NCBI RefSeq assembly: GCF_900112105.1 | Contig: NZ_FOKV01000001.1 | Location: forward strand, 558,001 to 622,000 | Direction of reading: 5' to 3' | From: Zunongwangia mangrovi | Lineage (GTDB): Bacteria; Bacteroidota; Bacteroidia; Flavobacteriales; Flavobacteriaceae | DNA length: 64,000 nucleotides | Part shown: one piece after another, positions 1-64,000 of the stretch | Position numbering within the stretch: position 1 is the first letter of the stretch | Layout of the letters: each line of letters begins with the position of its first letter | Position numbers and translations under genes: made by a program | The notes under the pieces: model-generated | What the model was told of the DNA's origin: nothing | What the model saw: the letters and a program-made list of their open reading frames with translations, nothing else | Databases searched by the model: none

Positions 1-176
1 ATCTTATTTAAATGTACATAGTCGATCGTATCTATTAACTCGTCTGATGTAGCCGAATTAGACAGATCTCCTTTAACTTTAAGATCTACGCGATAATCAC
101 TTCCTATTTTTTCTTCCTCAACAAGGCAGCCATGATAAGCAAATACCCTAATATTTTTCAGTTTTATACTTCCCAC
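1..176 (-). CDS. folB: Dihydroneopterin aldolase FolB (N-terminal part)
   Basis: Reading the minus strand from a GTG at 176 gives GSIKLKNIRVFAYHGCLVEE, then a DYRVDL strand and a DTIDYVHLNK segment before the window ends. This is the start of the FolB tunnelling fold: the family binds pterin and cleaves dihydroneopterin to hydroxymethyl-dihydropterin and glycolaldehyde in folate synthesis. The AYHG segment and the TIDY motif are typical. About 58 codons are present and the rest lies outside the window. No in-frame ATG precedes the GTG, so GTG is the likely start. A promoter element sits 15 bp upstream. Confidence 0.85.
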   Translation of the reverse strand, partial: MGSIKLKNIRVFAYHGCLVEEEKIGSDYRVDLKVKGDLSNSATSDELIDTIDYVHLNK

Positions 177-190
177 AAATATGTTTTTAG

Positions 191-198
191 CAAAGATA
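191..198 (-). promoter_or_regulatory. Promoter -7 element for folB
   Basis: The minus strand reads TATCTTTG, a perfect match to the Bacteroidetes primary-sigma -7 consensus TANNTTTG. It ends 14 nt before the GTG start of folB. No clear TTG -33 element is visible at the ideal spacing. Confidence 0.65.
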
Positions 199-319
199 GG
201 ACTGTTTTAATTCTTTAAAATTATTTATGCTGAATTGTTTTCTTCCGTAGTAATTTTCATTTAAAGATTCGATATATAATTCTGCTTAAGATAACTTTAT
301 GCGATGCATTAATTTTTGA

Positions 320-327
320 TAACTTTG
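320..327 (+). promoter_or_regulatory. Possible -7 element upstream of glnS
   Basis: TAACTTTG fits TANNTTTG. If used, the transcript would carry a leader of about 265 nt that includes the dispersed repeat copy before glnS. No other consensus -7 element lies closer to glnS, but the assignment is tentative. Confidence 0.4.
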
Positions 328-341
328 TAACTTATTTTATG

Positions 342-438
342 GGCAACGCCAAAGGGTATAATACCTTAAGGTTTGCCTGGAAATTAAAAATTTATTTCCA
401 ACAAATACCTTGTAGGCTTGCTTCTAGGTAATTTATTT
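342..438 (+). repeat. Dispersed ~97-bp intergenic repeat, copy A
   Basis: This stretch begins with CGCCAAAGGGTATAAT and contains GAAATTAAAAATTT and TTTCCAAC. Hand alignment without gaps to 59618-59714 gives 77 identical positions out of 97. The two copies are 59 kb apart in unrelated intergenic contexts. The element encodes no protein that I can recognise. It may be a short non-autonomous mobile element or a structured-RNA repeat. Confidence 0.7.
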
Positions 439-595
439 GGTATTCGAGATTTGATCTGGTAGTTGATTTTATCAGAATTCAAATTGAAAACTGAAGGAAA
501 GAGCAATTAATTTTATCCTTAAAATTTGGATGAAATTTTATAAAATTTGAACTAATATTTATTCATATCCTGTAATTGGGATGCTGATTTAACGT

Positions 596-2275
596 ATGGC
601 TGAAGAAAAAAAATCACTCAATTTTATTGAGCAAATCATAGAAGAAGATTTAAAGGCAGATTATAAAAAGGAAAATTTAATGTTCCGTTTTCCACCAGAA
701 CCTAATGGTTATCTGCATATTGGACATGCTTCTTCGATTTGTTTAAATTTTGGTTTGGGAGAGAAATATAACGCTCCTGTTAATCTAAGATTTGATGATA
801 CCAATCCTATTAAGGAAGAAAGAGAGTTTGTTGATGCGATAAAAAGAGATGTGCAATGGCTTGGCTACCAGTGGGCTAAGGAATGTTATGCATCAGATTA
901 TTTTCAGCAATTATACGATTGGGCAGTAGAATTAATTAAGAATGGAGATGCTTATGTAGATAGCCAAACTTCTGAAGCTATTGCAGAGCAAAAAGGAACA
1001 CCAACCCAACCGGGAACAGAAAGTCCTTATCGAAGCAGAAGCACTGAGGAAAACCTTGATCTTTTCGAGCAAATGAAGAATGGAGAAACCACAGAAGGTG
1101 CTCATGTACTTCGTGCAAAATTAGATATGGCCAGTGCAAATATGCTTATGCGAGATCCAATTATGTATCGTTGTGTACATAAACCGCATCACCGTACAGA
1201 GGGGGAATGGAAAATCTATCCTATGTATGATTGGGCGCATGGTGAAAGTGATTTTATCGAGCAGGTTTCACATTCGTTTTGTACGCTAGAATTTTTACCA
1301 CATAGAGAATTGTATAACTGGTTTATTGGCAAAGTGAGCAAACCGGGAGAGTTTATCCCTAAACAGCGAGAATTTGCGCGTAGAAACCTTAGTCATACTG
1401 TGGTAAGTAAGCGTAAGCTTGCGCAACTGGTAGAAAAAGGAATTGTAGAATCCTGGGACGATCCAAGAATGCCAACCATTTCTGGACTAAGAAGAAGAGG
1501 GTACACACCAGAATCTATTAAGAATTTTGCTGAATCTATCGGTGTAGGAAAACGTGAGAATATGATCGATGTTTCTCACTTAGAATTTTGTGTACGTGAA
1601 GATTTAAATAAAAAAGCACCACGAGTTATGGGTGTTTTAGATCCTGTAAAATTGGTGATCACTAATTATCCTGAAGGAGAAGAAGAATGGCTGGAAGCCG
1701 AAAATAATCCTGAAGATGAAGCTGCAGGATCTAGACAGGTTCCTTTTAGCCGTGAATTATATATCGAAAGAGAAGACTTTAAAGAAAGCGCTAATCGTAA
1801 ATTCTTTAGGTTAACATTAAATAAGGAAGTTCGGCTTAAAAATGCCTATATCATTAAAGGAGAAGATGTAGTTAAAGATGAAGAAGGTAATATACTAGAA
1901 ATTCACTGTACTTACGACCCTAAAAGTAAAAGTGGAAGTGGTACAGAAGAATCTCTTAGAAAAGTAAAAGGAACACTACATTGGGTCTCTATAAAACATG
2001 CGATAAAAGCTGAGGTTCGTCTTTACGATCGCTTATTTACAGAAGAAGCTCCAGATGGCGTAAAGGATAGAGATTTTATAGAATTTGTAAATCCAGATTC
2101 GTTAAATGTAATTACCGGTTATGTAGAACCAAGCTTAAGTTCTGCAGAAGAATTAGAGAAATTTCAGTTTCAAAGAATAGGGTATTTCTGTATCGATAAA
2201 GAAAGCACAAAAGATCATTTAGTGTTCAATAGAACAGTAACCCTAAGAGATAGTTGGGCTAAAAAACAGAAGTAA
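596..2275 (+). CDS. glnS: Glutaminyl-tRNA synthetase
   Basis: This class I aminoacyl-tRNA synthetase charges tRNA-Gln with glutamine in the cytoplasm. The 559-residue protein has the HIGH signature at residues 41-44 (YLHIGHA), the family KMSKS-equivalent VVSKRKL at 269-275, and the PPEPNGYLH segment that separates GlnRS from GluRS. Its C-terminal half forms the two anticodon-binding beta-barrels (about 340-555). The ATG at 596 gives the normal family start and length. It stands alone on the plus strand. A GluRS gene lies at 3447-4964, so both enzymes are present. This implies direct charging of tRNA-Gln. Confidence 0.97.
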   Translation: MAEEKKSLNFIEQIIEEDLKADYKKENLMFRFPPEPNGYLHIGHASSICLNFGLGEKYNAPVNLRFDDTNPIKEEREFVDAIKRDVQWLGYQWAKECYASDYFQQLYDWAVELIKNGDAYVDSQTSEAIAEQKGTPTQPGTESPYRSRSTEENLDLFEQMKNGETTEGAHVLRAKLDMASANMLMRDPIMYRCVHKPHHRTEGEWKIYPMYDWAHGESDFIEQVSHSFCTLEFLPHRELYNWFIGKVSKPGEFIPKQREFARRNLSHTVVSKRKLAQLVEKGIVESWDDPRMPTISGLRRRGYTPESIKNFAESIGVGKRENMIDVSHLEFCVREDLNKKAPRVMGVLDPVKLVITNYPEGEEEWLEAENNPEDEAAGSRQVPFSRELYIEREDFKESANRKFFRLTLNKEVRLKNAYIIKGEDVVKDEEGNILEIHCTYDPKSKSGSGTEESLRKVKGTLHWVSIKHAIKAEVRLYDRLFTEEAPDGVKDRDFIEFVNPDSLNVITGYVEPSLSSAEELEKFQFQRIGYFCIDKESTKDHLVFNRTVTLRDSWAKKQK

Positions 2276-2364
2276 TCCTTGTATAAGTTCTTGTTTAAGA
2301 ATATTTTAGTATAGCTAAAATACATATTAACCGGTTATTAACAAGGGGTAACCTGTTCATACTG

Positions 2365-2372
2365 TATATTTG
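2365..2372 (+). promoter_or_regulatory. Promoter -7 element for the YtxH/holin operon
   Basis: TATATTTG matches TANNTTTG and ends 33 nt before the ATG at 2406. It also argues against translation starting at the TTG at 2370, which lies inside the element. Confidence 0.6.
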
Positions 2373-2405
2373 AGAGAAAGTATTAATCAAAAACTTTATT
2401 TTATT

Positions 2406-2780
2406 ATGGCAAATACAGGAAGCACATTGTTAGCATTAGTAACCGGAGCAGCTATTGGAGCTGGAGTTGGTTTATTATATGCTCCCGATAAAGGTGAAAA
2501 AACAAGAAAGAAATTAAGAGAAGATGCATTAGATGCTCAGGATCGTTTCAACAAAAAGTACAACGAAACAGCATCAAATCTTACCGAAAAAGCTAAAAAA
2601 GCGAAATTAGATTTCGAAGAAAGATTAGAAGAAACATTATCTAGCGCAAGTTATAAAGCTGATGATATCTTATCTGCGATGGAATCTAAACTTGAAGAGT
2701 TAAGAAAGCAAAACGCTAAACTGCAAAAAGAAGCAAAGAAAGAAGAGGCTGAAACGAAAGCGAATAAAGTAGTGGTCTAA
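2406..2780 (+). CDS. YtxH domain-containing protein
   Basis: A 124-residue protein with one N-terminal hydrophobic segment, about residues 5-25, including TGAAIGAGVGLLYAPDKG. This glycine-rich helix ending in LYAP-KG is the signature of YtxH-like (gas vesicle protein-like) general stress proteins. It is followed by a long charged coiled-coil rich in Lys and Glu. The family is membrane-anchored, and its molecular role is not settled. I chose the ATG at 2406 over an upstream in-frame TTG at 2370 because the latter overlaps the promoter element. It is first in a three-gene operon with a holin-like protein and a small partner. Confidence 0.85.
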   Translation: MANTGSTLLALVTGAAIGAGVGLLYAPDKGEKTRKKLREDALDAQDRFNKKYNETASNLTEKAKKAKLDFEERLEETLSSASYKADDILSAMESKLEELRKQNAKLQKEAKKEEAETKANKVVV

Positions 2781-2785
2781 TATTT

Positions 2786-3142
2786 ATGGCGTTTGAAAAA
2801 CTAACTAATAGTATTGACGAACTTAACGATAATGTAAAGGCATTTGCGCATTCTAATGCCGAATATTACAAACTTTTAATATTTAAGCAATCATCAAAGT
2901 CTGCCATTTCACTGGTAACTTTTTTGATTGTTGCTTTTGCGCTAAGTACAGCAGTGGCATTTGTATCTATGGGTATTGCTTTTGCAATTAGCGCAGCTTT
3001 AGAGCAGCCATCCTCTGGATTTTTTATTGTAGGTGGTTTTTATCTGGTAATGATAGTTGTGTTCGTGATCTTTGGCAAAAAACCTTTAACGAAGTTTATG
3101 CTGAAGAAGTTTTCACGTGAAATCTTTAATGAAGACGATTAA
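2786..3142 (+). CDS. Phage-holin-superfamily (holin 3_6-like) membrane protein
   Basis: 118 residues with two transmembrane helices, about 40-65 and 76-96, flanked by charged ends. This layout fits the housekeeping proteins annotated as putative Actinobacteriophage holin superfamily III, which are widespread in bacteria and are not phage lysis genes here. The gene starts 5 bp after the YtxH gene and its stop overlaps the next start (TAATG). The product probably acts in the inner membrane with its neighbours. The function is unknown. Confidence 0.75.
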   Translation: MAFEKLTNSIDELNDNVKAFAHSNAEYYKLLIFKQSSKSAISLVTFLIVAFALSTAVAFVSMGIAFAISAALEQPSSGFFIVGGFYLVMIVVFVIFGKKPLTKFMLKKFSREIFNEDD

Positions 3143-3372
3143 TGAAACAATATACCAGTTTTGAAGAAATAGATAGAGATCTAAAGATCCTAAAACTACA
3201 AACACAGATCGATAAAGAGGAAATTAAACTAACTGTAGAAGAAGTTAAAGATTCTCTTTCTCCTGTTCGTGTCTTTGGAAATGCCATTGGAGCAATTGCT
3301 CAAAAAGCGATCGTTTTAAAGGCTGTAGCGAAGATATTTGGAGTAAAACGAGTAGTAACTTCATCTAAATAG
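3142..3372 (+). CDS. Small conserved protein (DUF6327-like)
   Basis: A 76-residue protein beginning YTSFEEIDRDLKILKLQ, followed by a charged helix and a mildly hydrophobic C-terminal helix (AIGAIAQKAIVLKAVAKIFG). It resembles the small flavobacterial family I know as DUF6327, which always follows the YtxH and holin-like genes. The assignment rests on memory and is not certain. Its ATG overlaps the stop of the preceding gene, which suggests translational coupling. It could be a peripheral membrane partner of the two upstream proteins. Confidence 0.6.
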   Translation: MKQYTSFEEIDRDLKILKLQTQIDKEEIKLTVEEVKDSLSPVRVFGNAIGAIAQKAIVLKAVAKIFGVKRVVTSSK

Positions 3373-3395
3373 AGAAATAGGCTTAAAAGTATTAA

Positions 3396-3423
3396 AAAAG
3401 GCTTCTAATTTTAGAAGCCTTTT
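3396..3423. terminator. Bidirectional terminator between the YtxH operon and gltX
   Basis: AAAAGGCTTCTAA and TTAGAAGCCTTTT form a strong A/T-flanked hairpin between two convergent genes. The run of T after it on the plus strand and the run of A before it suit both directions. Confidence 0.85.
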
Positions 3424-3446
3424 GTTTTTTATAAAATAATCGAATT

Positions 3447-4964
3447 TTAGCTCAAAGTTTTTGTTGCCGTTTTAATTCGGTTTATAGTTTCCTGTTTTCC
3501 TATAGCTTCAGAAATTTCAAAAATATCTACACCTTGTAGAGATCCTACTAAAGAAATTCTATAAGGTTGCATTACTTTTCCAAAACCTACTTCTTTAGAT
3601 TGTATCCAGGATTTTACTTTTTCAGAAATTATCGCCGCTTTAAAATCTTCAACACTTTCCAGAACTTCAATAAGTTCGTTCATTAGTTCGTTGGTTCCTT
3701 CTTTCCATGCTTTTTTAGCATTTTTTGGATCGTAAGAAGTAGGGGAGATGAAGAAATAAAATCCCTGTTCCCAAATATCTTCAATAAAAACAGCTCGTTC
3801 TTTTACTAATTCAACTACATGTTTTGTGTAGTCTTTGGTAGCTTCAATTTCTTTGTGCTTTAAAATCTTTAAAAATTCTTCAGCAATAAAATCATTATCG
3901 GCTTCCTGTAAATAATGTTGTTGGAACCATTTTGTTTTTTCTGGATCAAATTTAGCTCCGCCTTTATGAACTCTTTTAAGATCAAAAGCTTCAGCTAGTT
4001 CGGCTAAAGAAAAGAATTCCTGTTCTGTTCCCGGGTTCCATCCTAAGAAAGCTAACATGTTGGTCACCGCTTCTGGAAAATAACCGTCTTCACGATATCC
4101 AGCTGAAACTTCTTCGCTTTTTGGATCTTTCCATTCTAAAGGGAATACCGGGAAACCTAATTTATCACCATCACGCTTACTTAATTTTCCTTTACCCTGT
4201 GGTTTTAAAATAAGTGGTAAGTGTGCAAATTTTGGTGCATCCCATCCAAAAGCGCGATACAACATAAAGTGTAATGCTAAAGAAGGTAACCATTCTTCAC
4301 CACGAATTACATGAGAGATCTTCATTAAATGATCATCTACAATATTCGCTAAGTGATAGGTCGGCATCCCATCACTTTTATACAAAACTTTATCATCTAA
4401 TATATTCGTATCGATCTCCATATTTCCTCTAATTTCATCAGAAATTTTAAGAATTTCGTCTTGTGGAGACTTAAAACGTACTACATAGTTTTCGCCATTT
4501 TCAATTCTTTTTTTAACATCTGCTTCTGGTAAGGCTAAAGAATTGTCTAATTTTTCGCGATTGTGCCAGTTGTAAATAAAAGTTTTACCTTCAGCTTCGT
4601 GAGATTTTCTATGCTTGTCTAGATCTTCAGCACTGTCAAAAGCGTAATACGCATTACCACTTTCAATTAATTTATCGGCATAAGCTTTATAAAGGCTTTT
4701 GCGTTCGCTTTGGCGATATGGCCCACAATCTTTTTCCTTTCCTGGTCCTTCATCATAAGGAATATTACACCAGTTTAAAGAATCGATAATATATTGCTCG
4801 GCTCCTTCAACATATCTGTTTTGATCGGTATCTTCAATTCTTAAAATAAAGTCACCGCCATGTTTTTTAGCAAACAAATAATTGTACAAAGCTGTTCTTA
4901 CTCCGCCAATGTGTAAAGGCCCCGTTGGACTTGGTGCAAATCTTACGCGTACGTTAGAAGACAT
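3447..4964 (-). CDS. gltX: Glutamyl-tRNA synthetase
   Basis: A class I synthetase that charges tRNA-Glu. The protein begins MSSNVRVRFAPSPTGPLHIG, with the HIGG signature at 18-21, the zinc-less Bacteroidetes-type middle region, and GKLSKRDGDKLG as the KMSKS motif. It is 505 residues long, the normal family length. A longer reading frame begins at 5009, but a perfect TANNTTTG promoter element lies at 4985-4992, inside that extension. The ATG at 4964 is therefore the start. The gene faces the YtxH operon and shares a terminator with it. Confidence 0.97.
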   Translation of the reverse strand: MSSNVRVRFAPSPTGPLHIGGVRTALYNYLFAKKHGGDFILRIEDTDQNRYVEGAEQYIIDSLNWCNIPYDEGPGKEKDCGPYRQSERKSLYKAYADKLIESGNAYYAFDSAEDLDKHRKSHEAEGKTFIYNWHNREKLDNSLALPEADVKKRIENGENYVVRFKSPQDEILKISDEIRGNMEIDTNILDDKVLYKSDGMPTYHLANIVDDHLMKISHVIRGEEWLPSLALHFMLYRAFGWDAPKFAHLPLILKPQGKGKLSKRDGDKLGFPVFPLEWKDPKSEEVSAGYREDGYFPEAVTNMLAFLGWNPGTEQEFFSLAELAEAFDLKRVHKGGAKFDPEKTKWFQQHYLQEADNDFIAEEFLKILKHKEIEATKDYTKHVVELVKERAVFIEDIWEQGFYFFISPTSYDPKNAKKAWKEGTNELMNELIEVLESVEDFKAAIISEKVKSWIQSKEVGFGKVMQPYRISLVGSLQGVDIFEISEAIGKQETINRIKTATKTLS

Positions 4965-4984
4965 AAATGGTTTTATTTTTGTGG

Positions 4985-4992
4985 CAAAGATA
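4985..4992 (-). promoter_or_regulatory. Promoter -7 element for gltX
   Basis: The minus strand reads TATCTTTG, a perfect TANNTTTG match that ends 20 nt before the ATG at 4964. It decides the start codon, because the longer reading frame from 5009 would begin upstream of the transcript. Confidence 0.7.
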
Positions 4993-5198
4993 CAACCTAA
5001 ATGATGCAATCCTAAAATATGTGTTGTTGGGATTTTGGTAATTTTTCAAATATTAAACGACTGTTATTTATGCTGAATATTACTTACATTTAGGCTAATC
5101 AATTAGATAGGAGCAGAGTTATTTACTTTTCATTTTTTAAATTTCTAAACTGTGAACTTTTAAAAATTGAATTTAGCCCAAACCCGGGGAAATGAAGA

Positions 5199-8100
5199 AT
5201 GAATTTTATGGCAGAATTTGAAGCAGTTAAAGATCAATTACAATCCTTTATAAGAAAGTATCAATTAAACCTTCTTATAAAAGGAAGTGCTTTGTTTGTT
5301 TTGAGTGGGCTGTTATTTTTTTTGCTTGTATTGAGTTTAGAGAATTTTATTTGGTTTGACACCAGTTTTAGATTTGTGCTGTTCGTATCATTTTTGGTGG
5401 TTGAATTAATCCTATTAATCTTCTTTATCGGTTTACCTTTACTAAAAGTTTTAGATCTTAATCGTGCTATTTCAGATAAGGAAGCCGCCATTCTAATTGG
5501 TAGATATTTTCCTGAAATCGATGATCGTTTGCTGAATTTAATAGAGTTGAAATCTCAACGAAATTCAGAATTCCTTGAGGCAGCAATTCGACAAAGAGCA
5601 TCCGAGCTTAAATTTTATAATTTTAAAAAGGCTGTGAATTTTAGCCAATATCGAAATTATATGTTGGCAGCTTCGATTCCTGTTTTACTAATTCTAGCTT
5701 TTGTAATTAGTGGAAAAGGGGAGTGGTTATTCAATTCGTTTGATCGTATTAAAAATTATGACCAGGTGTATACAAAACCAGCTCCTTTTAGTTTTATCCT
5801 TAATAACGAAGATCTTAAAGTTATTGAAAGTGAAGATTATTTATTGGAAGTTAATGTAGTAGGTGAGGAAGTTCCTAATCAGGTAAAAATAAATGTTGGT
5901 GATGCCGAATACTTTATGAAGCAACTAGAACCTGGACGCTTTACTCATATATTTAGGAATGTTACTGAAAATCAGGAATTTAAACTTAAAACTAATAATA
6001 TAAGTTCTGAAACTTATAATTTAGCAATTATTCCGGTTCCTGAATTGGTTAATTTTAATATTCAAATTCAATATCCTGAATATTTAGATCTAGAAAATGA
6101 AGAAATCAACGGTGAAGGAAGTTTAACTATTCCTGAAGGAACAGAATTGGAATGGAACTTTCAGCATCGTAATACAAAAACTGTAAATCTTCAATTTCCT
6201 GACACTTTAATAGAAGTAGAAAATAATTTTAAAGATCATTTTAGCCAATCTTTAAATTATACTTTATCTACTTCGAATGCAGTTCTAAAAAATTACCAGC
6301 CACTATCATTTCAGTTAGAAATTGTAAAAGATCGTTCCCCAAAAATTACGGTTGAAGAGAAAGTAGATTCTATAAATCGTTCTTCAAAATTTTACGGTGG
6401 AAAGATTAGTGACGATCATGGTATTTCTAATTTAAGATTGAAATATAGAAAAGTAGGAGAGGAAGAATTTCAGTCTAAATCAATCAGTTTTAATAGAGGA
6501 AATGTAAGTCAGTTTTATTCTTCTTTTCCTGGAGATTTAGAAGTTGAAGAAGGGAGTAGTTATGAATACTTTTTTCAGGTTTTTGACAATGATGAGGTGA
6601 ATGGAAGTAAATCGGCTTCTTCAGAATTTTTTACTTTTTATAATAAAACATCAGAAGAAATTAGTGATCAAGAATTACAAGATCAAGAAGAGAATATTGA
6701 TAATTTATCTAAGGAATTTGAAAAATTTAAAGAGGAAGATGAGCTTAATAATTTGCTTAATGATCAATTAGAAAATAAAGAATTTGATTATGAGCAAAAG
6801 CAAAAGTTAGAGTCATTTATAAAATCTCAGGAAAGAGAAAATGAGTTAATGAAGAAATTTTCTAAGAGCATTGAAAAGAAACTTTCTGACGCTGATCCTG
6901 AAAATAAAGATGCTAAGAACTTAAAAGATCGGCTGGAAAATAGCCAGGATAAACTTAAAGATAATCACAAGCTTTTGGACGAGCTAAAGGAATATTCGGA
7001 TAAAATTCAAGATGAAAATCTTCAAAAAAAGCTTCGAAATTTATCAAAAAACAAGAAGTCTTCAAAAAGAAGTTTAGAGCAACTGGTAGAATTAACTAAA
7101 CAATATTATGTTGAGCAAAAGTATAATCAGTTAGTTGATAAAATAAATAGGTTAGGGCAGGAGCAAGAAAATTTAGAGAAGTCTGAAAGTTCTCAGGAAG
7201 ATATAAATTCTAAATTCAAACAAATACAAAAGGATTTGGATGAACTTCAAAATAAAAATCAGGATCTAAAACGACCAAAATCCCTCGAAAGGAATAAAGA
7301 ATCTGAACAGGATATCAATAAGGATTTAGAAGATTTAAAGTCCAACGAGAATAATTCTAGCGAAGAACAAAAAAAGAAAGGCCAGCAAAATGCCGGCGAA
7401 AAAATGAAAGAGCTTGCAAAGGAAATGAGACAAAGTTCTTCGAGTATGGAAATGGAAATGCTACAGGCTGATACAGAAGCCTTGCGTAAAGTTTTGGACA
7501 ATCTTGTTATATTTTCTTTTGAACAGGAGAATCTAATGGATCGTTTTAGAGAAATTAATTCTAGTAGCCCCGAGTTTTCTTCAGAATTAAAGAATCAATA
7601 TGTTTTAAAAGAGAACTTTGAACATATAGACGATAGTTTATTTACTTTAGGATTGAACAATGAGTTTATAGCAGAGAAAGTTTTCGAATATTTAGAAGAG
7701 GTTTCATTCAATCTCGATAATTCTTTAGATGAGCTTGCGGATGTTCGCTTATCTAAAGCACTTTCTTCTCAACAATACACAACTACCGGAGCCAATGATC
7801 TTGCGGTGCTTTTAAACGAGATTTTGGATAATATGAATGATCAAATGAATTCTGGCTCTGGTAATGGTTCCGGTTCTGCCGGAAGTGGAGGTGAAGGTGG
7901 AGGTCCGCAACTTCCTGATGTTATAAAGAAACAGCAACAGCTTGGGGATGATATTCAGGAGCAAATTCAAAAGAGTCAAGAGGGTTCTCAACAGCAGGAA
8001 GGAGAGGGAGCGCAATCTGAACTTTTTGAAATTTATAAAAGGCAGGAAGAAATCCGCAATGAGCTTAATGAAATCCTGCAACAGAATGGTATGGATTTAG

Positions 8101-8405
8101 AGGATTTGAAGCAGGATTATGATTCTTTGGAAAAGGATATTCTCAACAACAATCTCAATCAAAATTCTCTTGAATCTTTAGATAGAATAAACCAAAAAAT
8201 GTTATACCTTAAACAGTCTATTAATCAGAAAGGGGAATTGGAAGAAAGAAAAAGCAAATCTAATTTACGCCGTTTTGATAATCAGTCTTATGAGCCAAAT
8301 ATCGATATTAAAGATTATTTTAATAGCATTGAAATATTAGATAGACAAACATTACCTTTGCGCCCGAATTTAAAGAAACGTATCAATACTTATTTCAATG
8401 AATAG
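5199..8405 (+). CDS. DUF4175 family large coiled-coil membrane protein
   Basis: A 1068-residue protein with three hydrophobic helices near the N-terminus (about 25-48, 57-82 and 152-170). A beta-rich region follows (about 190-480), then a very long Glu/Lys/Gln-rich coiled coil (about 485-760). There is a Gly/Ser-rich spacer near 875-900 and a Q-rich helical C-terminus. This matches the DUF4175 family, conserved in Bacteroidetes beside ybeY and mnmG. The helices would anchor it in the inner membrane with the coiled coil outside or inside. No enzymatic motif is visible. The last 8 bp overlap the ybeY start, so the two are translationally coupled. A second in-frame ATG at 5208 is an alternative start. 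Confidence 0.8.
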   Translation: MNFMAEFEAVKDQLQSFIRKYQLNLLIKGSALFVLSGLLFFLLVLSLENFIWFDTSFRFVLFVSFLVVELILLIFFIGLPLLKVLDLNRAISDKEAAILIGRYFPEIDDRLLNLIELKSQRNSEFLEAAIRQRASELKFYNFKKAVNFSQYRNYMLAASIPVLLILAFVISGKGEWLFNSFDRIKNYDQVYTKPAPFSFILNNEDLKVIESEDYLLEVNVVGEEVPNQVKINVGDAEYFMKQLEPGRFTHIFRNVTENQEFKLKTNNISSETYNLAIIPVPELVNFNIQIQYPEYLDLENEEINGEGSLTIPEGTELEWNFQHRNTKTVNLQFPDTLIEVENNFKDHFSQSLNYTLSTSNAVLKNYQPLSFQLEIVKDRSPKITVEEKVDSINRSSKFYGGKISDDHGISNLRLKYRKVGEEEFQSKSISFNRGNVSQFYSSFPGDLEVEEGSSYEYFFQVFDNDEVNGSKSASSEFFTFYNKTSEEISDQELQDQEENIDNLSKEFEKFKEEDELNNLLNDQLENKEFDYEQKQKLESFIKSQERENELMKKFSKSIEKKLSDADPENKDAKNLKDRLENSQDKLKDNHKLLDELKEYSDKIQDENLQKKLRNLSKNKKSSKRSLEQLVELTKQYYVEQKYNQLVDKINRLGQEQENLEKSESSQEDINSKFKQIQKDLDELQNKNQDLKRPKSLERNKESEQDINKDLEDLKSNENNSSEEQKKKGQQNAGEKMKELAKEMRQSSSSMEMEMLQADTEALRKVLDNLVIFSFEQENLMDRFREINSSSPEFSSELKNQYVLKENFEHIDDSLFTLGLNNEFIAEKVFEYLEEVSFNLDNSLDELADVRLSKALSSQQYTTTGANDLAVLLNEILDNMNDQMNSGSGNGSGSAGSGGEGGGPQLPDVIKKQQQLGDDIQEQIQKSQEGSQQQEGEGAQSELFEIYKRQEEIRNELNEILQQNGMDLEDLKQDYDSLEKDILNNNLNQNSLESLDRINQKMLYLKQSINQKGELEERKSKSNLRRFDNQSYEPNIDIKDYFNSIEILDRQTLPLRPNLKKRINTYFNE

Positions 8406-8838
8406 CGAAGACGGTATAATCAATTTTTATTCTGAAAACGACTTTAATTTAGAGAATACTGATTTATACAAAAATTGGTTACTGCGTGTAATTTCTTCTG
8501 AAGAAAAACGACTTGGAGAGATAAGTTATATTTTTTGTGACGATGAATATTTGTTAGATATCAATCAGCGTTTTTTAGATCACGATAGCTACACCGATAT
8601 TATTAGTTTTGATGATTCTATGGGTAATCTTTTGAATGGAGATATCTATATAAGTACAGAACGTGTGAAGGAGAATGCTGCTGAATTTAATGAAGACTTT
8701 GACACGGAATTAAAAAGAGTCATCGTTCATGGTATTTTGCATTACTGTGGTTACAAAGATAAGTCTGAAGAGGATGCTGCATTAATGCGTAGAAAAGAGA
8801 GTGAAAAAATTAAATTGTTCCACGTGGAACAATTTTAA
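8398..8838 (+). CDS. ybeY: rRNA maturation RNase YbeY
   Basis: 146 residues. YbeY is a zinc-dependent endoribonuclease needed for 16S rRNA 3-prime maturation and ribosome quality control. The zinc motif reads VHGILHYCGYKDKSEED: His111 and His115 are present, but the third canonical ligand, His in most bacteria, is Asp121 here. I recall this GYKD form as common in Bacteroidetes, so it is probably functional. The gene overlaps the DUF4175 gene by 8 bp and lies 15 bp before mnmG. Its final codons contain a complete parS-like palindrome, so the C-terminus LFHVEQF is partly dictated by a DNA site. Confidence 0.92.
   Translation: MNSEDGIINFYSENDFNLENTDLYKNWLLRVISSEEKRLGEISYIFCDDEYLLDINQRFLDHDSYTDIISFDDSMGNLLNGDIYISTERVKENAAEFNEDFDTELKRVIVHGILHYCGYKDKSEEDAALMRRKESEKIKLFHVEQF
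8816..8831. promoter_or_regulatory. parS-like site 1 (centromere, ParB binding)
   Basis: TGTTCCACGTGGAACA is a perfect 16-bp palindrome that fits the bacterial chromosomal parS consensus TGTTNCACGTGNAACA. The symmetry extends to 24 bp (8812-8835). It lies inside the last codons of ybeY. ParB spreads from such sites to segregate the origin region. Confidence 0.85.
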
Positions 8839-8853
8839 ATATTATTAGATTTT

Positions 8854-10725
8854 ATGTTCAATACGGAGTATGATGTTATTGTTGTAGGAGCTGGACATGC
8901 CGGTAGTGAAGCTGCTGCTGCAGCCGCGAATATGGGCTGTAGTACCTTGCTAATTACGATGAATTTGCAGAATATCGCGCAAATGAGTTGTAATCCTGCT
9001 ATGGGCGGAATTGCTAAAGGTCAGATCGTTCGGGAAATTGACGCCATGGGAGGATATAGTGGTTTGGTAAGTGATACCAGCGCTATTCAGTTTAAAATGC
9101 TGAACAAATCAAAAGGGCCAGCGATGTGGAGTCCGCGTGTACAAAGTGACCGTATGCGTTTTGCTGAAGATTGGAGATTGCGTTTAGAACAAACTCCTAA
9201 TCTTGATTTTTATCAGGAAATGGTACATGGTTTAATTATCGAAAATCATAAGATTACGGGTGTTCGTACTTCTCTGGGAATTGAGATAAAAGCTAAATCT
9301 GTAGTATGTACCAATGGTACTTTTTTAAATGGATTAATTCATATTGGAGATAAGCAACGTGGTGGCGGTAGAGCAGGGGAAGCTGCTGCAACCGGAATCA
9401 CAAAAGATCTTATCGATGCAGGCTTTGAAGCTGGTAGAATGAAGACCGGTACACCGCCAAGAGTTGATGGTAGATCTTTAGATTATTCTAAAATGATCGA
9501 ACAGCCGGGCGATGAAGTTCCTGGTAAGTTTTCTTATTCAGATGAAACAAAACCATTAAGTAAACAACGTTCTTGTTATATGACGTATACCTCAAACGAG
9601 GTACATGATATTTTACGCTCCGGTTTTGATCGTTCTCCAATGTTTAATGGTAGAATTAAAAGTTTAGGTCCGCGTTATTGTCCTTCGATTGAAGATAAAA
9701 TTAATCGTTTTGCAGATAAGGATCGTCACCAGCTTTTCGTAGAGCCAGAAGGTTGGAATACGGTTGAAGTTTATGTGAACGGATTTTCAACTTCGCTTCC
9801 AGAAGACGTTCAATATAATGCTTTGCGATCTGTTGCCGGTTTTGAGAATGTGAAGTTCTTTAGACCTGGTTACGCGATAGAATATGATTATTTTCAACCA
9901 ACACAATTGCAACATACTTTAGAAACTAAATTGGTTGAAGGATTATATTTTGCCGGTCAGATAAACGGAACCACCGGTTATGAAGAGGCAGCTTGCCAGG
10001 GAATGATGGCGGGTATAAATGCGGCTTTAAAAGTACAGGAAAAAGATCCTTTTATTCTGCAAAGAAATGAAGCTTATATTGGTGTGCTTATCGATGATCT
10101 GATTACCAAGGGTACAGAAGAACCTTATCGTATGTTTACCTCTAGAGCTGAATATCGAACTTTACTAAGACAGGATAATGCCGATTTTAGATTAACAGAA
10201 AGATCTTATAATTTAGGTATGGCTTCTGAAGATAGGATGCGAAAAATGGAAGAGAAGAAGGAGAAATCGCTTTCTTTTGTTTCTTTCTTAAAAGATACTT
10301 CTGTAATTCCTGAATATGCAAATCCAGTTTTAGCTGATTATAATTCCTCACCAATGAAACAATCTGATAAGATTTTTAAGATCTTTTCAAGACCAAAAAT
10401 TGCGATGGAAGATGTTCGGAAATTTCCAGGAGTAGAAGAGTATATTCAGGAAAATGCTTTGGATACTGAAATGTTAGAGCAAACACAAATACAGGTAAAG
10501 TATTCTGGATATATTGAAAAGGAAAAGAATAATGCCGATAAATTGAATCGTTTGGAAGATGTAAAGATTCCGAAGAATTTTGATTATTCCAAGATTAAAT
10601 CTATGTCTTTTGAAGCTCGAGAAAAACTAAATAAAGTACAACCGGCAAATGTGTCGCAGGCTTCAAGAATTAGTGGTGTTAGTCCAAACGATGTATCTGT
10701 TTTATTAGTTTATATGGGACGTTAA
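8854..10725 (+). CDS. mnmG: tRNA uridine-5-carboxymethylaminomethyl modification enzyme MnmG (GidA)
   Basis: A 623-residue FAD protein that works with MnmE to place the carboxymethylaminomethyl group on U34 of certain tRNAs. The FAD-binding Rossmann motif VVGAGHAGSEAA is at residues 10-21. The family signatures around CNPAMGGIAKG and the TGTPPRVD segment are present, and the C-terminal helical domain for MnmE and tRNA binding is complete. Length is normal. It follows ybeY by 15 bp and is bracketed by two parS-like sites, at 8816 and 10734. In many bacteria mnmG lies near the replication origin. Confidence 0.97.
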   Translation: MFNTEYDVIVVGAGHAGSEAAAAAANMGCSTLLITMNLQNIAQMSCNPAMGGIAKGQIVREIDAMGGYSGLVSDTSAIQFKMLNKSKGPAMWSPRVQSDRMRFAEDWRLRLEQTPNLDFYQEMVHGLIIENHKITGVRTSLGIEIKAKSVVCTNGTFLNGLIHIGDKQRGGGRAGEAAATGITKDLIDAGFEAGRMKTGTPPRVDGRSLDYSKMIEQPGDEVPGKFSYSDETKPLSKQRSCYMTYTSNEVHDILRSGFDRSPMFNGRIKSLGPRYCPSIEDKINRFADKDRHQLFVEPEGWNTVEVYVNGFSTSLPEDVQYNALRSVAGFENVKFFRPGYAIEYDYFQPTQLQHTLETKLVEGLYFAGQINGTTGYEEAACQGMMAGINAALKVQEKDPFILQRNEAYIGVLIDDLITKGTEEPYRMFTSRAEYRTLLRQDNADFRLTERSYNLGMASEDRMRKMEEKKEKSLSFVSFLKDTSVIPEYANPVLADYNSSPMKQSDKIFKIFSRPKIAMEDVRKFPGVEEYIQENALDTEMLEQTQIQVKYSGYIEKEKNNADKLNRLEDVKIPKNFDYSKIKSMSFEAREKLNKVQPANVSQASRISGVSPNDVSVLLVYMGR

Positions 10726-10733
10726 ATTCTGAA

Positions 10734-10749
10734 CGTTCCACGTGGAACA
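10734..10749. promoter_or_regulatory. parS-like site 2
   Basis: CGTTCCACGTGGAACA matches the parS consensus at 15 of 16 positions; the inner 14 bp are a perfect palindrome. It lies in the 35-bp gap after mnmG, 1.9 kb from parS-like site 1. Confidence 0.8.
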
Positions 10750-10760
10750 TCTAATTTTCT

Positions 10761-11321
10761 ATGTATCGATATTGTATAATTTTAGCTCTAATTTTTAGTT
10801 TAGCTGGATGCCGAATTACAACACATTCGGTTCCTAATATTGAAGGTTCTAGAATTGTCGAGACAGATAGCGGACAAAATTATTATCTATTTCAAACAAA
10901 ACTTCAACGCCCAATTGCAAAATCCTGGTTCAAAAATTATTTAGATTTAAATAGGGAAGATGATTTAATTCGTTCTGAAATTATTCTTTTTCCTGAATTA
11001 GAAAAAGAATTTTTGGTAACGATTAACGTTAAAGATGATCGAGAAGTCTATACCGATATTCCTGTTGCCGAAAAAATACTCGATGGTTTATTGGGAAATG
11101 ATGATGACGAAAATAATTATTAGGAATCAGAGTTTAATAAAAAGGGTCGTGACGATAATACAGGTCCAATAAAATTCTTTGTGAATATTACAATTTCAGA
11201 TAACGAAGGGAACGATCATATTTCAACCTCATCTTTATATTCAAGCAGAGTTAGAAATTTTCTTCAGCAATTAGAAATCGACTTTTTCAAATATCAGAAA
11301 AATTATAAAGCATTACCTTAA
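10761..11321 (+). pseudogene. Lipoprotein gene interrupted by one in-frame amber codon
   Basis: The first 120 codons encode a lipoprotein with signal peptide and lipobox (FSLAGC), ending at a TAG at 11121-11123. The same frame continues past the TAG for 65 more sense codons to TAA at 11319-11321. This part reads like real protein (ESEFNKKGRDDNTG, then PIKFFVNITISDNEGN). The following gene starts directly at 11322, as expected if the original gene ended at 11321. I infer an intact gene of 186 codons with one nonsense change (for example CAG, AAG or GAG to TAG) or a sequencing error. A 120-residue truncated lipoprotein could still be made. Family function is unknown. It sits downstream of mnmG. 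Confidence 0.75.
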
Positions 11322-12149
11322 GTGGAAGATTCAACAATTTATTGCAAAGATCATTTAGTAAGCGGAGAAGAATATCGATTAAAAAAATGGAAACATTACG
11401 ATATTTTAAAGACGGAACCTGTTCCAGAAAATCTTTCCGCTTATTATAAAAGTGAAGATTATATTTCTCATACAGACGCATCAAAATCTTTTACCGATAA
11501 ATTATACAATATTGTAAAAGCCTATATGCTTCAGAAAAAAGTCGGCTGGATATTAAAAGAAAAATCTAGCGGAAAACTTTTGGACATTGGAGCAGGTACT
11601 GGAGATTTTTTAAATGCGGCTTCTCGTTATTTTGAAGTTAATGGAGTAGAGCCAAGTGAAATTGCCAGAGCAAATGCTAATAAGAAGGATCTGGATTTAA
11701 AATCTGATCTATCAGAAATTTCTGATACTTACGATGTAATTAGTATGTGGCATGTTTTAGAACACGTGCCAAATCTTAATCATCAAATTGAAGAATTTCA
11801 TCGATTACTAAAAGATGACGGAATTTTAGTTATTGCGGTTCCTAATTATAAAAGTAAAGATGCTGAAATTTATAAAGAGCACTGGGCGGCTTTTGATGTT
11901 CCTCGACATTTATGGCATTTTTCAAAAATTGGAATTCAGACATTATTTTTGGAAAATGGATTTCAACTCTATAATTCTACCGGATTAAAATTTGATTCAT
12001 TTTATGTAAGTATGCTTTCAGAAAAACATCGCTCGGGAAAGCAAAAATTATTTTCTGCCTTTAAAAATGGTCTAAAATCAAATTTAGCTGCTGCTAATAC
12101 CGGTGAATACAGTTCGATGGTCTATTTCTTTAAAAAATCATCGAAGTAA
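11322..12149 (+). CDS. Class I SAM-dependent methyltransferase
   Basis: 275 residues starting with GTG immediately after the TAA of the broken lipoprotein gene. The SAM-binding glycine motif LLDIGAGTGDFL is at about residues 88-99. The acidic loop GVEPSE and the post-motif DVISMWHVLEHVPN follow. This is the Methyltransf_23-type layout used on small molecules, lipids or sugars. The substrate cannot be read from the sequence. The N-terminus (YCKDHLVSGEEYRL) resembles the short metal- or substrate-binding lead-in seen in flavobacterial homologues. It is the last gene of the DUF4175-ybeY-mnmG run. Confidence 0.85.
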   Translation: MEDSTIYCKDHLVSGEEYRLKKWKHYDILKTEPVPENLSAYYKSEDYISHTDASKSFTDKLYNIVKAYMLQKKVGWILKEKSSGKLLDIGAGTGDFLNAASRYFEVNGVEPSEIARANANKKDLDLKSDLSEISDTYDVISMWHVLEHVPNLNHQIEEFHRLLKDDGILVIAVPNYKSKDAEIYKEHWAAFDVPRHLWHFSKIGIQTLFLENGFQLYNSTGLKFDSFYVSMLSEKHRSGKQKLFSAFKNGLKSNLAAANTGEYSSMVYFFKKSSK

Positions 12150-12413
12150 GCGAAATAAGCCGATTTAAGCACTATTTAGCCTTTGAAACAGTAAATTCTA
12201 TATTGAAATTTTAAAACGCTCTAAAATCTTCTTATAATTGGTTAATTTTAATAAAGTATTCTTATTATATTTTAATTTTAGATAATTATACTTTATAATG
12301 TTTAATTTCAATGAAATTGAGTATATCAACCAAGAATTTAAACTTTCAATCTAAAAAGTTTTTGGATTTACTTTCTCTTATTGTACTAAGCATTTCACTT
12401 AAAATACTTTTTT

Positions 12414-12421
12414 TACATTTG
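12414..12421 (+). promoter_or_regulatory. Promoter -7 element for the OmpH-like gene
   Basis: TACATTTG fits TANNTTTG and ends 23 nt before the ATG at 12445. The rest of the 295-bp gap after the methyltransferase gene (12150-12444) is AT-rich with no visible gene. Confidence 0.6.
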
Positions 12422-12444
12422 CTGCCGACTAAAAAATTTTTAAG

Positions 12445-13011
12445 ATGAAAAAATTAATCGCAATAGGAGCAGTAGCAATTTCATTAATTTCTTGTAACCA
12501 GGAAAAAACAGCTTATGTAGATACTACAAAAGTTATTCAGGATTATAAAGAAATGAAAGATGTGGAAGCTAAGTTTGAATCCCGAAGAGATTCATTAACA
12601 CAATTAATTACTGGTCCGCAGCAACAATTTCAGCAGGAAGTTCAGGAATATCAGCAAAGCATGAATTCGATGTCTGCTTCACAAAGACAGGCGAAAGAGC
12701 AGGAGCTTCAGCAAAAAGGGCAACGTTTACAACAACAAAGCCAAATGATTGGTCAGCAATTAAGAAACGATAGTGATACAGCTATCGACGAGGTTGTTGA
12801 AAAAGTGAAAGATTTTGTAGCAGAGTACGGAGAAGAAAATGGATATACTTATATTTTTGGAAGCAACGAATCTGCAAACATCATGTATGCTAAAGAAGGT
12901 TTAGATATTACAGATGAAATTTTAAAAGAATTGAACGAGAGCTACGGTGGTGAGCCAACGATAGAAGCTCCGGCTGAAGAAACTGAAGCCGATACAACTT
13001 CAGCAGAATAA
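12445..13011 (+). CDS. OmpH/Skp-family periplasmic chaperone-like lipoprotein
   Basis: 188 residues with a signal peptide ending in a lipobox (ISLISC), so it is probably a lipoprotein rather than a soluble chaperone. The body has the OmpH pattern: a short beta strand (AYVDTTKVIQDY), a long Gln-rich coiled-coil hairpin (about 40-120), and a return strand (YTYIFGSNESANIMYA). Skp proteins hold outer-membrane proteins during transit. Membrane anchoring is common among Bacteroidetes homologues. The C-terminus is acidic. The gene is monocistronic, with its own promoter and a strong terminator. Confidence 0.88.
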   Translation: MKKLIAIGAVAISLISCNQEKTAYVDTTKVIQDYKEMKDVEAKFESRRDSLTQLITGPQQQFQQEVQEYQQSMNSMSASQRQAKEQELQQKGQRLQQQSQMIGQQLRNDSDTAIDEVVEKVKDFVAEYGEENGYTYIFGSNESANIMYAKEGLDITDEILKELNESYGGEPTIEAPAEETEADTTSAE

Positions 13012-13035
13012 TAGATCTTGAAATTATAGGTTTTG

Positions 13036-13066
13036 AAGCCCGGTTTTTAGCCGGGCTTTTTTATTT
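13036..13066. terminator. Rho-independent terminator after the OmpH-like gene
   Basis: AAGCCCGG, a short T-rich loop, CCGGGCTT, then a run of T. It sits between two convergent genes and can serve the plus strand best. Confidence 0.9.
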
Positions 13067-13093
13067 TCGATAATCACGTAATTTTTTGAATTA

Positions 13094-13492
13094 TTAGCCT
13101 AAAGCGAAGAATCCCAGGATTACAAGGATAAAATAAATGGTAATTCCGGCAGAACTTTGGTAATCTTTGGCTACGCGCTGCCCAAAAAGAAGCATCATTA
13201 GGCTTATCGCACAGCTTATTAGCGAAAACTGACTAAAATTGAGGCTACTGAAGCTAAATATTCGGTTTATGATCGCTAAAATGAGCAAAATAACCGCGAT
13301 CAACTCTACAAAGACCAAAATTGGTAAAAGAAAGACTATCTTTTTTGCCAAAAAGCTGTCTTTAAAATGAGATTCCATAAACGATCTTGTGCCTTTATAA
13401 TCACTTACTTTTTCTAAAAACGACATAAAAAAAGTGATAAGCAAAAAGACCAATATTAGCAGTAAAGCGACATTAAAATAAATTTTAGCCAT
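13094..13492 (-). CDS. Small four-helix membrane protein (DoxX-like)
   Basis: 132 residues with four hydrophobic helices (about 5-25, 48-70, 78-100 and 112-130). A conserved-looking segment after helix 1 (SFLEKVSDYKGTRSFMESHF) is the place where DoxX-type proteins have their EK--DY motif. I assign it tentatively to the DoxX-like superfamily, whose members are often linked to quinone or redox processes. No catalytic residues are apparent. It follows the DNA polymerase III delta' gene by 3 bp on the same strand, so they form an operon. Confidence 0.6.
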   Translation of the reverse strand: MAKIYFNVALLLILVFLLITFFMSFLEKVSDYKGTRSFMESHFKDSFLAKKIVFLLPILVFVELIAVILLILAIINRIFSFSSLNFSQFSLISCAISLMMLLFGQRVAKDYQSSAGITIYFILVILGFFALG

Positions 13493-13495
13493 TTT

Positions 13496-14650
13496 TTAAG
13501 CTGCTTTTATATGTAAAAATCTGGTAAGCCTAATAGAAAGATCGGTTAAAACAATCTTTGCATTTCCGTTTCTTTCGATGTGATAAATAGCGTCTTCAAT
13601 TGCTTTTGTGATGGGTAGAATATTGTTGCCATGCACAAAAGGAGCGAATTTTTTAAGCTGAAATCCCTTGGTTTTAGGTGATAAAAACACCAAATCTTCG
13701 GCTTTATAGTTCAGCATTAAGGCCTGCCTGAAAAAATCCAGGCAATACAACAAAAAGCTTTTCTGTTTTTCACGGCCCATCGTAGCAATCTCTTCACTCC
13801 AGCTTATCAATTCCAGCACGGTTGCTTTATTTCCTTTGGCTTTAAATGCCGTTCGTACCCAATCGATAAACCATTGTTCATATTGATCATCTGCCGTATC
13901 ATTTTGCAAAAGATGCAATGCTCTTGTGTAGCTTCCGTTAGATTGATGCGCAATTAAACTGGCTTCCTGAGTTTCTAAATTTTGTGAAGCTATTAGTTTT
14001 TCAGCAATATCGGCTTCAGCAAGAGGAGGGAAGCTTAAGGTTTGGCATCTCGATTTAATCGTTTGTATAATTTGCTCTTCGTCTTCAGCAATCAGAATAA
14101 AAATGGTTTTATTTGGTGGTTCTTCTATAAGCTTTAAAAGTTTGTTCGCTGCAGCCGTGTTCATACGATCTGCCATCCAGATAATCATTACTTTTAAGCC
14201 GCCCTCGTACGCTTTTAAGGATAAAGATTTCACGATATCCTGGGCTTCATCTACCCCAATTTGTCCCTGTTTGTTTTCTATACCAATATGCTCATACCAA
14301 TCGGTTAAACTTCCGTAGGGATTATTCTTAATAAAGCTACGCCAGTCTTCCATAAAATTCGCTGAAACCGGATGACTTTTTACGGTTTGATTAGTAGCCA
14401 CCGGAAAAGCAAAATGAAGATCTGGATGTGAAATATTGGTAAACTTTAAATTACAGGATGCGTTTCCATTTTGGTTCTCTCCGTCTTGGTTTTTACAAAG
14501 TAAGTATTGTGCGTAAGCGACTGCCATTGGCAAGGTGCCACTACCACTATTACCAACAAATAACTGGGCATGAGGTATGCGATTATTATCTGCCGTAGTG
14601 GTAAGATGATTTTTAATATGTGGTAATCCTACAATTTCTGAAAAAAGCAT
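13496..14650 (-). CDS. holB: DNA polymerase III subunit delta' (clamp-loader)
   Basis: 384 residues starting MLFSEIVGLPHIKNHL. It has the AAA+ clamp-loader fold: a degenerate Walker A, GNSGSGTLP (about 34-42), without the lysine, as expected for the non-hydrolysing delta' subunit. It also has SRCQTLSFPPL (the SRC arginine-finger motif) and an LLKLIEEPP segment. Delta' is the stator of the complex that loads the sliding clamp. The ATG at 14650 is preferred over an in-frame TTG at 14656, since a -7 promoter element overlaps the TTG. It is divergent from pgk. Confidence 0.88.
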   Translation of the reverse strand: MLFSEIVGLPHIKNHLTTTADNNRIPHAQLFVGNSGSGTLPMAVAYAQYLLCKNQDGENQNGNASCNLKFTNISHPDLHFAFPVATNQTVKSHPVSANFMEDWRSFIKNNPYGSLTDWYEHIGIENKQGQIGVDEAQDIVKSLSLKAYEGGLKVMIIWMADRMNTAAANKLLKLIEEPPNKTIFILIAEDEEQIIQTIKSRCQTLSFPPLAEADIAEKLIASQNLETQEASLIAHQSNGSYTRALHLLQNDTADDQYEQWFIDWVRTAFKAKGNKATVLELISWSEEIATMGREKQKSFLLYCLDFFRQALMLNYKAEDLVFLSPKTKGFQLKKFAPFVHGNNILPITKAIEDAIYHIERNGNAKIVLTDLSIRLTRFLHIKAA

Positions 14651-14653
14651 GAG

Positions 14654-14661
14654 CAAATATA
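14654..14661 (-). promoter_or_regulatory. Promoter -7 element for holB, nearly leaderless
   Basis: The minus strand reads TATATTTG, ending only 3 nt before the ATG at 14650. Transcription would start at or within a few bases of the start codon. Confidence 0.55.
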
Positions 14662-14696
14662 AAAGTTATATGCGGTTTTATATCTTCGGAAAAAAT

Positions 14697-14704
14697 TATA
14701 TTTG
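14697..14704 (+). promoter_or_regulatory. Promoter -7 element for pgk
   Basis: TATATTTG fits TANNTTTG and ends 15 nt before the pgk ATG. Confidence 0.65.
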
Positions 14705-14719
14705 TAATAAACCGAAATT

Positions 14720-15904
14720 ATGAAAACAGTAGACGATTTTAATTTTAAAGATAAACAAGCTTTAATTCGTGTGGACTTTAACGTACCACTTAATGATGAT
14801 CTTAAAGTAACCGATGCTAACCGTATTGAAGCTGCTAAACCAACTATTTTAAAAATCTTAGAAGACGGCGGAAGTGTTGTATTGATGTCTCACCTTGGTC
14901 GTCCTAGCGGTAAAGAAGCAAAATTCTCTTTAAAAAATATCGTTAGTAAAGTTTCTGAAGTTGTTGGTGTAGAGCCAAAATTTGTAGAAGACTGCGTAGG
15001 TGCAGATGTAAAAAAAGCAGCAGATGAGCTAGAATCTGGAGAAATTCTTTTACTTGAAAATTTACGTTTTCATAGTGAAGAAAAAGCAGGTGACGAAGAT
15101 TTTGCAAAACAACTTTCAGAACTTGGTGATATCTATGTAAACGATGCTTTTGGTACGGCGCATAGAGCTCATGCCTCAACTACAATTGTAGCGCAATTTT
15201 TTGAAGATAAATGCTTTGGTTATTTATTAGCTAAAGAAATAAAAAGTTTAGATAAAGTATTAAATAGTAAGGAAAAGCCGGTAACTGCCGTGTTAGGAGG
15301 AGCTAAAGTATCTTCTAAAATAACAGTAATCGAAAATATTCTTGATGCTGTAGATCACCTGATTATTGGTGGTGGTATGACATATACTTTTATCAAAGCG
15401 CAGGGAGGATCTATTGGTAATTCACTTGTGGAAGAGGATAAGCAGGAATTAGCTTTAGATATTCTTAAAAAAGCAAAAGAAAAAGGAGTACAGGTACATC
15501 TTCCTGTAGATTCTATAATTGCAGATAGTTTTTCTGAACAGGCAAGCACTCAGGTAGAATCTGTAGATAATATTCCTGATGGATGGATGGGATTAGATGT
15601 TGGGCCAGAAACCTTAAAACATTTCTCTAATGTTATCGCAGAATCTAAAATAATTCTTTGGAATGGTCCGTTAGGAGTATTCGAAATGGAAACTTTCGCA
15701 AAAGGAACGATCGAACTTGGTAAAGCGATTGCTGAAGCTACTAAAAACGGTGCTTTCTCTCTAGTTGGAGGAGGAGACTCTGTAGCTGCGGTAAAACAAT
15801 TTGGCTTTGCAGATAAAGTTAGTTATGTTTCTACCGGAGGTGGTGCAATGCTAGAAATGCTAGAAGGTAAATCTTTACCAGGTATTGAAGCTATTAGCAA
15901 ATAA
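14720..15904 (+). CDS. pgk: Phosphoglycerate kinase
   Basis: 394 residues, normal length. It transfers a phosphate between 1,3-bisphosphoglycerate and ADP in glycolysis. The substrate-binding RVDFNVPL is at about 17-24, and SHLGRPSGK and [12 protein letters not shown] follow in the N-domain. In the C-domain, the nucleotide-binding GGAKVSSKI and the GGGDSVAAV and STGGGAMLE loops are all intact. It is a single-gene unit between a divergent holB and the mltD operon, with its own promoter and a downstream 14-bp hairpin. Confidence 0.98.
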
Positions 15905-15971
15905 ACCTTTATTGAAATACCGATTTTCGATAAAACAAGGTATACTTTTTGATCAAAATTTTAACTAATTT

Positions 15972-16004
15972 TAAGAACCTCGAAATAAGCTTTCGAGGTT
16001 CTTA
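15972..16004 (+). terminator. Hairpin downstream of pgk
   Basis: TAAGAACCTCGAAA and TTTCGAGGTTCTTA form a perfect 14-bp stem with a 5-nt loop. The T tract after it is weak, so it may also act as an mRNA stabiliser. Confidence 0.7.
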
Positions 16005-16082
16005 GTTAGAAATCGAGATTAAAAGTTTGTAAACATTAAATTTAAATCCTTAAACGTAGGAAAAATAGGTTCTAAACGAGAT

Positions 16083-17681
16083 ATGAAGAAGCAAGTGTGT
16101 TTATTACTGGGATTATTTGCAGCCTTCGCTGTGAGTGCTCAGGAAAAAGAAAAATCTAAAAAACAGGTAGAAAAAGCCAATTTCCGAGTTCAGATTTTTC
16201 AAAAAGTAGATAGTACAGAGATCATACTTGCAGATCCAGATCCAGAATTTCAGGAAAAATTACCAATTTCTGCAGTGATCAGAGATTCTTCCAAAGTTTC
16301 GCTAAGTGATATGCCTCATGCCGCAAAAATAGATTCTGTTTGGCGAGCAGAGCTTACTAATTCAGATCTATATGAAACTATTCAAAAATCCATAGCAGAA
16401 CAGGATTACGAAGAAGTTGTTTTTGATGATTTGCCTACTGATACTTTAAAAGCTCGATTAGCAAAATTAAACGCCAGAACGCCTTTTAACATTGAATACA
16501 ACCCAAGTCTGGAAAGTGTTATAAAAATGTATTTAAAGCGCAATAAACAGGCTATGGAACGCTTAATGGCATTAAGTGATTACTACTTCCCAATGTTCGA
16601 GCAAGAATTAGATAAATACGATATTCCGCTAGAAATAAAATATCTTGCTATTGTAGAATCTGCTTTAAATCCAAGAGCAAAATCCCGAGTTGGCGCTACC
16701 GGTTTATGGCAGTTTATGTTTACTACGGGTAAAATGCACGATCTTAACGTGAGTAGTTATGTTGATGAGCGTATGGATCCTGTAAAAGCTACCGAGGCCG
16801 CAGCACAATATTTATCCCGACTTTATAAAGTTTTTGGAGATTGGGATTTGGTGTTAGCTTCTTATAATTCTGGTCCTGGTAATGTTTCAAAAGCAATAAG
16901 AAGAAGTGGTGGATCTACAGATTATTGGTCGATAAGACGTTATTTGCCTAGAGAAACTGCGGGATATGTTCCGGCATTTTTAGCAACCTTATATATTTTT
17001 GAATATGCAGATGAGCATAATTTTCAGCCTAAAAGACCAGAAATTCCTTATTTTCAAACCGATACTATTCAGGTAAAGGAACTACTAACCTTTGATCATA
17101 TTGCTAAGATCACCGGAACTAATAAGGAGTTACTTCAATTTTTAAACCCAAGTTATAAGCTGGATATTATTCCTTTTGTAGAAGATAAAAATTATGTGGT
17201 TAGGTTGCCAAGAACAAAAACAGGCGCTTTTGTAAATAATGAATCTGCCATTTATCAATATGCGGAGCAGGAAATAGCAAACAGGGAAGAGCCTTTGCCT
17301 AAATACGTTGAAACAGAAGATCGTATTAGATACCGAGTAAGAAGCGGAGATTATTTAGGAAGAATTGCAGAAAAATATGGAGTAGGAGTAAGTAGTTTAA
17401 AGCGCTGGAATAATTTACGAGGGAATAATATTAGAATAGGCCAATATTTAACCATATACCCCAGAAAACCAGTAGCTACCACACAAAAGGCTACGGCATC
17501 CAGTAGCGCGAAAACCAACAAAAAGGGAAATACAAAAATATATACAGTACAGCGGGGAGATTCGTTATGGAGCATTTCTAAGAAGTTCCCAGGCGTTACG
17601 GTACAGAATTTGAGGACATGGAATGATATGAGCAGTACACGCCTTAAACCAGGGATGAAAATTAAGGTGTCTAAAGGCTAA
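16083..17681 (+). CDS. mltD: Membrane-bound lytic murein transglycosylase D
   Basis: 532 residues. It cleaves peptidoglycan glycan strands with formation of anhydro-muropeptides in the periplasm. A signal peptide (1-19, ending VSAQ) is followed by an SLT domain with the catalytic Glu192 in VESALNPRAKSRVGATGLWQ. Two C-terminal LysM repeats bind glycan (about 428-470, starting YRVRSGDYLGRIA, and about 486-530, starting YTVQRGDSLWSIS). There is no lipobox cysteine, so the name MltD reflects family only. The DUF4837 lipoprotein gene follows after 29 bp, probably as an operon. Confidence 0.93.
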   Translation: MKKQVCLLLGLFAAFAVSAQEKEKSKKQVEKANFRVQIFQKVDSTEIILADPDPEFQEKLPISAVIRDSSKVSLSDMPHAAKIDSVWRAELTNSDLYETIQKSIAEQDYEEVVFDDLPTDTLKARLAKLNARTPFNIEYNPSLESVIKMYLKRNKQAMERLMALSDYYFPMFEQELDKYDIPLEIKYLAIVESALNPRAKSRVGATGLWQFMFTTGKMHDLNVSSYVDERMDPVKATEAAAQYLSRLYKVFGDWDLVLASYNSGPGNVSKAIRRSGGSTDYWSIRRYLPRETAGYVPAFLATLYIFEYADEHNFQPKRPEIPYFQTDTIQVKELLTFDHIAKITGTNKELLQFLNPSYKLDIIPFVEDKNYVVRLPRTKTGAFVNNESAIYQYAEQEIANREEPLPKYVETEDRIRYRVRSGDYLGRIAEKYGVGVSSLKRWNNLRGNNIRIGQYLTIYPRKPVATTQKATASSSAKTNKKGNTKIYTVQRGDSLWSISKKFPGVTVQNLRTWNDMSSTRLKPGMKIKVSKG

Positions 17682-17710
17682 TAACCAAACTTAAATTCAA
17701 AACTAATATC

Positions 17711-18694
17711 ATGAAAAAATTAGTATTTCTTGCGCTTTCTCTTCTAACGATCATATCCTGTAAAGAAAAATCTGATGAGCCCGCAAAACGTATTTTAGCA
17801 GATTCTTCAGGGAATATCAATCAGCTTTCTGTAGTAATGGATAATAGCCTTTGGGAAGGGCAGGTTGGTGATGCCTTAAGAGATAATCTTGCAGCACCGG
17901 TAGAAGGTTTACCACAGGATGAGCCTTTATTCAGTTTAAGTCAGATTCCTCCAAATACATTTACCGGTTTTGTACGTCGTAGCCGTATATATTTAAAGGT
18001 TGAAAAAGGTAACGACAGTTTGGCTATTGTTAAGGATCAATATGCTACTCCGCAAACAGGAATCATAATTAGCGGCCAGAGTCAGGAGCAGATTATTGAG
18101 CGTATTAATTCATCTTCAGATAGTATTATAGATGTTTTAAAAGCTACCGAAATTAAAGAAAAGCAGCGTAGAATTGGTAAGTCGCCAGAATCTGATGAAG
18201 AGCTGGAAGAAGCCTTTGGCGTTTCTATGAAGTTTCCAACAGCTTATCGATATGCAGCACAGGAAGACGATTTTATCTGGATAAGAAAGGAAATACCAAA
18301 AGGCTTGATGGAGATCTTAGTTTACGAAGTTCCGTTAAGCACTATCGATAAAGATTCTAGTGTAATCGCTAATATTGTAAAAATGCGTGATAGCATTGGT
18401 GAAAAATATATTCCGGGACCTGTAGAAGGAAGTTATATGATCACGGAAGAAGCTTTTGCGCCATATTTATTTGAAACTAAGATCGATGGACATTTTGCTT
18501 ACGAAACCCGTGGGACATGGGAAGTGAACAACGCTTATATGGCTGGGCCCTTTGTAAATTATGCGATTAGAGACGAAGAAAATGATCGATATTTAATTGC
18601 TGAAGGATTTATTTTTAGACCAGCGAGCAGTAAAAGAGATCATGTATTTGAGCTTGATGCGATACTAAAAACATTAAAATTCAATAAGTCTTAA
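17711..18694 (+). CDS. DUF4837 family lipoprotein
   Basis: 327 residues with a signal peptide and lipobox (LTIISC). The segments VVMDNSLWEGQVGDALRDN and YAAQEDDFIWIRKE fit DUF4837, a Bacteroidetes lipoprotein family of unknown function. It is most likely anchored in the outer or inner membrane facing the periplasm. It follows mltD in the same direction and may work with cell-wall turnover, but that is only suggested by position. A strong terminator separates it from convergent tatA. Confidence 0.8.
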   Translation: MKKLVFLALSLLTIISCKEKSDEPAKRILADSSGNINQLSVVMDNSLWEGQVGDALRDNLAAPVEGLPQDEPLFSLSQIPPNTFTGFVRRSRIYLKVEKGNDSLAIVKDQYATPQTGIIISGQSQEQIIERINSSSDSIIDVLKATEIKEKQRRIGKSPESDEELEEAFGVSMKFPTAYRYAAQEDDFIWIRKEIPKGLMEILVYEVPLSTIDKDSSVIANIVKMRDSIGEKYIPGPVEGSYMITEEAFAPYLFETKIDGHFAYETRGTWEVNNAYMAGPFVNYAIRDEENDRYLIAEGFIFRPASSKRDHVFELDAILKTLKFNKS

Positions 18695-18722
18695 AAGAAA
18701 ATTTTAAGATTGGTTATCAAAT

Positions 18723-18753
18723 AAAAAGCCCGTTCGATGAGAACGGGCTTTTT
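18723..18753. terminator. Bidirectional terminator between DUF4837 gene and tatA
   Basis: AAAAAGCCCGTTC, loop GATGA, GAACGGGCTTTTT: a perfect 13-bp stem with A and T tracts on both sides. Confidence 0.92.
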
Positions 18754-18772
18754 AAGTATTATTTTTTTAGGA

Positions 18773-18985
18773 CTACTTGGTGTCTTCAACCTTTTTAGCA
18801 TCAGAAGCAGAACTTGTAGTGGTATCTTCATCATCCTTAGATGCATCTTTAAACTCCTTAATTCCACTTCCTAATCCTCTCATCAATTCAGGAATTTTTC
18901 GACCTCCAAATATTAGTAAAACCACGATCACGATTAATACGATCTGTGGTGCTCCTATAGCTAATGGTAACATAAATGCATTCAT
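18773..18985 (-). CDS. tatA: Sec-independent translocase protein TatA
   Basis: 70 residues. TatA forms the pore-like component of the twin-arginine pathway that exports folded proteins. One N-terminal helix (about 8-25) is followed by the [21 protein letters not shown] amphipathic helix, with the FG hinge. A charged, Ser/Thr/Asp-rich tail completes it. Starts at residue 1 or at Met5 are both plausible. No tatC is in this window. The gene is divergent from the M23 peptidase gene. Confidence 0.93.
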
Positions 18986-19004
18986 AACTCGATATTTATA
19001 ATTA

Positions 19005-19012
19005 CAAACTTA
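19005..19012 (-). promoter_or_regulatory. Promoter -7 element for tatA
   Basis: The minus strand reads TAAGTTTG (TANNTTTG), ending 19 nt before the ATG at 18985. Confidence 0.55.
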
Positions 19013-19223
19013 ACAAGAATAAACTAATATATACGTTAATATGAACAAAATATATGCAATTTATTAATTATAATGCGTATAGCTCTTGTAAATGTTAATT
19101 GGGTGCCCGACTTTTAATTACTGGAATTTAAACTATTATTCATTTTCAAATAAGCTGCAATTAGATAGAAATCTGCAATTTTGGATTATCGATCAAAACT
19201 GTTAGATAGCATAAATTTTACAG

Positions 19224-19231
19224 TATCTTTG
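19224..19231 (+). promoter_or_regulatory. Promoter -7 element for the M23 peptidase operon
   Basis: TATCTTTG fits TANNTTTG and ends 16 nt before the ATG at 19248. Confidence 0.65.
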
Positions 19232-19247
19232 TCTAAGGTTTTTATGT

Positions 19248-20117
19248 ATGTCGAAAAAGAAAAAAAATAAGAAGAAATTTACCAGAAAACTACTTCATAA
19301 ATACCGAATGGTAATTTTAAACGAGGATACTTTTGAAGAAAGATATTCTTTAAAATTAACCCGTTTAAATGTTTTTGTTCTGGTAACAACAAGCGCTATT
19401 TTATTAGTAGCAGCAACCACTTTTATTATTGCCTTTACACCTTTAAGAGAATATATTCCAGGATATTCTTCGCCACAATTAAAAGAACAGGCAGCAGAAT
19501 TAGCATACCAAACAGATTCTCTTCAAAATGTTTTGAAACTGAACAATCAGTTCTTAGGATCGATAAAAGGAGTTTTGTCTGGAGATTTACAAACTTCAGA
19601 TCTTAACCGCGATTCTATTGCTAAATTCTCTCAGGACAATCTCGAAGTTGAGGTTATCCCGCCATCCAGAGCAGATAGTTTATTAAGAGAAGAAGTGGCT
19701 TTAGAGGATAAATACAATATTTTGCCGGGCGCTACAGATAATATCAATTTTTCTTTATTTCCGCCGGTAAAAGGAACGATTACTGAGGGATATGATGCTG
19801 AAGAAAAGCATTATGCGATAGATGTGGTAATTCCTAAGAATTCACCCGTAAAATCTGTTGCAGATGGACGTGTTATTTTTGCTGAATGGACCACAGAAAC
19901 CGGCTATGTAATTATCGTAAAACATGATTACGGATTAATTTCTGTTTATAAGCACAACGCCTCATTAACCAAAGAGCAGGGAGATTTTGTAAAAGCAGGC
20001 GAAGTGGTGGCTACCGCCGGAAATACCGGAGAATACACCACGGGCCCACATTTGCATTTTGAATTATGGAACGAAGGAAACCCTGTAAACCCAACCGATT
20101 ATATTGATTTTGAATAG
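19248..20117 (+). CDS. M23 family metallopeptidase, membrane-anchored
   Basis: 289 residues: a Lys-rich cytoplasmic N-terminus, one transmembrane helix (about 42-63), a short coiled coil, then a LytM/M23 domain (about 170-285). Zinc ligands of active enzymes are present: His188 and Asp192 in KHYAIDV, and the HxH pair His268/His270 in GPHLHFELW. It is therefore a probable active peptidoglycan endopeptidase on the periplasmic face. It precedes a GH3-family gene by 3 bp in a conserved-looking flavobacterial run (tatA divergent, M23, GH3, DUF6909-like). Confidence 0.9.
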   Translation: MSKKKKNKKKFTRKLLHKYRMVILNEDTFEERYSLKLTRLNVFVLVTTSAILLVAATTFIIAFTPLREYIPGYSSPQLKEQAAELAYQTDSLQNVLKLNNQFLGSIKGVLSGDLQTSDLNRDSIAKFSQDNLEVEVIPPSRADSLLREEVALEDKYNILPGATDNINFSLFPPVKGTITEGYDAEEKHYAIDVVIPKNSPVKSVADGRVIFAEWTTETGYVIIVKHDYGLISVYKHNASLTKEQGDFVKAGEVVATAGNTGEYTTGPHLHFELWNEGNPVNPTDYIDFE

Positions 20118-20120
20118 TCT

Positions 20121-21620
20121 ATGTCATTAAAATCTTTTGCAGCTAAAATATTCGCTAACATCATCAGAAAGAAAATTGATGACTGGGCTTCAAATCCTCT
20201 TGAAGCGCAGCAGAAAATCTTTGATGAATTAATTTCTAAGGCTAAAAACACCAATTTTGGGAAAGATCATAAATTTGATGCTATAAAAACGCATGCCGAT
20301 TTTGTCCAAAATGTGCCGGTAAGAGATTACGAAGCGCTTCGTAATTATGTAGATAAAATGGTTGCCGGCGAAGAAGATATTTTATGGCCGGGGAAACCTT
20401 TGTATTATGCAAAAACATCGGGAACGACCAGCGGCGCAAAGTATATCCCAATTACCAAAGAAAGTATGCCTACGCATATTGAAACGGCACGAAATGCTAT
20501 TCTTTGTTATATTGCTGAAACTGGAAATGCAAAGTTCGTAGATGGTAAAATGATCTTTTTACAGGGAAGCCCAGAGCTTACCGAGAAAAACGGAGTGAAA
20601 TTGGGACGATTATCGGGTATCGTGGCACATTATGTACCTGGTTATCTTCAAAAGAACAGAATGCCAAGTTGGGAAACCAATTGTATCGAAGATTGGGAAA
20701 CCAAAGTTGATGCAATTGTAGAGGAAACCCAAGATTTGAATATGACCGTAATAAGCGGAATACCAAGTTGGGTGCAAATGTATTTTGAGAAATTACAGCG
20801 GAAAACCGGTAAAAAAGTAGGTGATATTTTTAAGAATTTCGACCTGTTTATTTATGGCGGAGTAAACTACGAACCCTATCGCTCTAAATTTGAAAATCTT
20901 ATTGGTCGCAAAGTAGATAGCATCGAATTATATCCCGCTTCTGAAGGTTTTTTCGCTTTTCAGGATAGCCAGAAAGCAAAGGGAATGTTACTTCAGCTAG
21001 ATAGCGGTATTTTTTACGAGTTTATAAAAGCTGAATCTTTTTTTGATGAAGATCCAAAACGACTAACGATTGCTGAGGTTGAGCTTGGCGTAAACTATGT
21101 AATGATTATTAGTACTACTGCCGGGCTTTGGGCGTATAATGTTGGCGATACCATTCAGTTTACCAGTTTAAAACCTTATCGGGTGATGGTTTCGGGTAGG
21201 ATTAAGCATTATATTTCAGCTTTTGGGGAGCATGTTATTGCAAAAGAAGTAGAGGAAGCCATGCAGGTTGCTTCAGAAAAAACAGGAGCCAGAATTAATG
21301 AATTTACGGTTGCACCACAGGTAAATCCTTCCGCAGAAGAATTACCATATCACGAGTGGTTTATAGAGTTTGAAAAAGAACCTGAAGATTTATCGAATTT
21401 CAGGAATATTCTGGATAAATCACTTCAGAAACAAAACTCGTATTATTTCGATTTAATTGAAGGAAATATTTTGCAACCGGTAAAAATCTCTAAAGTCCCA
21501 AAAAATGGATTTCAGACGTATATGAAATCGATTGGCAAGTTGGGCGGACAAAATAAATTGCCAAGATTATCGAACGATCGTAAAATTGCAGATGCTTTAG
21601 AAGCATTAATAAAAAAATAA
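20121..21620 (+). CDS. GH3 family acyl-adenylate-forming enzyme
   Basis: 499 residues, similar in length to bacterial members of the GH3 auxin-responsive family. Plant GH3 enzymes adenylate a carboxylate and couple it to an amino acid. The ATP-binding motif TSGTTSGAKYIPIT is at residues 99-112, and YPASEGFFAFQ provides the second nucleotide contact. The natural substrate in Bacteroidetes is unknown. An acid-amine conjugation would be the family-based guess. It is tightly placed between the M23 peptidase and the DUF6909-like gene, so the three are probably co-transcribed. Confidence 0.87.
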   Translation: MSLKSFAAKIFANIIRKKIDDWASNPLEAQQKIFDELISKAKNTNFGKDHKFDAIKTHADFVQNVPVRDYEALRNYVDKMVAGEEDILWPGKPLYYAKTSGTTSGAKYIPITKESMPTHIETARNAILCYIAETGNAKFVDGKMIFLQGSPELTEKNGVKLGRLSGIVAHYVPGYLQKNRMPSWETNCIEDWETKVDAIVEETQDLNMTVISGIPSWVQMYFEKLQRKTGKKVGDIFKNFDLFIYGGVNYEPYRSKFENLIGRKVDSIELYPASEGFFAFQDSQKAKGMLLQLDSGIFYEFIKAESFFDEDPKRLTIAEVELGVNYVMIISTTAGLWAYNVGDTIQFTSLKPYRVMVSGRIKHYISAFGEHVIAKEVEEAMQVASEKTGARINEFTVAPQVNPSAEELPYHEWFIEFEKEPEDLSNFRNILDKSLQKQNSYYFDLIEGNILQPVKISKVPKNGFQTYMKSIGKLGGQNKLPRLSNDRKIADALEALIKK

Positions 21621-21625
21621 ACAAT

Positions 21626-23311
21626 TTGAAGTTGAAAACAGAAGGAAGAACGAGAGCGCAGGAAAGTACCAATGCGATAGAACGTATGTATATTACCATG
21701 AGACACCTTTTTAACAGAGGTTTTTATAAACCAATGGGTGTTTCTGGAGAAACTTTAAGAGAAGGATTATTGGCATTAAGACCAGAAATTTATGGTTCTG
21801 TTGCTGAAGATAAAGCCGAGCTTAGCGGGTTATTGTATGTTTTAGAGCGTCTTCCTATTGGGATAGAACAATGTCGCTATATCAATCTAACTAGTGACGA
21901 AGGTTATGGTGATTCACATTTTCAACCCATTGTACCACCAAAACGTCGTAGAAACTGTTATAGAATAGATGAGGAGCAAATGAATATCGAGATTACCAGA
22001 GGACGATCTGAAATCTATGATATTCTTACGCATTTAACCTTCCTTTTTATTGAATCTCATAAGATTATGAGACGAGTAGTGATCGACGAGGATGGAAGTG
22101 TAAACAGGGACTGGAAAAAACTGGAAGCTGTAGTACTTTCTGATAAAGAAATCGATAAATCTGAGCGTGAAGTTGCGTTAACCCACACTGCCAATATTTT
22201 AGGCCGAACTTTTTTCGAGGTTTCTACCATTTATCCTAAGTTTTCTACTCCGGGTAATCCAGAGCAGTTTTTACATATTATTTACTGGATGGGAAAACTG
22301 GCGATAGAAGAAACAGTAAATAATGATAAAAGGATCATCACTTTTAGTCCGATTCTTAGAGAACGTTTAGGACATCATATTCATGGAGAAGTTTGGGCAG
22401 ATAAGATTAAAAAATATCTTGTAGAAGAAGAATTATTAAAACGTCCTATTCATATTATCAGTGCCAATATGCATAGTGTGATGAACACGCTGTATGCGCC
22501 GTTAGCACTAAAAGCTGAAATTAAAAAGAAAGATATTCTTCAGATTTATGAAATGCTAAGTGACTCTTCAAATGGGCAGGTTCGCCAGAAGGTTTCAAAA
22601 TTAGCGCTTTCAGGAGGGATGAAGTTTATAGAAGATTCCAGCGGGACAAATATCGATGTTCAGGTTTTTGATACGGCTAAATTAGAAGAAGGCTTCAGAA
22701 ATAAAGAATTTAAGTCTTTAAAGGATGAAGATAAACCTGTTATTATCGTTATGGATTATGCCTTTGGTGAGCAGGCTTATGAAACTATGGACGAGCTTTT
22801 AAAACCTTATATTATTGAAGGCGAAGAGATCAAGATCAATGTAAGATCGGTTTCTATTATGGGGAAAGCCGGTATTTTAGAAGGAGGTAAGGGCGATATT
22901 ATGATCCCTTCAGCTCATATTTTTGAAGGTACCGCAGATAATTATCCTTTTAAAAACGAACTTGCCAAAGACGATCTTGAAGGGCACGGCATAAAAGTAG
23001 TTGATGGTAGTATGATCACCGTATTAGGAACATCTTTACAAAACCGCGATATTCTTAAGTTTTTCCATGATTCTACGTGGAATGTAAGTGGTTTGGAAAT
23101 GGAAGGAGCACATTATCAAAAAGCGATTCAGGCGGCCAGCAAACTACGAAAAAGTATTGCTGAAGACGTGCAGGTAAGATATGCTTATTATGCCTCTGAT
23201 AATCCATTAGAAACCGGAAGTACTTTAGCTTCAGGAGGATTGGGGACTACTGGTGTAAAACCAACTTATTTAATTACTGAAAAAATACTGGAGCAAATCT
23301 TTAATTCTTAA
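21626..23311 (+). CDS. Conserved protein of unknown function (DUF6909-like) with nucleosidase-like C-terminus
   Basis: 561 residues starting at TTG 21626; no upstream ATG exists in frame, and the next in-frame ATG is 60 nt further on. The N-terminal half is helical and charged (RMYITMRHLFNRGFYKPMGV; then ESHKIMRRV). The C-terminal half looks like an alpha/beta enzyme with VIIVMDYAFGEQAYETM, GDIMIPSAHIFEG and GLEMEGAHY (EMEGA at 491-495). The last motif resembles the substrate-binding Met-Glu-Gly of nucleoside phosphorylases and AMP nucleosidase. I recall the family as DUF6909. Function is not known to me; a nucleoside-cleaving or nucleotide-sensing role is inference. It follows the GH3 gene by 5 bp. 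Confidence 0.65.
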   Translation: MKLKTEGRTRAQESTNAIERMYITMRHLFNRGFYKPMGVSGETLREGLLALRPEIYGSVAEDKAELSGLLYVLERLPIGIEQCRYINLTSDEGYGDSHFQPIVPPKRRRNCYRIDEEQMNIEITRGRSEIYDILTHLTFLFIESHKIMRRVVIDEDGSVNRDWKKLEAVVLSDKEIDKSEREVALTHTANILGRTFFEVSTIYPKFSTPGNPEQFLHIIYWMGKLAIEETVNNDKRIITFSPILRERLGHHIHGEVWADKIKKYLVEEELLKRPIHIISANMHSVMNTLYAPLALKAEIKKKDILQIYEMLSDSSNGQVRQKVSKLALSGGMKFIEDSSGTNIDVQVFDTAKLEEGFRNKEFKSLKDEDKPVIIVMDYAFGEQAYETMDELLKPYIIEGEEIKINVRSVSIMGKAGILEGGKGDIMIPSAHIFEGTADNYPFKNELAKDDLEGHGIKVVDGSMITVLGTSLQNRDILKFFHDSTWNVSGLEMEGAHYQKAIQAASKLRKSIAEDVQVRYAYYASDNPLETGSTLASGGLGTTGVKPTYLITEKILEQIFNS

Positions 23312-23380
23312 AGTTCTTGTAGTAACTTGAATTTTAGATGTTTTCTGAGTGTTTTTTATTGATCGATTAATAATATTTGA

Positions 23381-24370
23381 ATGGGTAAAACTGTATTAAT
23401 TACAGGAGCAGCGGGATTTTTAGGTTCGCATTTGTGTGATAGATTTATCAAAGAAGGCTTTAGGGTTATTGGAATGGATAATCTTATTACCGGTGATATT
23501 CGTAATATCGAGCACCTTTTTAAAAACAAGGATTTCGAATTCTACAATCACGATGTTACCAAGTTTATCCATGTTCCCGGTGAACTGGATTATATTCTTC
23601 ATTTTGCGTCGCCTGCCAGCCCAATCGATTATTTAAAAATTCCTATTCAAACTTTAAAAGTTGGATCTTTAGGAACACATCATTGTTTAGGTTTAGCAAA
23701 AGAAAAAGGAGCTAGAATACTTATCGCTTCAACTTCAGAAATTTACGGAGATCCTTTGGTGCATCCACAATCTGAAGAATACTATGGCAATGTAAATACT
23801 ATTGGACCACGCGGAGTGTATGATGAAGCGAAGCGGTTTCAGGAATCATTAACGATGGCTTATCACAGGTTTCACGGTTTAGAAACAAGAATTGTAAGAA
23901 TCTTTAATACTTATGGGCCAAGAATGCGACTAAATGATGGTAGAGTAATACCTGCATTTATTGGTCAGGCTCTTAGAGGAGAAGATCTAACTGTTTTTGG
24001 AGATGGATTGCAAACCCGGTCTTTTTGTTATGTAGACGATCAGGTTGAAGGAATATACAGATTACTTTTTAGTGATTATGTTGACCCTGTAAATATTGGT
24101 AATCCAGACGAATTAACGATCAAAGATTTTGCTGAAGAAATTATCAAACTAACCGGTACAGATCAAAAGATCGTTTACAAGGAATTACCAAAAGACGATC
24201 CTATGCAGCGCCAACCAGATATAACTCGGGCTAGAGAAATTCTTAGTTGGGAACCAAAAGTTTCCAGAGAAGAAGGGATGAAGATTACTTATGATTATTT
24301 CAAAAATCTATCGAAAGAAGATTTACTAAAGAAAGAACACAAAGATTTTACTAAGCATAATAGAAAGTAA
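23381..24370 (+). CDS. uxs: UDP-glucuronate decarboxylase (UDP-xylose synthase)
   Basis: 329 residues of the extended SDR family. It oxidises and decarboxylates UDP-glucuronate to UDP-xylose. The NAD-binding motif [11 protein letters not shown] is at 8-18, the STSEIYGDP segment carries Glu120 and the YxxxK pair is Tyr147/Lys151. The run [15 protein letters not shown] with [12 protein letters not shown] is diagnostic for UXS enzymes rather than plain epimerases. It is followed 3 bp later by a GT2 glycosyltransferase. Together with the opposing CapK-like gene, this looks like a small surface-glycan cassette. Confidence 0.9.
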
Positions 24371-24373
24371 ATA

Positions 24374-25147
24374 ATGCAAAACCCTTTGGTTTCGGTAATC
24401 ATGCCTGCCTATAATTCGAATGAATTTATTTCGCAGGCGATCGAATCTGTGATTGCTCAGCAGTATAAAAACTGGGAACTTATAATCGTAGATGATGCTT
24501 CAAAAGATGCTACAGTAAATACTGTTCGCAATTATGTGAATAAAGATGCTCGCATTAAGATCTTCAGAAATGAAATCAATTATGGGGCAGGTTACTCGAG
24601 AAATAAAGCGATTAAGGAAGCCGCAGGAGAGTTTATAGCATTTTTAGATGCAGATGATCTTTGGAAGCCAGAAAAGCTCTCTCAGCAGCTTAAATTTTGC
24701 CTGGAGAATAAAGCTAAGATTGTTTTTAGTAGTTATGATCGGATTAGTGAGAATGGAGAATCTTTGAACGAAATTATCGAAGCTTTACCTTTTGTTAACT
24801 ATTCAAAACTGATTAAAAGCAATTATATAGGTAATCTTACCGGGATGTATAATGCAGCTAAAATTGGTAAAGTTTACCACCCTGAAATTCGAAAAAGACA
24901 GGATTGGGCAATGTGGCTTGAAGTTATTAAAAAAGGAGGTACCGCCCATGGAATGGAGGAATCGCTTGCTTTATACCGAAAAAGAAAAGGCTCGGTTTCT
25001 GAAAATAAATTAGAAATGGTGTCCTATAATTATAAGATCTACAATAAAGTTCTAGGCTTTGGAAAACTAAAAAGCATGTATTGGATTTTGGTCTTTTTGG
25101 GAGAACATTTTTTTGTGAAATCCAGGCAGGTAAAATCAGTCGATTAA
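24374..25147 (+). CDS. Family 2 glycosyltransferase
   Basis: 257 residues. The N-terminal GT-A domain has VSVIMPAYNSNEFISQ, the nucleotide-binding VDDASKDAT at about 39-47 and a metal-binding FLDADD (Asp92, Asp94, Asp95). The DWAMWLEV segment is the usual acceptor-side ED/W motif. There is no membrane helix, so it is a cytoplasmic or peripheral enzyme that transfers a sugar to a glycan or lipid carrier. The last 12 bp overlap the convergent CapK-like gene. Co-transcription with the UDP-xylose synthase suggests, but does not prove, use of UDP-xylose. Confidence 0.88.
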   Translation: MQNPLVSVIMPAYNSNEFISQAIESVIAQQYKNWELIIVDDASKDATVNTVRNYVNKDARIKIFRNEINYGAGYSRNKAIKEAAGEFIAFLDADDLWKPEKLSQQLKFCLENKAKIVFSSYDRISENGESLNEIIEALPFVNYSKLIKSNYIGNLTGMYNAAKIGKVYHPEIRKRQDWAMWLEVIKKGGTAHGMEESLALYRKRKGSVSENKLEMVSYNYKIYNKVLGFGKLKSMYWILVFLGEHFFVKSRQVKSVD

Positions 25148-26446
25148 TGAAGTAAATTGCTTTAGTTTTCCGCTTTTACTTCGGGTAAGGCTTTGTTTTC
25201 TTTTAAAATTAACTTTCAGGTTTTTTCCCACGTATTTTTCGACTGCTTCAGCGATTTTGGTTGTTTCTTCAGTATTAAATTCGGTATCCCGTACGTATTC
25301 AATCTCAAAAGAATCCATTTTAGTTTGAGTAACTACAAATTCTTTGGTGTTACCGGTATCGTCGATAATCGTTTTAGTTACGTAGTAAAATGTAAGTCCG
25401 GGAACTATTTTTCCATCAGCAAGTTTTGCGACATCGCTGGTTCGTCCAATCAATGATTCTAATATTGGCTTTTTTGGCGTACTTTTTTTAGATAGAACCC
25501 CAATGTCTCCAATGGCATAACGAATAATAGGGTGCGCTTTATTAAAAAGTGAAGTGATCACCACTTTGCCTTCTTCACCAGGAGGTAAAGTTTTATTGTT
25601 TTTATCTACAATTTCGATAAAAAGATCTCTGGAATTTAGGCACCATTCTTCTTCTGGATTTTCGAAGGCAATAAGTCCTACTTCGCTGGCACCATATTCA
25701 TTTACGACGGGAACACCAATAGCCTCTTCGATAATTTTTTTATCCTTATCAAATAAACGTTCAGAAGTAACGATACAAAGTTTTAAACTGGGACAAATCT
25801 CTTTAAGCACGATTTCTTTTTTCTTTAAAAATTTAGAAAAAAGCAGGATAGCACTGGTGTAGCCATTTAAATAATCGAATTTACTTTTCTTAAAACGATC
25901 CAAAAAATTCTGCAATTTCATCTCGCTAAGATCAAATATACTAAAGCGTCTTCTAAGACTTATTCGGTCTTTAATACGTTCCTGTAAATTACCATAAAAA
26001 TCTAACGGAATACCATAAAATCTGGCTTGTAGCGATTTATTAAGATCGATCCCATGCCAGTTATAATGATCGTTAAAACCTTCCCAGGCCATTGCGTGGC
26101 AAAGTTTATCTTTAGCAAAGCTAAAGGGATGGCCGCTACTGCCAGAAGTTTTACCTATGTAGCTATTTTTTAAGTTAAAGCCATCGCTTAAACGCTGCTC
26201 TAAAGGTTGTTGCAGATTGGTTTTCGACATTATAGGAATATCTTCCCAATTTTCGATCGATCGATCACCAATAAAGCCTTTGTAGAAATTGTTATTATTT
26301 AGATGATAATCAACAATTTCCTTTTTCTTTGTTTCAATAAAATTTTGGTATTGGTTAACCGGAATCTGGTCGATTTCGTCCAACATTTTTCGAGCCCTGT
26401 TTACAGGGAATTTATTAAGCTGAAGCGAAAGTTTAAACCAATCCAA
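25136..26446 (-). CDS. Phenylacetate-CoA ligase-like / CapK-family adenylate-forming protein
   Basis: 436 residues starting at TTG 26446. The ATP motif GKTSGSSGHPF is at about 98-108, NEYGASEVGLIAFENPEEEW supplies the adenylate-binding loop, and HPIIRYAIGDIG is the hinge motif. This is the PaaK/CapK branch, often found in capsule and exopolysaccharide loci rather than phenylacetate catabolism. The adjacent sugar genes support the glycan reading. Substrate unknown. It overlaps the GT2 gene tail-to-tail by 12 bp. Confidence 0.82.
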   Translation of the reverse strand: MDWFKLSLQLNKFPVNRARKMLDEIDQIPVNQYQNFIETKKKEIVDYHLNNNNFYKGFIGDRSIENWEDIPIMSKTNLQQPLEQRLSDGFNLKNSYIGKTSGSSGHPFSFAKDKLCHAMAWEGFNDHYNWHGIDLNKSLQARFYGIPLDFYGNLQERIKDRISLRRRFSIFDLSEMKLQNFLDRFKKSKFDYLNGYTSAILLFSKFLKKKEIVLKEICPSLKLCIVTSERLFDKDKKIIEEAIGVPVVNEYGASEVGLIAFENPEEEWCLNSRDLFIEIVDKNNKTLPPGEEGKVVITSLFNKAHPIIRYAIGDIGVLSKKSTPKKPILESLIGRTSDVAKLADGKIVPGLTFYYVTKTIIDDTGNTKEFVVTQTKMDSFEIEYVRDTEFNTEETTKIAEAVEKYVGKNLKVNFKRKQSLTRSKSGKLKQFTSLID

Positions 26447-26469
26447 AACTTATTAATGCTTTTTTTATT

Positions 26470-26477
26470 CAAATTTA
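26470..26477 (-). promoter_or_regulatory. Promoter -7 element for the CapK-like gene
   Basis: The minus strand reads TAAATTTG (TANNTTTG), ending 23 nt before the TTG start at 26446. Confidence 0.5.
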
Positions 26478-26511
26478 TTGGTGCTTCAATTTACAAACAA
26501 TTATTTTTGAA

Positions 26512-26519
26512 GCCCAAAA
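26512..26519 (+). promoter_or_regulatory. Promoter -7 element for purD
   Basis: TATTTTTG fits TANNTTTG and ends 16 nt before the purD ATG. Confidence 0.55.
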
Positions 26520-26535
26520 TAAATATTTCTTAAAA

Positions 26536-27810
26536 ATGAAAATCTTAATACTAGGTTCGGGCGGTCGAGAGCATACTTTTGCTTACAAAATTGCACAAAG
26601 TCCAAAATGTGAAAAACTGTATATAGCTCCCGGGAATGCCGGAACTTTAAATGTAGGGAAAAATGTGAGCCTAAATGTAGGAGATTTTTCTGGTATTAAA
26701 GATTTTATTATTGAAAAAAATATAGACATGCTGGTTGTAGGACCAGAAGATCCTCTTGTAAAGGGAATTACAGATTTTTGTAAGGCCGAGCCAGAGTTGA
26801 AAGAACTTTTAATCGTTGGTCCTTCAAAACGTGGAGCATTACTCGAAGGTAGCAAAGAGCGCGCAAAAGAGTTTATGGCGATGCATAATATCCCAACAGC
26901 TGCTTACGAGAGTTTTACAGCAGAGAGCCTGGAAGCTGGTAAAGTATTTTTAGAAACTTTAAAAGCTCCTTACGTTCTTAAAGCAGATGGTCTTGCAGCT
27001 GGTAAAGGCGTTTTGATTTTAAATGATCTTAATGAAGCTAAAGCCGAATTAGAAAATATGCTGAAAAATCAAAAATTTGGAGAAGCCAGTGCAAAGGTGG
27101 TGATCGAAGAGTTTTTGGACGGTATAGAGTTAAGTGTTTTTGTTTTAACCGATGGTAAAAATTACAAGATCTTACCAACCGCTAAAGATTATAAGAGAAT
27201 TGGTGAAGGAGACACTGGATTAAATACAGGTGGAATGGGCGCTATTTCTCCGGTTCCGTTTGCCGATGCCGAGTTTATGCAAAAGATCGAAGAGCGTATC
27301 GTAAAACCTACCGTAGATGGTCTTGCTGAAGAAAATATCGACTATAAAGGTTTCATTTTTATTGGATTGATAAAAGTAGGAGAGGAGCCTTATGTGATCG
27401 AATATAATGTAAGGATGGGAGATCCTGAAACCGAAGTTGTTTTACCTAGAGTAAAATCAGATCTGGTTGAGGTATTAGCAAAAGCTGCCCAGGGAAAACT
27501 TGATGAGGTAGATCTAGAAATCGATGAAAGAGCGGCTACAACCGTAATGATGGTTTCTGGTGGTTATCCAGAAGCATACGAAAAAGGTAAAGAAATAACC
27601 GGAATAGAAAATGTTGAAGATGCATTAGTATTTCATGCCGGTACGACTACAAAAGATGATAAAGTTGTGACCAATGGGGGTCGTGTAATTGCAGTAACTG
27701 CTTTTGGGGAAGATTACAAAGAGGCACTAAAAAAATCTTATCAAAATGTAGAAAAACTACAATTTGATAAGATGTATTTTAGAAAAGATCTAGGATTCGA
27801 CCTTGCTTAG
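26536..27810 (+). CDS. purD: Phosphoribosylamine-glycine ligase (GAR synthetase)
   Basis: 424 residues. This ATP-grasp enzyme makes glycinamide ribonucleotide, the second step of purine synthesis. It starts MKILILGSGGREHTFAYKIA. The KADGLAAGKGV phosphate loop, EEFLDGIELSVF, and NVRMGDPETEVVLPR (the family signature) are all present. Length is normal. The gene stands alone; no other pur gene is in the window. Its stop codon lies inside a hairpin shared with the convergent small gene 2 bp away. Confidence 0.97.
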   Translation: MKILILGSGGREHTFAYKIAQSPKCEKLYIAPGNAGTLNVGKNVSLNVGDFSGIKDFIIEKNIDMLVVGPEDPLVKGITDFCKAEPELKELLIVGPSKRGALLEGSKERAKEFMAMHNIPTAAYESFTAESLEAGKVFLETLKAPYVLKADGLAAGKGVLILNDLNEAKAELENMLKNQKFGEASAKVVIEEFLDGIELSVFVLTDGKNYKILPTAKDYKRIGEGDTGLNTGGMGAISPVPFADAEFMQKIEERIVKPTVDGLAEENIDYKGFIFIGLIKVGEEPYVIEYNVRMGDPETEVVLPRVKSDLVEVLAKAAQGKLDEVDLEIDERAATTVMMVSGGYPEAYEKGKEITGIENVEDALVFHAGTTTKDDKVVTNGGRVIAVTAFGEDYKEALKKSYQNVEKLQFDKMYFRKDLGFDLA

Positions 27811-27827
27811 GATTATCCTAAGTAAGG
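27801..27827. terminator. Hairpin spanning the stop codons of purD and the opposing small gene
   Basis: CCTTGCTTAGGA, loop TTA, TCCTAAGTAAGG: a 12-pair stem with one G-T wobble. Both convergent stop codons lie within it, 2 bp apart. It could end transcription in either direction, although T tracts are short. Confidence 0.6.
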
Positions 27828-28037
27828 TTTAGATCTTGTGTTTTCGTCATCAGCGTCTTGGAAAATCTTAAGTTTTTTACACCAGTAAGCGAAAGCAATC
27901 ATTCCAATGATAATAAATACAAAGTTGATGGCGTTAGCAGCCCACCAAGAGTCAAGTTCTAGGGAACGTAACCAATCAAGAGGCTTAAGAAGAACCTCTT
28001 CAAACAGCCAAGATATCCCTTCAAATATTTCAGTCAT
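27813..28037 (-). CDS. Small single-helix membrane protein (DUF6341-like)
   Basis: 74 residues: an amphipathic Trp-rich N-terminus (GISWLFEEVLLKPLDWLRSLELDSWW), one transmembrane helix (about 35-53, NAINFVFIIIGMIAFAYW), then KKLKIFQDADDEN. I know near-identical flavobacterial proteins as DUF6341, sometimes wrongly labelled uracil phosphoribosyltransferase; it contains no such domain. Function unknown. It is divergent from the polytopic gene at 28084, which commonly accompanies it. Confidence 0.7.
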   Translation of the reverse strand: MTEIFEGISWLFEEVLLKPLDWLRSLELDSWWAANAINFVFIIIGMIAFAYWCKKLKIFQDADDENTRSKPYLG

Positions 28038-28083
28038 CGTTTAACATTGTTAGTTTAACACTACAAAAATAGAAAAAAGAGCA

Positions 28084-29013
28084 ATGCTAACAAGCTTTTT
28101 TGCCAAATCAAAGCCAATTAATATTACGCTTGTCCTCGTATTGCTTTCTGGATTTTTTATTGCTGCTAATTTTCAGAATTGGTTTTTAGACTTTGAAATC
28201 CTGAAATTCTTTAAAATCCTGGGTGTTTTTCTTGCATTAATGTTAGCGCTTTTTTTACTGAATTTTATTGCGAAAAAGAACGATCTTACTCAGCGAAGCG
28301 CTTATAAAATTCTGCTATTTTCAGTGTTTTGTGCCTCTTTTTTTTCGTTGCTGAAAGATTATAATGTGATTGTTTCAGCAACACTTATTCTACTGGCTTT
28401 ACGCCGAATTATAAGCTTAAAATCACAAATTACGGTTGAAAAAAAGATTTTTGATGCTGCTTTTTGGATCTGTATTGCTTCCTTATTCTATTTTTGGTCG
28501 ATCTTGTTCTTATTGATTGTTTTAGGGGGAATTATTATTTATTCGCCACGGCCTAAGAACTGGTTAATACCAATAACTTCAGCGGTTTGTGTGTATTTGA
28601 TCTATTGCTCGATCCATCTATTAATTTATGACCAATTTTATCTAATTTCAGATTGGTATCAACCGTATAATTTCGATTTTTCAAATTATCAGTCTTTTAA
28701 ATTTCTTACGCCAATAAGTATTATTTTGGCGCTTACGCTATGGTCTTTGGTTTATTATTTTTCCATAATTCAAAAGGCAGGAGTCAGTCTAAGACCTTCT
28801 TTAAATTTGATTTTATTTACACTAATTATTGGTGTTTCGGTAGGCATTTTGGCGCCAAGTAAGAACGGAAGTGAGCTTATATTTTTCTTTATTCCGCTTA
28901 GTATTATCGTTTCAAATTATTTTGATACCGGCCGGGATAAGATCTTCAGGGAAATACTTTTATTAATATTGATTTTGATGCCTTTTGGGGTACTTTTTAT
29001 TCAGAATAAATAA
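28084..29013 (+). CDS. Polytopic membrane protein (DUF6427-like)
   Basis: 309 residues with about eight to ten transmembrane helices and very few charged residues outside short loops. The N-terminus MLTSFFAKSKPINITLVLVL fits the flavobacterial family I recall as DUF6427. It has no enzyme motif. The divergent partner DUF6341-like gene is 46 bp away, a pairing seen in related genomes. Function is unknown. Confidence 0.65.
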   Translation: MLTSFFAKSKPINITLVLVLLSGFFIAANFQNWFLDFEILKFFKILGVFLALMLALFLLNFIAKKNDLTQRSAYKILLFSVFCASFFSLLKDYNVIVSATLILLALRRIISLKSQITVEKKIFDAAFWICIASLFYFWSILFLLIVLGGIIIYSPRPKNWLIPITSAVCVYLIYCSIHLLIYDQFYLISDWYQPYNFDFSNYQSFKFLTPISIILALTLWSLVYYFSIIQKAGVSLRPSLNLILFTLIIGVSVGILAPSKNGSELIFFFIPLSIIVSNYFDTGRDKIFREILLLILILMPFGVLFIQNK

Positions 29014-29091
29014 TTTCATTCAAAAAGACATTCGGCAATTGTTAACTATAGAAGAACCCAAGACCATGTTTAGCAGTTCTAGATTTTGTAA

Positions 29092-29099
29092 TACCTTTG
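29092..29099 (+). promoter_or_regulatory. Promoter -7 element for the DUF4254-heptosyltransferase operon
   Basis: TACCTTTG fits TANNTTTG, with TTT about 19 bp upstream. The leader to the ATG at 29194 would be about 90 nt. Confidence 0.55.
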
Positions 29100-29193
29100 C
29101 AGTTCAATTTAAAATATTCAATAAAAACGTCGAATCTTGAAATTTTGAAATTTTAGAGGCGTTTAAACTATTCAGTTTTAAAAAATCGATATA

Positions 29194-29799
29194 ATGTTTA
29201 CAGATAAAGCAAATAAGATCTTTCAGGAAGTGATCAAAAAATATCACGAAATTGATAGCGTAGATCAGCCTTTTACAAATCCTTACGATAGCGAATCACA
29301 GCTTATCGAACATCTTTTGTATAGAAAATGTTGGATAGATACGGTGCAATGGCACTACGAGGATATTGTAAGAGATCCTAATATCGATCCTGTTGCTGGT
29401 TTAAAACTGAAACGTCTTATCGATGCTTCTAACCAGGATCGTACAGATACTGTTGAATATATCGATAGCTATTTCCTTGAAAAATATAAAGCGGTTGAGC
29501 CTAAAGAAAATGCAACGATAAATACAGAGAGTCCTGCTTGGGGAGTAGATCGATTATCGATTTTAGCACTTAAAATTTATCATATGCATGAAGAAGCAGC
29601 TCGTGAAGATGCATCAACAGATCATAAAGAAAAATGCCAGGCAAAACTTGATATTTTGTTAGAGCAGCGAGTAGATCTTTCTTCGGCCATAGATCAGCTT
29701 TTAAAAGATATCGAGAACGGGGATAAATACATGAAAGTCTATAAGCAGATGAAAATGTATAACGACGACGAACTTAACCCGGTTCTTAGAAATAAATAA
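29194..29799 (+). CDS. DUF4254 domain-containing protein
   Basis: 201 residues, mostly helical and soluble. It contains the DUF4254 signatures EHLLYRKCWIDTVQWHYED, LIDASNQDRTD and AWGVDRLSILALKIYHM. The family occurs in Bacteroidetes and other bacteria beside heptosyltransferase-like genes, and its role is unknown. The GT9 gene starts 7 bp downstream, so both are one transcription unit. The partnership suggests a part in LPS core assembly. Confidence 0.85.
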   Translation: MFTDKANKIFQEVIKKYHEIDSVDQPFTNPYDSESQLIEHLLYRKCWIDTVQWHYEDIVRDPNIDPVAGLKLKRLIDASNQDRTDTVEYIDSYFLEKYKAVEPKENATINTESPAWGVDRLSILALKIYHMHEEAAREDASTDHKEKCQAKLDILLEQRVDLSSAIDQLLKDIENGDKYMKVYKQMKMYNDDELNPVLRNK

Positions 29800-29806
29800 G
29801 AAAATT

Positions 29807-30880
29807 ATGAGCACTTCACATCAACATATTCCAGAAGAGAATAGAGAAAAAAGTGCTCATATTCTAGCCATTCGCTTATCAGCAATGGGCGATGTCGCAA
29901 TGACGGTTCCTGTGATTAGAACTTTTATGGCGATATATCCTAATTGTAGGATCACTTTTCTTACCCGTCCTTTTTTTGCCCCTATGTTTAAGGGAATTCC
30001 TAATGTAGAGATTTATGAAGCCGATATTAATGGCGAGCATAATGGCGTAATGGGATTGGGAAGACTTGCTCGAGAATTAAGAAATCACGAGATCGAAATG
30101 GTGGCCGATCTTCATAATGTACTTCGTACTAATGTACTGAAATCTGTTTTTTATCTCTTCGGAATTCCAGTAAAACAAATTGATAAGGGAAGGGCAGAAA
30201 AGAAGAAACTTACCCGTGAAGATCATAAAGTATTTAAAGAATTAAAAAGTACGCACCAGCGCTATGCAGATGTCTTTGCAGACTTAGGATTTCCTATAGA
30301 TTTTAACTACCATATTTTTCCTGAAAAGCAGCAAATTCCGACTAAAATACATGAAATTGTAGCCCATTCTTCTAAAAAGTGGTTAGGAATTGCTCCTTTT
30401 GCACAGCATGCTTCTAAAGCTTATCCGGCAGATCTAATGGAAGAGGTTTTAAAAAAACTGAATAAGCAGAACGATATCCAGGTCTTTCTTTTTGGCGGCG
30501 GAAATGCAGAAACCAAAAAGCTACAATCCTGGGAGAAACAATTTGAGAACTGTTTAAGTGTTGCCGGGCTTTTATCTTTTGAAGAAGAACTGGCTTTAAT
30601 CTCCAATCTTGATACAATGCTATCTATGGATAGCGGGAACGGGCACATGGCAGCAATGTATGGAATTCCGGTGGTGAGTATTTGGGGAGTAACACATCCT
30701 TATGCCGGTTTTAGACCTTTTCTACAGCCTTTTGAAAATTCATTGATCCCAGATTTAGAAAAGTTTCCAAAAATACCAACCTCGGTTTATGGAAATAAAT
30801 ACCCAGAAGGTTACGAATTTGCTATAAGAAGCGTAACTCCAGATAAAGTAGTAGAGAAAATAAACTCAGTGATAAACTAA
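29807..30880 (+). CDS. Family 9 glycosyltransferase (heptosyltransferase-like)
   Basis: 357 residues. GT9 enzymes add ADP-heptose to the LPS inner core at the cytoplasmic face of the inner membrane. The GT-B fold is visible: HILAIRLSAMGDVAMTVPV at the N-terminus, DLHNVLRTN in the acceptor domain, and SMDSGNGHMAAMYGIPVVSIWG, the heptosyltransferase donor motif, in the C-terminal domain. It is translated from just after the DUF4254 gene. The exact sugar and acceptor are not clear from the sequence. Confidence 0.88.
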   Translation: MSTSHQHIPEENREKSAHILAIRLSAMGDVAMTVPVIRTFMAIYPNCRITFLTRPFFAPMFKGIPNVEIYEADINGEHNGVMGLGRLARELRNHEIEMVADLHNVLRTNVLKSVFYLFGIPVKQIDKGRAEKKKLTREDHKVFKELKSTHQRYADVFADLGFPIDFNYHIFPEKQQIPTKIHEIVAHSSKKWLGIAPFAQHASKAYPADLMEEVLKKLNKQNDIQVFLFGGGNAETKKLQSWEKQFENCLSVAGLLSFEEELALISNLDTMLSMDSGNGHMAAMYGIPVVSIWGVTHPYAGFRPFLQPFENSLIPDLEKFPKIPTSVYGNKYPEGYEFAIRSVTPDKVVEKINSVIN

Positions 30881-30885
30881 AAAAT

Positions 30886-30916
30886 AAAAGGCTTTCTGAA
30901 ATACTGAAAGCCTTTT
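30886..30916. terminator. Bidirectional terminator between the GT9 gene and the reductase gene
   Basis: AAAAGGCTTTC, 9-nt loop, GAAAGCCTTTT: an 11-bp stem between convergent genes, A-rich before and T-rich after. Confidence 0.88.
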
Positions 30917-30946
30917 GTAAATAAAGTAATATCCTGTTTTTAGATC

Positions 30947-31993
30947 CTAAACGTCGTCGTAATCTACTTTTATGGTAGGTGTAAGTGGATGCGCCTGGCA
31001 GGTTAAGATCAAACCTTCTTCAATCTCGTCGTCTGTAAGGATTTGATTTTTACGCATTTCAGCTCTACCTTCAGTGATTCTGGCGATACAACTACTACAA
31101 ATTCCGCCCTGGCAGGAATAAGGAACATCAAGATCGTTTTCTAAAGCCGCATCTAAAATTACATCGGTTTGATCCATCACAAAGCTGGTTTCTTCATCAT
31201 CAACCATAACTGTAATTTGCGTTTGGCCTTCAAGATCGGCTTCAACTTCACCGGTATCATCGCTGGTAAACAATTCGTAATAGATATTTTCTTCAGCAAT
31301 ACCGTTGTTACTCAGCACTTCGCTTACATGATTGATCATTTCTTCTGGTCCGCACAAATAAACCGCATCAAAAGAATGATCTTTAAATTTATTCTTCATC
31401 ACAAAATTAACCGTGCTGGTTTCAATTCGGCCAAAATGTGCATTATCTTCTCTGGATCTACTAAATACAAACTCAACAAAAAGTCGATCTGGATAACTTG
31501 CCTGTAGTTCTAAAAGTTCTTTAAAAAAGATTGTGTTTTCTGGAGATTTGTTTCCGTAGGTAAGAATAAATCTACTGTGACTTTCTTCAGAAAGTACTGT
31601 TTTTATTATTGATAGCACAGGAGTGATCCCACTACCGGCAGCAAAAGCAGCATAAGTTTTAGCTTCAGAAGAAGGTTCTAAAACAAATTTACCTTCAGGA
31701 GTATGAACATCTAAAACATCACCCGCCTGAAGTTTATTATTGGCAACTACAGAAAATTTACCACCTTCTACCTCCTTAACCGTTACTTTAAACTCTCCGG
31801 AATTTGGAGCCGAGCATAGTGAGTAAGCTCTACGTAGTTCTTTACCATCAACATCTGCTTTTATGGTAATATATTGCCCGGCCGTAAATTTGTATTCCTG
31901 CTGAAGTTCTGAAGGAATTTCGAACGAAATACTCACAGCCTGAGGCGTTTCCCTAATTATTTCTTTTATTTTTAGTTTATGAAATGTTCCCAT
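30947..31993 (-). CDS. PaaE-like ferredoxin-NAD(P)H oxidoreductase with C-terminal 2Fe-2S domain
   Basis: 348 residues. An FAD domain has the RAYSLCSAPNSG flavin motif. An NAD-binding domain contains AAGSGITPVLSI and the YLCGPEEMI ending. The plant-type 2Fe-2S domain is at the C-terminus: YSCQGGICSSC with the fourth cysteine in LTCQAHP. This is the order of PaaE, the reductase subunit of phenylacetyl-CoA epoxidase. No paaABC genes are nearby, so it may serve another oxygenase or desaturase. I chose the ATG at 31993 over an adjacent upstream TTG. Confidence 0.88.
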   Translation of the reverse strand: MGTFHKLKIKEIIRETPQAVSISFEIPSELQQEYKFTAGQYITIKADVDGKELRRAYSLCSAPNSGEFKVTVKEVEGGKFSVVANNKLQAGDVLDVHTPEGKFVLEPSSEAKTYAAFAAGSGITPVLSIIKTVLSEESHSRFILTYGNKSPENTIFFKELLELQASYPDRLFVEFVFSRSREDNAHFGRIETSTVNFVMKNKFKDHSFDAVYLCGPEEMINHVSEVLSNNGIAEENIYYELFTSDDTGEVEADLEGQTQITVMVDDEETSFVMDQTDVILDAALENDLDVPYSCQGGICSSCIARITEGRAEMRKNQILTDDEIEEGLILTCQAHPLTPTIKVDYDDV

Positions 31994-32010
31994 CAAAAAT
32001 AATTTGTGGG

Positions 32011-32018
32011 CAAAAATA
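32011..32018 (-). promoter_or_regulatory. Promoter -7 element for the PaaE-like gene
   Basis: The minus strand reads TATTTTTG (TANNTTTG), ending 17 nt before the ATG at 31993. Confidence 0.5.
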
Positions 32019-32084
32019 CAAAGTATCAGCTTTTAGAGTGTAACAAAATACTAAATTTAGCTACAAGTAAGTAAAGCATTTTTT

Positions 32085-33569
32085 ATGGTAGGGAAATTAC
32101 TCAGTTTAGAGTGGAAATCTTTTACGCGTAGCGCAAGCTTTGGTAAAAGTCTTGGTTTGAAGATTTTCATGATCTTTTTAGCCGTGTATTTTGCTGTCGT
32201 GTTTCTTTTTATGGGAATAGGACTTTACCCAATCTTGAAAAAGATATATCCAGATAATGTTCCACTTTTAAAATTGAACGAATTTATTTTAGGCTGGCTG
32301 GCTTTTGAGTTAATCTTTCGATTTTTTATGCAAAGTCTTCCGGTGGTACAAATAAAACCTTTACTGCTTCAAAATATAAGAAAGTCTAAGGTTATTAATT
32401 TTGTGTTGCTAAAATCGCTATTCTCGTTCTACAATATTTTACCACTTTTAATTTACGTACCGTTTGCCGTAGTGGTTGCAGTAAAAACAGATTATACCGC
32501 AGTGTCTATGATTGGCTGGTCGATTAGTGTATTATTTTTAAGTTTTTCGATCAATTTTTTCAATTTCCTGATCAAAAAGAAGTTTGCTGAAGATCTAAAA
32601 TCTTTTCTACCTGCAATCATTGTGATTTTGACCTTAGCGGGATTAGAGTATTTTAATATTGTCCCGGTTAGTGAGAAGTTCGGGATTTTCTTAAATTATG
32701 TCTTAGAAATGCCATATTTGGCTATTGTGCCAATAATTCTATGCTTTCTGTTCTTTGTTTGGGTTAAGAATACCCTGAAAAGGAAATTTTATCTGGACGC
32801 TGGTCTAAAAACTAAGCAAAAGGAAGTAAAATCTCAGGATTTTGAGTGGTTAAAGCGATTTGGAGAGGTCTCAACTTTCCTTCAGTTAGATATGAAGTTA
32901 ATTTGGCGAAACAAACGCCCAAAAACAACAATTTTTCTTTCGGTTTTCTTTCTGTTATATGGCTTGTTATTTTTTACCAATTCGGTTTACGAGGGAATGC
33001 CGGTAATGTATGTTTTCGCAGGTATTTTTATATCAGGAATATTTATGATCAATTTTGGCCAATTTGTGCCTAGCTGGGATGCTGCCTATTACCAAATGAT
33101 CATGTCGCAAAATATACCAATGCGAAAGTATTTGGCTTCTAAAGCTGCGCTGATAAGTTTTAGTATCATTATTTTAACCATTTTAAGTACGCCTTATGTT
33201 TACTTTGGCTGGAATATACTACTCATTATTTTTACCTGTGCCTTATATAATCTTGGTGTAAATGTGCCTTTATTAATGTTTACAGGCTCATTTAATAAAA
33301 AACGAATCGATCTGGAGAAGAGTCCGTTTATGAACTACCAGGGAACTGGTGCTGCGCAATGGTTGGTGGCGATTCCGTTATTGGCCGTTCCGTTAGGGAT
33401 CTTTTATCTGTTCTATAAACTCTTCAGTTTTAATATTGGTCTTTTAGTGATAGGAATTTTAGGAGTAATTGGTATTCTTCTAAGAAATTATTTAATGGAT
33501 AGAATTACTATTCAGTATAAAAAGAACAAATACGCCATGATTCATGGATACAAACAAACCGGAGACTAA
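32085..33569 (+). CDS. DUF5687 family membrane protein (ABC permease)
   Basis: 494 residues with about 10-12 transmembrane helices. The N-terminus LLSLEWKSFTRSASFGKSLGLKI is the recognisable DUF5687 start. These proteins are the membrane partner of the ABC ATPase gene that follows (80 bp later), and the pair resembles an ABC-2 type exporter. The substrate is unknown. No binding protein or outer membrane partner is nearby. Confidence 0.8.
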   Translation: MVGKLLSLEWKSFTRSASFGKSLGLKIFMIFLAVYFAVVFLFMGIGLYPILKKIYPDNVPLLKLNEFILGWLAFELIFRFFMQSLPVVQIKPLLLQNIRKSKVINFVLLKSLFSFYNILPLLIYVPFAVVVAVKTDYTAVSMIGWSISVLFLSFSINFFNFLIKKKFAEDLKSFLPAIIVILTLAGLEYFNIVPVSEKFGIFLNYVLEMPYLAIVPIILCFLFFVWVKNTLKRKFYLDAGLKTKQKEVKSQDFEWLKRFGEVSTFLQLDMKLIWRNKRPKTTIFLSVFFLLYGLLFFTNSVYEGMPVMYVFAGIFISGIFMINFGQFVPSWDAAYYQMIMSQNIPMRKYLASKAALISFSIIILTILSTPYVYFGWNILLIIFTCALYNLGVNVPLLMFTGSFNKKRIDLEKSPFMNYQGTGAAQWLVAIPLLAVPLGIFYLFYKLFSFNIGLLVIGILGVIGILLRNYLMDRITIQYKKNKYAMIHGYKQTGD

Positions 33570-33649
33570 GCGATCTTTTTAACCAAAAAGTAGGACTTAA
33601 AAATTAACCTTAACTATTCAAATCTCGGAAACCGAGAAAACAAAATACT

Positions 33650-34417
33650 ATGATCACAGCAACTAATCTTTCTAAAGTATATAACGGGACCAAGGTTCTA
33701 GATATCGACCATTTAGAAATCCCAGAGGGACAAAATTTAGGTCTTGTAGGGAATAACGGTGCGGGAAAAACGACATTTTTCAGCATGCTTTTAGATTTAA
33801 TAAGACCTACTTCTGGAAATATCTTTAACCAGGATATTACAGTGAACGAAAGTGAAGATTGGAAAACTTTTACGGCTTCGTTTATCGACGAAAGCTTTTT
33901 GATAGGATATCTTACTGCGGAAGAATATTTTTATTTCGTGGGTGAGCTACGCAATCAAAACCGAGCCGATATTGATAGTTTTTTGGCACAATTTGAAGAA
34001 TTCTTTAACGGAGAAATCATAGGCCGAAAAAAATACCTTCGAGATTTATCGAAAGGGAATCAGAAAAAAGTGGGAATTGTTGCCGCGTTAATTGGTGATC
34101 CTAAAGTGGTGATCTTAGACGAACCTTTTGCTAATCTGGATCCTACCACTCAAATTAGGCTAAAGAAAATCATCAAGGATCTTTCTGAAATTTCTGGTAC
34201 TACGGTTTTGGTTTCCAGTCATGATCTTATTCATGTGACAGAAGTTTGTGAGCGTATCGTGGTTTTAGATAAAGGCGTTATCGTTAGAGATCTTAAAACT
34301 TCTGAAGCTACGCTAAAAGAACTGGAAACTTATTTTTCTGGAGAACAAATTCCAGAAGAATTTAAAGAAACCGCAGAAGCTCCAAGCGAAGAAGCCAAAG
34401 CTGATAAGGCTGAGTAA
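33650..34417 (+). CDS. ABC transporter ATP-binding protein
   Basis: 255 residues. Walker A GNNGAGKTT is at 34-42. The signature loop reads DLSKGNQKKVGI, an LSxGQ-like form with N in place of Q. Walker B VVILDEPFANLDP and the H-loop SSHDLIHV are intact. It energises an export or membrane-remodelling process with the DUF5687 permease upstream. The acidic, Ala/Glu-rich C-terminal tail after residue 235 is probably disordered. Confidence 0.92.
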   Translation: MITATNLSKVYNGTKVLDIDHLEIPEGQNLGLVGNNGAGKTTFFSMLLDLIRPTSGNIFNQDITVNESEDWKTFTASFIDESFLIGYLTAEEYFYFVGELRNQNRADIDSFLAQFEEFFNGEIIGRKKYLRDLSKGNQKKVGIVAALIGDPKVVILDEPFANLDPTTQIRLKKIIKDLSEISGTTVLVSSHDLIHVTEVCERIVVLDKGVIVRDLKTSEATLKELETYFSGEQIPEEFKETAEAPSEEAKADKAE

Positions 34418-34527
34418 TCAACGCCGATTTTTCTTATTTAAAGCGCAAATCTTTGTATTTGTAAAAAGAAACTTATTTTTACATACTAAATCCTGCGTAA
34501 CAGAGTTATGATGCTAATAAGAAAGGC

Positions 34528-37080
34528 TTGGTTTTGAGGAGATTTTTACATGTTGTTTTTGTTTTTTTTCTAATTGGGGCTATACTTTCCTGCTCCAGAA
34601 AGAAAGATACTTTTATTAGTCGAAGCTGGCATTCGGTTACTGCGGAATATAATACACTTTATAACGGAAACCTTGCTCTTGAAGCAGGGCGGGAAGAGTT
34701 AAACCAGAATTATAAGGACAATTACTGGGATTTACTACCTATAGAACGTATGCAGATCGATGAAGAGATTCTTCTTCCCGATAGCGTTCGAAATCAAAAT
34801 TTTGGTGTTGCCGAGCAAAAAGCGGTAAAAGCGATTCAGCGTCATTCGATGTTAATTGATGGGGACGAAGAAAATCCACAGATCGATGAAGCTTATATGT
34901 TGTTGGGAAAAGCACGATATTTTGATCAACGTTTTATTCCCGCATTAGAAGCATTCAACTATATTTTGCAAAGATATCCGGCCAGTAATAGCATTAGAAA
35001 TGCGCAAATTTGGCGAGAGAAAACCAATATTAGGTTAGAGAATAACAGGATCGCGATTAGAAATTTAAAAAGGATCATCGAAAATGCCCAATTTGAGGAT
35101 CAGGAATATGCAGATGCGAAAGCAGCCATGGCGCAGGCCTATATAAATCTTCAGTATCCCGATAGTGCATTGGCTCCTTTAACTACTGCTGCCAATTTCA
35201 CCAATAAAAACGAAGAAAAAGGACGTTATTTTTTCATTTTAGGTCAGTTATATAATCTACTAAATCAACCTGAAAATGCTAATCTTGCTTTTGATGAGGT
35301 TATCGAGCTTAATCGAAAGTCACCGCGGATTTACATGATCAATGCCTATATCCAAAAAGCAAGAAATTTTGACCCTGAAGAAAATAACGATCAGCAACTA
35401 AAAGAATTGCTTATAAGTCTTGAAGAAGATCGCGAAAATCGTCCATTTTTGGATAAAATTTACTTTCAATTTGGCGAATATTATAATCAACGAGATTCTT
35501 TAGATACCGCTATTGTTTTTTACAATAAGTCACTTAGAAGTCGCGCAAACAGCGATCCTTATTTAAGATCTATAAATTACGAGATCTTAGCGAATATCAA
35601 TTTTGATCGATCAAATTATCAAAGAGCTGCGAAATATTTTGATAGTACGCTTTTCGAAATGAATTCTAGTTTAAGGGAGTACAGAACTATAGAAAAGAAG
35701 CGTAAGAACCTAGATGATGTGATCTTTTACCAGTCGATTGCAGATAAAAACGATAGTATTTTAGATCTCACAAAGTTATCACGCGAAGAGCAAATTGCTT
35801 TTTATACAGAATATACTAATAAGCTAAAGGAAGATTATCAAAATCAAATTGAAGAAGGGGAAACAGAAGAAGCCTTAGCTTTAAATACTGCAGGCCCGGG
35901 AGTTCCAAATACGGGAATTCCAAACATTGGAGTTCCTGGCGAAGAGAATACGAATAAATTCTATTTCTATAACGACAATCTTATTAGTAGAGGAGAGCGC
36001 GAGTTTTTAAGAGTTTGGGGAAACCGTCAACTTGCAGATAACTGGCGTTGGATGGCTACAGGAAATACGACTGCAATGGCAACTTCTGAAGATGGTGCAG
36101 ATTTCGATTTTACAAGCGATCCAAGATTTAATCCAGTAACTTATGTTGATAAACTTCCAACAGATAATAAAGTTATCGATAGTTTGTATAAAGAGAGAAA
36201 TTACGCTTACTATCAACTTGGTTTAATTTATAATGAAAAATTTGCTGAGTATCGACTTTCTGCAAATCGGTTAGAAGAAGTTTTAGCTAGTGATCCAGAA
36301 GATCGATTGGTATTACCTTCTAAATATAATCTTTATAAGGCCTACGGAAATTTAAATATGCTGGCCAAACAAGATGAGATGAAGAGAGATATCATCACTA
36401 ATTATCCAGATTCTCAATACGCGATATTTATTCAGAATCCACAAAGCCTTGCTAACGGCGAGAGCTTACCAAAAATGAGTTATGAAAATACCTTCGAATT
36501 ATTCGAAAATAAAGAATTTACAGAGGTGATTTCAGAAAGTAATAAATTTATCACTCGATATTCTGGTGAAGAGATCGTTCCTAAATTCGAATTGTTAAAA
36601 GCGATGGCCATAGGGCGATTAAAAGGTTTGTCTGAATATCGTACGGCATTAAGCCATGTTTCGCTAACCTATCCGCAATCGCCAGAGGGACAAAAAGCAA
36701 AGCAGATGATAAGCGAATCGCTACCAAGATTAAGCCGACTTCAACTTCAGCAAGATAGTTTGGCCAAAAATTACAAACTGGTGTACGAGTTTGATGCTAA
36801 TAAGAAAGAAGAAGCGCTGGAATTTCAGCAAAAATTAGATTCGGCTATGGTAGATCTAGACTATTCCAATCTTTCCACGTCCTTAGATCCTTATACGATC
36901 GATCGCTTGTTTGTGGTGGTACATGGTCTAGAAGATCGCGCCAGAGCTTTAGGTTTTGGTGAATTATTACGAGAAAATGATGATTATAAGCTTGAAAATG
37001 ATTTTATTGCGATCTCAACTAATAATTACCGGGTAATTCTTCTAAGAAAGAACCTCGACACTTATAAAACAGATTATTAA
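34528..37080 (+). CDS. sprE: Gliding motility / type IX secretion lipoprotein SprE (PorW)
   Basis: About 850 residues. The signal peptide ends in a lipobox (GAILSC). It is followed by the family motif SWHSVTAEYNTLYNGNLALE and a long array of TPR-like helices (LLGKARYFDQRFIPALEAFN and so on). This matches SprE of Flavobacterium johnsoniae and PorW of Porphyromonas, outer-membrane lipoproteins needed for type IX secretion and gliding. The start is unusual: only TTG codons (34528 or 34534) fit the frame. An out-of-frame 9-codon ORF (ATG 34508) ends in a TGA that overlaps the second TTG. The bactofilin gene follows after 17 bp. Confidence 0.85.
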   Translation: MVLRRFLHVVFVFFLIGAILSCSRKKDTFISRSWHSVTAEYNTLYNGNLALEAGREELNQNYKDNYWDLLPIERMQIDEEILLPDSVRNQNFGVAEQKAVKAIQRHSMLIDGDEENPQIDEAYMLLGKARYFDQRFIPALEAFNYILQRYPASNSIRNAQIWREKTNIRLENNRIAIRNLKRIIENAQFEDQEYADAKAAMAQAYINLQYPDSALAPLTTAANFTNKNEEKGRYFFILGQLYNLLNQPENANLAFDEVIELNRKSPRIYMINAYIQKARNFDPEENNDQQLKELLISLEEDRENRPFLDKIYFQFGEYYNQRDSLDTAIVFYNKSLRSRANSDPYLRSINYEILANINFDRSNYQRAAKYFDSTLFEMNSSLREYRTIEKKRKNLDDVIFYQSIADKNDSILDLTKLSREEQIAFYTEYTNKLKEDYQNQIEEGETEEALALNTAGPGVPNTGIPNIGVPGEENTNKFYFYNDNLISRGEREFLRVWGNRQLADNWRWMATGNTTAMATSEDGADFDFTSDPRFNPVTYVDKLPTDNKVIDSLYKERNYAYYQLGLIYNEKFAEYRLSANRLEEVLASDPEDRLVLPSKYNLYKAYGNLNMLAKQDEMKRDIITNYPDSQYAIFIQNPQSLANGESLPKMSYENTFELFENKEFTEVISESNKFITRYSGEEIVPKFELLKAMAIGRLKGLSEYRTALSHVSLTYPQSPEGQKAKQMISESLPRLSRLQLQQDSLAKNYKLVYEFDANKKEEALEFQQKLDSAMVDLDYSNLSTSLDPYTIDRLFVVVHGLEDRARALGFGELLRENDDYKLENDFIAISTNNYRVILLRKNLDTYKTDY

Positions 37081-37097
37081 CTCTCACTCTTAATACG

Positions 37098-37493
37098 ATG
37101 TTTTCAGAAAAAAAGAAAAGTTCTGGCGCTAAGGAATTTTCTAATGAGCAAAATAAAATTGCAGCAGGAACTAAAATTACCGGAGATATAACGGCTAAAG
37201 GAGCTTTTAGGATCGAAGGTTTTTTAAAAGGCACATTAGTTACCACCGGGAAAGTGGTTATAAGTAAAAATGGAAATATAGAAGGAACTTTGGAATGTGA
37301 AAATGCTGATATTGAGGGTTCTTTTAAGGGAAAATTGAAAGTTAGCGGTATTTTAAGTTTAAAATCAACAGCTACGGTAGATGGAGAGGTTGTAGCGGCA
37401 AAACTTGCCGTAGAACCCGGTGCTAATTTTAATGCTACTTGCCAGATGCGCGGCGCAATGAAGTCGGTTAAGAATGAAAAACAATCAGCGTAA
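37098..37493 (+). CDS. Bactofilin family cytoskeletal protein
   Basis: 131 residues. Short disordered ends flank a right-handed beta-helix of repeating Gly/Ile/Val turns (AGTKITGDITAKGAFRIEG; then GNIEGTLECENADIEG). Bactofilins polymerise without nucleotide into membrane-associated filaments that position cell-wall or motility machinery. It overlaps the next gene, atpZ, by 20 bp and follows sprE closely. Its role in this organism cannot be fixed from sequence. Confidence 0.92.
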   Translation: MFSEKKKSSGAKEFSNEQNKIAAGTKITGDITAKGAFRIEGFLKGTLVTTGKVVISKNGNIEGTLECENADIEGSFKGKLKVSGILSLKSTATVDGEVVAAKLAVEPGANFNATCQMRGAMKSVKNEKQSA

Positions 37494-37692
37494 CAAGTAC
37501 CTGGTATTTGTAAATGTAGGTTTTCAGATGGCTATTATTATTGCCGGAGGTGTTTTTCTTGGTATTTGGTTAGATGAAAAATTTCCGAATAAATTTTCTG
37601 CGTACACGATATCATTATCACTTTTAGGCGTTTTTATTGCTTTATTTCAGGTAATACGAAGCGTAAAAAATATAAGTAAAGACGACGATTAG
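37474..37692 (+). CDS. AtpZ/AtpI-family F0F1 ATPase accessory protein
   Basis: 72 residues with two transmembrane helices (about 11-30 and 42-62) separated by WLDEKFPNKFS. This is the AtpZ layout, a small accessory membrane protein thought to help magnesium uptake or assembly of the c-ring, located just before atpB. The start overlaps the bactofilin gene by 20 bp, which implies coupling, and the stop directly abuts the next ATG. Confidence 0.82.
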   Translation: MKNNQRNKYLVFVNVGFQMAIIIAGGVFLGIWLDEKFPNKFSAYTISLSLLGVFIALFQVIRSVKNISKDDD

Positions 37693-38079
37693 ATGGGACG
37701 ACCATTTTTAAACTTCCTTAAGGTATTTTTGCCTTTTGCATTGATCTTATTCGCGATTCAATTTTATACTGTTTCAAATTTTGTAGAGGCGACCCTATAC
37801 TACAGTACAGTTTCTAATTACGCATTTCATATTTTAGCGACAATATTAATTTACGCGATATTATTATTTATAAATCTCAATTTTGAGGATAAAACAGGCT
37901 TTGCCTTTATGGGGATGGGCTTGTTGAAAATGCTGGCAGCAGTATTATTTTTGTTGCCTGCATTGCTTAATGATGAGGTATCGATTTTTGCTCAGGTGAT
38001 CGCTTTTTTTGTCCCATATTTTATATTTTTAATTTTTGAAACCACCTTTGCTGTGAAATTAATTAATCATAATAAATGA
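37693..38079 (+). CDS. Membrane protein of the ATP synthase operon (DUF6168/AtpI-like)
   Basis: 128 residues with four transmembrane helices (about 10-28, 43-60, 71-90 and 99-122). The position directly between atpZ and atpB, and the helix count, match AtpI-like proteins. I recall the flavobacterial form as DUF6168. Such proteins may guide assembly of the rotor ring. No charged motif gives further detail. Confidence 0.65.
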   Translation: MGRPFLNFLKVFLPFALILFAIQFYTVSNFVEATLYYSTVSNYAFHILATILIYAILLFINLNFEDKTGFAFMGMGLLKMLAAVLFLLPALLNDEVSIFAQVIAFFVPYFIFLIFETTFAVKLINHNK

Positions 38080-38160
38080 TTGAATATCAATAATCTTTAA
38101 GATTAATTGAAATCTAAATAAAAAATTAAAACCGGGACTTTCACATAAAAAATAAAAGTA

Positions 38161-38168
38161 TACCTTTG
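38161..38168 (+). promoter_or_regulatory. Promoter -7 element for atpB
   Basis: TACCTTTG fits TANNTTTG, with TTTC about 20 bp upstream. A 45-nt leader would precede atpB. This gives the core ATP synthase genes a promoter apart from sprE-bactofilin-atpZ. Confidence 0.6.
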
Positions 38169-38212
38169 CACCGAAATTTAGAGCCCATAATTTTATAAGT
38201 AGACCAGGTATT

Positions 38213-39295
38213 ATGATAGCACAAAAATCGTTAAAGATTATAGTGACATTTGCACTAGCCTTACTTCCGGTTTTTTCTTTTGCATCAAAAGAGGACTCTT
38301 TAGCAGAAGCTGAAAAAGAATTTAATGCTACAGATATGATTCTTCACCACATTGGTGATGCGCATGGATGGCATTTTTATGGAGAAGGCGAAAATTCTTT
38401 CACAATACCACTTCCGGTAATACTTTATACCGATAATGGTCTTGTAACATTTATGTCTAGTGAATTTCACCATGATACCGAAGGGCATCATGTGGTAGAG
38501 AAAAACGGAATGCACTTCGTTAATCTTCACGAGAAAATCTATCAGTTAGAAGAAGGAGCTCATGGGGTAGAGTTCGATGAAGATCACCACCCTTTAAATG
38601 CAGAGCGACCTATCGATTTATCGATCACTAAAAATGTAGCGGCTATGTTTATAACCGTTATCATTATGTTGATCATTTTTAATCGATTAGCTTCTTTCCA
38701 CAAGAAAAATAAACATGCTCCAAAAGGCTTCAATAACGTGCTAGAAACCTTTGTTCTATTTGTTAGAGACGAAATTGCTAGACCACAAATTGGAGAGAAA
38801 AAATATATGAAGTTCATGCCATTTTTATTAACGGTATTTTTCTTCATCTGGATTACGAATATGATTGGATTATTACCAGGTGCGGCCAACGTAACAGGTA
38901 ATATAGCAGTGACTATTTCTTTAGGTTTATTCACTCTTGTTTTAATTCTAATTAACGGTAGTAAAGATTACTGGAAACACACACTTTGGATGCCAGGCAT
39001 TCCAACATTTGTGAAGCCACTTCTTGCTGTAGTAGAATTAATGGGTGTTTTCATTAAGCCAATTGCACTTATGATTCGTTTATTTGCGAACATTACCGCA
39101 GGTCACATTATCATCTTAAGTTTAATAGGATTAATATTTATTCTTGAAAGCGTAGGAGTAGCTGGTGTTTCGGTTCCTTTTGCTCTTTTTATATCGATAT
39201 TAGAATTGCTTGTGGCATTTTTACAGGCATTTATTTTTACCATGCTGTCTGCCCTGTTTATTGGGATGGCAGTAGAAGAACACGAACATCATTAA
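38213..39295 (+). CDS. atpB: ATP synthase F0 subunit a
   Basis: 360 residues, longer than the 270 typical of other phyla because of an N-terminal signal-like helix and a His-rich periplasmic domain (residues 25-135; FHHDTEGHHVV), as is usual in Bacteroidetes. The core has six helices with the essential arginine in PIALMIRLFANITAGHI. The subunit forms the proton half-channels facing the c-ring. It is followed 24 bp later by atpE. Confidence 0.95.
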   Translation: MIAQKSLKIIVTFALALLPVFSFASKEDSLAEAEKEFNATDMILHHIGDAHGWHFYGEGENSFTIPLPVILYTDNGLVTFMSSEFHHDTEGHHVVEKNGMHFVNLHEKIYQLEEGAHGVEFDEDHHPLNAERPIDLSITKNVAAMFITVIIMLIIFNRLASFHKKNKHAPKGFNNVLETFVLFVRDEIARPQIGEKKYMKFMPFLLTVFFFIWITNMIGLLPGAANVTGNIAVTISLGLFTLVLILINGSKDYWKHTLWMPGIPTFVKPLLAVVELMGVFIKPIALMIRLFANITAGHIIILSLIGLIFILESVGVAGVSVPFALFISILELLVAFLQAFIFTMLSALFIGMAVEEHEHH

Positions 39296-39319
39296 CTTTT
39301 AATTTTAAATCTTTCAATT

Positions 39320-39541
39320 ATGGAATTATTGTATGTAGGTCTCGCAGCTTTAGGTGCCGGTTTAGCAGTTATCGGTGCAGCTATGGGAGTTGGTAAAATC
39401 GGTGGATCTGCCATGGATGCTATCGCTCGTCAGCCAGAAGCTTCTGGAAAAATCCAGACAGCTATGATTATCGCTGCGGCTCTTGTTGAAGGTGTTGCTC
39501 TTTTTGGAGTAGTAGCAGCTTTACTTGGAGTTCTTAAGTAA
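39320..39541 (+). CDS. atpE: ATP synthase F0 subunit c
   Basis: 73 residues forming a two-helix hairpin with the RQPEASGKIQ loop. The ion-binding carboxylate is Glu57 in ALVEGVALFG. The sodium-type signature (a Gln in helix 1 with Ser or Thr after the Glu) is absent, so it is proton-type. This subunit is needed in ring copy number; a strong hairpin follows the gene (39556-39586). Confidence 0.95.
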   Translation: MELLYVGLAALGAGLAVIGAAMGVGKIGGSAMDAIARQPEASGKIQTAMIIAAALVEGVALFGVVAALLGVLK

Positions 39542-39555
39542 TTGAATTCTTATTT

Positions 39556-39586
39556 ATCCATTCGTAACGGTTGGTTACGAATGGAT
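39556..39586 (+). terminator. Intercistronic hairpin between atpE and atpF
   Basis: ATCCATTCGTAAC, loop GGTTG, GTTACGAATGGAT: a perfect 13-bp stem. It may be an attenuator or an mRNA-stabilising structure that raises atpE above the downstream genes. Confidence 0.7.
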
Positions 39587-39607
39587 TTACTTTAAATTAA
39601 AAAAATT

Positions 39608-40102
39608 ATGGAATTAATCACTCCTGAAATTGGTCTTATTTTTTGGCAAACGATAGTTTTCCTTGTACTTATTTTGATATTAGCGAAATTTGCCTGGAAA
39701 CCTATTCTTGGTGCTGTTAAGCAAAGAGAAGATTCTATCAACGACGCTTTGTCTTCGGCTGAAACAGCTAGAAAAGAATTGCAAAATCTTAAGGCAGATA
39801 ACGAGCAGTTAATGAAAGAAACACGTGCTGAAAGAGATGCTATTCTTAAAGAAGCTCGTGAATTAAAAGAAAAGGTTTTGGCAGATGCTACAGAAGAAGC
39901 ACAAACCAAAGCAGATAAAATTGTAGCACAGGCTAAAGAAAGTATTGAGCTAGAGAAAAAAGCTGCTATGGCAGAACTTAAGTCTCAGGTTGCAAACTTA
40001 TCTATAGAGATTGCTGAAAAAGTAGTTCGTAAAGAATTATCAAGTAAAGAAAAACAACACCAAATGATCGATGATATGCTTGGTGATGTTACTTTAAACT
40101 AA
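39608..40102 (+). CDS. atpF: ATP synthase F0 subunit b
   Basis: 164 residues: one N-terminal membrane helix (about 10-28, LIFWQTIVFLVLILILAKFA) followed by a long Ala/Glu/Lys-rich coiled-coil that forms the peripheral stator stalk. Length is typical. It lies downstream of the hairpin and 6 bp before the atpH frame. Confidence 0.94.
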   Translation: MELITPEIGLIFWQTIVFLVLILILAKFAWKPILGAVKQREDSINDALSSAETARKELQNLKADNEQLMKETRAERDAILKEARELKEKVLADATEEAQTKADKIVAQAKESIELEKKAAMAELKSQVANLSIEIAEKVVRKELSSKEKQHQMIDDMLGDVTLN

Positions 40103-40111
40103 TACTTTGTG

Positions 40112-40669
40112 ATGAAAGGAACCAGAGCAGCACAACGTTACGCAAAAGCCATCCTAAATTTAGCTAATGAGAAAAATGTAGCTAAAGATGTAAAGGATGA
40201 TATGCTAAGTATTTCTAAGACAATTGCAGGCAGCGAAGATCTAAGAAATATGTTAGCAAGTCCAGTAATTAAACCAGCACTTAAAAACCAGGCTTTAAAG
40301 GCTGTTTTTAAGGATGTGAACGGTTTAACCACTGGCGTTTTCAATTTACTTGTAGAGAATAACCGTATCGATATTTTAGGTATTGTAGCAGATCAATATT
40401 TAAGATTGTTTGATGGTTCTATACAGGTGCAAAATGCTGTTGTTACTACTGTAGTTCCTTTAACAAAAGAGCTTGAAGCTAAAATTCAGGCTAAAATAAA
40501 AGAGCTTACCGGTAGGGAAGCAATAATCAAGAATAAGATCGATGAAAGTATTCTTGGTGGTTTTGTTTTAAGAGTTGGTGACTTGCAGTACAATGCTAGT
40601 GTTGCTAATAATTTAAACAAATTAAAAACAGAATTTAAAACAGGCAACGCATACGTTTCTAAAATTTAA
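40112..40669 (+). CDS. atpH: ATP synthase F1 subunit delta
   Basis: 185 residues. N-terminal six-helix bundle (RAAQRYAKAILNLANEKN) and the C-terminal strand that joins subunit b (DESILGGFVLRVGD). It connects the F1 head to the stalk. The ATG at 40112 is preferred; a GTG just before it (40109) would add one residue. Confidence 0.94.
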   Translation: MKGTRAAQRYAKAILNLANEKNVAKDVKDDMLSISKTIAGSEDLRNMLASPVIKPALKNQALKAVFKDVNGLTTGVFNLLVENNRIDILGIVADQYLRLFDGSIQVQNAVVTTVVPLTKELEAKIQAKIKELTGREAIIKNKIDESILGGFVLRVGDLQYNASVANNLNKLKTEFKTGNAYVSKI

Positions 40670-40714
40670 TAAAAACCGCCCGTAAGTTAACGTGGCATTT
40701 TATCTTAAATAATT

Positions 40715-42295
40715 ATGGCAGAAGTAAATCCTGCTGAAGTATCAGCAATATTAAAGCAACAACTTTCTGGATTCGAGGCAAAGGCTTCTTTAGACGAGGT
40801 TGGTACCGTACTTACAGTTGGTGACGGTATTGCGAACGTTTATGGACTTTCTAATGCTCAATACGGAGAATTAGTACAATTTGAAAGTGGTCTAGAAGGA
40901 ATGGTACTTAACCTTGAAGAAGATAATGTTGGGGTAGTACTTTTAGGACCTTCAAAAGAAATCAAAGAAGGTTCTACAGTAAAAAGAACACAAAGAATTG
41001 CTTCTATAAAAGTTGGTGAAGGTATTGTTGGAAGAGTAGTAAATACTCTAGGTGAGCCTATCGACGGTAAAGGACCTATCGAAGGTGAAACTTTCGAAAT
41101 GCCTTTAGAGCGTAAGGCGCCTGGTGTTGTTTTTCGTGAGCCTGTAACAGAGCCTATGCAAACAGGTATTAAGTCTATCGATGCGATGGTACCTGTAGGA
41201 AGAGGGCAGCGTGAGCTTGTGATTGGTGACCGCCAAACGGGTAAAACTACTGTTTGTATCGATACCATCCTTAATCAAAAAGAATTTTATGATGCTGGTG
41301 AGCCGGTATATTGTATATACGTAGCTGTAGGGCAAAAAGCGTCTACTGTTGCAGGTATTGCTAAGGTTTTAGAAGATAAAGGAGCTTTAGCATATACAAC
41401 TATCGTTGCTGCAAATGCATCAGATCCTGCACCTATGCAGGTTTATGCTCCATTTGCTGGTGCTGCGATTGGTGAATATTTTAGAGATACAGGACGTCCT
41501 GCATTGATCGTTTATGATGATCTTTCTAAGCAGGCTGTTGCTTATCGTGAGGTTTCTCTTTTATTACGTCGTCCACCAGGACGTGAGGCGTATCCAGGGG
41601 ATGTTTTCTTCCTTCACTCAAGATTATTAGAGCGTGCTGCAAAAGTGATCAATGATGACGGAATTGCAAAAACAATGAACGATCTTCCTGAATCTCTTAA
41701 AGATAAGGTAAAAGGTGGTGGATCTTTAACTGCACTTCCTATTATCGAAACTCAGGCTGGTGACGTTTCTGCGTATATTCCAACTAACGTAATTTCGATT
41801 ACAGATGGGCAGATCTTCTTAACTTCAGATTTATTTAACTCTGGTGTTCGTCCGGCAATTAACGTAGGTATTTCGGTATCGCGTGTGGGTGGTTCAGCTC
41901 AGATCAAATCAATGAAGAAAGTTGCTGGTACACTTAAGTTAGACCAGGCACAGTTCCGTGAGCTTGAAGCTTTTGCTAAGTTTGGTTCAGACCTTGATGC
42001 CGCTACAATGAGTGTAATTGAAAAAGGTAAACGTAACGTAGAGATTCTTAAACAAGGACAAAACGATCCTTATCCAGTAGAAGATCAAATCGCAATTATC
42101 TTTGCAGGTTCTAAGAACTTACTTAGAGAAGTGCCTGTAGAAAAAGTAAGAGAATTCGAAAGAGATTATATTGAATTCCTAAACGCTAAGCATAGAGACG
42201 TAATGGATACGCTTAAGGCCGGTAAACTTACCGATGAAGTTACAGATACTTTAGCATCTGTAGCAAAAGAGCTATCTGAAAAATATAAAGCATAA
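40715..42295 (+). CDS. atpA: ATP synthase F1 subunit alpha
   Basis: 526 residues. P-loop GDRQTGKT at 171-178, the conserved [12 protein letters not shown], and the [20 protein letters not shown] region. It is the non-catalytic nucleotide-binding subunit; the catalytic beta subunit gene (atpD) is not in this operon. It is followed by a strong hairpin and then atpG. Confidence 0.98.
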
Positions 42296-42304
42296 AAGTT
42301 TATA

Positions 42305-42339
42305 AGCAAAGAGTGCAAAATAGCATTGCACTCTTTGCT
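42305..42339 (+). terminator. Hairpin between atpA and atpG
   Basis: AGCAAAGAGTGCAA, 7-nt loop, TTGCACTCTTTGCT: a perfect 14-bp stem, with no strong T tract. It is more likely an RNA-stability or attenuation element than a full terminator, since atpG follows after 35 bp. Confidence 0.7.
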
Positions 42340-42373
42340 CTATTAGTATTTAGGCTAGTCCAATTTTAAAAAT

Positions 42374-43234
42374 ATGGCAAACTTAAAAGAATTACGTAGC
42401 AGAATTACCTCGGTTTCTTCAACGATGCAGATTACCAGTGCCATGAAAATGGTTTCTGCGGCAAAGTTGAGTAAAGCTCAGGATGCTATCGAATCTATGC
42501 GCCCTTATTCCCAAAAGCTATCCCAGCTTTTACAGGATCTTAGCGCAACTTTAGATGATGATACTAGCAGTAAATATGCAGAGCAGCGTGAGGTAGAAAA
42601 AGTACTTGTAGTTGCTATTTCTTCTAACAGAGGTTTGGCAGGTGCTTTTAACGCAAACATTATTAAAGGTGTAAAAAATGCTGTCGCTAAAGAATATTCA
42701 GATAAGGATGTTCATTTATACAGTATTGGTAAAAAAGCCAACGATATTTTAAAACGAAGCTTTACAGTATATAAAACGAATACCGAGATTTTTGATGATC
42801 TTAGTTTTGAAAATGTATCTGTTATTGCTGAAGATTTAATGGAGCAATTCTTAGAAGGAAATTACGATAAGATCGTACTGGTGTATAACCACTTTAAGAA
42901 TGCCGCTACACAAGCTGTTTTAACTGAGCAATTCTTACCCATTCCTAAGTTTGATACAGAAGAAGAAAAGCAACTTGATTACATTTTTGAGCCTTCTAAA
43001 TTAGAGATCGTAAAAGATCTTATTCCAAAGTCGCTCAAAATGCAATTATATAAGGCTTTAAGAGACTCTTTTGCCTCAGAGCATGGTGCACGTATGACGG
43101 CGATGCATAAAGCGACAGAGAACGCTACAGAACTTAGAGATTCGCTTAAATTGTCTTACAACAAAGCAAGACAGGCTTCGATTACTAACGAAATTCTTGA
43201 AATTGTTGGTGGTGCTGAAGCACTTAATAACTAA
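42374..43234 (+). CDS. atpG: ATP synthase F1 subunit gamma
   Basis: 286 residues. The central rotor shaft: N-terminal coiled-coil LRSRITSVSSTMQITSAMKM, a Rossmann-like middle (VVAISSNRGLAGAFN), and the C-terminal return helix ARMTAMHKATENATELRDSL. All are intact. It closes the operon; beta and epsilon genes must be elsewhere in the genome. Confidence 0.97.
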   Translation: MANLKELRSRITSVSSTMQITSAMKMVSAAKLSKAQDAIESMRPYSQKLSQLLQDLSATLDDDTSSKYAEQREVEKVLVVAISSNRGLAGAFNANIIKGVKNAVAKEYSDKDVHLYSIGKKANDILKRSFTVYKTNTEIFDDLSFENVSVIAEDLMEQFLEGNYDKIVLVYNHFKNAATQAVLTEQFLPIPKFDTEEEKQLDYIFEPSKLEIVKDLIPKSLKMQLYKALRDSFASEHGARMTAMHKATENATELRDSLKLSYNKARQASITNEILEIVGGAEALNN

Positions 43235-43256
43235 TAATCTCATTTTAGATATTTTA

Positions 43257-43284
43257 AAGCCCGGTTTTTTTCCGGGCTTTTTTG
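43257..43284 (+). terminator. Terminator of the ATP synthase operon
   Basis: AAGCCCGG, T-rich loop, CCGGGCTTTTTTG: classic GC-rich stem followed by T residues. It is nearly identical in stem to the one after the OmpH-like gene. Confidence 0.92.
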
Positions 43285-43391
43285 TTTCAAAAGACCTGCT
43301 TATTTCAACTAATATTAGCTGTTTCTGAAGCTTAATTTTTCTTTGGCACTTGTTTTGATTTCTTTTAGCGAACAATCAAACAAATAGAGTT

Positions 43392-43832
43392 ATGAAACAT
43401 ACTTATTTTATCTTCAGCATATTTTTCTTTTCGCTTTTTACCAACTGCGGAACAAATAAAAACCTGCAGGAAGAAGCTCCTGCACAATTTGAACAGGCTT
43501 TTTATACTACAACAGATGGTGAGATGACTTTCTATCTTCCGGTGACAGCAATTCAGAAAAACAGAGTTGAATTAAAGAATATTTACTTTAAAGGTTTAAA
43601 ATCCCCAATTGTTCACAATCAAGATGGGCAAAATCGCTACACTGCGAGCTTCGGAATTCGCCAATCAGATTATGTGATGAGTTCAGACCCAAGAGAAGAA
43701 TACGGGAATAAAATGCCACAGAAACCCGAGAAAAGTCCGGTGAGTATCGAAAAAGATCAGGCTTTGTTAGAATACCAGGAGAATGGTGAGACCAAATATT
43801 ATGTAATTAGCAATATCGAAGAACGTAAATAG
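43392..43832 (+). CDS. Hypothetical lipoprotein
   Basis: 146 residues with a signal peptide and lipobox (LFTNC, residues about 15-19). The mature part is acidic to neutral and beta-rich, with YTTTDGEMTFYLPVTAIQ. I recognise no domain. The gene lies between the ATP synthase terminator and the flippase. No clear TANNTTTG promoter is visible upstream. Confidence 0.7.
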   Translation: MKHTYFIFSIFFFSLFTNCGTNKNLQEEAPAQFEQAFYTTTDGEMTFYLPVTAIQKNRVELKNIYFKGLKSPIVHNQDGQNRYTASFGIRQSDYVMSSDPREEYGNKMPQKPEKSPVSIEKDQALLEYQENGETKYYVISNIEERK

Positions 43833-43859
43833 GTGGTGTTTTCTTAATTATTAGGATAT

Positions 43860-45326
43860 TTGCAGGAAACCCAGAGCCTGTTGAGTACTTTAAAGCGATT
43901 TTTTCAGGATACCATTATTTATGGCGTTGCTACTGTAGTACCGCGGTTGCTAAATTTTATTTTAGTGCCGTTACATACCGATGCGCTGGGAACAAAAGAC
44001 TATTCAGTAAACACGACATTCTACATTTGGGCAGCATTTTTTAATGTACTGCTTACTTATGGGATGGAGACTTCGTTCTTTAGGTTTTTTAGCAGAGCAG
44101 AGGATAAAAAAAAGGTTTTTTCTACCTCTTTTATAGCTTTAACGACCACGACCTTGCTGTTTTTTGCTTTGGGAATGATATTTCAGGATGCTTTTATAAG
44201 ATTGGTAGATCTGGATCCGTTTTTTTTCAATATCCTTTTTTCGGTCTTAATTTTAGATACGCTGGTGGTTGTGCCATTTGCTTATCTTAGGGCAACCAAT
44301 AGGCCCATACGATTTGCATCTATTAAGCTTTTAAACGTTTTTGTCGTTTTTGCCATTAATATTTATTTTATTTGGTTGGTGCCTAAATTTCCTGAAGTCG
44401 CACCACAATATGTATTAGATCACTATACTCAAAAGGACATTTTAAGCTATATCTTTCTGGCTAATTTGGCTGCTAGCGGAATTACATTTTTGATCTTACT
44501 GCCATACTTTTTTAAGACTAAAATTCAGTTTAGTTTCTCGCTGTTAAAGCAAATGTGGAAATACGGCTGGCCTATCATGCTGGCGGGATTGTCTTTTATT
44601 ATCAATGAAAATCTTGATAAGCTCTTATTAAAGGATATTCTTTCCGAAGAAATTATGGGAGCTTATTCTGGCTGCTATAAACTGGCGGTTTTTATGATGA
44701 TCTTTATCCAGGCCTTTAAAATGGGAGCAGAACCATTTTTCTTTAATCATGCTAAAGAGAAAAATGCTAAAGGTACTTACGCAAGGATATTAGATTACTT
44801 TGTGATTTCAGGAGGATTGATTTTGCTCGTTTTGGTTTGTTTTATCGATATTTTTAAGAGGTATTTAATTCCTAACCAGGATTACTGGATAGCGATGTCC
44901 ATAGTTCCTGTGATTTTACTGGCCAACTTGTTTTTAGGGATCTATCACAATCTTTCTGTTTGGTATAAGCTAACTGATAGAACCAGAATGGGAATGTATA
45001 TTTCACTTTTTGGAGCTTTAGTCACCGTTGTTTTAAACATCACGCTAATTAGCAAATTTGGATTTATGGTGGCCGCCTGGGCAACATTGGCCGCTTATGG
45101 TAGTATGATGCTTATCTCTTATTTCTTCGGAAGAAAATACTACCGCGTACCTTATAACGTTAAGAAAATAGGATTTTATTTACTGCTTTCGGTTGCACTT
45201 TCTGCCGTAAGTTTTATATACTTCAGGCAAAATTATATAGTTGCCGCATTATTTGTTCTCTTATTTGTGGGAATTACGTATTTTAAAGAACAAGAAGACA
45301 TAAAGAAAATTTTAAAACGATCATGA
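43860..45326 (+). CDS. Polysaccharide flippase-like (Wzx/MATE superfamily) protein
   Basis: 488 residues with about 12-14 transmembrane helices. The start [22 protein letters not shown] is typical of Wzx-like O-antigen/exopolysaccharide flippases, and internal symmetry of hydrophobic segments is visible. It would move lipid-linked glycans across the inner membrane. Translation starts at TTG 43860. It overlaps dut by 4 bp, an unusual flippase-dut pairing but one that gives tight co-transcription. Confidence 0.84.
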
Positions 45327-45757
45327 CGATTAAAATCATCAACAAAAGTTCACACGATTTACCAAGTTATGCTACAGAAGCTTCCGCAGGAATGGATCTT
45401 AGAGCTCAACTGGCCGAGCCAATTACTCTAAAACCTTTAGAAAGAGCGATCGTAAAAACAGGATTGTTTATAGAACTTCCCGTAGGTTACGAAGCACAGG
45501 TGCGACCAAGAAGTGGCCTGGCAGCAAAAAAAGGAATCACCGTTTTAAATGCACCAGGAACAATCGATGCCGATTATCGCGGTGAGATTGGTGTAATTTT
45601 GGTGAATTTATCGAACGAAGATTTTACGATCGAAAATGGAGAACGTGTTGCGCAACTTGTGATCGCTAAGCACGAGCATATTAATTGGGAAGAAGTTGAA
45701 GTACTTGCAGATAGCGTACGCGGAGCTGGCGGGTTTGGCAGTACGGGAACAAAGTAA
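45323..45757 (+). CDS. dut: dUTP diphosphatase
   Basis: 144 residues. It hydrolyses dUTP to dUMP, keeping uracil out of DNA. Motifs in order are [42 protein letters not shown] and [10 protein letters not shown], all five intact. It forms a homotrimer. The start ATG overlaps the flippase stop by 4 bp. Confidence 0.98.
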
Positions 45758-45803
45758 TTTCAGGTTTTTCTAAAATTTATTCTAGAATCAAACAAACAAA
45801 GAG

Positions 45804-46814
45804 ATGAAGATTATTGTACCCATGGCGGGAAGAGGTTCACGCCTTAGGCCACATACCCTTACAACACCAAAACCTTTAATTCCTATCGCTGGTAAACCAA
45901 TTGTGCATCGATTGGTACAGGATATTGCCAAGGTTTTAAATGAAAAGATCGACGAGGTAGCTTTTGTGATCGGTGAAGATTTTGGAGAAAAAGTGGAAAC
46001 CGATCTAAAGAATATTGCTGAAAGTTTAGGAGCTAAAGGAAGTATCTATTACCAGGATAAACCTTTGGGAACCGGTCACGCAATTATGTGTGCCAAGGAT
46101 TCTTTAAAAGGTCCGGCCGTGATCGCCTATGCCGATACTTTGTTTAAAGCCGATTTTACTTTAGATAAAGATGCTGATAGTGTAATTTGGGTGAAGCAGG
46201 TAGAAAACCCGTCTGCTTACGGTGTGGTAAAGCTTAACGAGAATAGAGAAATTACCGAGCTTGTTGAAAAACCTACTGAGTTTGTTTCAGATCTTGCCGT
46301 AATCGGGATCTATTATTTTAAAGATGTTGCCATCCTAAAAGACGAACTTCAGAAAGTTTTGGATAACAATATAGTTCATGGTGGCGAATATCAGATTAAT
46401 GACGGAATTAAAGCCATGCAGGCAAGCGGACTCAAATTTGTGCCGGGAAAAGTGGACGAATGGATGGACTGCGGAAATAAAAATGTAACTGTAGAAACTA
46501 ATGGTCGTATGCTTAAATTCTTACATCAGGATGGTGAAAAGCTAATCGCGGATAATGTAAAAATAAAAGATTCTGAAATTACCGAACCTTGTTTTATTGG
46601 TGAAAATGTAGAGTTGATCAATGCTAAAATTGGTCCTAATGTTTCTATTGGAGCCGGTACAAAAATTGAAAATACTACGATAAAAAATAGTCTAATTCAA
46701 ACTTTTGCTGAAGTGAAAAATGCAAAACTGAATAACGCAATGATCGGTAATTTTGCTAAATTCAATGGTGAGTTTACCGAGATTAGTATCGGTGATTATT
46801 CAGTATTGGAATAG
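45804..46814 (+). CDS. Sugar-nucleotide nucleotidyltransferase with left-handed beta-helix tail
   Basis: 336 residues. The signature MKIIVPMAGRGSRLRPHTLTTPKPLIPIAGKP is the NTP-binding motif of nucleotidylyltransferases (residues 1-32, shown here by its ends: MKIIVPMAGRG to PIAGKP). The catalytic region includes GTGHAIM and a YADTLFK aspartate. A hexapeptide-repeat beta-helix follows (about 245-330, GENVELINAKIGPN). It activates a sugar-1-phosphate for glycan synthesis; which sugar is not clear. It is in the dut run and precedes the TPR gene. Confidence 0.85.
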   Translation: MKIIVPMAGRGSRLRPHTLTTPKPLIPIAGKPIVHRLVQDIAKVLNEKIDEVAFVIGEDFGEKVETDLKNIAESLGAKGSIYYQDKPLGTGHAIMCAKDSLKGPAVIAYADTLFKADFTLDKDADSVIWVKQVENPSAYGVVKLNENREITELVEKPTEFVSDLAVIGIYYFKDVAILKDELQKVLDNNIVHGGEYQINDGIKAMQASGLKFVPGKVDEWMDCGNKNVTVETNGRMLKFLHQDGEKLIADNVKIKDSEITEPCFIGENVELINAKIGPNVSIGAGTKIENTTIKNSLIQTFAEVKNAKLNNAMIGNFAKFNGEFTEISIGDYSVLE

Positions 46815-46840
46815 TTATTGAACCCCAAACCCCAAAAACT

Positions 46841-48223
46841 TTGCTGAAACATAACTTAATATTGGCCTTTTTTGGATACCTTTTTTTGGTGCCGGGAAAG
46901 GCCTTTGCTATAATTCAGCAACCCGAGGATAAAAATGCCACCGTAAATAGCGACCTTGGTAAAGTAAATGATGCATTTCAGGAATATTTTTTTGAAGCTT
47001 TAAAGCAGCGTGGGATAGAAAACTACAGGAAATCCAACGAAGCACTTCAAAAATGCCTTTCTATAGATGATAGTAAAGCCGTAATTTATTACGAAATGGC
47101 TAAAAACTTCTATTCTCTGGAAGAATTTGAAAAAGCTCAGCCAAATTTTCAAAAAGCTCTCGATCGTAAACCCAAAGACGAAAATATTCTAAGAGATTTT
47201 TATGAGAACGAAATTGCTTCAATAGATTACGAAAGCGCCATAAAACTCCTTCAGAAATTAATAAAGATCGACAATAAATACCGCGAAGATCTTGCAGATC
47301 TTTATATTCTAAGCGATCGTTATGATAATGCTTTATCACTAATTGATAGCCTGGATAACCAATATGGTAAAAACGAGTATCGCACGCGATTAAGACGCCA
47401 GATCTATGCTCGTACAAACAATACAGATGCCCAAATTGCAAGTTTAGAAACAGCTATCGAAGATAATCCTGAAGAGGAGCAAAACTATTTAAACCTTATC
47501 TATGTATATAGCGACGAGGGTAGGGAAGAGGAAGCTTTTGAAACTGCGCAGGAACTTTTAGAATATAGCCCGGGGTCTAGTTTAGCCCATTTGGCATTGT
47601 ACAAATTCTATTTAAATAAAGATCAGCCAGAGCAGGCGATGCAATCTATGCAAATGGTCTTTAAGAGCGAAGAGATCGATGCAGCCTCAAAATATAAGGT
47701 TTTGAACGATTTTTTATTATTTGTAAACCAAAATCCAGAGTGGGAAGGCGAGCTTATGGAGGTAAGTCAAATGCTTTCTAAACTTGAAAACGAGCCGTCA
47801 TTATATCGAAAATTAGGCGAATATTATCTAAAATCAGATAATAAAGCAGATGCGCTTCGTTATTTTGAAATGGGACTAAAGGAAGATCCTGCCAATTTCG
47901 AAATGATTAAGAATACATTGATCCTAAGAATCGATATGGAGCGTTTTGAAGGCGCCAGTGAATTAGCTGCTGAAGCTAAAGATATCTTCCCGGCGCAACC
48001 CATTTTTTATCTTTTAAATGGTGTTGCCTTAAATAAACTTAAAAATTATTCTGAAGCGGTCGAAATTCTTACTTTTGGATTAGATTTTTTAATAGAGAAT
48101 CCGCGAATGGAAGCCGATTTTTATCAGCAGATCGCTGTGTCTTACGCAGGGATGGAGGATAAAGAACGCGCGAATGAGTATAAGGCGAAAGCCATAAAAA
48201 TTTTAAAAGAAGCTACTAAATGA
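46841..48223 (+). CDS. Secreted TPR-repeat protein
   Basis: 460 residues starting at TTG 46841. A signal peptide (to about residue 24, PGKAFA) is followed by a full solenoid of TPR helices (YYEMAKNFYSLEEFEKAQPNF; SLAHLALYKFYLNKDQPEQAM). It should act in the periplasm as a scaffold. Its stop overlaps the next start (ATGA), and the operon with DUF4292 and EnvC-like genes suggests a role in envelope assembly or division. Confidence 0.8.
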   Translation: MLKHNLILAFFGYLFLVPGKAFAIIQQPEDKNATVNSDLGKVNDAFQEYFFEALKQRGIENYRKSNEALQKCLSIDDSKAVIYYEMAKNFYSLEEFEKAQPNFQKALDRKPKDENILRDFYENEIASIDYESAIKLLQKLIKIDNKYREDLADLYILSDRYDNALSLIDSLDNQYGKNEYRTRLRRQIYARTNNTDAQIASLETAIEDNPEEEQNYLNLIYVYSDEGREEEAFETAQELLEYSPGSSLAHLALYKFYLNKDQPEQAMQSMQMVFKSEEIDAASKYKVLNDFLLFVNQNPEWEGELMEVSQMLSKLENEPSLYRKLGEYYLKSDNKADALRYFEMGLKEDPANFEMIKNTLILRIDMERFEGASELAAEAKDIFPAQPIFYLLNGVALNKLKNYSEAVEILTFGLDFLIENPRMEADFYQQIAVSYAGMEDKERANEYKAKAIKILKEATK

Positions 48224-48990
48224 TCAAAAGAATATTAGCGGTTGTTTTACTAACCTTAAGTATTGCCGCCTGCGGAACCAAAAAGGCAGCGACCGGTTTC
48301 GAAGAAAGTAACGCTAAAGCAGCCGGTGTGATTAAAAATCATTACGATAATGCCACGCAGTTTAACACATTATCGGGAAAACTAAGAGCAACTTATCAAG
48401 ATGCCGATAAAACGCAATCTGTAAATCTTAGCTTTAGAATGGAAAAAGATAAAGCTATTTGGATGAGTGCGAGTATTCTTGGTTTTCCGATGGCTAAAGT
48501 TTATATCACTCCGCAAAAAGTGAGCTATTATGAAAAAGTAGGAAAAACTTATTTTGACGGTGATTTTAGTTTAGTGAGTGAATGGTTAGGCACACCTTTA
48601 GATTTCGAAAAACTTCAGAATTTATTACTAGGCCAGGCAATTTACGATCTTAGAACAGATGCGTACACATTAAGTGAATCTGCCAGAGGCTTTCAGTTAC
48701 TTCCGAAGAAAAATTCAGACGTAAAAAAAATGTTTATGCTGGATGCTGAAACTTACAAGGCAAAAGCACAGCAACTGGCACAAGAATCTGAAAATCGAAG
48801 TGTAACGGTAACTTACGAGGATTATCAAAATATTTCAGGTAAACTAATCCCAGAAACAATTACGATCATCGCCAACGAGGGTGGTGAAAGTACCAATATC
48901 ACTTTGCAGTATAGAAATATAGAGTTTGATGAAGAGGTAAGTTTTCCATTTAGAATTCCTTCTGGTTACGACGAAATTTCTGTAGAATGA
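48220..48990 (+). CDS. DUF4292 family lipoprotein (LolB/LppX-like)
   Basis: 256 residues with lipobox (LSIAAC). The body has the alternating strand pattern of the LolB/LppX lipid-binding fold, including NTLSGKLRATYQDADKTQSVNL and WMSASILGFPMAKVYITP. DUF4292 members may carry or insert lipoproteins. Bacteroidetes lack a clear LolB, so this is a plausible functional relative, not a demonstrated one. It overlaps both neighbours by 4 bp. Confidence 0.8.
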   Translation: MIKRILAVVLLTLSIAACGTKKAATGFEESNAKAAGVIKNHYDNATQFNTLSGKLRATYQDADKTQSVNLSFRMEKDKAIWMSASILGFPMAKVYITPQKVSYYEKVGKTYFDGDFSLVSEWLGTPLDFEKLQNLLLGQAIYDLRTDAYTLSESARGFQLLPKKNSDVKKMFMLDAETYKAKAQQLAQESENRSVTVTYEDYQNISGKLIPETITIIANEGGESTNITLQYRNIEFDEEVSFPFRIPSGYDEISVE

Positions 48991-50204
48991 AATTAGGCTT
49001 TTTTAAATACCTTTTTTTGATCGCTACTTTTTTTGTGGTGACTAATTCATTTGCTCAAAACACGCGTGAGGCTTTAGAGAAAAGGCGAATTGAACTTCGC
49101 AATGAAATTCGCCGAATTTCAGAATTAAGAAGCAGCAACAAAAAGAAAGAAAAGTCGATTTTAAATGAAGTTCAAGATTTAAATCAACAAATAAAAAGTA
49201 CAGAGAATTTAATAAAAGTTACAAACAGACAGGCGAATCTTCTTACCAAAGAGATGAACGAAAATGAGGCGAAGATCGCCAGGTTTAGAAAAGAATTGGA
49301 AGAGCTTAAAGAAGATTATGCGGTAATGATCAAAAAATCATATCGTAGTAAATCACAACAAAGTCGAATTATGTTCTTACTTTCTTCAGAAAGCTTTTTA
49401 CAAGCCTATAAACGGCTTCAATATTTAAAACAATATACAGATTACCCTAAAGAGCAGGGCGAGCAAATAAAGAAGCGTACGATAGATCTACAGCGTTTAA
49501 ATAAGCGACTTGCCAATCAAAAAGAAGAAAAAGATAAATTAATTGCTGAAAATAGAGCGACTAGAGCCAGACTGGAAGAAAATAAGAAGTCGCAGCAGGA
49601 ATTAATGAAAACAATTACGGCAAAAGAAGGACAATTTGCTTCTCAAATTAGAAAAACACAACAGGAAATTGATGAAATAGAGCGTAAAATTGATGCAATG
49701 ATCAAAGCATCGATCGCTGAAGCCAATAAAGAATCGGGTTCTACCAAGCGCGATGTTTTCGAACTTACGCCAGAAGCTAAAGCCTTAGCCAAAGATTTTG
49801 CCAGTAATAAGGGCAAATTGCCCTGGCCGGTAGCAACGGGAACAATAAGCATGAAATTTGGTAAGCAACCACACCCGATTGTACGAAATATCACGATAAA
49901 CAACAGTGGTGTAAATATCGATACCGATAAAGGAGGTAAAGCCAGAGCAGTTTTTGAGGGAACCGTTAGTGAAGTTCAGATCTTAAAAGGAGCAAATAAA
50001 GCGGTGATGTTAAGACATGGTGATTATATCACGATTTACGATAACCTGGAAGACGTGTATGTACGTAAAGGTGATTATGTAAGTACAGGGCAGGACCTGG
50101 GCGTGATCGCTACAAGTAAAAGCTCAGGTAAGACAACATTACATTTTCTTATCTTTCAAAATACTAAAAAGTATAATCCAGAAAGTTGGATCTTAAGACG
50201 TTAG
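48987..50204 (+). CDS. EnvC-like murein hydrolase activator (degenerate M23)
   Basis: 405 residues: signal peptide (1-24, ending SFAQ), a long coiled coil (about 25-240, ALEKRRIELRNEIRRISELR) and a C-terminal LytM domain (about 280-405). Catalytic zinc residues are replaced: the H-x3-D site reads NSGVNID and the HxH site reads TLHF. As in E. coli EnvC, it is expected to activate amidases rather than cut peptidoglycan itself. It ends the TPR-DUF4292-EnvC operon. Confidence 0.88.
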   Translation: MKLGFFKYLFLIATFFVVTNSFAQNTREALEKRRIELRNEIRRISELRSSNKKKEKSILNEVQDLNQQIKSTENLIKVTNRQANLLTKEMNENEAKIARFRKELEELKEDYAVMIKKSYRSKSQQSRIMFLLSSESFLQAYKRLQYLKQYTDYPKEQGEQIKKRTIDLQRLNKRLANQKEEKDKLIAENRATRARLEENKKSQQELMKTITAKEGQFASQIRKTQQEIDEIERKIDAMIKASIAEANKESGSTKRDVFELTPEAKALAKDFASNKGKLPWPVATGTISMKFGKQPHPIVRNITINNSGVNIDTDKGGKARAVFEGTVSEVQILKGANKAVMLRHGDYITIYDNLEDVYVRKGDYVSTGQDLGVIATSKSSGKTTLHFLIFQNTKKYNPESWILRR

Positions 50205-50214
50205 ATAATTCTTA

Positions 50215-50242
50215 ACGCAACCTTTTTTGTATTTTGCATCTA
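50215..50242 (+). promoter_or_regulatory. ECF-type promoter upstream of the lipoprotein gene at 50262
   Basis: ACGCAACC (50215-50222), 16 bp, then TCTA (50239-50242). The same ACGCAACCTTT 11-mer heads the three lipoprotein genes at 58.4-60.2 kb. The layout matches ECF sigma promoters (-35 GxAAC, about 16-bp spacer, -10 TCTA). It starts 10 bp after the EnvC-like stop and ends 19 nt before the ATG. Confidence 0.75.
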
Positions 50243-50261
50243 GTAGATGTAACTAATCAAT

Positions 50262-50954
50262 ATGAAAGTAATATACTTTGCGACTATTGTCGTGCTATTT
50301 CTGTGTTTTTCTGCTTGCCACAAAGACGATGTTCTGGTCACCGAAGATAAAAGAATGGCTGTTTTTGCCACGCTTTTAGATTCTAATAATGTCGCTTTAC
50401 AAGATCTTGCAGTAAATGTAACCACTAAGGTTGGTGAAGAAAATAATGTTTTAGGAGCTTCTCATAGTAAAGCGCTTGGTAAGGTAGACTTTGTTTCTTT
50501 AGTAGCTTATAACCGTGGGATAGTTGTTAATTTTAATCCGCTTTCTTCAGGTGATCATAATCCAAATTTTATGTCTCTAAGTTATGTGGATCCAAGAGAG
50601 TTTATGGATAGGGAAGAAAGTGTAAACCTGGATCTGGTGAAGCTTAATCCCATTCAGGATGTAGATATTAGCATAGATAGATTACCTGAAACCGATAGTG
50701 TAGAATTCCGAATACAGTATTACAATACCACACAGTTTATAAGTTTGGATGAAGAAAACAATCCTATAGGAAAATATCAAAATACATCAAATACTTACGA
50801 AAGATTGGATGAAGAAACAGCCTCTTTTCAAAATTCATATCGTTTGCCTGTTGGATCACCTATTAAGATCTTATATACGGTAAACGATGAAGCTGAAAAA
50901 GACACAACAATTACTGTAAATTCAGCAAATAGCATTATTGATTTAGAATTTTAA
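50262..50954 (+). CDS. Lipoprotein under the ECF-type promoter
   Basis: 230 residues with a lipobox (CFSAC). The body is beta-rich with an LDSNNVALQDLAVNVTTKV segment resembling an Ig-like/transthyretin-like fold. I recognise no domain. It is not a sequence homologue of the trio at 58-60 kb but shares its ECF promoter motif. The gene ahead is EnvC-like, and a barrel protein follows at 51004. Confidence 0.75.
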   Translation: MKVIYFATIVVLFLCFSACHKDDVLVTEDKRMAVFATLLDSNNVALQDLAVNVTTKVGEENNVLGASHSKALGKVDFVSLVAYNRGIVVNFNPLSSGDHNPNFMSLSYVDPREFMDREESVNLDLVKLNPIQDVDISIDRLPETDSVEFRIQYYNTTQFISLDEENNPIGKYQNTSNTYERLDEETASFQNSYRLPVGSPIKILYTVNDEAEKDTTITVNSANSIIDLEF

Positions 50955-51003
50955 ATTGAAAATTATATCCCGATTTTATCGATTTTCAGCATAAATTTTT
51001 CAG

Positions 51004-51642
51004 ATGAAGAAATTATTACTTTTAGTCTTTATATTGAGTATTTCTGTAGGAAATGCACAAACTGAAATTATTCCAGAACCACATAAAAACTGGTATGAGC
51101 CTGAAGATCCAGAAACTGTATTTTTTGGCTTATCTTTCTATTTTCCCAATGGTATTGGGGACTCAAGTTTAGGAAATGATTATTCATTTGATGCGGGAAT
51201 TCAGTTTGAAGTAAATGTTTTTATCACTCCGCAGTTTGTTGCCGGCGTTTATGGAAAATGGCATGAAGGCGAAGTGACCAATATTGAAAAAATTGGAAAT
51301 ATAAGTGATAGCAATTTTAGCGAGTATGGGCTTAGTCTAGGTTATTATCAGGCAATTAATCGACAATTTAATTACATGATCACTGCGGGTATAGGTGCTG
51401 TTACTTTAAATAATACGGTGCCTTTTTCTCCAGATTCTTTTCGAGAGAATGGTACCAGTTATAAAGTTACAGGAGAATTAGGTTATCGTTTTAATCAAAC
51501 CATAGCAATTTTCGCTAAAGTCTCTCCATATTATTTAAATCTTGATATCGAGAATGCTGCTTATGATTCATATTTAAATAAGCATTTTCTGGTAGATGTT
51601 GGTTTTGGATTACGGGTGCATTTACACAATCCAAATGGTTAA
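51004..51642 (+). CDS. Outer-membrane beta-barrel protein
   Basis: 212 residues: signal peptide (about 1-18, VGNA), then alternating aromatic strands (FFGLSFYFPNGIG; SEYGLSLGYYQAIN; ITAGIGAVTLNN; FLVDVGFGLRVHL) typical of an eight-stranded barrel of the OmpW/OprF-like porin type. No other motif is seen. It follows the 50262 lipoprotein by 49 bp and could share its transcript. Confidence 0.78.
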   Translation: MKKLLLLVFILSISVGNAQTEIIPEPHKNWYEPEDPETVFFGLSFYFPNGIGDSSLGNDYSFDAGIQFEVNVFITPQFVAGVYGKWHEGEVTNIEKIGNISDSNFSEYGLSLGYYQAINRQFNYMITAGIGAVTLNNTVPFSPDSFRENGTSYKVTGELGYRFNQTIAIFAKVSPYYLNLDIENAAYDSYLNKHFLVDVGFGLRVHLHNPNG

Positions 51643-51664
51643 TTTTCAATAAAAGGAAAGAGAA

Positions 51665-52177
51665 TTATTTAGTAAATAAAGCTTTAAGTTCGGTAGCATC
51701 GTCCGGTTGCATTTTTCCGGCAAGCACAAGGCTAAGTTGCTTTCTTCTCAAGGCTGCGGCAAAACGATCTTTTTCCAGATCTGTTTCTGGCTCTAATGGA
51801 GGAACAGGAACTGGCGCCCCGGTTTCGTCTACAGCTACAAAGGTGTAAATCGCTTCGTTTGCTTTACTTCTAAGACCACTTTCGCGATCTTCTACCCATA
51901 CATCTATAAAGATCTCCATAGACGATTTAAACGCGCGAGAAACAGCTGCTTCAACCGTTACAACACTTCCTAGCGGAATTGCTTTATTAAAGGCAACGTG
52001 ATTAACAGAGGCAGTAACTACGATACGTCGACTATGTCTTCTGGCAGCAATACTGGCAGCACGATCCATACGAGCTAACAATTCGCCTCCAAATAAATTA
52101 TTTAGGGGATTGGTCTCGCTTGGTAAAACAAGATCGGTTAATGTAGTTCTAGAATCTTTTGGGTACTTAGAATTCAT
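51665..52177 (-). CDS. Acyl-CoA thioesterase (hot-dog fold, YciA-like)
   Basis: 170 residues. Hot-dog motifs: LVLPSETNPLNNLFGGELLARMD (the N/D active region in the family), HVAFNKAIPLGSVV, and SRAFKSSMEIFIDVWVED. It hydrolyses fatty acyl-CoA to free acid. The ATG at 52177 is preferred over an in-frame TTG at 52186. A palindrome covers the region just before the start (52180-52196). Confidence 0.88.
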   Translation of the reverse strand: MNSKYPKDSRTTLTDLVLPSETNPLNNLFGGELLARMDRAASIAARRHSRRIVVTASVNHVAFNKAIPLGSVVTVEAAVSRAFKSSMEIFIDVWVEDRESGLRSKANEAIYTFVAVDETGAPVPVPPLEPETDLEKDRFAAALRRKQLSLVLAGKMQPDDATELKALFTK

Positions 52178-52179
52178 AT

Positions 52180-52196
52180 TTGCCAATTTTTGGCAA
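52180..52196 (-). promoter_or_regulatory. Palindrome at the thioesterase start
   Basis: TTGCCAA, 3-nt loop, TTGGCAA in front of the ATG at 52177. It could be an operator for a fatty-acid regulator or an mRNA hairpin covering the start. Confidence 0.35.
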
Positions 52197-52234
52197 TAAT
52201 AGTGAGCTTTTAGCTAAATATCACTAAAAAAAGA

Positions 52235-53170
52235 TTAAAGTTCCTGTACCAGTAGCCAGGCCGCTTTGTCTTCTCGCTTTAATCTATTTAAAGCATTTAC
52301 CGCATCACGCCTGGTTTTGTGGCTGGAAAATACTACTTGGTGAAGACCATATTTGTTGGCACCTATTAGTCGGGCTTTGTAACCTTCCTTCTTAAGTTCT
52401 TCTACTTTTTTCTCGGCATTTTCTTCCACTCTAAACGCACCTGCAACAAGGTGAAAATTACCAGATTGTTTTTCTACGTTAAAAGTAATGGCCGGTAGCG
52501 GATTATCGATCACAAAAGTAGCTTCCTGAATTTGTTGTTGTAACTGGTTTTCAGCTTCCTGTTGTTCAGCAATATTATGTTCAGCAACCTGATTGCTATA
52601 AATATTTAAACCAGCAACACCAGATAAACCAATAGCAAGAATTCCTACTGCAGCATATTTAAGGAATGCGGCTTTGCGACTTCTACGTTCAGGAGTGAAA
52701 TGAATTGGCGCTTTTTCTTCTATTTTCTGAACCTGAGATTTGTAAACTTCACGCTGAATTTTTGCTGAATGAACCACATCAAGTCCAAAAGAATCAGCCA
52801 GGTAATTCACTTTGTTGAATGGCTCGAATTGAAGCGTATAATCTTCAGAAACAGTAAATTCACCAACATTAGCGATTTCAGCTTTATCATTTTCTTTTAA
52901 AGAATTTTCCAGCTGATGTACAAAATCGGCGATCTTATTTAATGCAGTAGTGTAGTTTATACTTTCAGCATCTGCGATGTAATTGGCTAACAATCCGTCG
53001 TTTTTAACTAATTGACGGTTAAAAGATACAGTCTTTTTTGGGGGGTAAAGATTATTGGTTTCTGCATCGATAAAAGCAGATTCTCTTTGAGATAGAAATG
53101 CACCAAATCCCGGTACGATAACGCATTCGTAGCGGTAAAGTAAATCCTGTATGTAGTTAGCTATTTTCAT
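52235..53170 (-). CDS. HU-like domain, transmembrane helix and SPOR domain protein
   Basis: 311 residues. The N-terminal region (about 1-130) resembles the HU/IHF-like CCDC81-type domain of Bacteroidetes, beginning MKIANYIQDLLYRYECVIVP. One transmembrane helix follows (170-190, KYAAVGILAIGLSGVAGLNIY), then a Gln/Glu-rich linker and a C-terminal SPOR domain (237-310, GNFHLVAGAFRVEENAEKKV). SPOR binds denuded septal glycan, and the HU-like part may touch DNA or protein in the cytoplasm. It may link nucleoid to division site. Confidence 0.85.
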   Translation of the reverse strand: MKIANYIQDLLYRYECVIVPGFGAFLSQRESAFIDAETNNLYPPKKTVSFNRQLVKNDGLLANYIADAESINYTTALNKIADFVHQLENSLKENDKAEIANVGEFTVSEDYTLQFEPFNKVNYLADSFGLDVVHSAKIQREVYKSQVQKIEEKAPIHFTPERRSRKAAFLKYAAVGILAIGLSGVAGLNIYSNQVAEHNIAEQQEAENQLQQQIQEATFVIDNPLPAITFNVEKQSGNFHLVAGAFRVEENAEKKVEELKKEGYKARLIGANKYGLHQVVFSSHKTRRDAVNALNRLKREDKAAWLLVQEL

Positions 53171-53175
53171 AATTG

Positions 53176-53183
53176 CAAAAATA
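53176..53183 (-). promoter_or_regulatory. Promoter -7 element for the HU-SPOR gene, nearly leaderless
   Basis: The minus strand reads TATTTTTG, ending 5 nt before the ATG at 53170, so the leader is at most a few bases. Confidence 0.5.
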
Positions 53184-53267
53184 AGACGAATGTGAAGTAT
53201 ATAAAAATAGCGAAATAATTTTTATTAACAAATCTTTTTTTGCGTAATTTTAGTCGAAAGCGGTGGA

Positions 53268-54368
53268 ATGAATAGTAGTGATCTAAGATATGTGCTGGCT
53301 TTGCAAAGAGCTTCTAATCTGGGGGATAGAACAGCGAAGAAACTAATAGCAAGATTAGGCAGTGCGGAAGCAATTTTTAAAGAAAAGCGACAAAATTTAT
53401 TGAAAATCGAAGGTATAGGCGAGCTTAAACTAAAAGGCTTACTGGATCCTGCGAACTTTGAAGCTGCAGAAAAAGAGCTCGAATTTATCAAAAATGAGCA
53501 ATTAGAAACCCATTATTTTTTAGATGAAAATTATCCTGAAAAATTAAAACATTGCCACGATTCGCCCATTTTGCTGTTTTCTAAAGGAACTATTAAACTT
53601 CAAAATCGCCGAATTATAAGTATTGTTGGAACCCGAAAGATCACAAGTACCGGGAAAGCTTTTGTAGAAGAATTTATTGAAGAATTGAGTCCGCTAGATC
53701 CTGTAATTGTTTCTGGTTTTGCGTACGGAGTAGATATCGCGGCCCATCGGGCTGCTATAACTCATAATCTGCAAACGATTGGATGTTTGGCGCATGGTTT
53801 AGATCAAATCTATCCAAAAGTGCATGCAAAATATGTTGATGAAGTTTTAAAAAATGGTGGCTTTTTTAGCGATTTTTGGAGTAGCGATAAATTTGATCGC
53901 AATAACTTTTTAAAACGAAACCGAATTATCGCTGGTTTAAGTGAAGCTACTGTAGTGATCGAAAGTGCAGAGAAGGGCGGAAGTTTAGTAACTGCAGATA
54001 TTGCAAATTCTTATAATCGCGAAGTTTTTGCGGTGCCGGGAAGGCCGGGTGATAAATATAGCAAAGGTTGTAACGGACTTATTAAATCGAACAATGCCCA
54101 TTTATTAAGCAGTGCAGCAGATTTGGTGTATATGTTGGGTTGGAAGCTCGATGAAGAAATTAAACCTGTGCAGCAACAGTTGTTTATCGATCTGGATGAA
54201 GAAGAGCAACTTATTTACGACCAGCTAAAAGAAAAAGGGAAATCACAATTAGACACGATAGCGCTTTATTGCAATTTCCCAACTTTTAAAACCGCTTCAA
54301 TTTTATTGAATATGGAACTTAAAGGCGTAATTAGGCCTTTGCCCGGTAAATTATTTGAAGCAATTTAG
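53268..54368 (+). CDS. dprA: DNA-protecting protein DprA
   Basis: 366 residues. DprA loads RecA on incoming single-stranded DNA in natural transformation. An N-terminal helix-hairpin-helix (LLKIEGIGELKLKGL) is followed by the Rossmann core with IVGTRKITSTGKAF, VSGFAYGVDIAAHRAAI, LKRNRIIAGLSEATVVIESAEKGGSLVTADIA and VFAVPGRPGD. A C-terminal winged helix is at about 310-366. It converges on trpS with 7 bp between stops. Confidence 0.96.
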   Translation: MNSSDLRYVLALQRASNLGDRTAKKLIARLGSAEAIFKEKRQNLLKIEGIGELKLKGLLDPANFEAAEKELEFIKNEQLETHYFLDENYPEKLKHCHDSPILLFSKGTIKLQNRRIISIVGTRKITSTGKAFVEEFIEELSPLDPVIVSGFAYGVDIAAHRAAITHNLQTIGCLAHGLDQIYPKVHAKYVDEVLKNGGFFSDFWSSDKFDRNNFLKRNRIIAGLSEATVVIESAEKGGSLVTADIANSYNREVFAVPGRPGDKYSKGCNGLIKSNNAHLLSSAADLVYMLGWKLDEEIKPVQQQLFIDLDEEEQLIYDQLKEKGKSQLDTIALYCNFPTFKTASILLNMELKGVIRPLPGKLFEAI

Positions 54369-54375
54369 ATCGTAA

Positions 54376-55344
54376 TTAATATCCTAATTTTTCACGAACA
54401 CGCTTTAAAACATCATTCGCTACAGCAGTTGCTTTTTCTTTCCCAACCGCTAAAGCTTTATCTACTTCTTCAAGATTGTTGATGTAGTATTCGTATTTCT
54501 CACGTGGCTCGGCAAAAATTTCTTTTACTAATTCAAAAAGTGCCTGTTTTGCGTGCCCGTAACCAAATCCGCCAGCTTCGTATTTTTGGCGCAGATCTGC
54601 TGTTTGAGCCTCAGATCCTAATAATTTATAAATATTGAAAACATTACAGGTATCTGGGTTTTTAGGCTCTTCAAGCGGAGTGCTATCGGTTTGGATACCC
54701 ATAATTTGTTTTCTCAGTTTTTTATCGGTCTGAAAAATATTAATGGTGTTTTCTTTCGATTTACTCATTTTAGAACCATCTGTCCCGGGAACATACATGG
54801 TGTTTTCTTCAACCTTCGATTCTGGTATTACAAAGGTTTCGCCCATTTTTGTATGAAAACGAGAAGCGACATCCCTGGTAATTTCTAAATGTTGTAACTG
54901 GTCTTTCCCAACAGGAACAATTTCAGCATCATATAAAAGGATATCTGCTGCCATAAGCATTGGATAGGTAAAAAGTCCGGCATTTACATCTTCTAAACGA
55001 TCTGCTTTATCTTTAAATGAATGTGCTAACGTAAGTCTTTGATACGGGAAAAAGCAGCTTAAGTACCAGGTAAGTTCACTGGTTTGTGGGATATCACTTT
55101 GTCTGTAAAAAACGGTTTTTTCGATATCAAGACCGCAGGCAAGCCAGGTTGCCGCAACAGAGTAGGTGTTATTTCTTAAAGTTTCTGCATCTTTAATTTG
55201 GGTTAAAGAGTGCATATCTGCTATAAAAATAAAAGAATCATTCTCTGGGCTATTCGCCATTTTAATAGCAGGCATAATTGCCCCCAGTAAATTTCCTAAA
55301 TGAGGAGTTCCTGTGCTTTGTACTCCCGTTAGTATTCTAGACAT
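54376..55344 (-). CDS. trpS: Tryptophanyl-tRNA synthetase
   Basis: 322 residues, normal for bacterial TrpRS. It charges tRNA-Trp with tryptophan. The HIGH-equivalent is TGTPHLGN (11-18), and the KMSKS motif is at 192-196 in TDGSKMSKSKENT. The ADMHSLTQI and PVGKDQLQHLEITRD segments complete the active site. Divergent from plsC with two promoter elements between them. Confidence 0.97.
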   Translation of the reverse strand: MSRILTGVQSTGTPHLGNLLGAIMPAIKMANSPENDSFIFIADMHSLTQIKDAETLRNNTYSVAATWLACGLDIEKTVFYRQSDIPQTSELTWYLSCFFPYQRLTLAHSFKDKADRLEDVNAGLFTYPMLMAADILLYDAEIVPVGKDQLQHLEITRDVASRFHTKMGETFVIPESKVEENTMYVPGTDGSKMSKSKENTINIFQTDKKLRKQIMGIQTDSTPLEEPKNPDTCNVFNIYKLLGSEAQTADLRQKYEAGGFGYGHAKQALFELVKEIFAEPREKYEYYINNLEEVDKALAVGKEKATAVANDVLKRVREKLGY

Positions 55345-55364
55345 GTAGTTATTAAATTTTTATA

Positions 55365-55372
55365 CAAAGGTA
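55365..55372 (-). promoter_or_regulatory. Promoter -7 element for trpS
   Basis: The minus strand reads TACCTTTG (TANNTTTG), ending 20 nt before the trpS ATG. Confidence 0.6.
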
Positions 55373-55405
55373 CTTTTTTTGTGGAATTCACTTGATTGTA
55401 TTTAC

Positions 55406-55413
55406 TACTTTTG
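55406..55413 (+). promoter_or_regulatory. Promoter -7 element for plsC, nearly leaderless
   Basis: TACTTTTG fits TANNTTTG, ending 6 nt before the ATG at 55420. It rules out the upstream in-frame TTG at 55396 as a start. Confidence 0.55.
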
Positions 55414-55419
55414 GAATCT

Positions 55420-56160
55420 ATGCGATTTTTTAAAAATATTGCTATTGCGGTATGGAGAATATGGTTCTACGTTTTGCTCGTGGTACCAATAATCTTTATG
55501 TTGCCTATCCTCATCGTTTTCACCTCATCAGAGCGATTTTATCCTCAGTTTTTCTTTTGTGCCAGGATGTGGGGGAAATTTATCATTTTTGGAATGGGTT
55601 TTTACCGCCGTACGCAAGGTAGCCATAAGCTGGATAAAGATGGTAGTTATATGTTTGTAGCCAATCATTATTCGATGTTGGATATCATGTTAATGTTGGC
55701 AACCGTTAACCACCCTTTTGTGTTTGTTGGGAAAAAAGAACTGGCTAAAATTCCCATTTTCGGGTTTTTCTATCGCAAAACCTGCATTTTGGTAGATCGT
55801 AAAAGTCAGCAAAGTCGCCAGGCAGTTTTTAATGAAGCTGAGAGACGATTAAAACAGGGAAATAGTATTTGTATTTTTCCTGAAGGAGGTGTTCCCGATG
55901 ACGAAAACATCATTTTAGACGAATTTAAAGAAGGTGCTTTTAAATTGGCCATAGATCACCAAATTCCAATTGCACCATTAACTTTTCACGATACCAAAAA
56001 GCGTTTTTCATATACTTTTTTATCAGGTAGTCCCGGGAAATTACGTGTTACCATTCATGATTTTATTCCAACCAAAGGTAAAACGCAGGACGATCGTAAA
56101 GAGATTAAAGAAAAGACCAGGGAAATTATCTTTAATGAGCTAAAAAATCCTAGTCTGTAA
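55420..56160 (+). CDS. plsC: 1-acyl-sn-glycerol-3-phosphate acyltransferase
   Basis: 246 residues with an N-terminal membrane helix (about 8-35). It acylates lysophosphatidate at position 2 in phospholipid synthesis. The HX4D motif is ANHYSMLD, and the FPEGGVPDD segment is the acyl-acceptor FPEG box. The KTCILVDRKSQQSRQ middle motif is present. Typical length. The ATG at 55420 fits the -7 element location. Confidence 0.93.
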   Translation: MRFFKNIAIAVWRIWFYVLLVVPIIFMLPILIVFTSSERFYPQFFFCARMWGKFIIFGMGFYRRTQGSHKLDKDGSYMFVANHYSMLDIMLMLATVNHPFVFVGKKELAKIPIFGFFYRKTCILVDRKSQQSRQAVFNEAERRLKQGNSICIFPEGGVPDDENIILDEFKEGAFKLAIDHQIPIAPLTFHDTKKRFSYTFLSGSPGKLRVTIHDFIPTKGKTQDDRKEIKEKTREIIFNELKNPSL

Positions 56161-56191
56161 TAGCCAATTTCAGCATTTAGTTCGCTTGAAT

Positions 56192-56219
56192 TTTTCGAAT
56201 ATCAAATTAAAATTCGAAA
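56192..56219. terminator. Weak hairpin between plsC and the anti-sigma/OMP gene
   Basis: TTTCGAAT (56193-56200) pairs with ATTCGAAA (56212-56219) between two convergent genes. The stem is AT-rich, so this is tentative. Confidence 0.35.
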
Positions 56220-57703
56220 CTAAAACCTGTATAAATTCCGAAGAAATAAGGATTAACGCCGTTAGTGTTGCTAAAGCTATTTAGTTGATATTTAAAGGTA
56301 GGTTCTAAATTAAGTTTAAACTTATCGTTTAACTGGTAATCTACACCCATCCCTATATTCGTAGTAAAACTTAGGCTTTCCAGGTTATTAGATTCTCCAA
56401 GTTCGATGCTGCCGTTTTGGCCATTTACGCTAACCGAATTTTCATCCAAAAACAAACTACTCGCACCACCAATTACTTTTAGCCCAACTTTTTTGTCGAT
56501 CAAACTGTATTCAATTTCTACCGGAACTTCGATATATCCAAAATTCTGACTCAAAGAACCATTTTCTCTGGGCATATTAATCATAGATGAAAAACCATTT
56601 TCCAAATTATCATAATATTCATCGGCTGGAGAGTTAGCAGCGTTATTATTTGCGATTCTAATATTTTCGCCTCCGGTATCGTAATTGATACTAGACAAAT
56701 TATTGGAAGCTACCGCATAATTGTAAGCAATATCCTGAGTTTGATAATTCATGCTCACTTTGTTGATCCCAGAGCGAATTTTTATTTTTTCTGAAACTGC
56801 ATAAGCTACCTTAACTCCGTAAGCCATAGTCACTTCACTATTGGTTTGATTACCGGCAAACGAAGGATCTAAAGGATTGCCGCTACCCAGATTGTCATAG
56901 TATACCGGTGCTGCAAAAGGTGCAATACTCACTTTTCCTGCTTTACCGGAAGCAATTTTCACGTCTTCTGAAGCGTTTTCCTTGTTCTTGTCTGCTTCTA
57001 AAATAGCTACTGCATTTTCGTAATCTTTGTCGGCTTGCGATTGCGTAGAATCTACTGCAGCAATTTGTGATTCCTCTGTTGTTTTAACTGAAGTTTTTTC
57101 TGAAGCGATTTCGTCTGCGGTATCTCGATTTTCGATGATTTCAGCATCGTTTTTTTGATCGATACCTGCCAATTCATGTTCGTTGTTTGATTGATTAGAT
57201 GCAATATTCGATGAATTGCTGTTCGTTTTTTCTAAAGTTGATTTTTCTGAAGATGTATTTGTCTCTGAGGCACCCGTGGTATTCTGACTAGCCAAAGTGC
57301 CAGAGTTAGTTGAAACGTCCTCATTTGTATTGGCTTCTTCGGCTTTTTCGCCAGTATTCTTAGAGGATTCCGTGATTTCTTCTAATGTTTTATTAGCGTT
57401 ATTTAAAGGAGAATCCTTAGGTATTTCTATTGTAGGAAGTTGAGATTCTTCAATATCGAATGTGATTTGGGGTTCAGTAAAATTTGCCGGGCTGTTTTGT
57501 AAAAAATATACACTGGCTAAGATTATAGCCAAAACAGCTGCAACACCACCCAGTTTGTTCCAAAGTGGTAAGATTACAGGTTTTTTGTTTTGTTTTTCCT
57601 GTAATTTCTCTGCGATATTTTTCCAGACGTCCTCATTTGGAGTTTGCTCAAAATCTTTGAACTTCTCCTGAAAAAGTCGATCTATATTCTTTTTCTCTTT
57701 CAT
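56207..57703 (-). CDS. Putative anti-sigma factor fused to an outer-membrane beta-barrel
   Basis: 498 residues. Residues 1-50 are a charged helical segment (DRLFQEKFKDFEQTPNEDVW) that fits a short anti-sigma domain. One membrane helix (51-69, LGGVAAVLAIILASVYFLQ) follows. Residues 72-250 are low-complexity, rich in Asn, Ser, Thr and Glu, and look disordered. The C-terminal part (257-498) has strands and an end GFSFEF that fit an outer-membrane beta-barrel. It overlaps the ECF sigma gene by 4 bp and should be its regulator. The trans-envelope reading is inference from composition; the barrel could also stay in the periplasm. Confidence 0.7.
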   Translation of the reverse strand: MKEKKNIDRLFQEKFKDFEQTPNEDVWKNIAEKLQEKQNKKPVILPLWNKLGGVAAVLAIILASVYFLQNSPANFTEPQITFDIEESQLPTIEIPKDSPLNNANKTLEEITESSKNTGEKAEEANTNEDVSTNSGTLASQNTTGASETNTSSEKSTLEKTNSNSSNIASNQSNNEHELAGIDQKNDAEIIENRDTADEIASEKTSVKTTEESQIAAVDSTQSQADKDYENAVAILEADKNKENASEDVKIASGKAGKVSIAPFAAPVYYDNLGSGNPLDPSFAGNQTNSEVTMAYGVKVAYAVSEKIKIRSGINKVSMNYQTQDIAYNYAVASNNLSSINYDTGGENIRIANNNAANSPADEYYDNLENGFSSMINMPRENGSLSQNFGYIEVPVEIEYSLIDKKVGLKVIGGASSLFLDENSVSVNGQNGSIELGESNNLESLSFTTNIGMGVDYQLNDKFKLNLEPTFKYQLNSFSNTNGVNPYFFGIYTGFSFEF

Positions 57704-58242
57704 AGGGTTTTTGCAGAAGAATTATAGTGTTTACTTTCTATATTTTCTTTCAATAAATTGCGCGCTCTTGATAAATTAGATTTCGAAGTTCCTTCTGATA
57801 TTTGTAGAATTTCGGCAATTTCTTTATGAGAATAGCCATCTAAAACATACAAATTGAAAACTTCGCGATAGCGTTGTGGCAATTGTTGTACGATCTTAAG
57901 AAGAAAATCCAGTGGTAATGAAGATTCTTCATATTCTACTGTTGTTTCTTCTATTTGATCTTCGTTCGTTATACTATATAATTTTTCTTTTCTGTATTTC
58001 TGTAATGTGGTATTGATCATTATTCGCTTCATCCAACCTTCAAAAGACCCCTGATGTTTGTACTGCCCAATTTTGTCGAAAATGGTCAAAAAGCCATCCT
58101 GCAGGTTATCTTCGGCCTGCGCATAGCTATCAGAATATTTAAGGCAAAGGCCAAACATTTTACCGGCATACAAGCGGTAAAGTTCTTCCTGTGCTTTTAT
58201 GTCATTCTGTTTACATCTTTTTATGAGCTTCTCTAGCGTCAA
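57700..58242 (-). CDS. ECF-type RNA polymerase sigma factor
   Basis: 180 residues. Region 2 (about 20-85) contains LYRLYAGKMFGLCLKYSDSY, DNLQDGFLTIF and GSFEGWMKRIMINTTL, with the basic lip at its end. Region 4 (about 118-170) contains LPQRYREVFNLYVLDGYSHKEIAEILQISEGTSKSNLSRAR. No C-terminal extension is present. The start is TTG 58242: the frame has a stop just upstream and no ATG. A 3-codon out-of-frame ATG ORF (58250) ends in a TGA overlapping that TTG. The anti-sigma gene is next on the strand. Confidence 0.9.
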   Translation of the reverse strand: MTLEKLIKRCKQNDIKAQEELYRLYAGKMFGLCLKYSDSYAQAEDNLQDGFLTIFDKIGQYKHQGSFEGWMKRIMINTTLQKYRKEKLYSITNEDQIEETTVEYEESSLPLDFLLKIVQQLPQRYREVFNLYVLDGYSHKEIAEILQISEGTSKSNLSRARNLLKENIESKHYNSSAKTL

Positions 58243-58302
58243 AAGATCATGTTTGGTTTAGTTGGTCTTACTCGATAATCGTAATGAGTTATTGTTTTTT
58301 GA

Positions 58303-58341
58303 TCCAACAGGTCCCGAAGTATATCGGGACATCATTGGATA
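58303..58341 (-). terminator. Inverted repeat between the lipoprotein trio and the sigma gene
   Basis: GTCCCGA, loop AGTATA, TCGGGAC (58311-58330) with outer arms ATCCAA/TTGGAT. It may end the transcript of the lipoprotein gene at 58402 and so separate it from the sigma operon. The T run on the minus strand is weak. Confidence 0.55.
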
Positions 58342-58401
58342 CTTGCTAACAATAAAAACAATTTTCTAATATTTACCTCTCGGTATCAATCTTTAAGAGA
58401 T

Positions 58402-58857
58402 TTACTCTTGTGTTGGTTCTTCGGTTTCATCTGGTTCACCAACCGGGATAGTAATATCTATATATTGAGCTTCGTTATTTTCTTCGCCAGTCCAAAAATG
58501 AAAAACATATTCGGTATTTTCATCCCCGGTAATTACAATATCTCTTAAGTCTCTTTCCTGTTCTGTTGCATCATCACAGTTCGTTCTATCCAGATATTTT
58601 GCAGTTACAGCAAACACGTAGACGTGGCGTACATTACCATTAATTTCCCGGTCAATATCAAAACCATAAAATTGTTCACATCCATCATCTGGTATGTAAC
58701 TTATGGGAAAACTATAAACTTCGCCGGTTTCAAAATATTCGGGCATTTGGGCATCTGTAATTTCAGCAAGACTAAACGATAGAGACGCACCGTCATCGTC
58801 TAAAGAGCATCCGGTTAGGGTACAGATACATGCTAAAATTAATAATATTCTTTTCAT
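58402..58857 (-). CDS. Tandem lipoprotein paralogue 1
   Basis: 151 residues: signal peptide with lipobox (CTLTGC), then the shared core AEITDAQMPEYFETGEVYSF, a first conserved cysteine in DDGCEQFYGFD, a second in RTNCDDA, and the terminal motif VGEPDETEEP. It is homologous to the next two genes. Mature protein is very acidic. The two shared cysteines could form a disulphide in the periplasm or at the surface. No known domain is recognised. It has its own ECF-type promoter. Confidence 0.78.
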   Translation of the reverse strand: MKRILLILACICTLTGCSLDDDGASLSFSLAEITDAQMPEYFETGEVYSFPISYIPDDGCEQFYGFDIDREINGNVRHVYVFAVTAKYLDRTNCDDATEQERDLRDIVITGDENTEYVFHFWTGEENNEAQYIDITIPVGEPDETEEPTQE

Positions 58858-58891
58858 TAGGCTATAAAATATTTTAGTGTTTTGTATTCTC

Positions 58892-58920
58892 TAGATACAC
58901 TAAATACCAAAAGGTTGCGT
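58892..58920 (-). promoter_or_regulatory. ECF-type promoter of lipoprotein 1
   Basis: On the minus strand, ACGCAACC (58920-58913), 17 bp, then TCTAGA (TCTA at 58895-58892). The TTTT after the -35-like box is shared with the other three sites. Confidence 0.8.
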
Positions 58921-58930
58921 GCCCGAAATA

Positions 58931-58964
58931 AAAAAGGCTGAAATTTTAAAATTTCAGCCTTTTT
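58931..58964 (-). terminator. Palindromic terminator after lipoprotein 2
   Basis: A perfect 34-bp palindrome, arms AAAAAGGCTGAAATTTT and AAAATTTCAGCCTTTTT. It sits 28 bp after the stop of the gene at 58992 and 11 bp upstream of the promoter of gene 58402. The core matches the terminator at 59530-59559. Confidence 0.85.
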
Positions 58965-58991
58965 AGAAAAAACTACGGTATTTCCATTAGC

Positions 58992-59465
58992 TTATTCTGT
59001 AGGTTCTTCGTTTTCATCTGGTTCACCAACTAAAACATCTATAGTTAAATAGTCTGGGGTACCATCTGCATTTCTTCCGCTTAGAAAATTAAACCGGATA
59101 GTATCATATTGATCTGAGGTTATTGCAAAATCTTCGGCCCAATTCTCTGTTTCGGTTATACCGTCGTCGGTACAATTTGCGGTGTTGCTTGGATCAAAAG
59201 AGACGATAGCATTCACATAAAATTCTAATATCGAATCATCTTCTGGATCTTGTCTTGAACTATATTCGAAATTATGGAAGCTATTACAATCACTTCCAAG
59301 ATCGTAAGTGATATCAATTTCGTATTCCTGGTCTATAACAAAATATTCTGGCAAGGTAGCATCTAAAATTCCTACTGGGCTATAAGAAACGTTTGGTTCA
59401 TCATCTCCTATACTACAGGAAAACAGACCAAGTGTTAGGATTAGAATTAGGGTAATTTTCTTCAT
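58992..59465 (-). CDS. Tandem lipoprotein paralogue 2
   Basis: 157 residues with lipobox (LGLFSC). Shared features: GILDATLPEYFVIDQEYEID, Cys in SDCNSFHNFEY, Cys in ANCTDDG, ending VGEPDENEEPTE. Acidic and predicted to be beta-rich. Homologous to its neighbours, so local duplication is likely. Expression should follow the ECF-type promoter at 59489-59517. Confidence 0.78.
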   Translation of the reverse strand: MKKITLILILTLGLFSCSIGDDEPNVSYSPVGILDATLPEYFVIDQEYEIDITYDLGSDCNSFHNFEYSSRQDPEDDSILEFYVNAIVSFDPSNTANCTDDGITETENWAEDFAITSDQYDTIRFNFLSGRNADGTPDYLTIDVLVGEPDENEEPTE

Positions 59466-59488
59466 TTTATTAATGGTTTATTTGTTAT

Positions 59489-59517
59489 TAGATGGGCAAC
59501 TTTATAAAAGGTTGCGT
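59489..59517 (-). promoter_or_regulatory. ECF-type promoter of lipoprotein 2
   Basis: On the minus strand, ACGCAACC (59517-59510), 17 bp, then TCTAAT (TCTA at 59492-59489). Confidence 0.8.
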
Positions 59518-59529
59518 TTTTAAAATTAA

Positions 59530-59559
59530 AAAAGCTGAAATTTTAAAATTTCAGCTTTT
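59530..59559 (-). terminator. Palindromic terminator upstream of lipoprotein 2
   Basis: Perfect 30-bp palindrome with arms AAAAGCTGAAATTTT and AAAATTTCAGCTTTT. It follows the paralogue 3 unit but is 154 bp from its stop, with the dispersed repeat copy B in between. Confidence 0.8.
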
Positions 59560-59617
59560 GGGCTAGGTTGTTTCAAATTTACTTGAAAATTGTTAAAAAC
59601 ACTTACTGGTTTTTATT

Positions 59618-59714
59618 GGCACCGCCAAAGGGTATAATATCCAGAGTCATGCCTCGAAATTAAAAATTTGTTTCCAACGAATGCCTTGAGGGCTTTTCTC
59701 GAGGTAGTTTACTT
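59618..59714 (+). repeat. Dispersed ~97-bp repeat, copy B
   Basis: Begins GGCACCGCCAAAGGGTATAA and matches 342-438 at 77 of 97 positions. It lies between lipoprotein 3 and its terminator and overlaps the last two bases of that stop codon. CCTCGA near the middle and TCGAGG near the end form an inverted pair about 40 bp apart, suggesting possible secondary structure. Confidence 0.7.
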
Positions 59715-60192
59715 ATTCAGCCGGAGTTTCTTCTTCCGGTGCGCCAACCGGTACATCCACAATTAAAAATTCTGCTTCGTCATCTTCGTTTGCACCAGTT
59801 AAAAAGCGAAAACGTACTGTTTCGTACTGGAAGTCTGATGATATTCCAAAATCCTCAAAAAGAGTTTTTGTTTCAGTTAATTCACCTTCTTCGGTACATT
59901 CGGTCACATTAGGGTCGTAAGTCGTTAAAACCCGAATATCATAAATTAAAACGCTTTCATCATCTTCATCTTCATGATATACGCCGTCAAAGGAATAGAA
60001 TTCATTACAGGCATCTGGTAATTCATAGGTAACTGTAATATCGTACTCTTCTTCAGGTTCAAAAAAATCTGGTAAGGTTTCTCCGGTTATTTCTGCAAGT
60101 TGATACGCGATACTTGGGCCATCATCATCATTACAACTTACAAAGCTTGCAAGTGTTAGGGCTAAGATTAAAATAAAACTGATTTTTTTCAT
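59713..60192 (-). CDS. Tandem lipoprotein paralogue 3
   Basis: 159 residues with lipobox (SFVSC). Core shared with the other two: AEITGETLPDFFEPEEEYDI, Cys in DACNEFYSFDG, Cys in TECTEEG, ending VGAPEEETPAE. Strongly acidic. The downstream repeat copy B adjoins its stop codon. The promoter at 60218-60246 lies just after the recA terminator. Confidence 0.78.
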   Translation of the reverse strand: MKKISFILILALTLASFVSCNDDDGPSIAYQLAEITGETLPDFFEPEEEYDITVTYELPDACNEFYSFDGVYHEDEDDESVLIYDIRVLTTYDPNVTECTEEGELTETKTLFEDFGISSDFQYETVRFRFLTGANEDDEAEFLIVDVPVGAPEEETPAE

Positions 60193-60217
60193 TTTGCTTT
60201 TGGGTTTTGTTTTAATC

Positions 60218-60246
60218 TAGATGAATTTAATCTGCAAAGGTTGCGT
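60218..60246 (-). promoter_or_regulatory. ECF-type promoter of lipoprotein 3
   Basis: On the minus strand, ACGCAACC (60246-60239), 17 bp, then TCTAGA (TCTA at 60221-60218), 25 nt before the ATG at 60192. Confidence 0.8.
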
Positions 60247-60259
60247 AGAAAATTCATAA

Positions 60260-60284
60260 AAAAATCCCCAAAATGGGGATTTTT
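60260..60284 (-). terminator. recA terminator
   Basis: AAAAATCCCC, 5-nt loop, GGGGATTTTT followed by AT-rich sequence. It insulates the lipoprotein trio from recA. Confidence 0.85.
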
Positions 60285-60309
60285 AATTATTATTCTGATT
60301 AGAAATGAA

Positions 60310-61329
60310 TTAAGCCTCTTCTTTTGCTAATTTAATAGCATCTTTAATCTTAACTTCTAATTCGTCCATTAGATCTGGATTATCTTTTAAGATGGTTTTT
60401 ACGGCGTCACGACCCTGGCCAAGTTTGGTATCTTCGTAACTAAACCACGAACCACTTTTCTTAATGATCTCGTAGTCTACACCTATATCGATAATCTCTC
60501 CAATTTTAGAAACCCCTTCACCGTACATAATATCAAATTCGGCTGTTTTAAATGGCGGAGCTACTTTGTTCTTCACGATCTTTACTCGGGTTTTATTACC
60601 CATCACTTCACTACTACTGTTTTTAATTTGTGTAGATCTTCTAATATCTAAACGTACAGAAGCATAGAATTTAAGCGCGTTACCACCGGTAGTCGTTTCT
60701 GGGTTTCCAAACATTACCCCAATCTTTTCACGAAGCTGGTTAATGAAAATTACCGTACAGTTAGTTTTGCTAATTGTTGAGGTTAATTTTCTAAGTGCCT
60801 GAGACATTAATCGAGCATGAAGCCCCATTTTAGAGTCTCCCATTTCTCCTTCGATCTCACTTTTTGGCGTTAAAGCCGCAACCGAGTCGATTACAATAAT
60901 GTCTATCGCTCCAGATCTAATTAGGTTATCGGCAATTTCTAAAGCCTGCTCACCATTATCTGGCTGAGAAATGATTAGGTTCTCGATATCGATCCCAAGT
61001 TTTTCAGCGTAAAAACGATCAAAAGCATGTTCAGCATCAATAAAAGCGGCAATACCACCATCTTTTTGAGCTTCAGCAATAGCATGAAGCGTCAAGGTTG
61101 TTTTACCAGAAGATTCTGGTCCATAGATCTCAACAATTCTTCCTCTTGGATAACCACCTACGCCTAAAGCAAGGTCTAAACCTAAAGAGCCGGTAGAAAT
61201 AGAAGGGATGTTTTCAACAGCCTGATCTCCCATTTTCATTACCGTCCCTTTACCATAGGTTTTATCCATTTTGTCAAGGGTAAGTTTAAGAGCTTTTAGT
61301 TTTGCGTCTTTTTCTTTATCGTTACTCAT
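60310..61329 (-). CDS. recA: Recombinase RecA
   Basis: 339 residues. Coats single-stranded DNA, pairs homologous strands and triggers repair responses. Walker A GPESSGKT is at 70-77, Walker B is [12 protein letters not shown], and the L1/L2 region includes [20 protein letters not shown]. The C-terminus is acidic. A real Shine-Dalgarno-like AGGAG lies about 8 nt before the start, unusual in this window. No LexA box was recognised upstream. Confidence 0.98.
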
Positions 61330-61515
61330 TTTTGTTCTCCTGTTTTTGCAAGTTGCTAAATTACTATAAGTTTTACTAGGTCACAATTTTAAATCCCCAG
61401 GTTTATTCACAGTGACATTTTTATAGCAAAGAACCGGCCAGATTTTATCGATTTTGAATTTTAATTTCTGAAATTTTGGATTCGCTTAAATGTAACCAAT
61501 AATTGAAAGAATATG

Positions 61516-61523
61516 TATCTTTG
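61516..61523 (+). promoter_or_regulatory. Promoter -7 element for the U32-ferredoxin-trhO cluster
   Basis: TATCTTTG fits TANNTTTG, ending 21 nt before the ATG at 61545. It lies inside the longer frame from 61503, so it decides the start. Confidence 0.7.
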
Positions 61524-61544
61524 CAGCCCTTAATTTTATTAAAA

Positions 61545-62786
61545 ATGACGACCACTGGAAAGATAGAACTTATGGCTCCGGCAGGGAATTTTGAGTCTTT
61601 GCAGGCAGCATTGGATAATGGCGCCGATTCGGTTTATTTTGGCGTAGAACAATTAAATATGCGCGCCAGAGCGAGCATTAATTTTACGATAGACGATCTG
61701 CCAGAAATCGCCAGTCGTTGTGAAGTTAATAACGTACGTACTTATCTTACGCTAAACACGATTATTTACGATCACGATCTATCTATCGTGAAAACATTGC
61801 TGGATGAAGCAAAGGCTGCAAATCTAACTGCGGTAATTGCTATGGATCAGGCAGTGATTGCTTATGCGAGACAGATAGGGATGGAAGTTCATATTTCTAC
61901 GCAAATTAATATTACCAATATCGAAACCGTTAAGTTTTATGCGCTGTTTGCAGATACAATGGTATTAAGCAGGGAACTGAGTTTACGACAGGTAAAAAAG
62001 ATTTGCGACCAGATCGAAAAAGAACAAATTAAAGGGCCCTCCGGAAATTTGGTTGAAATAGAAATTTTTGGACATGGTGCTTTGTGTATGGCAGTTTCAG
62101 GAAAATGTTACTTGAGCTTACATTCTCATAATTCTTCGGCTAATCGCGGTGCGTGCAAACAAAATTGTCGAAAGAAATATACGGTGATCGATCAGGAAAG
62201 TGGTTTTGAAGTAGAGCTGGATAACGAGTATATGATGTCTCCTAAAGATCTTTGTACTTTAGATTTTCTAGACCAGGTGATCGATGCCGGTACAAAGGTT
62301 TTAAAGATTGAAGGTCGTGGTCGCGCACCAGAATATGTAGCAAAAGTGATAAAAACCTATCGTGAAGCGATCGATGCTTATTATGCTGAAGAATACTCTG
62401 AAGAAAAGGTGGAAGCCTGGATGGGGGAGCTTAAAAAAGTCTATAATCGTGGATTTTGGAGTGGTTACTATTTAGGCCAAAAATTAGGGGAGTGGAGTGA
62501 AGGTTCAGGATCTCACGCCACGCAAAAGAAAGTTTATGTTGGTAAGGGAATGCATTATTTTCCTAAAGCCAATATTGGTGAATTTAAGATCGAAGCTTAC
62601 GATATTAAATTAGGCGATACACTATTAATTACCGGTCCAACTACAGGAGCACAAGAAGTAGAACTTTCTGAAATGATGGTTAATGACGAGCAATTAGAAA
62701 TGGCATCGAAAGGAGATTCGTGTACGATAAAATTACCATTCAGAATAAGAAATTCAGATAAACTCTATAAAATCGTTAAGGCTTAA
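61545..62786 (+). CDS. U32 family protein, TrhP-like tRNA hydroxylation enzyme
   Basis: 413 residues. The N-terminal barrel starts KIELMAPAGNFESLQAALDNGAD. The U32 signature follows: EIFGHGALCMAVSGKCYLS and SANRGACKQNCRKKY, whose cysteines are placed to hold an iron-sulphur cluster. By length and motif it is closest to TrhP/YegQ, which helps make 5-hydroxyuridine at tRNA position 34 using prephenate. RlhA- or UbiU-type roles are less likely. A ferredoxin gene overlaps its stop, and trhO is next. Confidence 0.82.
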   Translation: MTTTGKIELMAPAGNFESLQAALDNGADSVYFGVEQLNMRARASINFTIDDLPEIASRCEVNNVRTYLTLNTIIYDHDLSIVKTLLDEAKAANLTAVIAMDQAVIAYARQIGMEVHISTQINITNIETVKFYALFADTMVLSRELSLRQVKKICDQIEKEQIKGPSGNLVEIEIFGHGALCMAVSGKCYLSLHSHNSSANRGACKQNCRKKYTVIDQESGFEVELDNEYMMSPKDLCTLDFLDQVIDAGTKVLKIEGRGRAPEYVAKVIKTYREAIDAYYAEEYSEEKVEAWMGELKKVYNRGFWSGYYLGQKLGEWSEGSGSHATQKKVYVGKGMHYFPKANIGEFKIEAYDIKLGDTLLITGPTTGAQEVELSEMMVNDEQLEMASKGDSCTIKLPFRIRNSDKLYKIVKA

Positions 62787-63016
62787 TGGTAGTAGTAACT
62801 TTGCAGCGAGAAAAATGTATTGGCTGCAACTATTGTGTAGAGATGGCACCTTCAGAATTTCAGATGTCTAAGAAGGATGGAAAGAGCGTCTTATTACATT
62901 CTAAAGAAAAAAAAGGCTTTTATACGCTTAAATCACACGATGATAGTATATTTGCCGAATGTTTGCAGGCTCAAAATGCCTGTCCGGTAAAAATAATTAC
63001 CACTAAAAAACTGTAA
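62786..63016 (+). CDS. Small [4Fe-4S] ferredoxin
   Basis: 76 residues with Cys11, Cys14, Cys17 (CIGCNYC) and Cys66 (ACPV), which would hold one cubane cluster; Cys59 is extra. It could deliver electrons to the cluster of the neighbouring U32 protein. The ATG overlaps the U32 stop by one base. Confidence 0.82.
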   Translation: MVVVTLQREKCIGCNYCVEMAPSEFQMSKKDGKSVLLHSKEKKGFYTLKSHDDSIFAECLQAQNACPVKIITTKKL

Positions 63017-63046
63017 TATTTCTTTAATTCTTAAAATTAGTATAGC

Positions 63047-64000
63047 ATGCAACTGTACAATAAACTAAGCGCTAAAGAAAGAGAAGCATTAATCGAGGAA
63101 GCCGGTGAAGATAGGCTTACGCTCTCTTTTTATGCCTACGCTAAAATAGGCAATCCTAAACTTTTTAGAGATCATCTTTTTGTTGCCTGGAATTCTATGG
63201 ATGTTCTGGGAAGAATCTACGTGGCACACGAAGGTATCAATGCCCAGCTTTCTGTTCCTGCAAAAAAATTCAACGAGTTTAAAGAATTTATCGACGGAAT
63301 TTACTTCTTAGAAGGTTGTCGCCTAAACATCGCGATCGAGCATGATTCTAAATCTTTCCTTAAGCTTAAAGTGAAAGTTCGGGATAAAATCGTGGCCGAT
63401 GGTTTAAATGATGCCAGCTTCGATGTGACCAATAAAGGTATTCATGTAGATGCGGCTACTTTTAACCAGTTATTAGACGATCCAAAAACGGTTTGTGTAG
63501 ATATGAGAAATCACTACGAAAGTGAAATTGGTCATTTTCGTGGCGCAGTAACTCCAGATGTAGACACTTTTAGAGATTCTTTGCCTATTATCGAAAAGGA
63601 TCTTGAAGAACATAAAGAGGATAAAAACCTGTTAATGTATTGTACTGGGGGTATTCGTTGTGAAAAAGCAAGTGCTTATTACAAGCATCGTGGTTTTCAG
63701 AATGTATATCAATTAGAAGGCGGAATTATAGAATATGCCCGCCAGGTTAAAAATCAACAATTAGAGAATAAATTTATTGGAAAAAACTTCGTTTTTGATC
63801 ATCGTCGATCTGAACGAATTAGTGAAGATGTGATTGCGCATTGTCACCAGTGTGGTAAACCATGTGATACCCACGTGAACTGTGCAAACGAGGCTTGTCA
63901 CCTTCTTTTTATTCAATGTGAAGAGTGCGCTATGGAAATGAATAATTGCTGTAGCGAAGATTGTATGAAAGTAAATTCCCTTCCCTATGAAGAGCAAAAA
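63047..64000 (+). CDS. trhO: tRNA uridine 5-oxyacetic / 5-hydroxyuridine enzyme TrhO (rhodanese-like), partial
   Basis: 318 codons to the window end, with no stop. Starts MQLYNKLSAKEREALIEEAG. An N-terminal acylphosphatase-like fold (about 20-120, YVAHEGINAQLSVP) precedes the rhodanese domain (about 140-240) whose loop is YCTGGIRCEKASAY (Cys199, Cys205). A Cys-rich tail (CHQCGKPCDTHVNCANEACH) then follows. This is TrhO (YceA), the oxygen-dependent enzyme for 5-hydroxyuridine at tRNA U34. It adjoins the TrhP-like gene. Confidence 0.9.
   Translation, partial: MQLYNKLSAKEREALIEEAGEDRLTLSFYAYAKIGNPKLFRDHLFVAWNSMDVLGRIYVAHEGINAQLSVPAKKFNEFKEFIDGIYFLEGCRLNIAIEHDSKSFLKLKVKVRDKIVADGLNDASFDVTNKGIHVDAATFNQLLDDPKTVCVDMRNHYESEIGHFRGAVTPDVDTFRDSLPIIEKDLEEHKEDKNLLMYCTGGIRCEKASAYYKHRGFQNVYQLEGGIIEYARQVKNQQLENKFIGKNFVFDHRRSERISEDVIAHCHQCGKPCDTHVNCANEACHLLFIQCEECAMEMNNCCSEDCMKVNSLPYEEQK

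What the first reader, a model, noticed from the sequence alone, without database searches (positions are those of the whole stretch)
50215..60246. One ECF promoter motif, ACGCAACC-N16/17-TCTA, in front of four lipoprotein genes
The 11-mer ACGCAACCTTT occurs at 50215-50225 (plus) and at 58920-58910, 59517-59507 and 60246-60236 (minus), each a short distance upstream of a lipoprotein start. In each case TCTA follows the ACGCAACC box after 16, 17, 17 and 17 bp. This has the geometry of ECF promoters (-35 with AAC, -10 with TCTA). An ECF sigma gene lies at 57700-58242 with no other obvious target. The pairing of box and sigma is inference, but the motif itself is read directly.
Basis: partly seen in the sequence, partly recalled or inferred. 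Interest (0 to 1): 0.82.

Follow-up and report, generated by a model that had tools for sequence, protein, structure and literature searches.

The report
Flavobacterial sigma-factor promoter for surface lipoproteins
A short DNA switch found in front of lipoprotein genes, and of some tiny unannotated genes, across one family of marine and soil bacteria is very probably read by a sigma factor that usually sits next to recA and is tied to a protein built to span both cell membranes.

Summary
In detail: ACGCAACC-N16/17-TCTA occurs four times in the window (0.03 expected), each 19-34 bp before a lipoprotein start. The own genome has 14 hits against 2 for the reversed pattern; of 22 sites pooled precede lipoproteins.

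The guessed pairing with the nearby ECF sigma is strongly supported. A box lies upstream of sigma in 27 of 30 family genomes (1 of 600 shuffles), also where no lipoprotein intervenes or sigma is not beside recA. Box and sigma co-occur (179/242 versus 3/57 genomes); a control ECF does not explain this. The exact box occurs in 0 of 266 Bacteroidota genomes sampled outside the family.

The gene after sigma has the dual membrane-spanning anti-sigma (Dma) architecture: a flavobacterial Das/Dma-type system with a readable promoter code. Of 87 sites in other genomes, 41 precede lipoproteins and 19 micro-ORFs (four classed by eye), including a 30-aa peptide ending CKADGG beside recA (box in 30 of the 30 best loci). 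No expression data; signal and function are inferred.

The parts
50215..50242 (+). Promoter box, N16: ACGCAACCTTTTTTGTATTTTGCATCTA, in front of lipoprotein 50262-50954
50262..50954 (+). Lipoprotein, 230 aa (CHKDDV after the lipobox); no Pfam or NCBIfam family
56207..57703 (-). Dma-type dual membrane-spanning anti-sigma protein (498 aa): helices 7-35, TM helix 46-70, disordered linker 71-253, C-terminal 8-strand OmpA-like barrel 258-496
   Evidence: alignment; model (mean pLDDT 62; barrel blocks mostly 76-94); Foldseek (OmpA barrel, E 1e-6)
57700..58242 (-). ECF sigma factor (TTG start as listed; exact start uncertain); orthologues at E<=1e-45 in 241 of 299 family genomes
58402..58857 (-). Lipoprotein 1 (CSLDDDG), recA-linked family A3
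58892..58920 (-). Promoter box, N17, for lipoprotein 1 (and by inference for sigma and anti-sigma)
58930..58966 (.). Palindromic terminator-like element between lipoproteins 2 and 1
   Evidence: read by eye
58992..59465 (-). Lipoprotein 2 (CSIGDDE), paralogue
59489..59517 (-). Promoter box, N17, for lipoprotein 2
59530..59559 (.). Palindromic terminator-like element between lipoproteins 3 and 2, near copy of the one at 58930
   Evidence: read by eye
59713..60192 (-). Lipoprotein 3 (CNDDDGP), paralogue; weak NCBIfam match to NigD1/NigD2 family (21.6 bits, cut-off 60); beta sandwich predicted
60218..60246 (-). Promoter box, N17, for lipoprotein 3, just after a terminator-like hairpin behind recA
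60310..61329 (-). recA, neighbour of the sigma operon in 19 of 19 recA regions fetched (not itself behind the box)

Best explanation
ACGCAACC(T/A)TTT-N12-(C/T)ATCTA is the promoter recognised by the ECF sigma factor at 57700-58242 and its orthologues in Flavobacteriaceae. The sigma is held by the protein encoded directly after it, which has a cytoplasmic anti-sigma end, one inner-membrane helix, a long disordered periplasmic tether and an outer-membrane barrel: the Das/Dma arrangement described in Bacteroides. When the barrel end senses a change at the outer membrane, sigma is released and transcribes (a) its own operon, (b) a set of mostly surface-type lipoproteins, and (c) in many relatives, short units next to recA and elsewhere that carry micro-ORFs or no ORF. 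Shown here: the boxes, their genes, their link to sigma, the predicted architecture of the partner. Inferred: sigma binding, release, the signal, surface location, and the envelope or vesicle role.
For: Own genome: 14 boxes vs 2 in the reversed control; no site with one extra base of spacing at 0-1 mismatch. Of 22 sites pooled precede lipoproteins. No TAnnTTTG primary-sigma box between box and ATG in 18 of 18 sites, against 13 of 48 other window ORFs with one in the 80 bp upstream. Box upstream of sigma in 27 of 30 loci at <=2 mismatches vs 1 of 600 shuffles. Box on the operon side of recA in 19 of 19 recA regions at <=2 mismatches (the regions had been picked for a site near recA on either side); in L122, L123, L126, L127, L134 and L137 no lipoprotein was found between box and sigma. 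Co-occurrence 178/241 vs 4/58 genomes, 179/242 vs 3/57 after G127's diverged sigma was found behind its box. Control ECF: window-sigma-only genomes 39/48 with box, control-only 2/10, neither 1/47; within sigma+ genomes the control adds nothing (140/194 vs 39/48, p 0.27). Exact box: 17 of 296 Bacteroidota genomes, all among the 30 of the own family, 0 of 266 outside. Dma-like model with OmpA-like barrel.
Against: No transcript, binding or knockout data. None of the 24 own-genome PF08281 genes over the cut-off, the window sigma included, has a good box within 250 bp of its first ATG (best 3 mismatches over 13 positions; several first ATGs lie inside the gene). In the window, autoregulation would need read-through from lipoprotein 1 across a 160-bp gap with an inverted repeat. 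63 of 242 sigma+ genomes lack the exact 14-base pattern; five of these were among the 30 sigma loci and show relaxed boxes (1-3 mismatches). Three sigma- genomes (G016, G158, G262) have one match each. The orthologue threshold (E<=1e-45) was set after seeing the scores, and the co-occurrence was not corrected for phylogeny; many sigma- genomes are small. With genomes >=2.5 Mb only (counted by hand) it is 162/220 vs 3/15 (p 5e-5), or 163/221 vs 2/14 with G127 moved (p 1e-5). At <=3 mismatches the fixed-spacing pattern is not above its control (68 vs 73), so weak sites cannot be told from noise. The 'Algicola' record L288 is filed by NCBI under Gammaproteobacteria; its lipoprotein looks like that of a Psychroserpens record (L296), so I take it as a misnamed MAG, untested.
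Confidence: 0.85

Rival explanations
1. The boxes are ECF promoters, but read by another or by several ECF sigma factors with overlapping specificity; the recA-linked sigma is only one target or one reader.
For: The own genome has 24 PF08281 genes over the cut-off (not all need be ECFs). Three genomes without an orthologue have one box each, two of them (G158, G262) with the L048-type ECF. Overlapping ECF regulons are discussed for F. psychrophilum (PMC9723704, passages read).
Against: Control-only genomes have the box in 2 of 10, window-sigma-only in 39 of 48; only one control ECF was tested. No other own-genome PF08281 gene was seen to carry the box. Box and sigma operon stay linked in genus g127 away from recA.
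Confidence: 0.12
2. The box is an operator for a conventional transcription factor acting on primary-sigma promoters.
For: A 29-bp bipartite motif could be a factor site; this was not excluded by experiment.
Against: Near-fixed 17-bp spacing, AAC in the upstream box, 6-50 bp to the ATG in 16 of 18 sites (L003 probably starts at TTG, L014 has no ORF), and no TAnnTTTG between box and ATG in 18 of 18 (the two matches lie inside ORFs). The box is asymmetric, points in the direction of transcription, and lies upstream of a sigma gene.
Confidence: 0.03
3. The sigma controls only its own recA-linked operon, and the other boxes are remnants of copied promoters carried along with duplicated lipoproteins.
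For: The three tandem lipoproteins of the window are paralogues (35 and 44% identity of lipoprotein 3 to lipoproteins 1 and 2) with copied intergenic palindromes.
Against: Boxes elsewhere precede lipoproteins that do not look like that family, and micro-ORFs; e.g. the lipoproteins behind L082, L105 and L180, of three genera, look alike by eye and share the box.
Confidence: 0.03

Closest known systems
Das/Dma systems of Bacteroides thetaiotaomicron (ECF21 sigma Das1 with dual membrane-spanning anti-sigma Dma1, and Das2/Dma2; PMC13088901: abstract, introduction and passages read; the founding PNAS 2024 paper is not held)
   Same: ECF sigma followed by a protein with cytoplasmic end, TM helix, disordered linker and C-terminal outer-membrane barrel; linked lipoprotein gene. 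In two genomes of another family (f11) a NigD1/2-family lipoprotein gene lies next to an ECF sigma 37-40% identical to the window sigma, followed by a gene that looks like its anti-sigma.
   Different: No ACGCAACC box in that intergenic region by eye; profile A2 finds no match among the ORFs of those loci (the anti-sigma ORF there is cut by the locus end); the recA-linked lipoproteins resemble NigD mainly in the signal peptide (1 of 32 members matches NF051862, below cut-off). A broad lipoprotein and micro-ORF target set was not met in the passages read.
SM6 ECF promoter class of Flavobacterium psychrophilum (PMC9723704, abstract and passages read)
   Same: ECF-type promoter set in the same family, with an ECF/anti-sigma pair among its genes
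   Different: Conserved CGT in the -10 region and T9SS genes, not TCTA and lipoproteins
Lipoprotein export signal (LES) proteins of Bacteroidota (PMC5080379, passages read)
   Same: Acidic residues soon after the lipid cysteine (QKDDE, SDDDD, SDDFE), as in 14 of 16 own-genome box lipoproteins
   Different: LES is a sorting signal; shared transcription of such lipoproteins by one sigma was not met in the passages read
Sigma-E and its small RNAs in E. coli (recalled, no call)
   Same: Envelope-linked ECF sigma that also drives short RNAs
   Different: Unrelated anti-sigma, box and RNAs; here RNA function is only a guess

Membership tests
ECF sigma-70 factors | Sigma70 region 2 and region 4 in a short protein | tested here: met
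   180 aa; PF04542 43.5 bits, PF08281 67.8 bits, both over cut-off
ECF sigma-70 factors | Promoter with AAC-type -35 and near-fixed spacing to -10 | tested here: met
   17-site consensus; 13 of 14 own-genome hits at N17. That this sigma reads it is inferred
ECF21 subgroup (Das1) | Assignment to ECF21 by group model | not tested
   No ECF group models at hand; Das1 is called ECF21 in PMC13088901
Dual membrane-spanning anti-sigma (Dma) | Encoded next to its ECF sigma | tested here: met
   Adjacent in the window; of 19 recA regions all 19 show the large membrane protein and 18 the sigma just before it (10 labelled, 8 by the coordinates; not placed in G072)
Dual membrane-spanning anti-sigma (Dma) | Cytoplasmic end, TM helix, disordered periplasmic linker, C-terminal OM barrel | tested here: met
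   Model; OmpA-like barrel E 1e-6. Prediction only; N-terminal part and linker are low-confidence
Dual membrane-spanning anti-sigma (Dma) | N-terminal domain binds and inhibits the sigma | not testable with these tools
   needs a binding or genetic test
Dual membrane-spanning anti-sigma (Dma) | Loss raises outer membrane vesicle production | not testable with these tools
   needs a deletion strain
Dual membrane-spanning anti-sigma (Dma) | Sequence similarity to the Bacteroides proteins | tested here: inconclusive
   Profile A2 finds nothing in the f11 loci, but the neighbouring ORF there runs off the locus; B. thetaiotaomicron sequence not at hand
NigD1/NigD2 lipoproteins (NF051862) | Score over the curated cut-off | tested here: not met
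   21.6 vs 60 bits for lipoprotein 3; 1 of 32 family members matches at all at E<=0.01
LES-bearing surface lipoproteins | Acidic cluster at +2 to +6 | tested here: met
   14 of 16 own-genome box lipoproteins have >=2 acidic residues; 1 of 7 others sampled (its raw 3 of 9 included two box genes seen again)
LES-bearing surface lipoproteins | Surface exposure | not testable with these tools
   needs labelling or proteolysis

The most novel reading that the evidence does not exclude
This sigma runs a dual output: surface lipoproteins plus a layer of tiny genes. The recA-divergent unit (30-aa peptide ending in N-x-x-C-K-(A/T/S)-D-G-G, a hairpin at its stop codon, an intrinsic terminator) and the other micro-ORF or ORF-less units are dedicated effectors: a secreted or lipid-linked peptide signal and/or envelope small RNAs that adjust the surface when the dual-membrane sensor fires. 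This would be a peptide/RNA arm of an envelope sigma response that I know of nowhere in Bacteroidota.
Probability: 0.3. Interest if true: 0.83.

Novelty: new variant of a known kind. Interest (0 to 1): 0.7.

Why it matters
Dma-type anti-sigma proteins are a recent find, and the introduction of the Dma2 paper says that very little is known of how vesicle production is regulated. Here a promoter code can be read in the DNA of a whole family, so the target set can be listed genome by genome. It ties a probable transenvelope sensor to surface-type lipoproteins, the main vesicle cargo in Bacteroides (PMC13088901), and reveals micro-genes too small for usual annotation. One sigma deletion plus RNA-seq in a laboratory Flavobacterium would test the whole set at once.

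Tried and rejected
One search used a pattern one base too long; I kept it as a spacing control (0 hits at 0-1 mismatch; 50 hits at 2-3 mismatches vs 66 in its control). At <=3 mismatches even the right spacing is not above its control, so only 0-2 mismatch sites were read; four of the five 2-mismatch sites (L078-L081) are not in front of lipoproteins and were judged chance.

A box near each own-genome PF08281 gene was sought and not found (the 3-mismatch case at L053 probably lies inside the gene). NigD homology of the recA-linked lipoproteins was considered and not upheld. Fold search of the lipoprotein gave only generic Ig-like and similar sandwiches, none at E<=0.001. Rfam at gathering threshold gave no match in 10 relatives' recA regions. 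NCBIfam (3 peptides) and Pfam (7 peptides) gave none for the micropeptide. A lipobox reading of the micropeptide is doubtful: N is invariant at -3, and -1 is N in 16 of 30, S in 13, C in 1. Plasmid search: no match.

Paper searches with motif letters: GCAACC with Flavobacteri and ECF sigma, 0 papers; GCAACC with TCTA and sigma factor, 1 unrelated paper; ACGCAACC with Flavobacteri, 0 papers. A search aimed at small ORFs in flavobacteria with sigma factors gave 3 papers, unrelated by title. Only open-licence PMC papers were searched.

Rows dropped or changed: 3 of 90 sites lay too near a locus end; by eye L357 (minus) was moved from lipoprotein to CKADGG peptide, L323 from no-ORF to lipoprotein with a non-ATG start, and L287 and L327 to TM micro-ORFs. 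The place list was cut by the tool; the four relatives read were chosen from its listed part, where all their sites are shown. The 19 recA regions were picked because a site lay near recA. The 30 sigma loci and 30 micropeptide loci are the best-scoring ones, not a random draw, and the 30 sigma loci include the own genome; 27 of the 30 micropeptide loci went into the fold. The CKADGG class also takes in shorter variants (e.g. 28 aa).


Full report
WHAT WAS CLAIMED. Four copies of ACGCAACC-N16/17-TCTA before lipoprotein genes, with a guess that an ECF sigma gene nearby reads them.

CHECK. The four copies are real, at the stated places, and the only ones in the window (expected 0.03). They end 19, 34, 23 and 25 bp before the ATGs. 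All four genes encode lipoproteins by pattern. The gene at 57700-58242 is an ECF sigma.

OWN GENOME. The pattern with N15-18 has 14 matches in 4.13 Mb against 2 for the reversed pattern; 13 of 14 have N17. Fixing the spacing and adding TTT and ATCTA gives 11 perfect, 4 one-mismatch and 5 two-mismatch sites; with one extra base of spacing there is none at 0-1 mismatch. At 3 mismatches the pattern is no better than its control (68 vs 73 in all). The union and the 0-2 mismatch sites is 22 sites: 16 precede lipoprotein ORFs, one a secreted protein (L007), one no ORF (L014), and four of the two-mismatch sites (L078-L081) look like chance. Two of the 16 (L002, L012) run into an early stop. Of the 16, 14 have at least two acidic residues at +2 to +6, against 1 of 7 other lipoproteins sampled in the same genome (its raw background of 3 of 9 included two box genes seen again). 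This resembles the lipoprotein export signals QKDDE, SDDDD and SDDFE (PMC5080379, passages read), so most products are probably surface-exposed (inference). The consensus of 17 such sites is ACGCAACC(T/A)TTT-N12-(C/T)ATCTA with G3 to C7 and A25 to T28 invariant. Between box and ATG there is no TAnnTTTG primary-sigma box in any of 18 sites (two matches lie inside ORFs); 13 of 48 window ORFs of 150 aa or more have one in their 80 bp upstream.

LINK TO THE SIGMA. Twenty regions from relatives were fetched because of a site, 19 of them around recA. In 19 of 19 a box with at most 2 mismatches, always N17, lies just behind recA on the operon side, and the large membrane protein is there in 19 of 19. 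The sigma is placed just before it in 18 (10 labelled, 8 by the coordinates; not placed in G072). Homologues of the window lipoproteins were labelled between box and sigma in 12 of 19. In six (L122, L123, L126, L127, L134, L137) the box comes directly before sigma with no lipoprotein found. For the 30 best sigma matches in the family, own genome included, a box with at most 2 mismatches lies within 1.5 kb upstream in 27 of 30 (29 of 30 at <=3), against 1 of 600 dinucleotide shuffles (14 of 600 at <=3).

Over 299 family genomes, the exact 14-base core of the box is present in 182, and a sigma orthologue at E<=1e-45, a threshold set after seeing the scores, in 241. Box given sigma: 178/241; box without sigma: 4/58 (Fisher p 9e-22). 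One of the four exceptions, G127, proved to have a diverged sigma 1.4 kb behind a box, giving 179/242 and 3/57. With genomes of 2.5 Mb or more, counted by hand from the tables, it is 162/220 against 3/15 (p 5e-5), or 163/221 against 2/14 with G127 moved (p 1e-5). As a control I repeated the search with another widespread ECF of the own genome (L048 type, 204/299): box in 39/48 genomes with only the window sigma, 2/10 with only the control, 1/47 with neither, 140/194 with both. None of this corrects for phylogeny.

Genus g127 is Flavobacterium, judged from KIIHR micro-ORFs identical to those of named Flavobacterium records. In G127, G322, G460, G494 and G510 a sigma of 45-49% identity has no recA in the fetched flanks, yet box - lipoprotein - sigma - anti-sigma is there. 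In G576 (54%) recA lies upstream as usual.

TAXONOMIC RANGE. The 17-base pattern is in 17 of 296 Bacteroidota genomes, all among the 30 of the own family, and in 0 of 266 outside. Its lipoprotein looks like that of a Psychroserpens record, so the name is probably wrong (not tested).

WHAT ELSE IS BEHIND THE BOX. Of 90 sites in those 80 loci, 87 could be read. After four corrections by eye, told under Tried and rejected: 41 lipoproteins, 10 CKADGG micro-ORFs, 5 basic micro-ORFs ending KIIHR, 4 TM micro-ORFs, 5 recA-divergent units before trhO without a micro-ORF found, 5 other secreted proteins, 17 without a clear ORF. The lipoprotein call is a simple pattern. In four relatives (G265, G130, G260, G207, plus L105) 3 of 22 sites lacked the leading AC and lay in other sequence without a matching gene; of the 19 others 13 precede lipoproteins, 2 the CKADGG peptide, 2 a TM micro-ORF and 2 an ORF-less recA-divergent unit.

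THE RECA-DIVERGENT UNIT. Between recA and trhO many relatives have a box facing away from recA. It drives, by inference, a short unit ending in a terminator. A profile of seven peptides finds matches at E<=0.01 in 69 of 299 genomes, the weaker ones partly chance. In the best 30 the ORF is always 30 aa and ends C(K/R)(A/T/S)DGG, N22, C25, D28, G29 and G30 are invariant, and a box lies 54-159 bp upstream in 30 of 30 (29 perfect). In 27 of these, a stem over the last codons and stop, then a terminator, are conserved: 11 of 23 predicted pairs show changes on both sides, 9 of these 11 in the terminator. The own genome lacks the peptide. Function is unknown; a peptide signal, a minimal lipopeptide or a dual-function RNA are open.

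THE PARTNER PROTEIN. Window 56207-57703 and 24 orthologues give a model with N-terminal helices, a TM helix at 46-70, a disordered linker 71-253 and an 8-strand barrel 258-496. The barrel matches OmpA-type barrels (E 1e-6). [quoted passage not shown] In two genomes of another family (f11) a NigD1/2-family gene lies beside an ECF sigma 37-40% identical to the window sigma, followed by a gene that looks like its anti-sigma; the box is not seen there by eye. Homology of the window lipoproteins to NigD is not upheld.

MECHANISM, AND WHAT IS INFERRED. Most likely the outer-membrane barrel senses a surface or envelope state, the tether passes it to the cytoplasmic end, sigma is freed, and box genes are transcribed, including sigma's own operon. 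The sequence supports the promoter, the target list and the architecture. Sensing, release, surface display and vesicle effects are inferred from the Bacteroides work.

VERDICT. Observation confirmed, interpretation supported. It is a family-wide variant of a known kind of system, with a promoter code and a micro-gene layer that I did not meet in my paper searches (open-licence PMC only; listings, and passages of four papers).

Noticed in passing
L247-L276 (recA-trhO interval of relatives); e.g. L252:1501-1590 (-): Unannotated 30-aa ORF ending CK(A/T/S)DGG, with a box upstream in 30 of the 30 best loci, a hairpin at the stop codon and a terminator. Not in the own genome.
   Followed up: partly
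L098, L125, L140, L175, L189 (recA-divergent side): The same unit without the peptide ORF; a leader resembling GGGAAATTTTGCTATGAAA persists, suggesting that the RNA itself matters.
   Followed up: partly
L227, L229, L231, L326, L328 (Flavobacterium and Flavobacterium-like genomes): Two boxes 176-179 bp apart: the first before a short ORF-less unit with a terminator-like repeat, the second before a basic micro-ORF of 34-35 aa ending KIIHR.
   Followed up: partly
L173, L191, L291, L363: 28-aa single-TM micro-ORF ending FSVNK(K/R)T(D/E)P behind the box in several genera; L173 has a second similar ORF behind the first.
   Followed up: no
window 58280-58370 (lipoprotein 1 - sigma gap): Nested inverted repeat around GTCCCGAAGTATATCGGGAC; it could limit read-through from lipoprotein 1 into sigma. 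Read by eye.
   Followed up: no
window 58930-58966 and 59530-59559: Near-identical palindromes (GCTGAAATTTTAAAATTTCAGC core) between the tandem lipoproteins, likely terminators copied with the gene during tandem duplication.
   Followed up: no
L002 and L012 (own genome): Two box-driven lipoprotein ORFs that run into early stops (about 45-55 aa), perhaps decayed genes or truly tiny lipoproteins.
   Followed up: no
G127:C21:63062-63598 (L203): Diverged sigma orthologue with one in-frame TGA reported by the search, behind a perfect box; a decayed copy or a sequencing error. Described only.
   Followed up: no
L082 (own genome) and L105, L180, L198 (relatives): A second recurring lipoprotein type with a conserved YGSKACGGP / FGSKPCGGP-like stretch, behind the box in the own genome, G260 and G130; in G383 (L198) it lies upstream of the sigma gene.
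   Followed up: no
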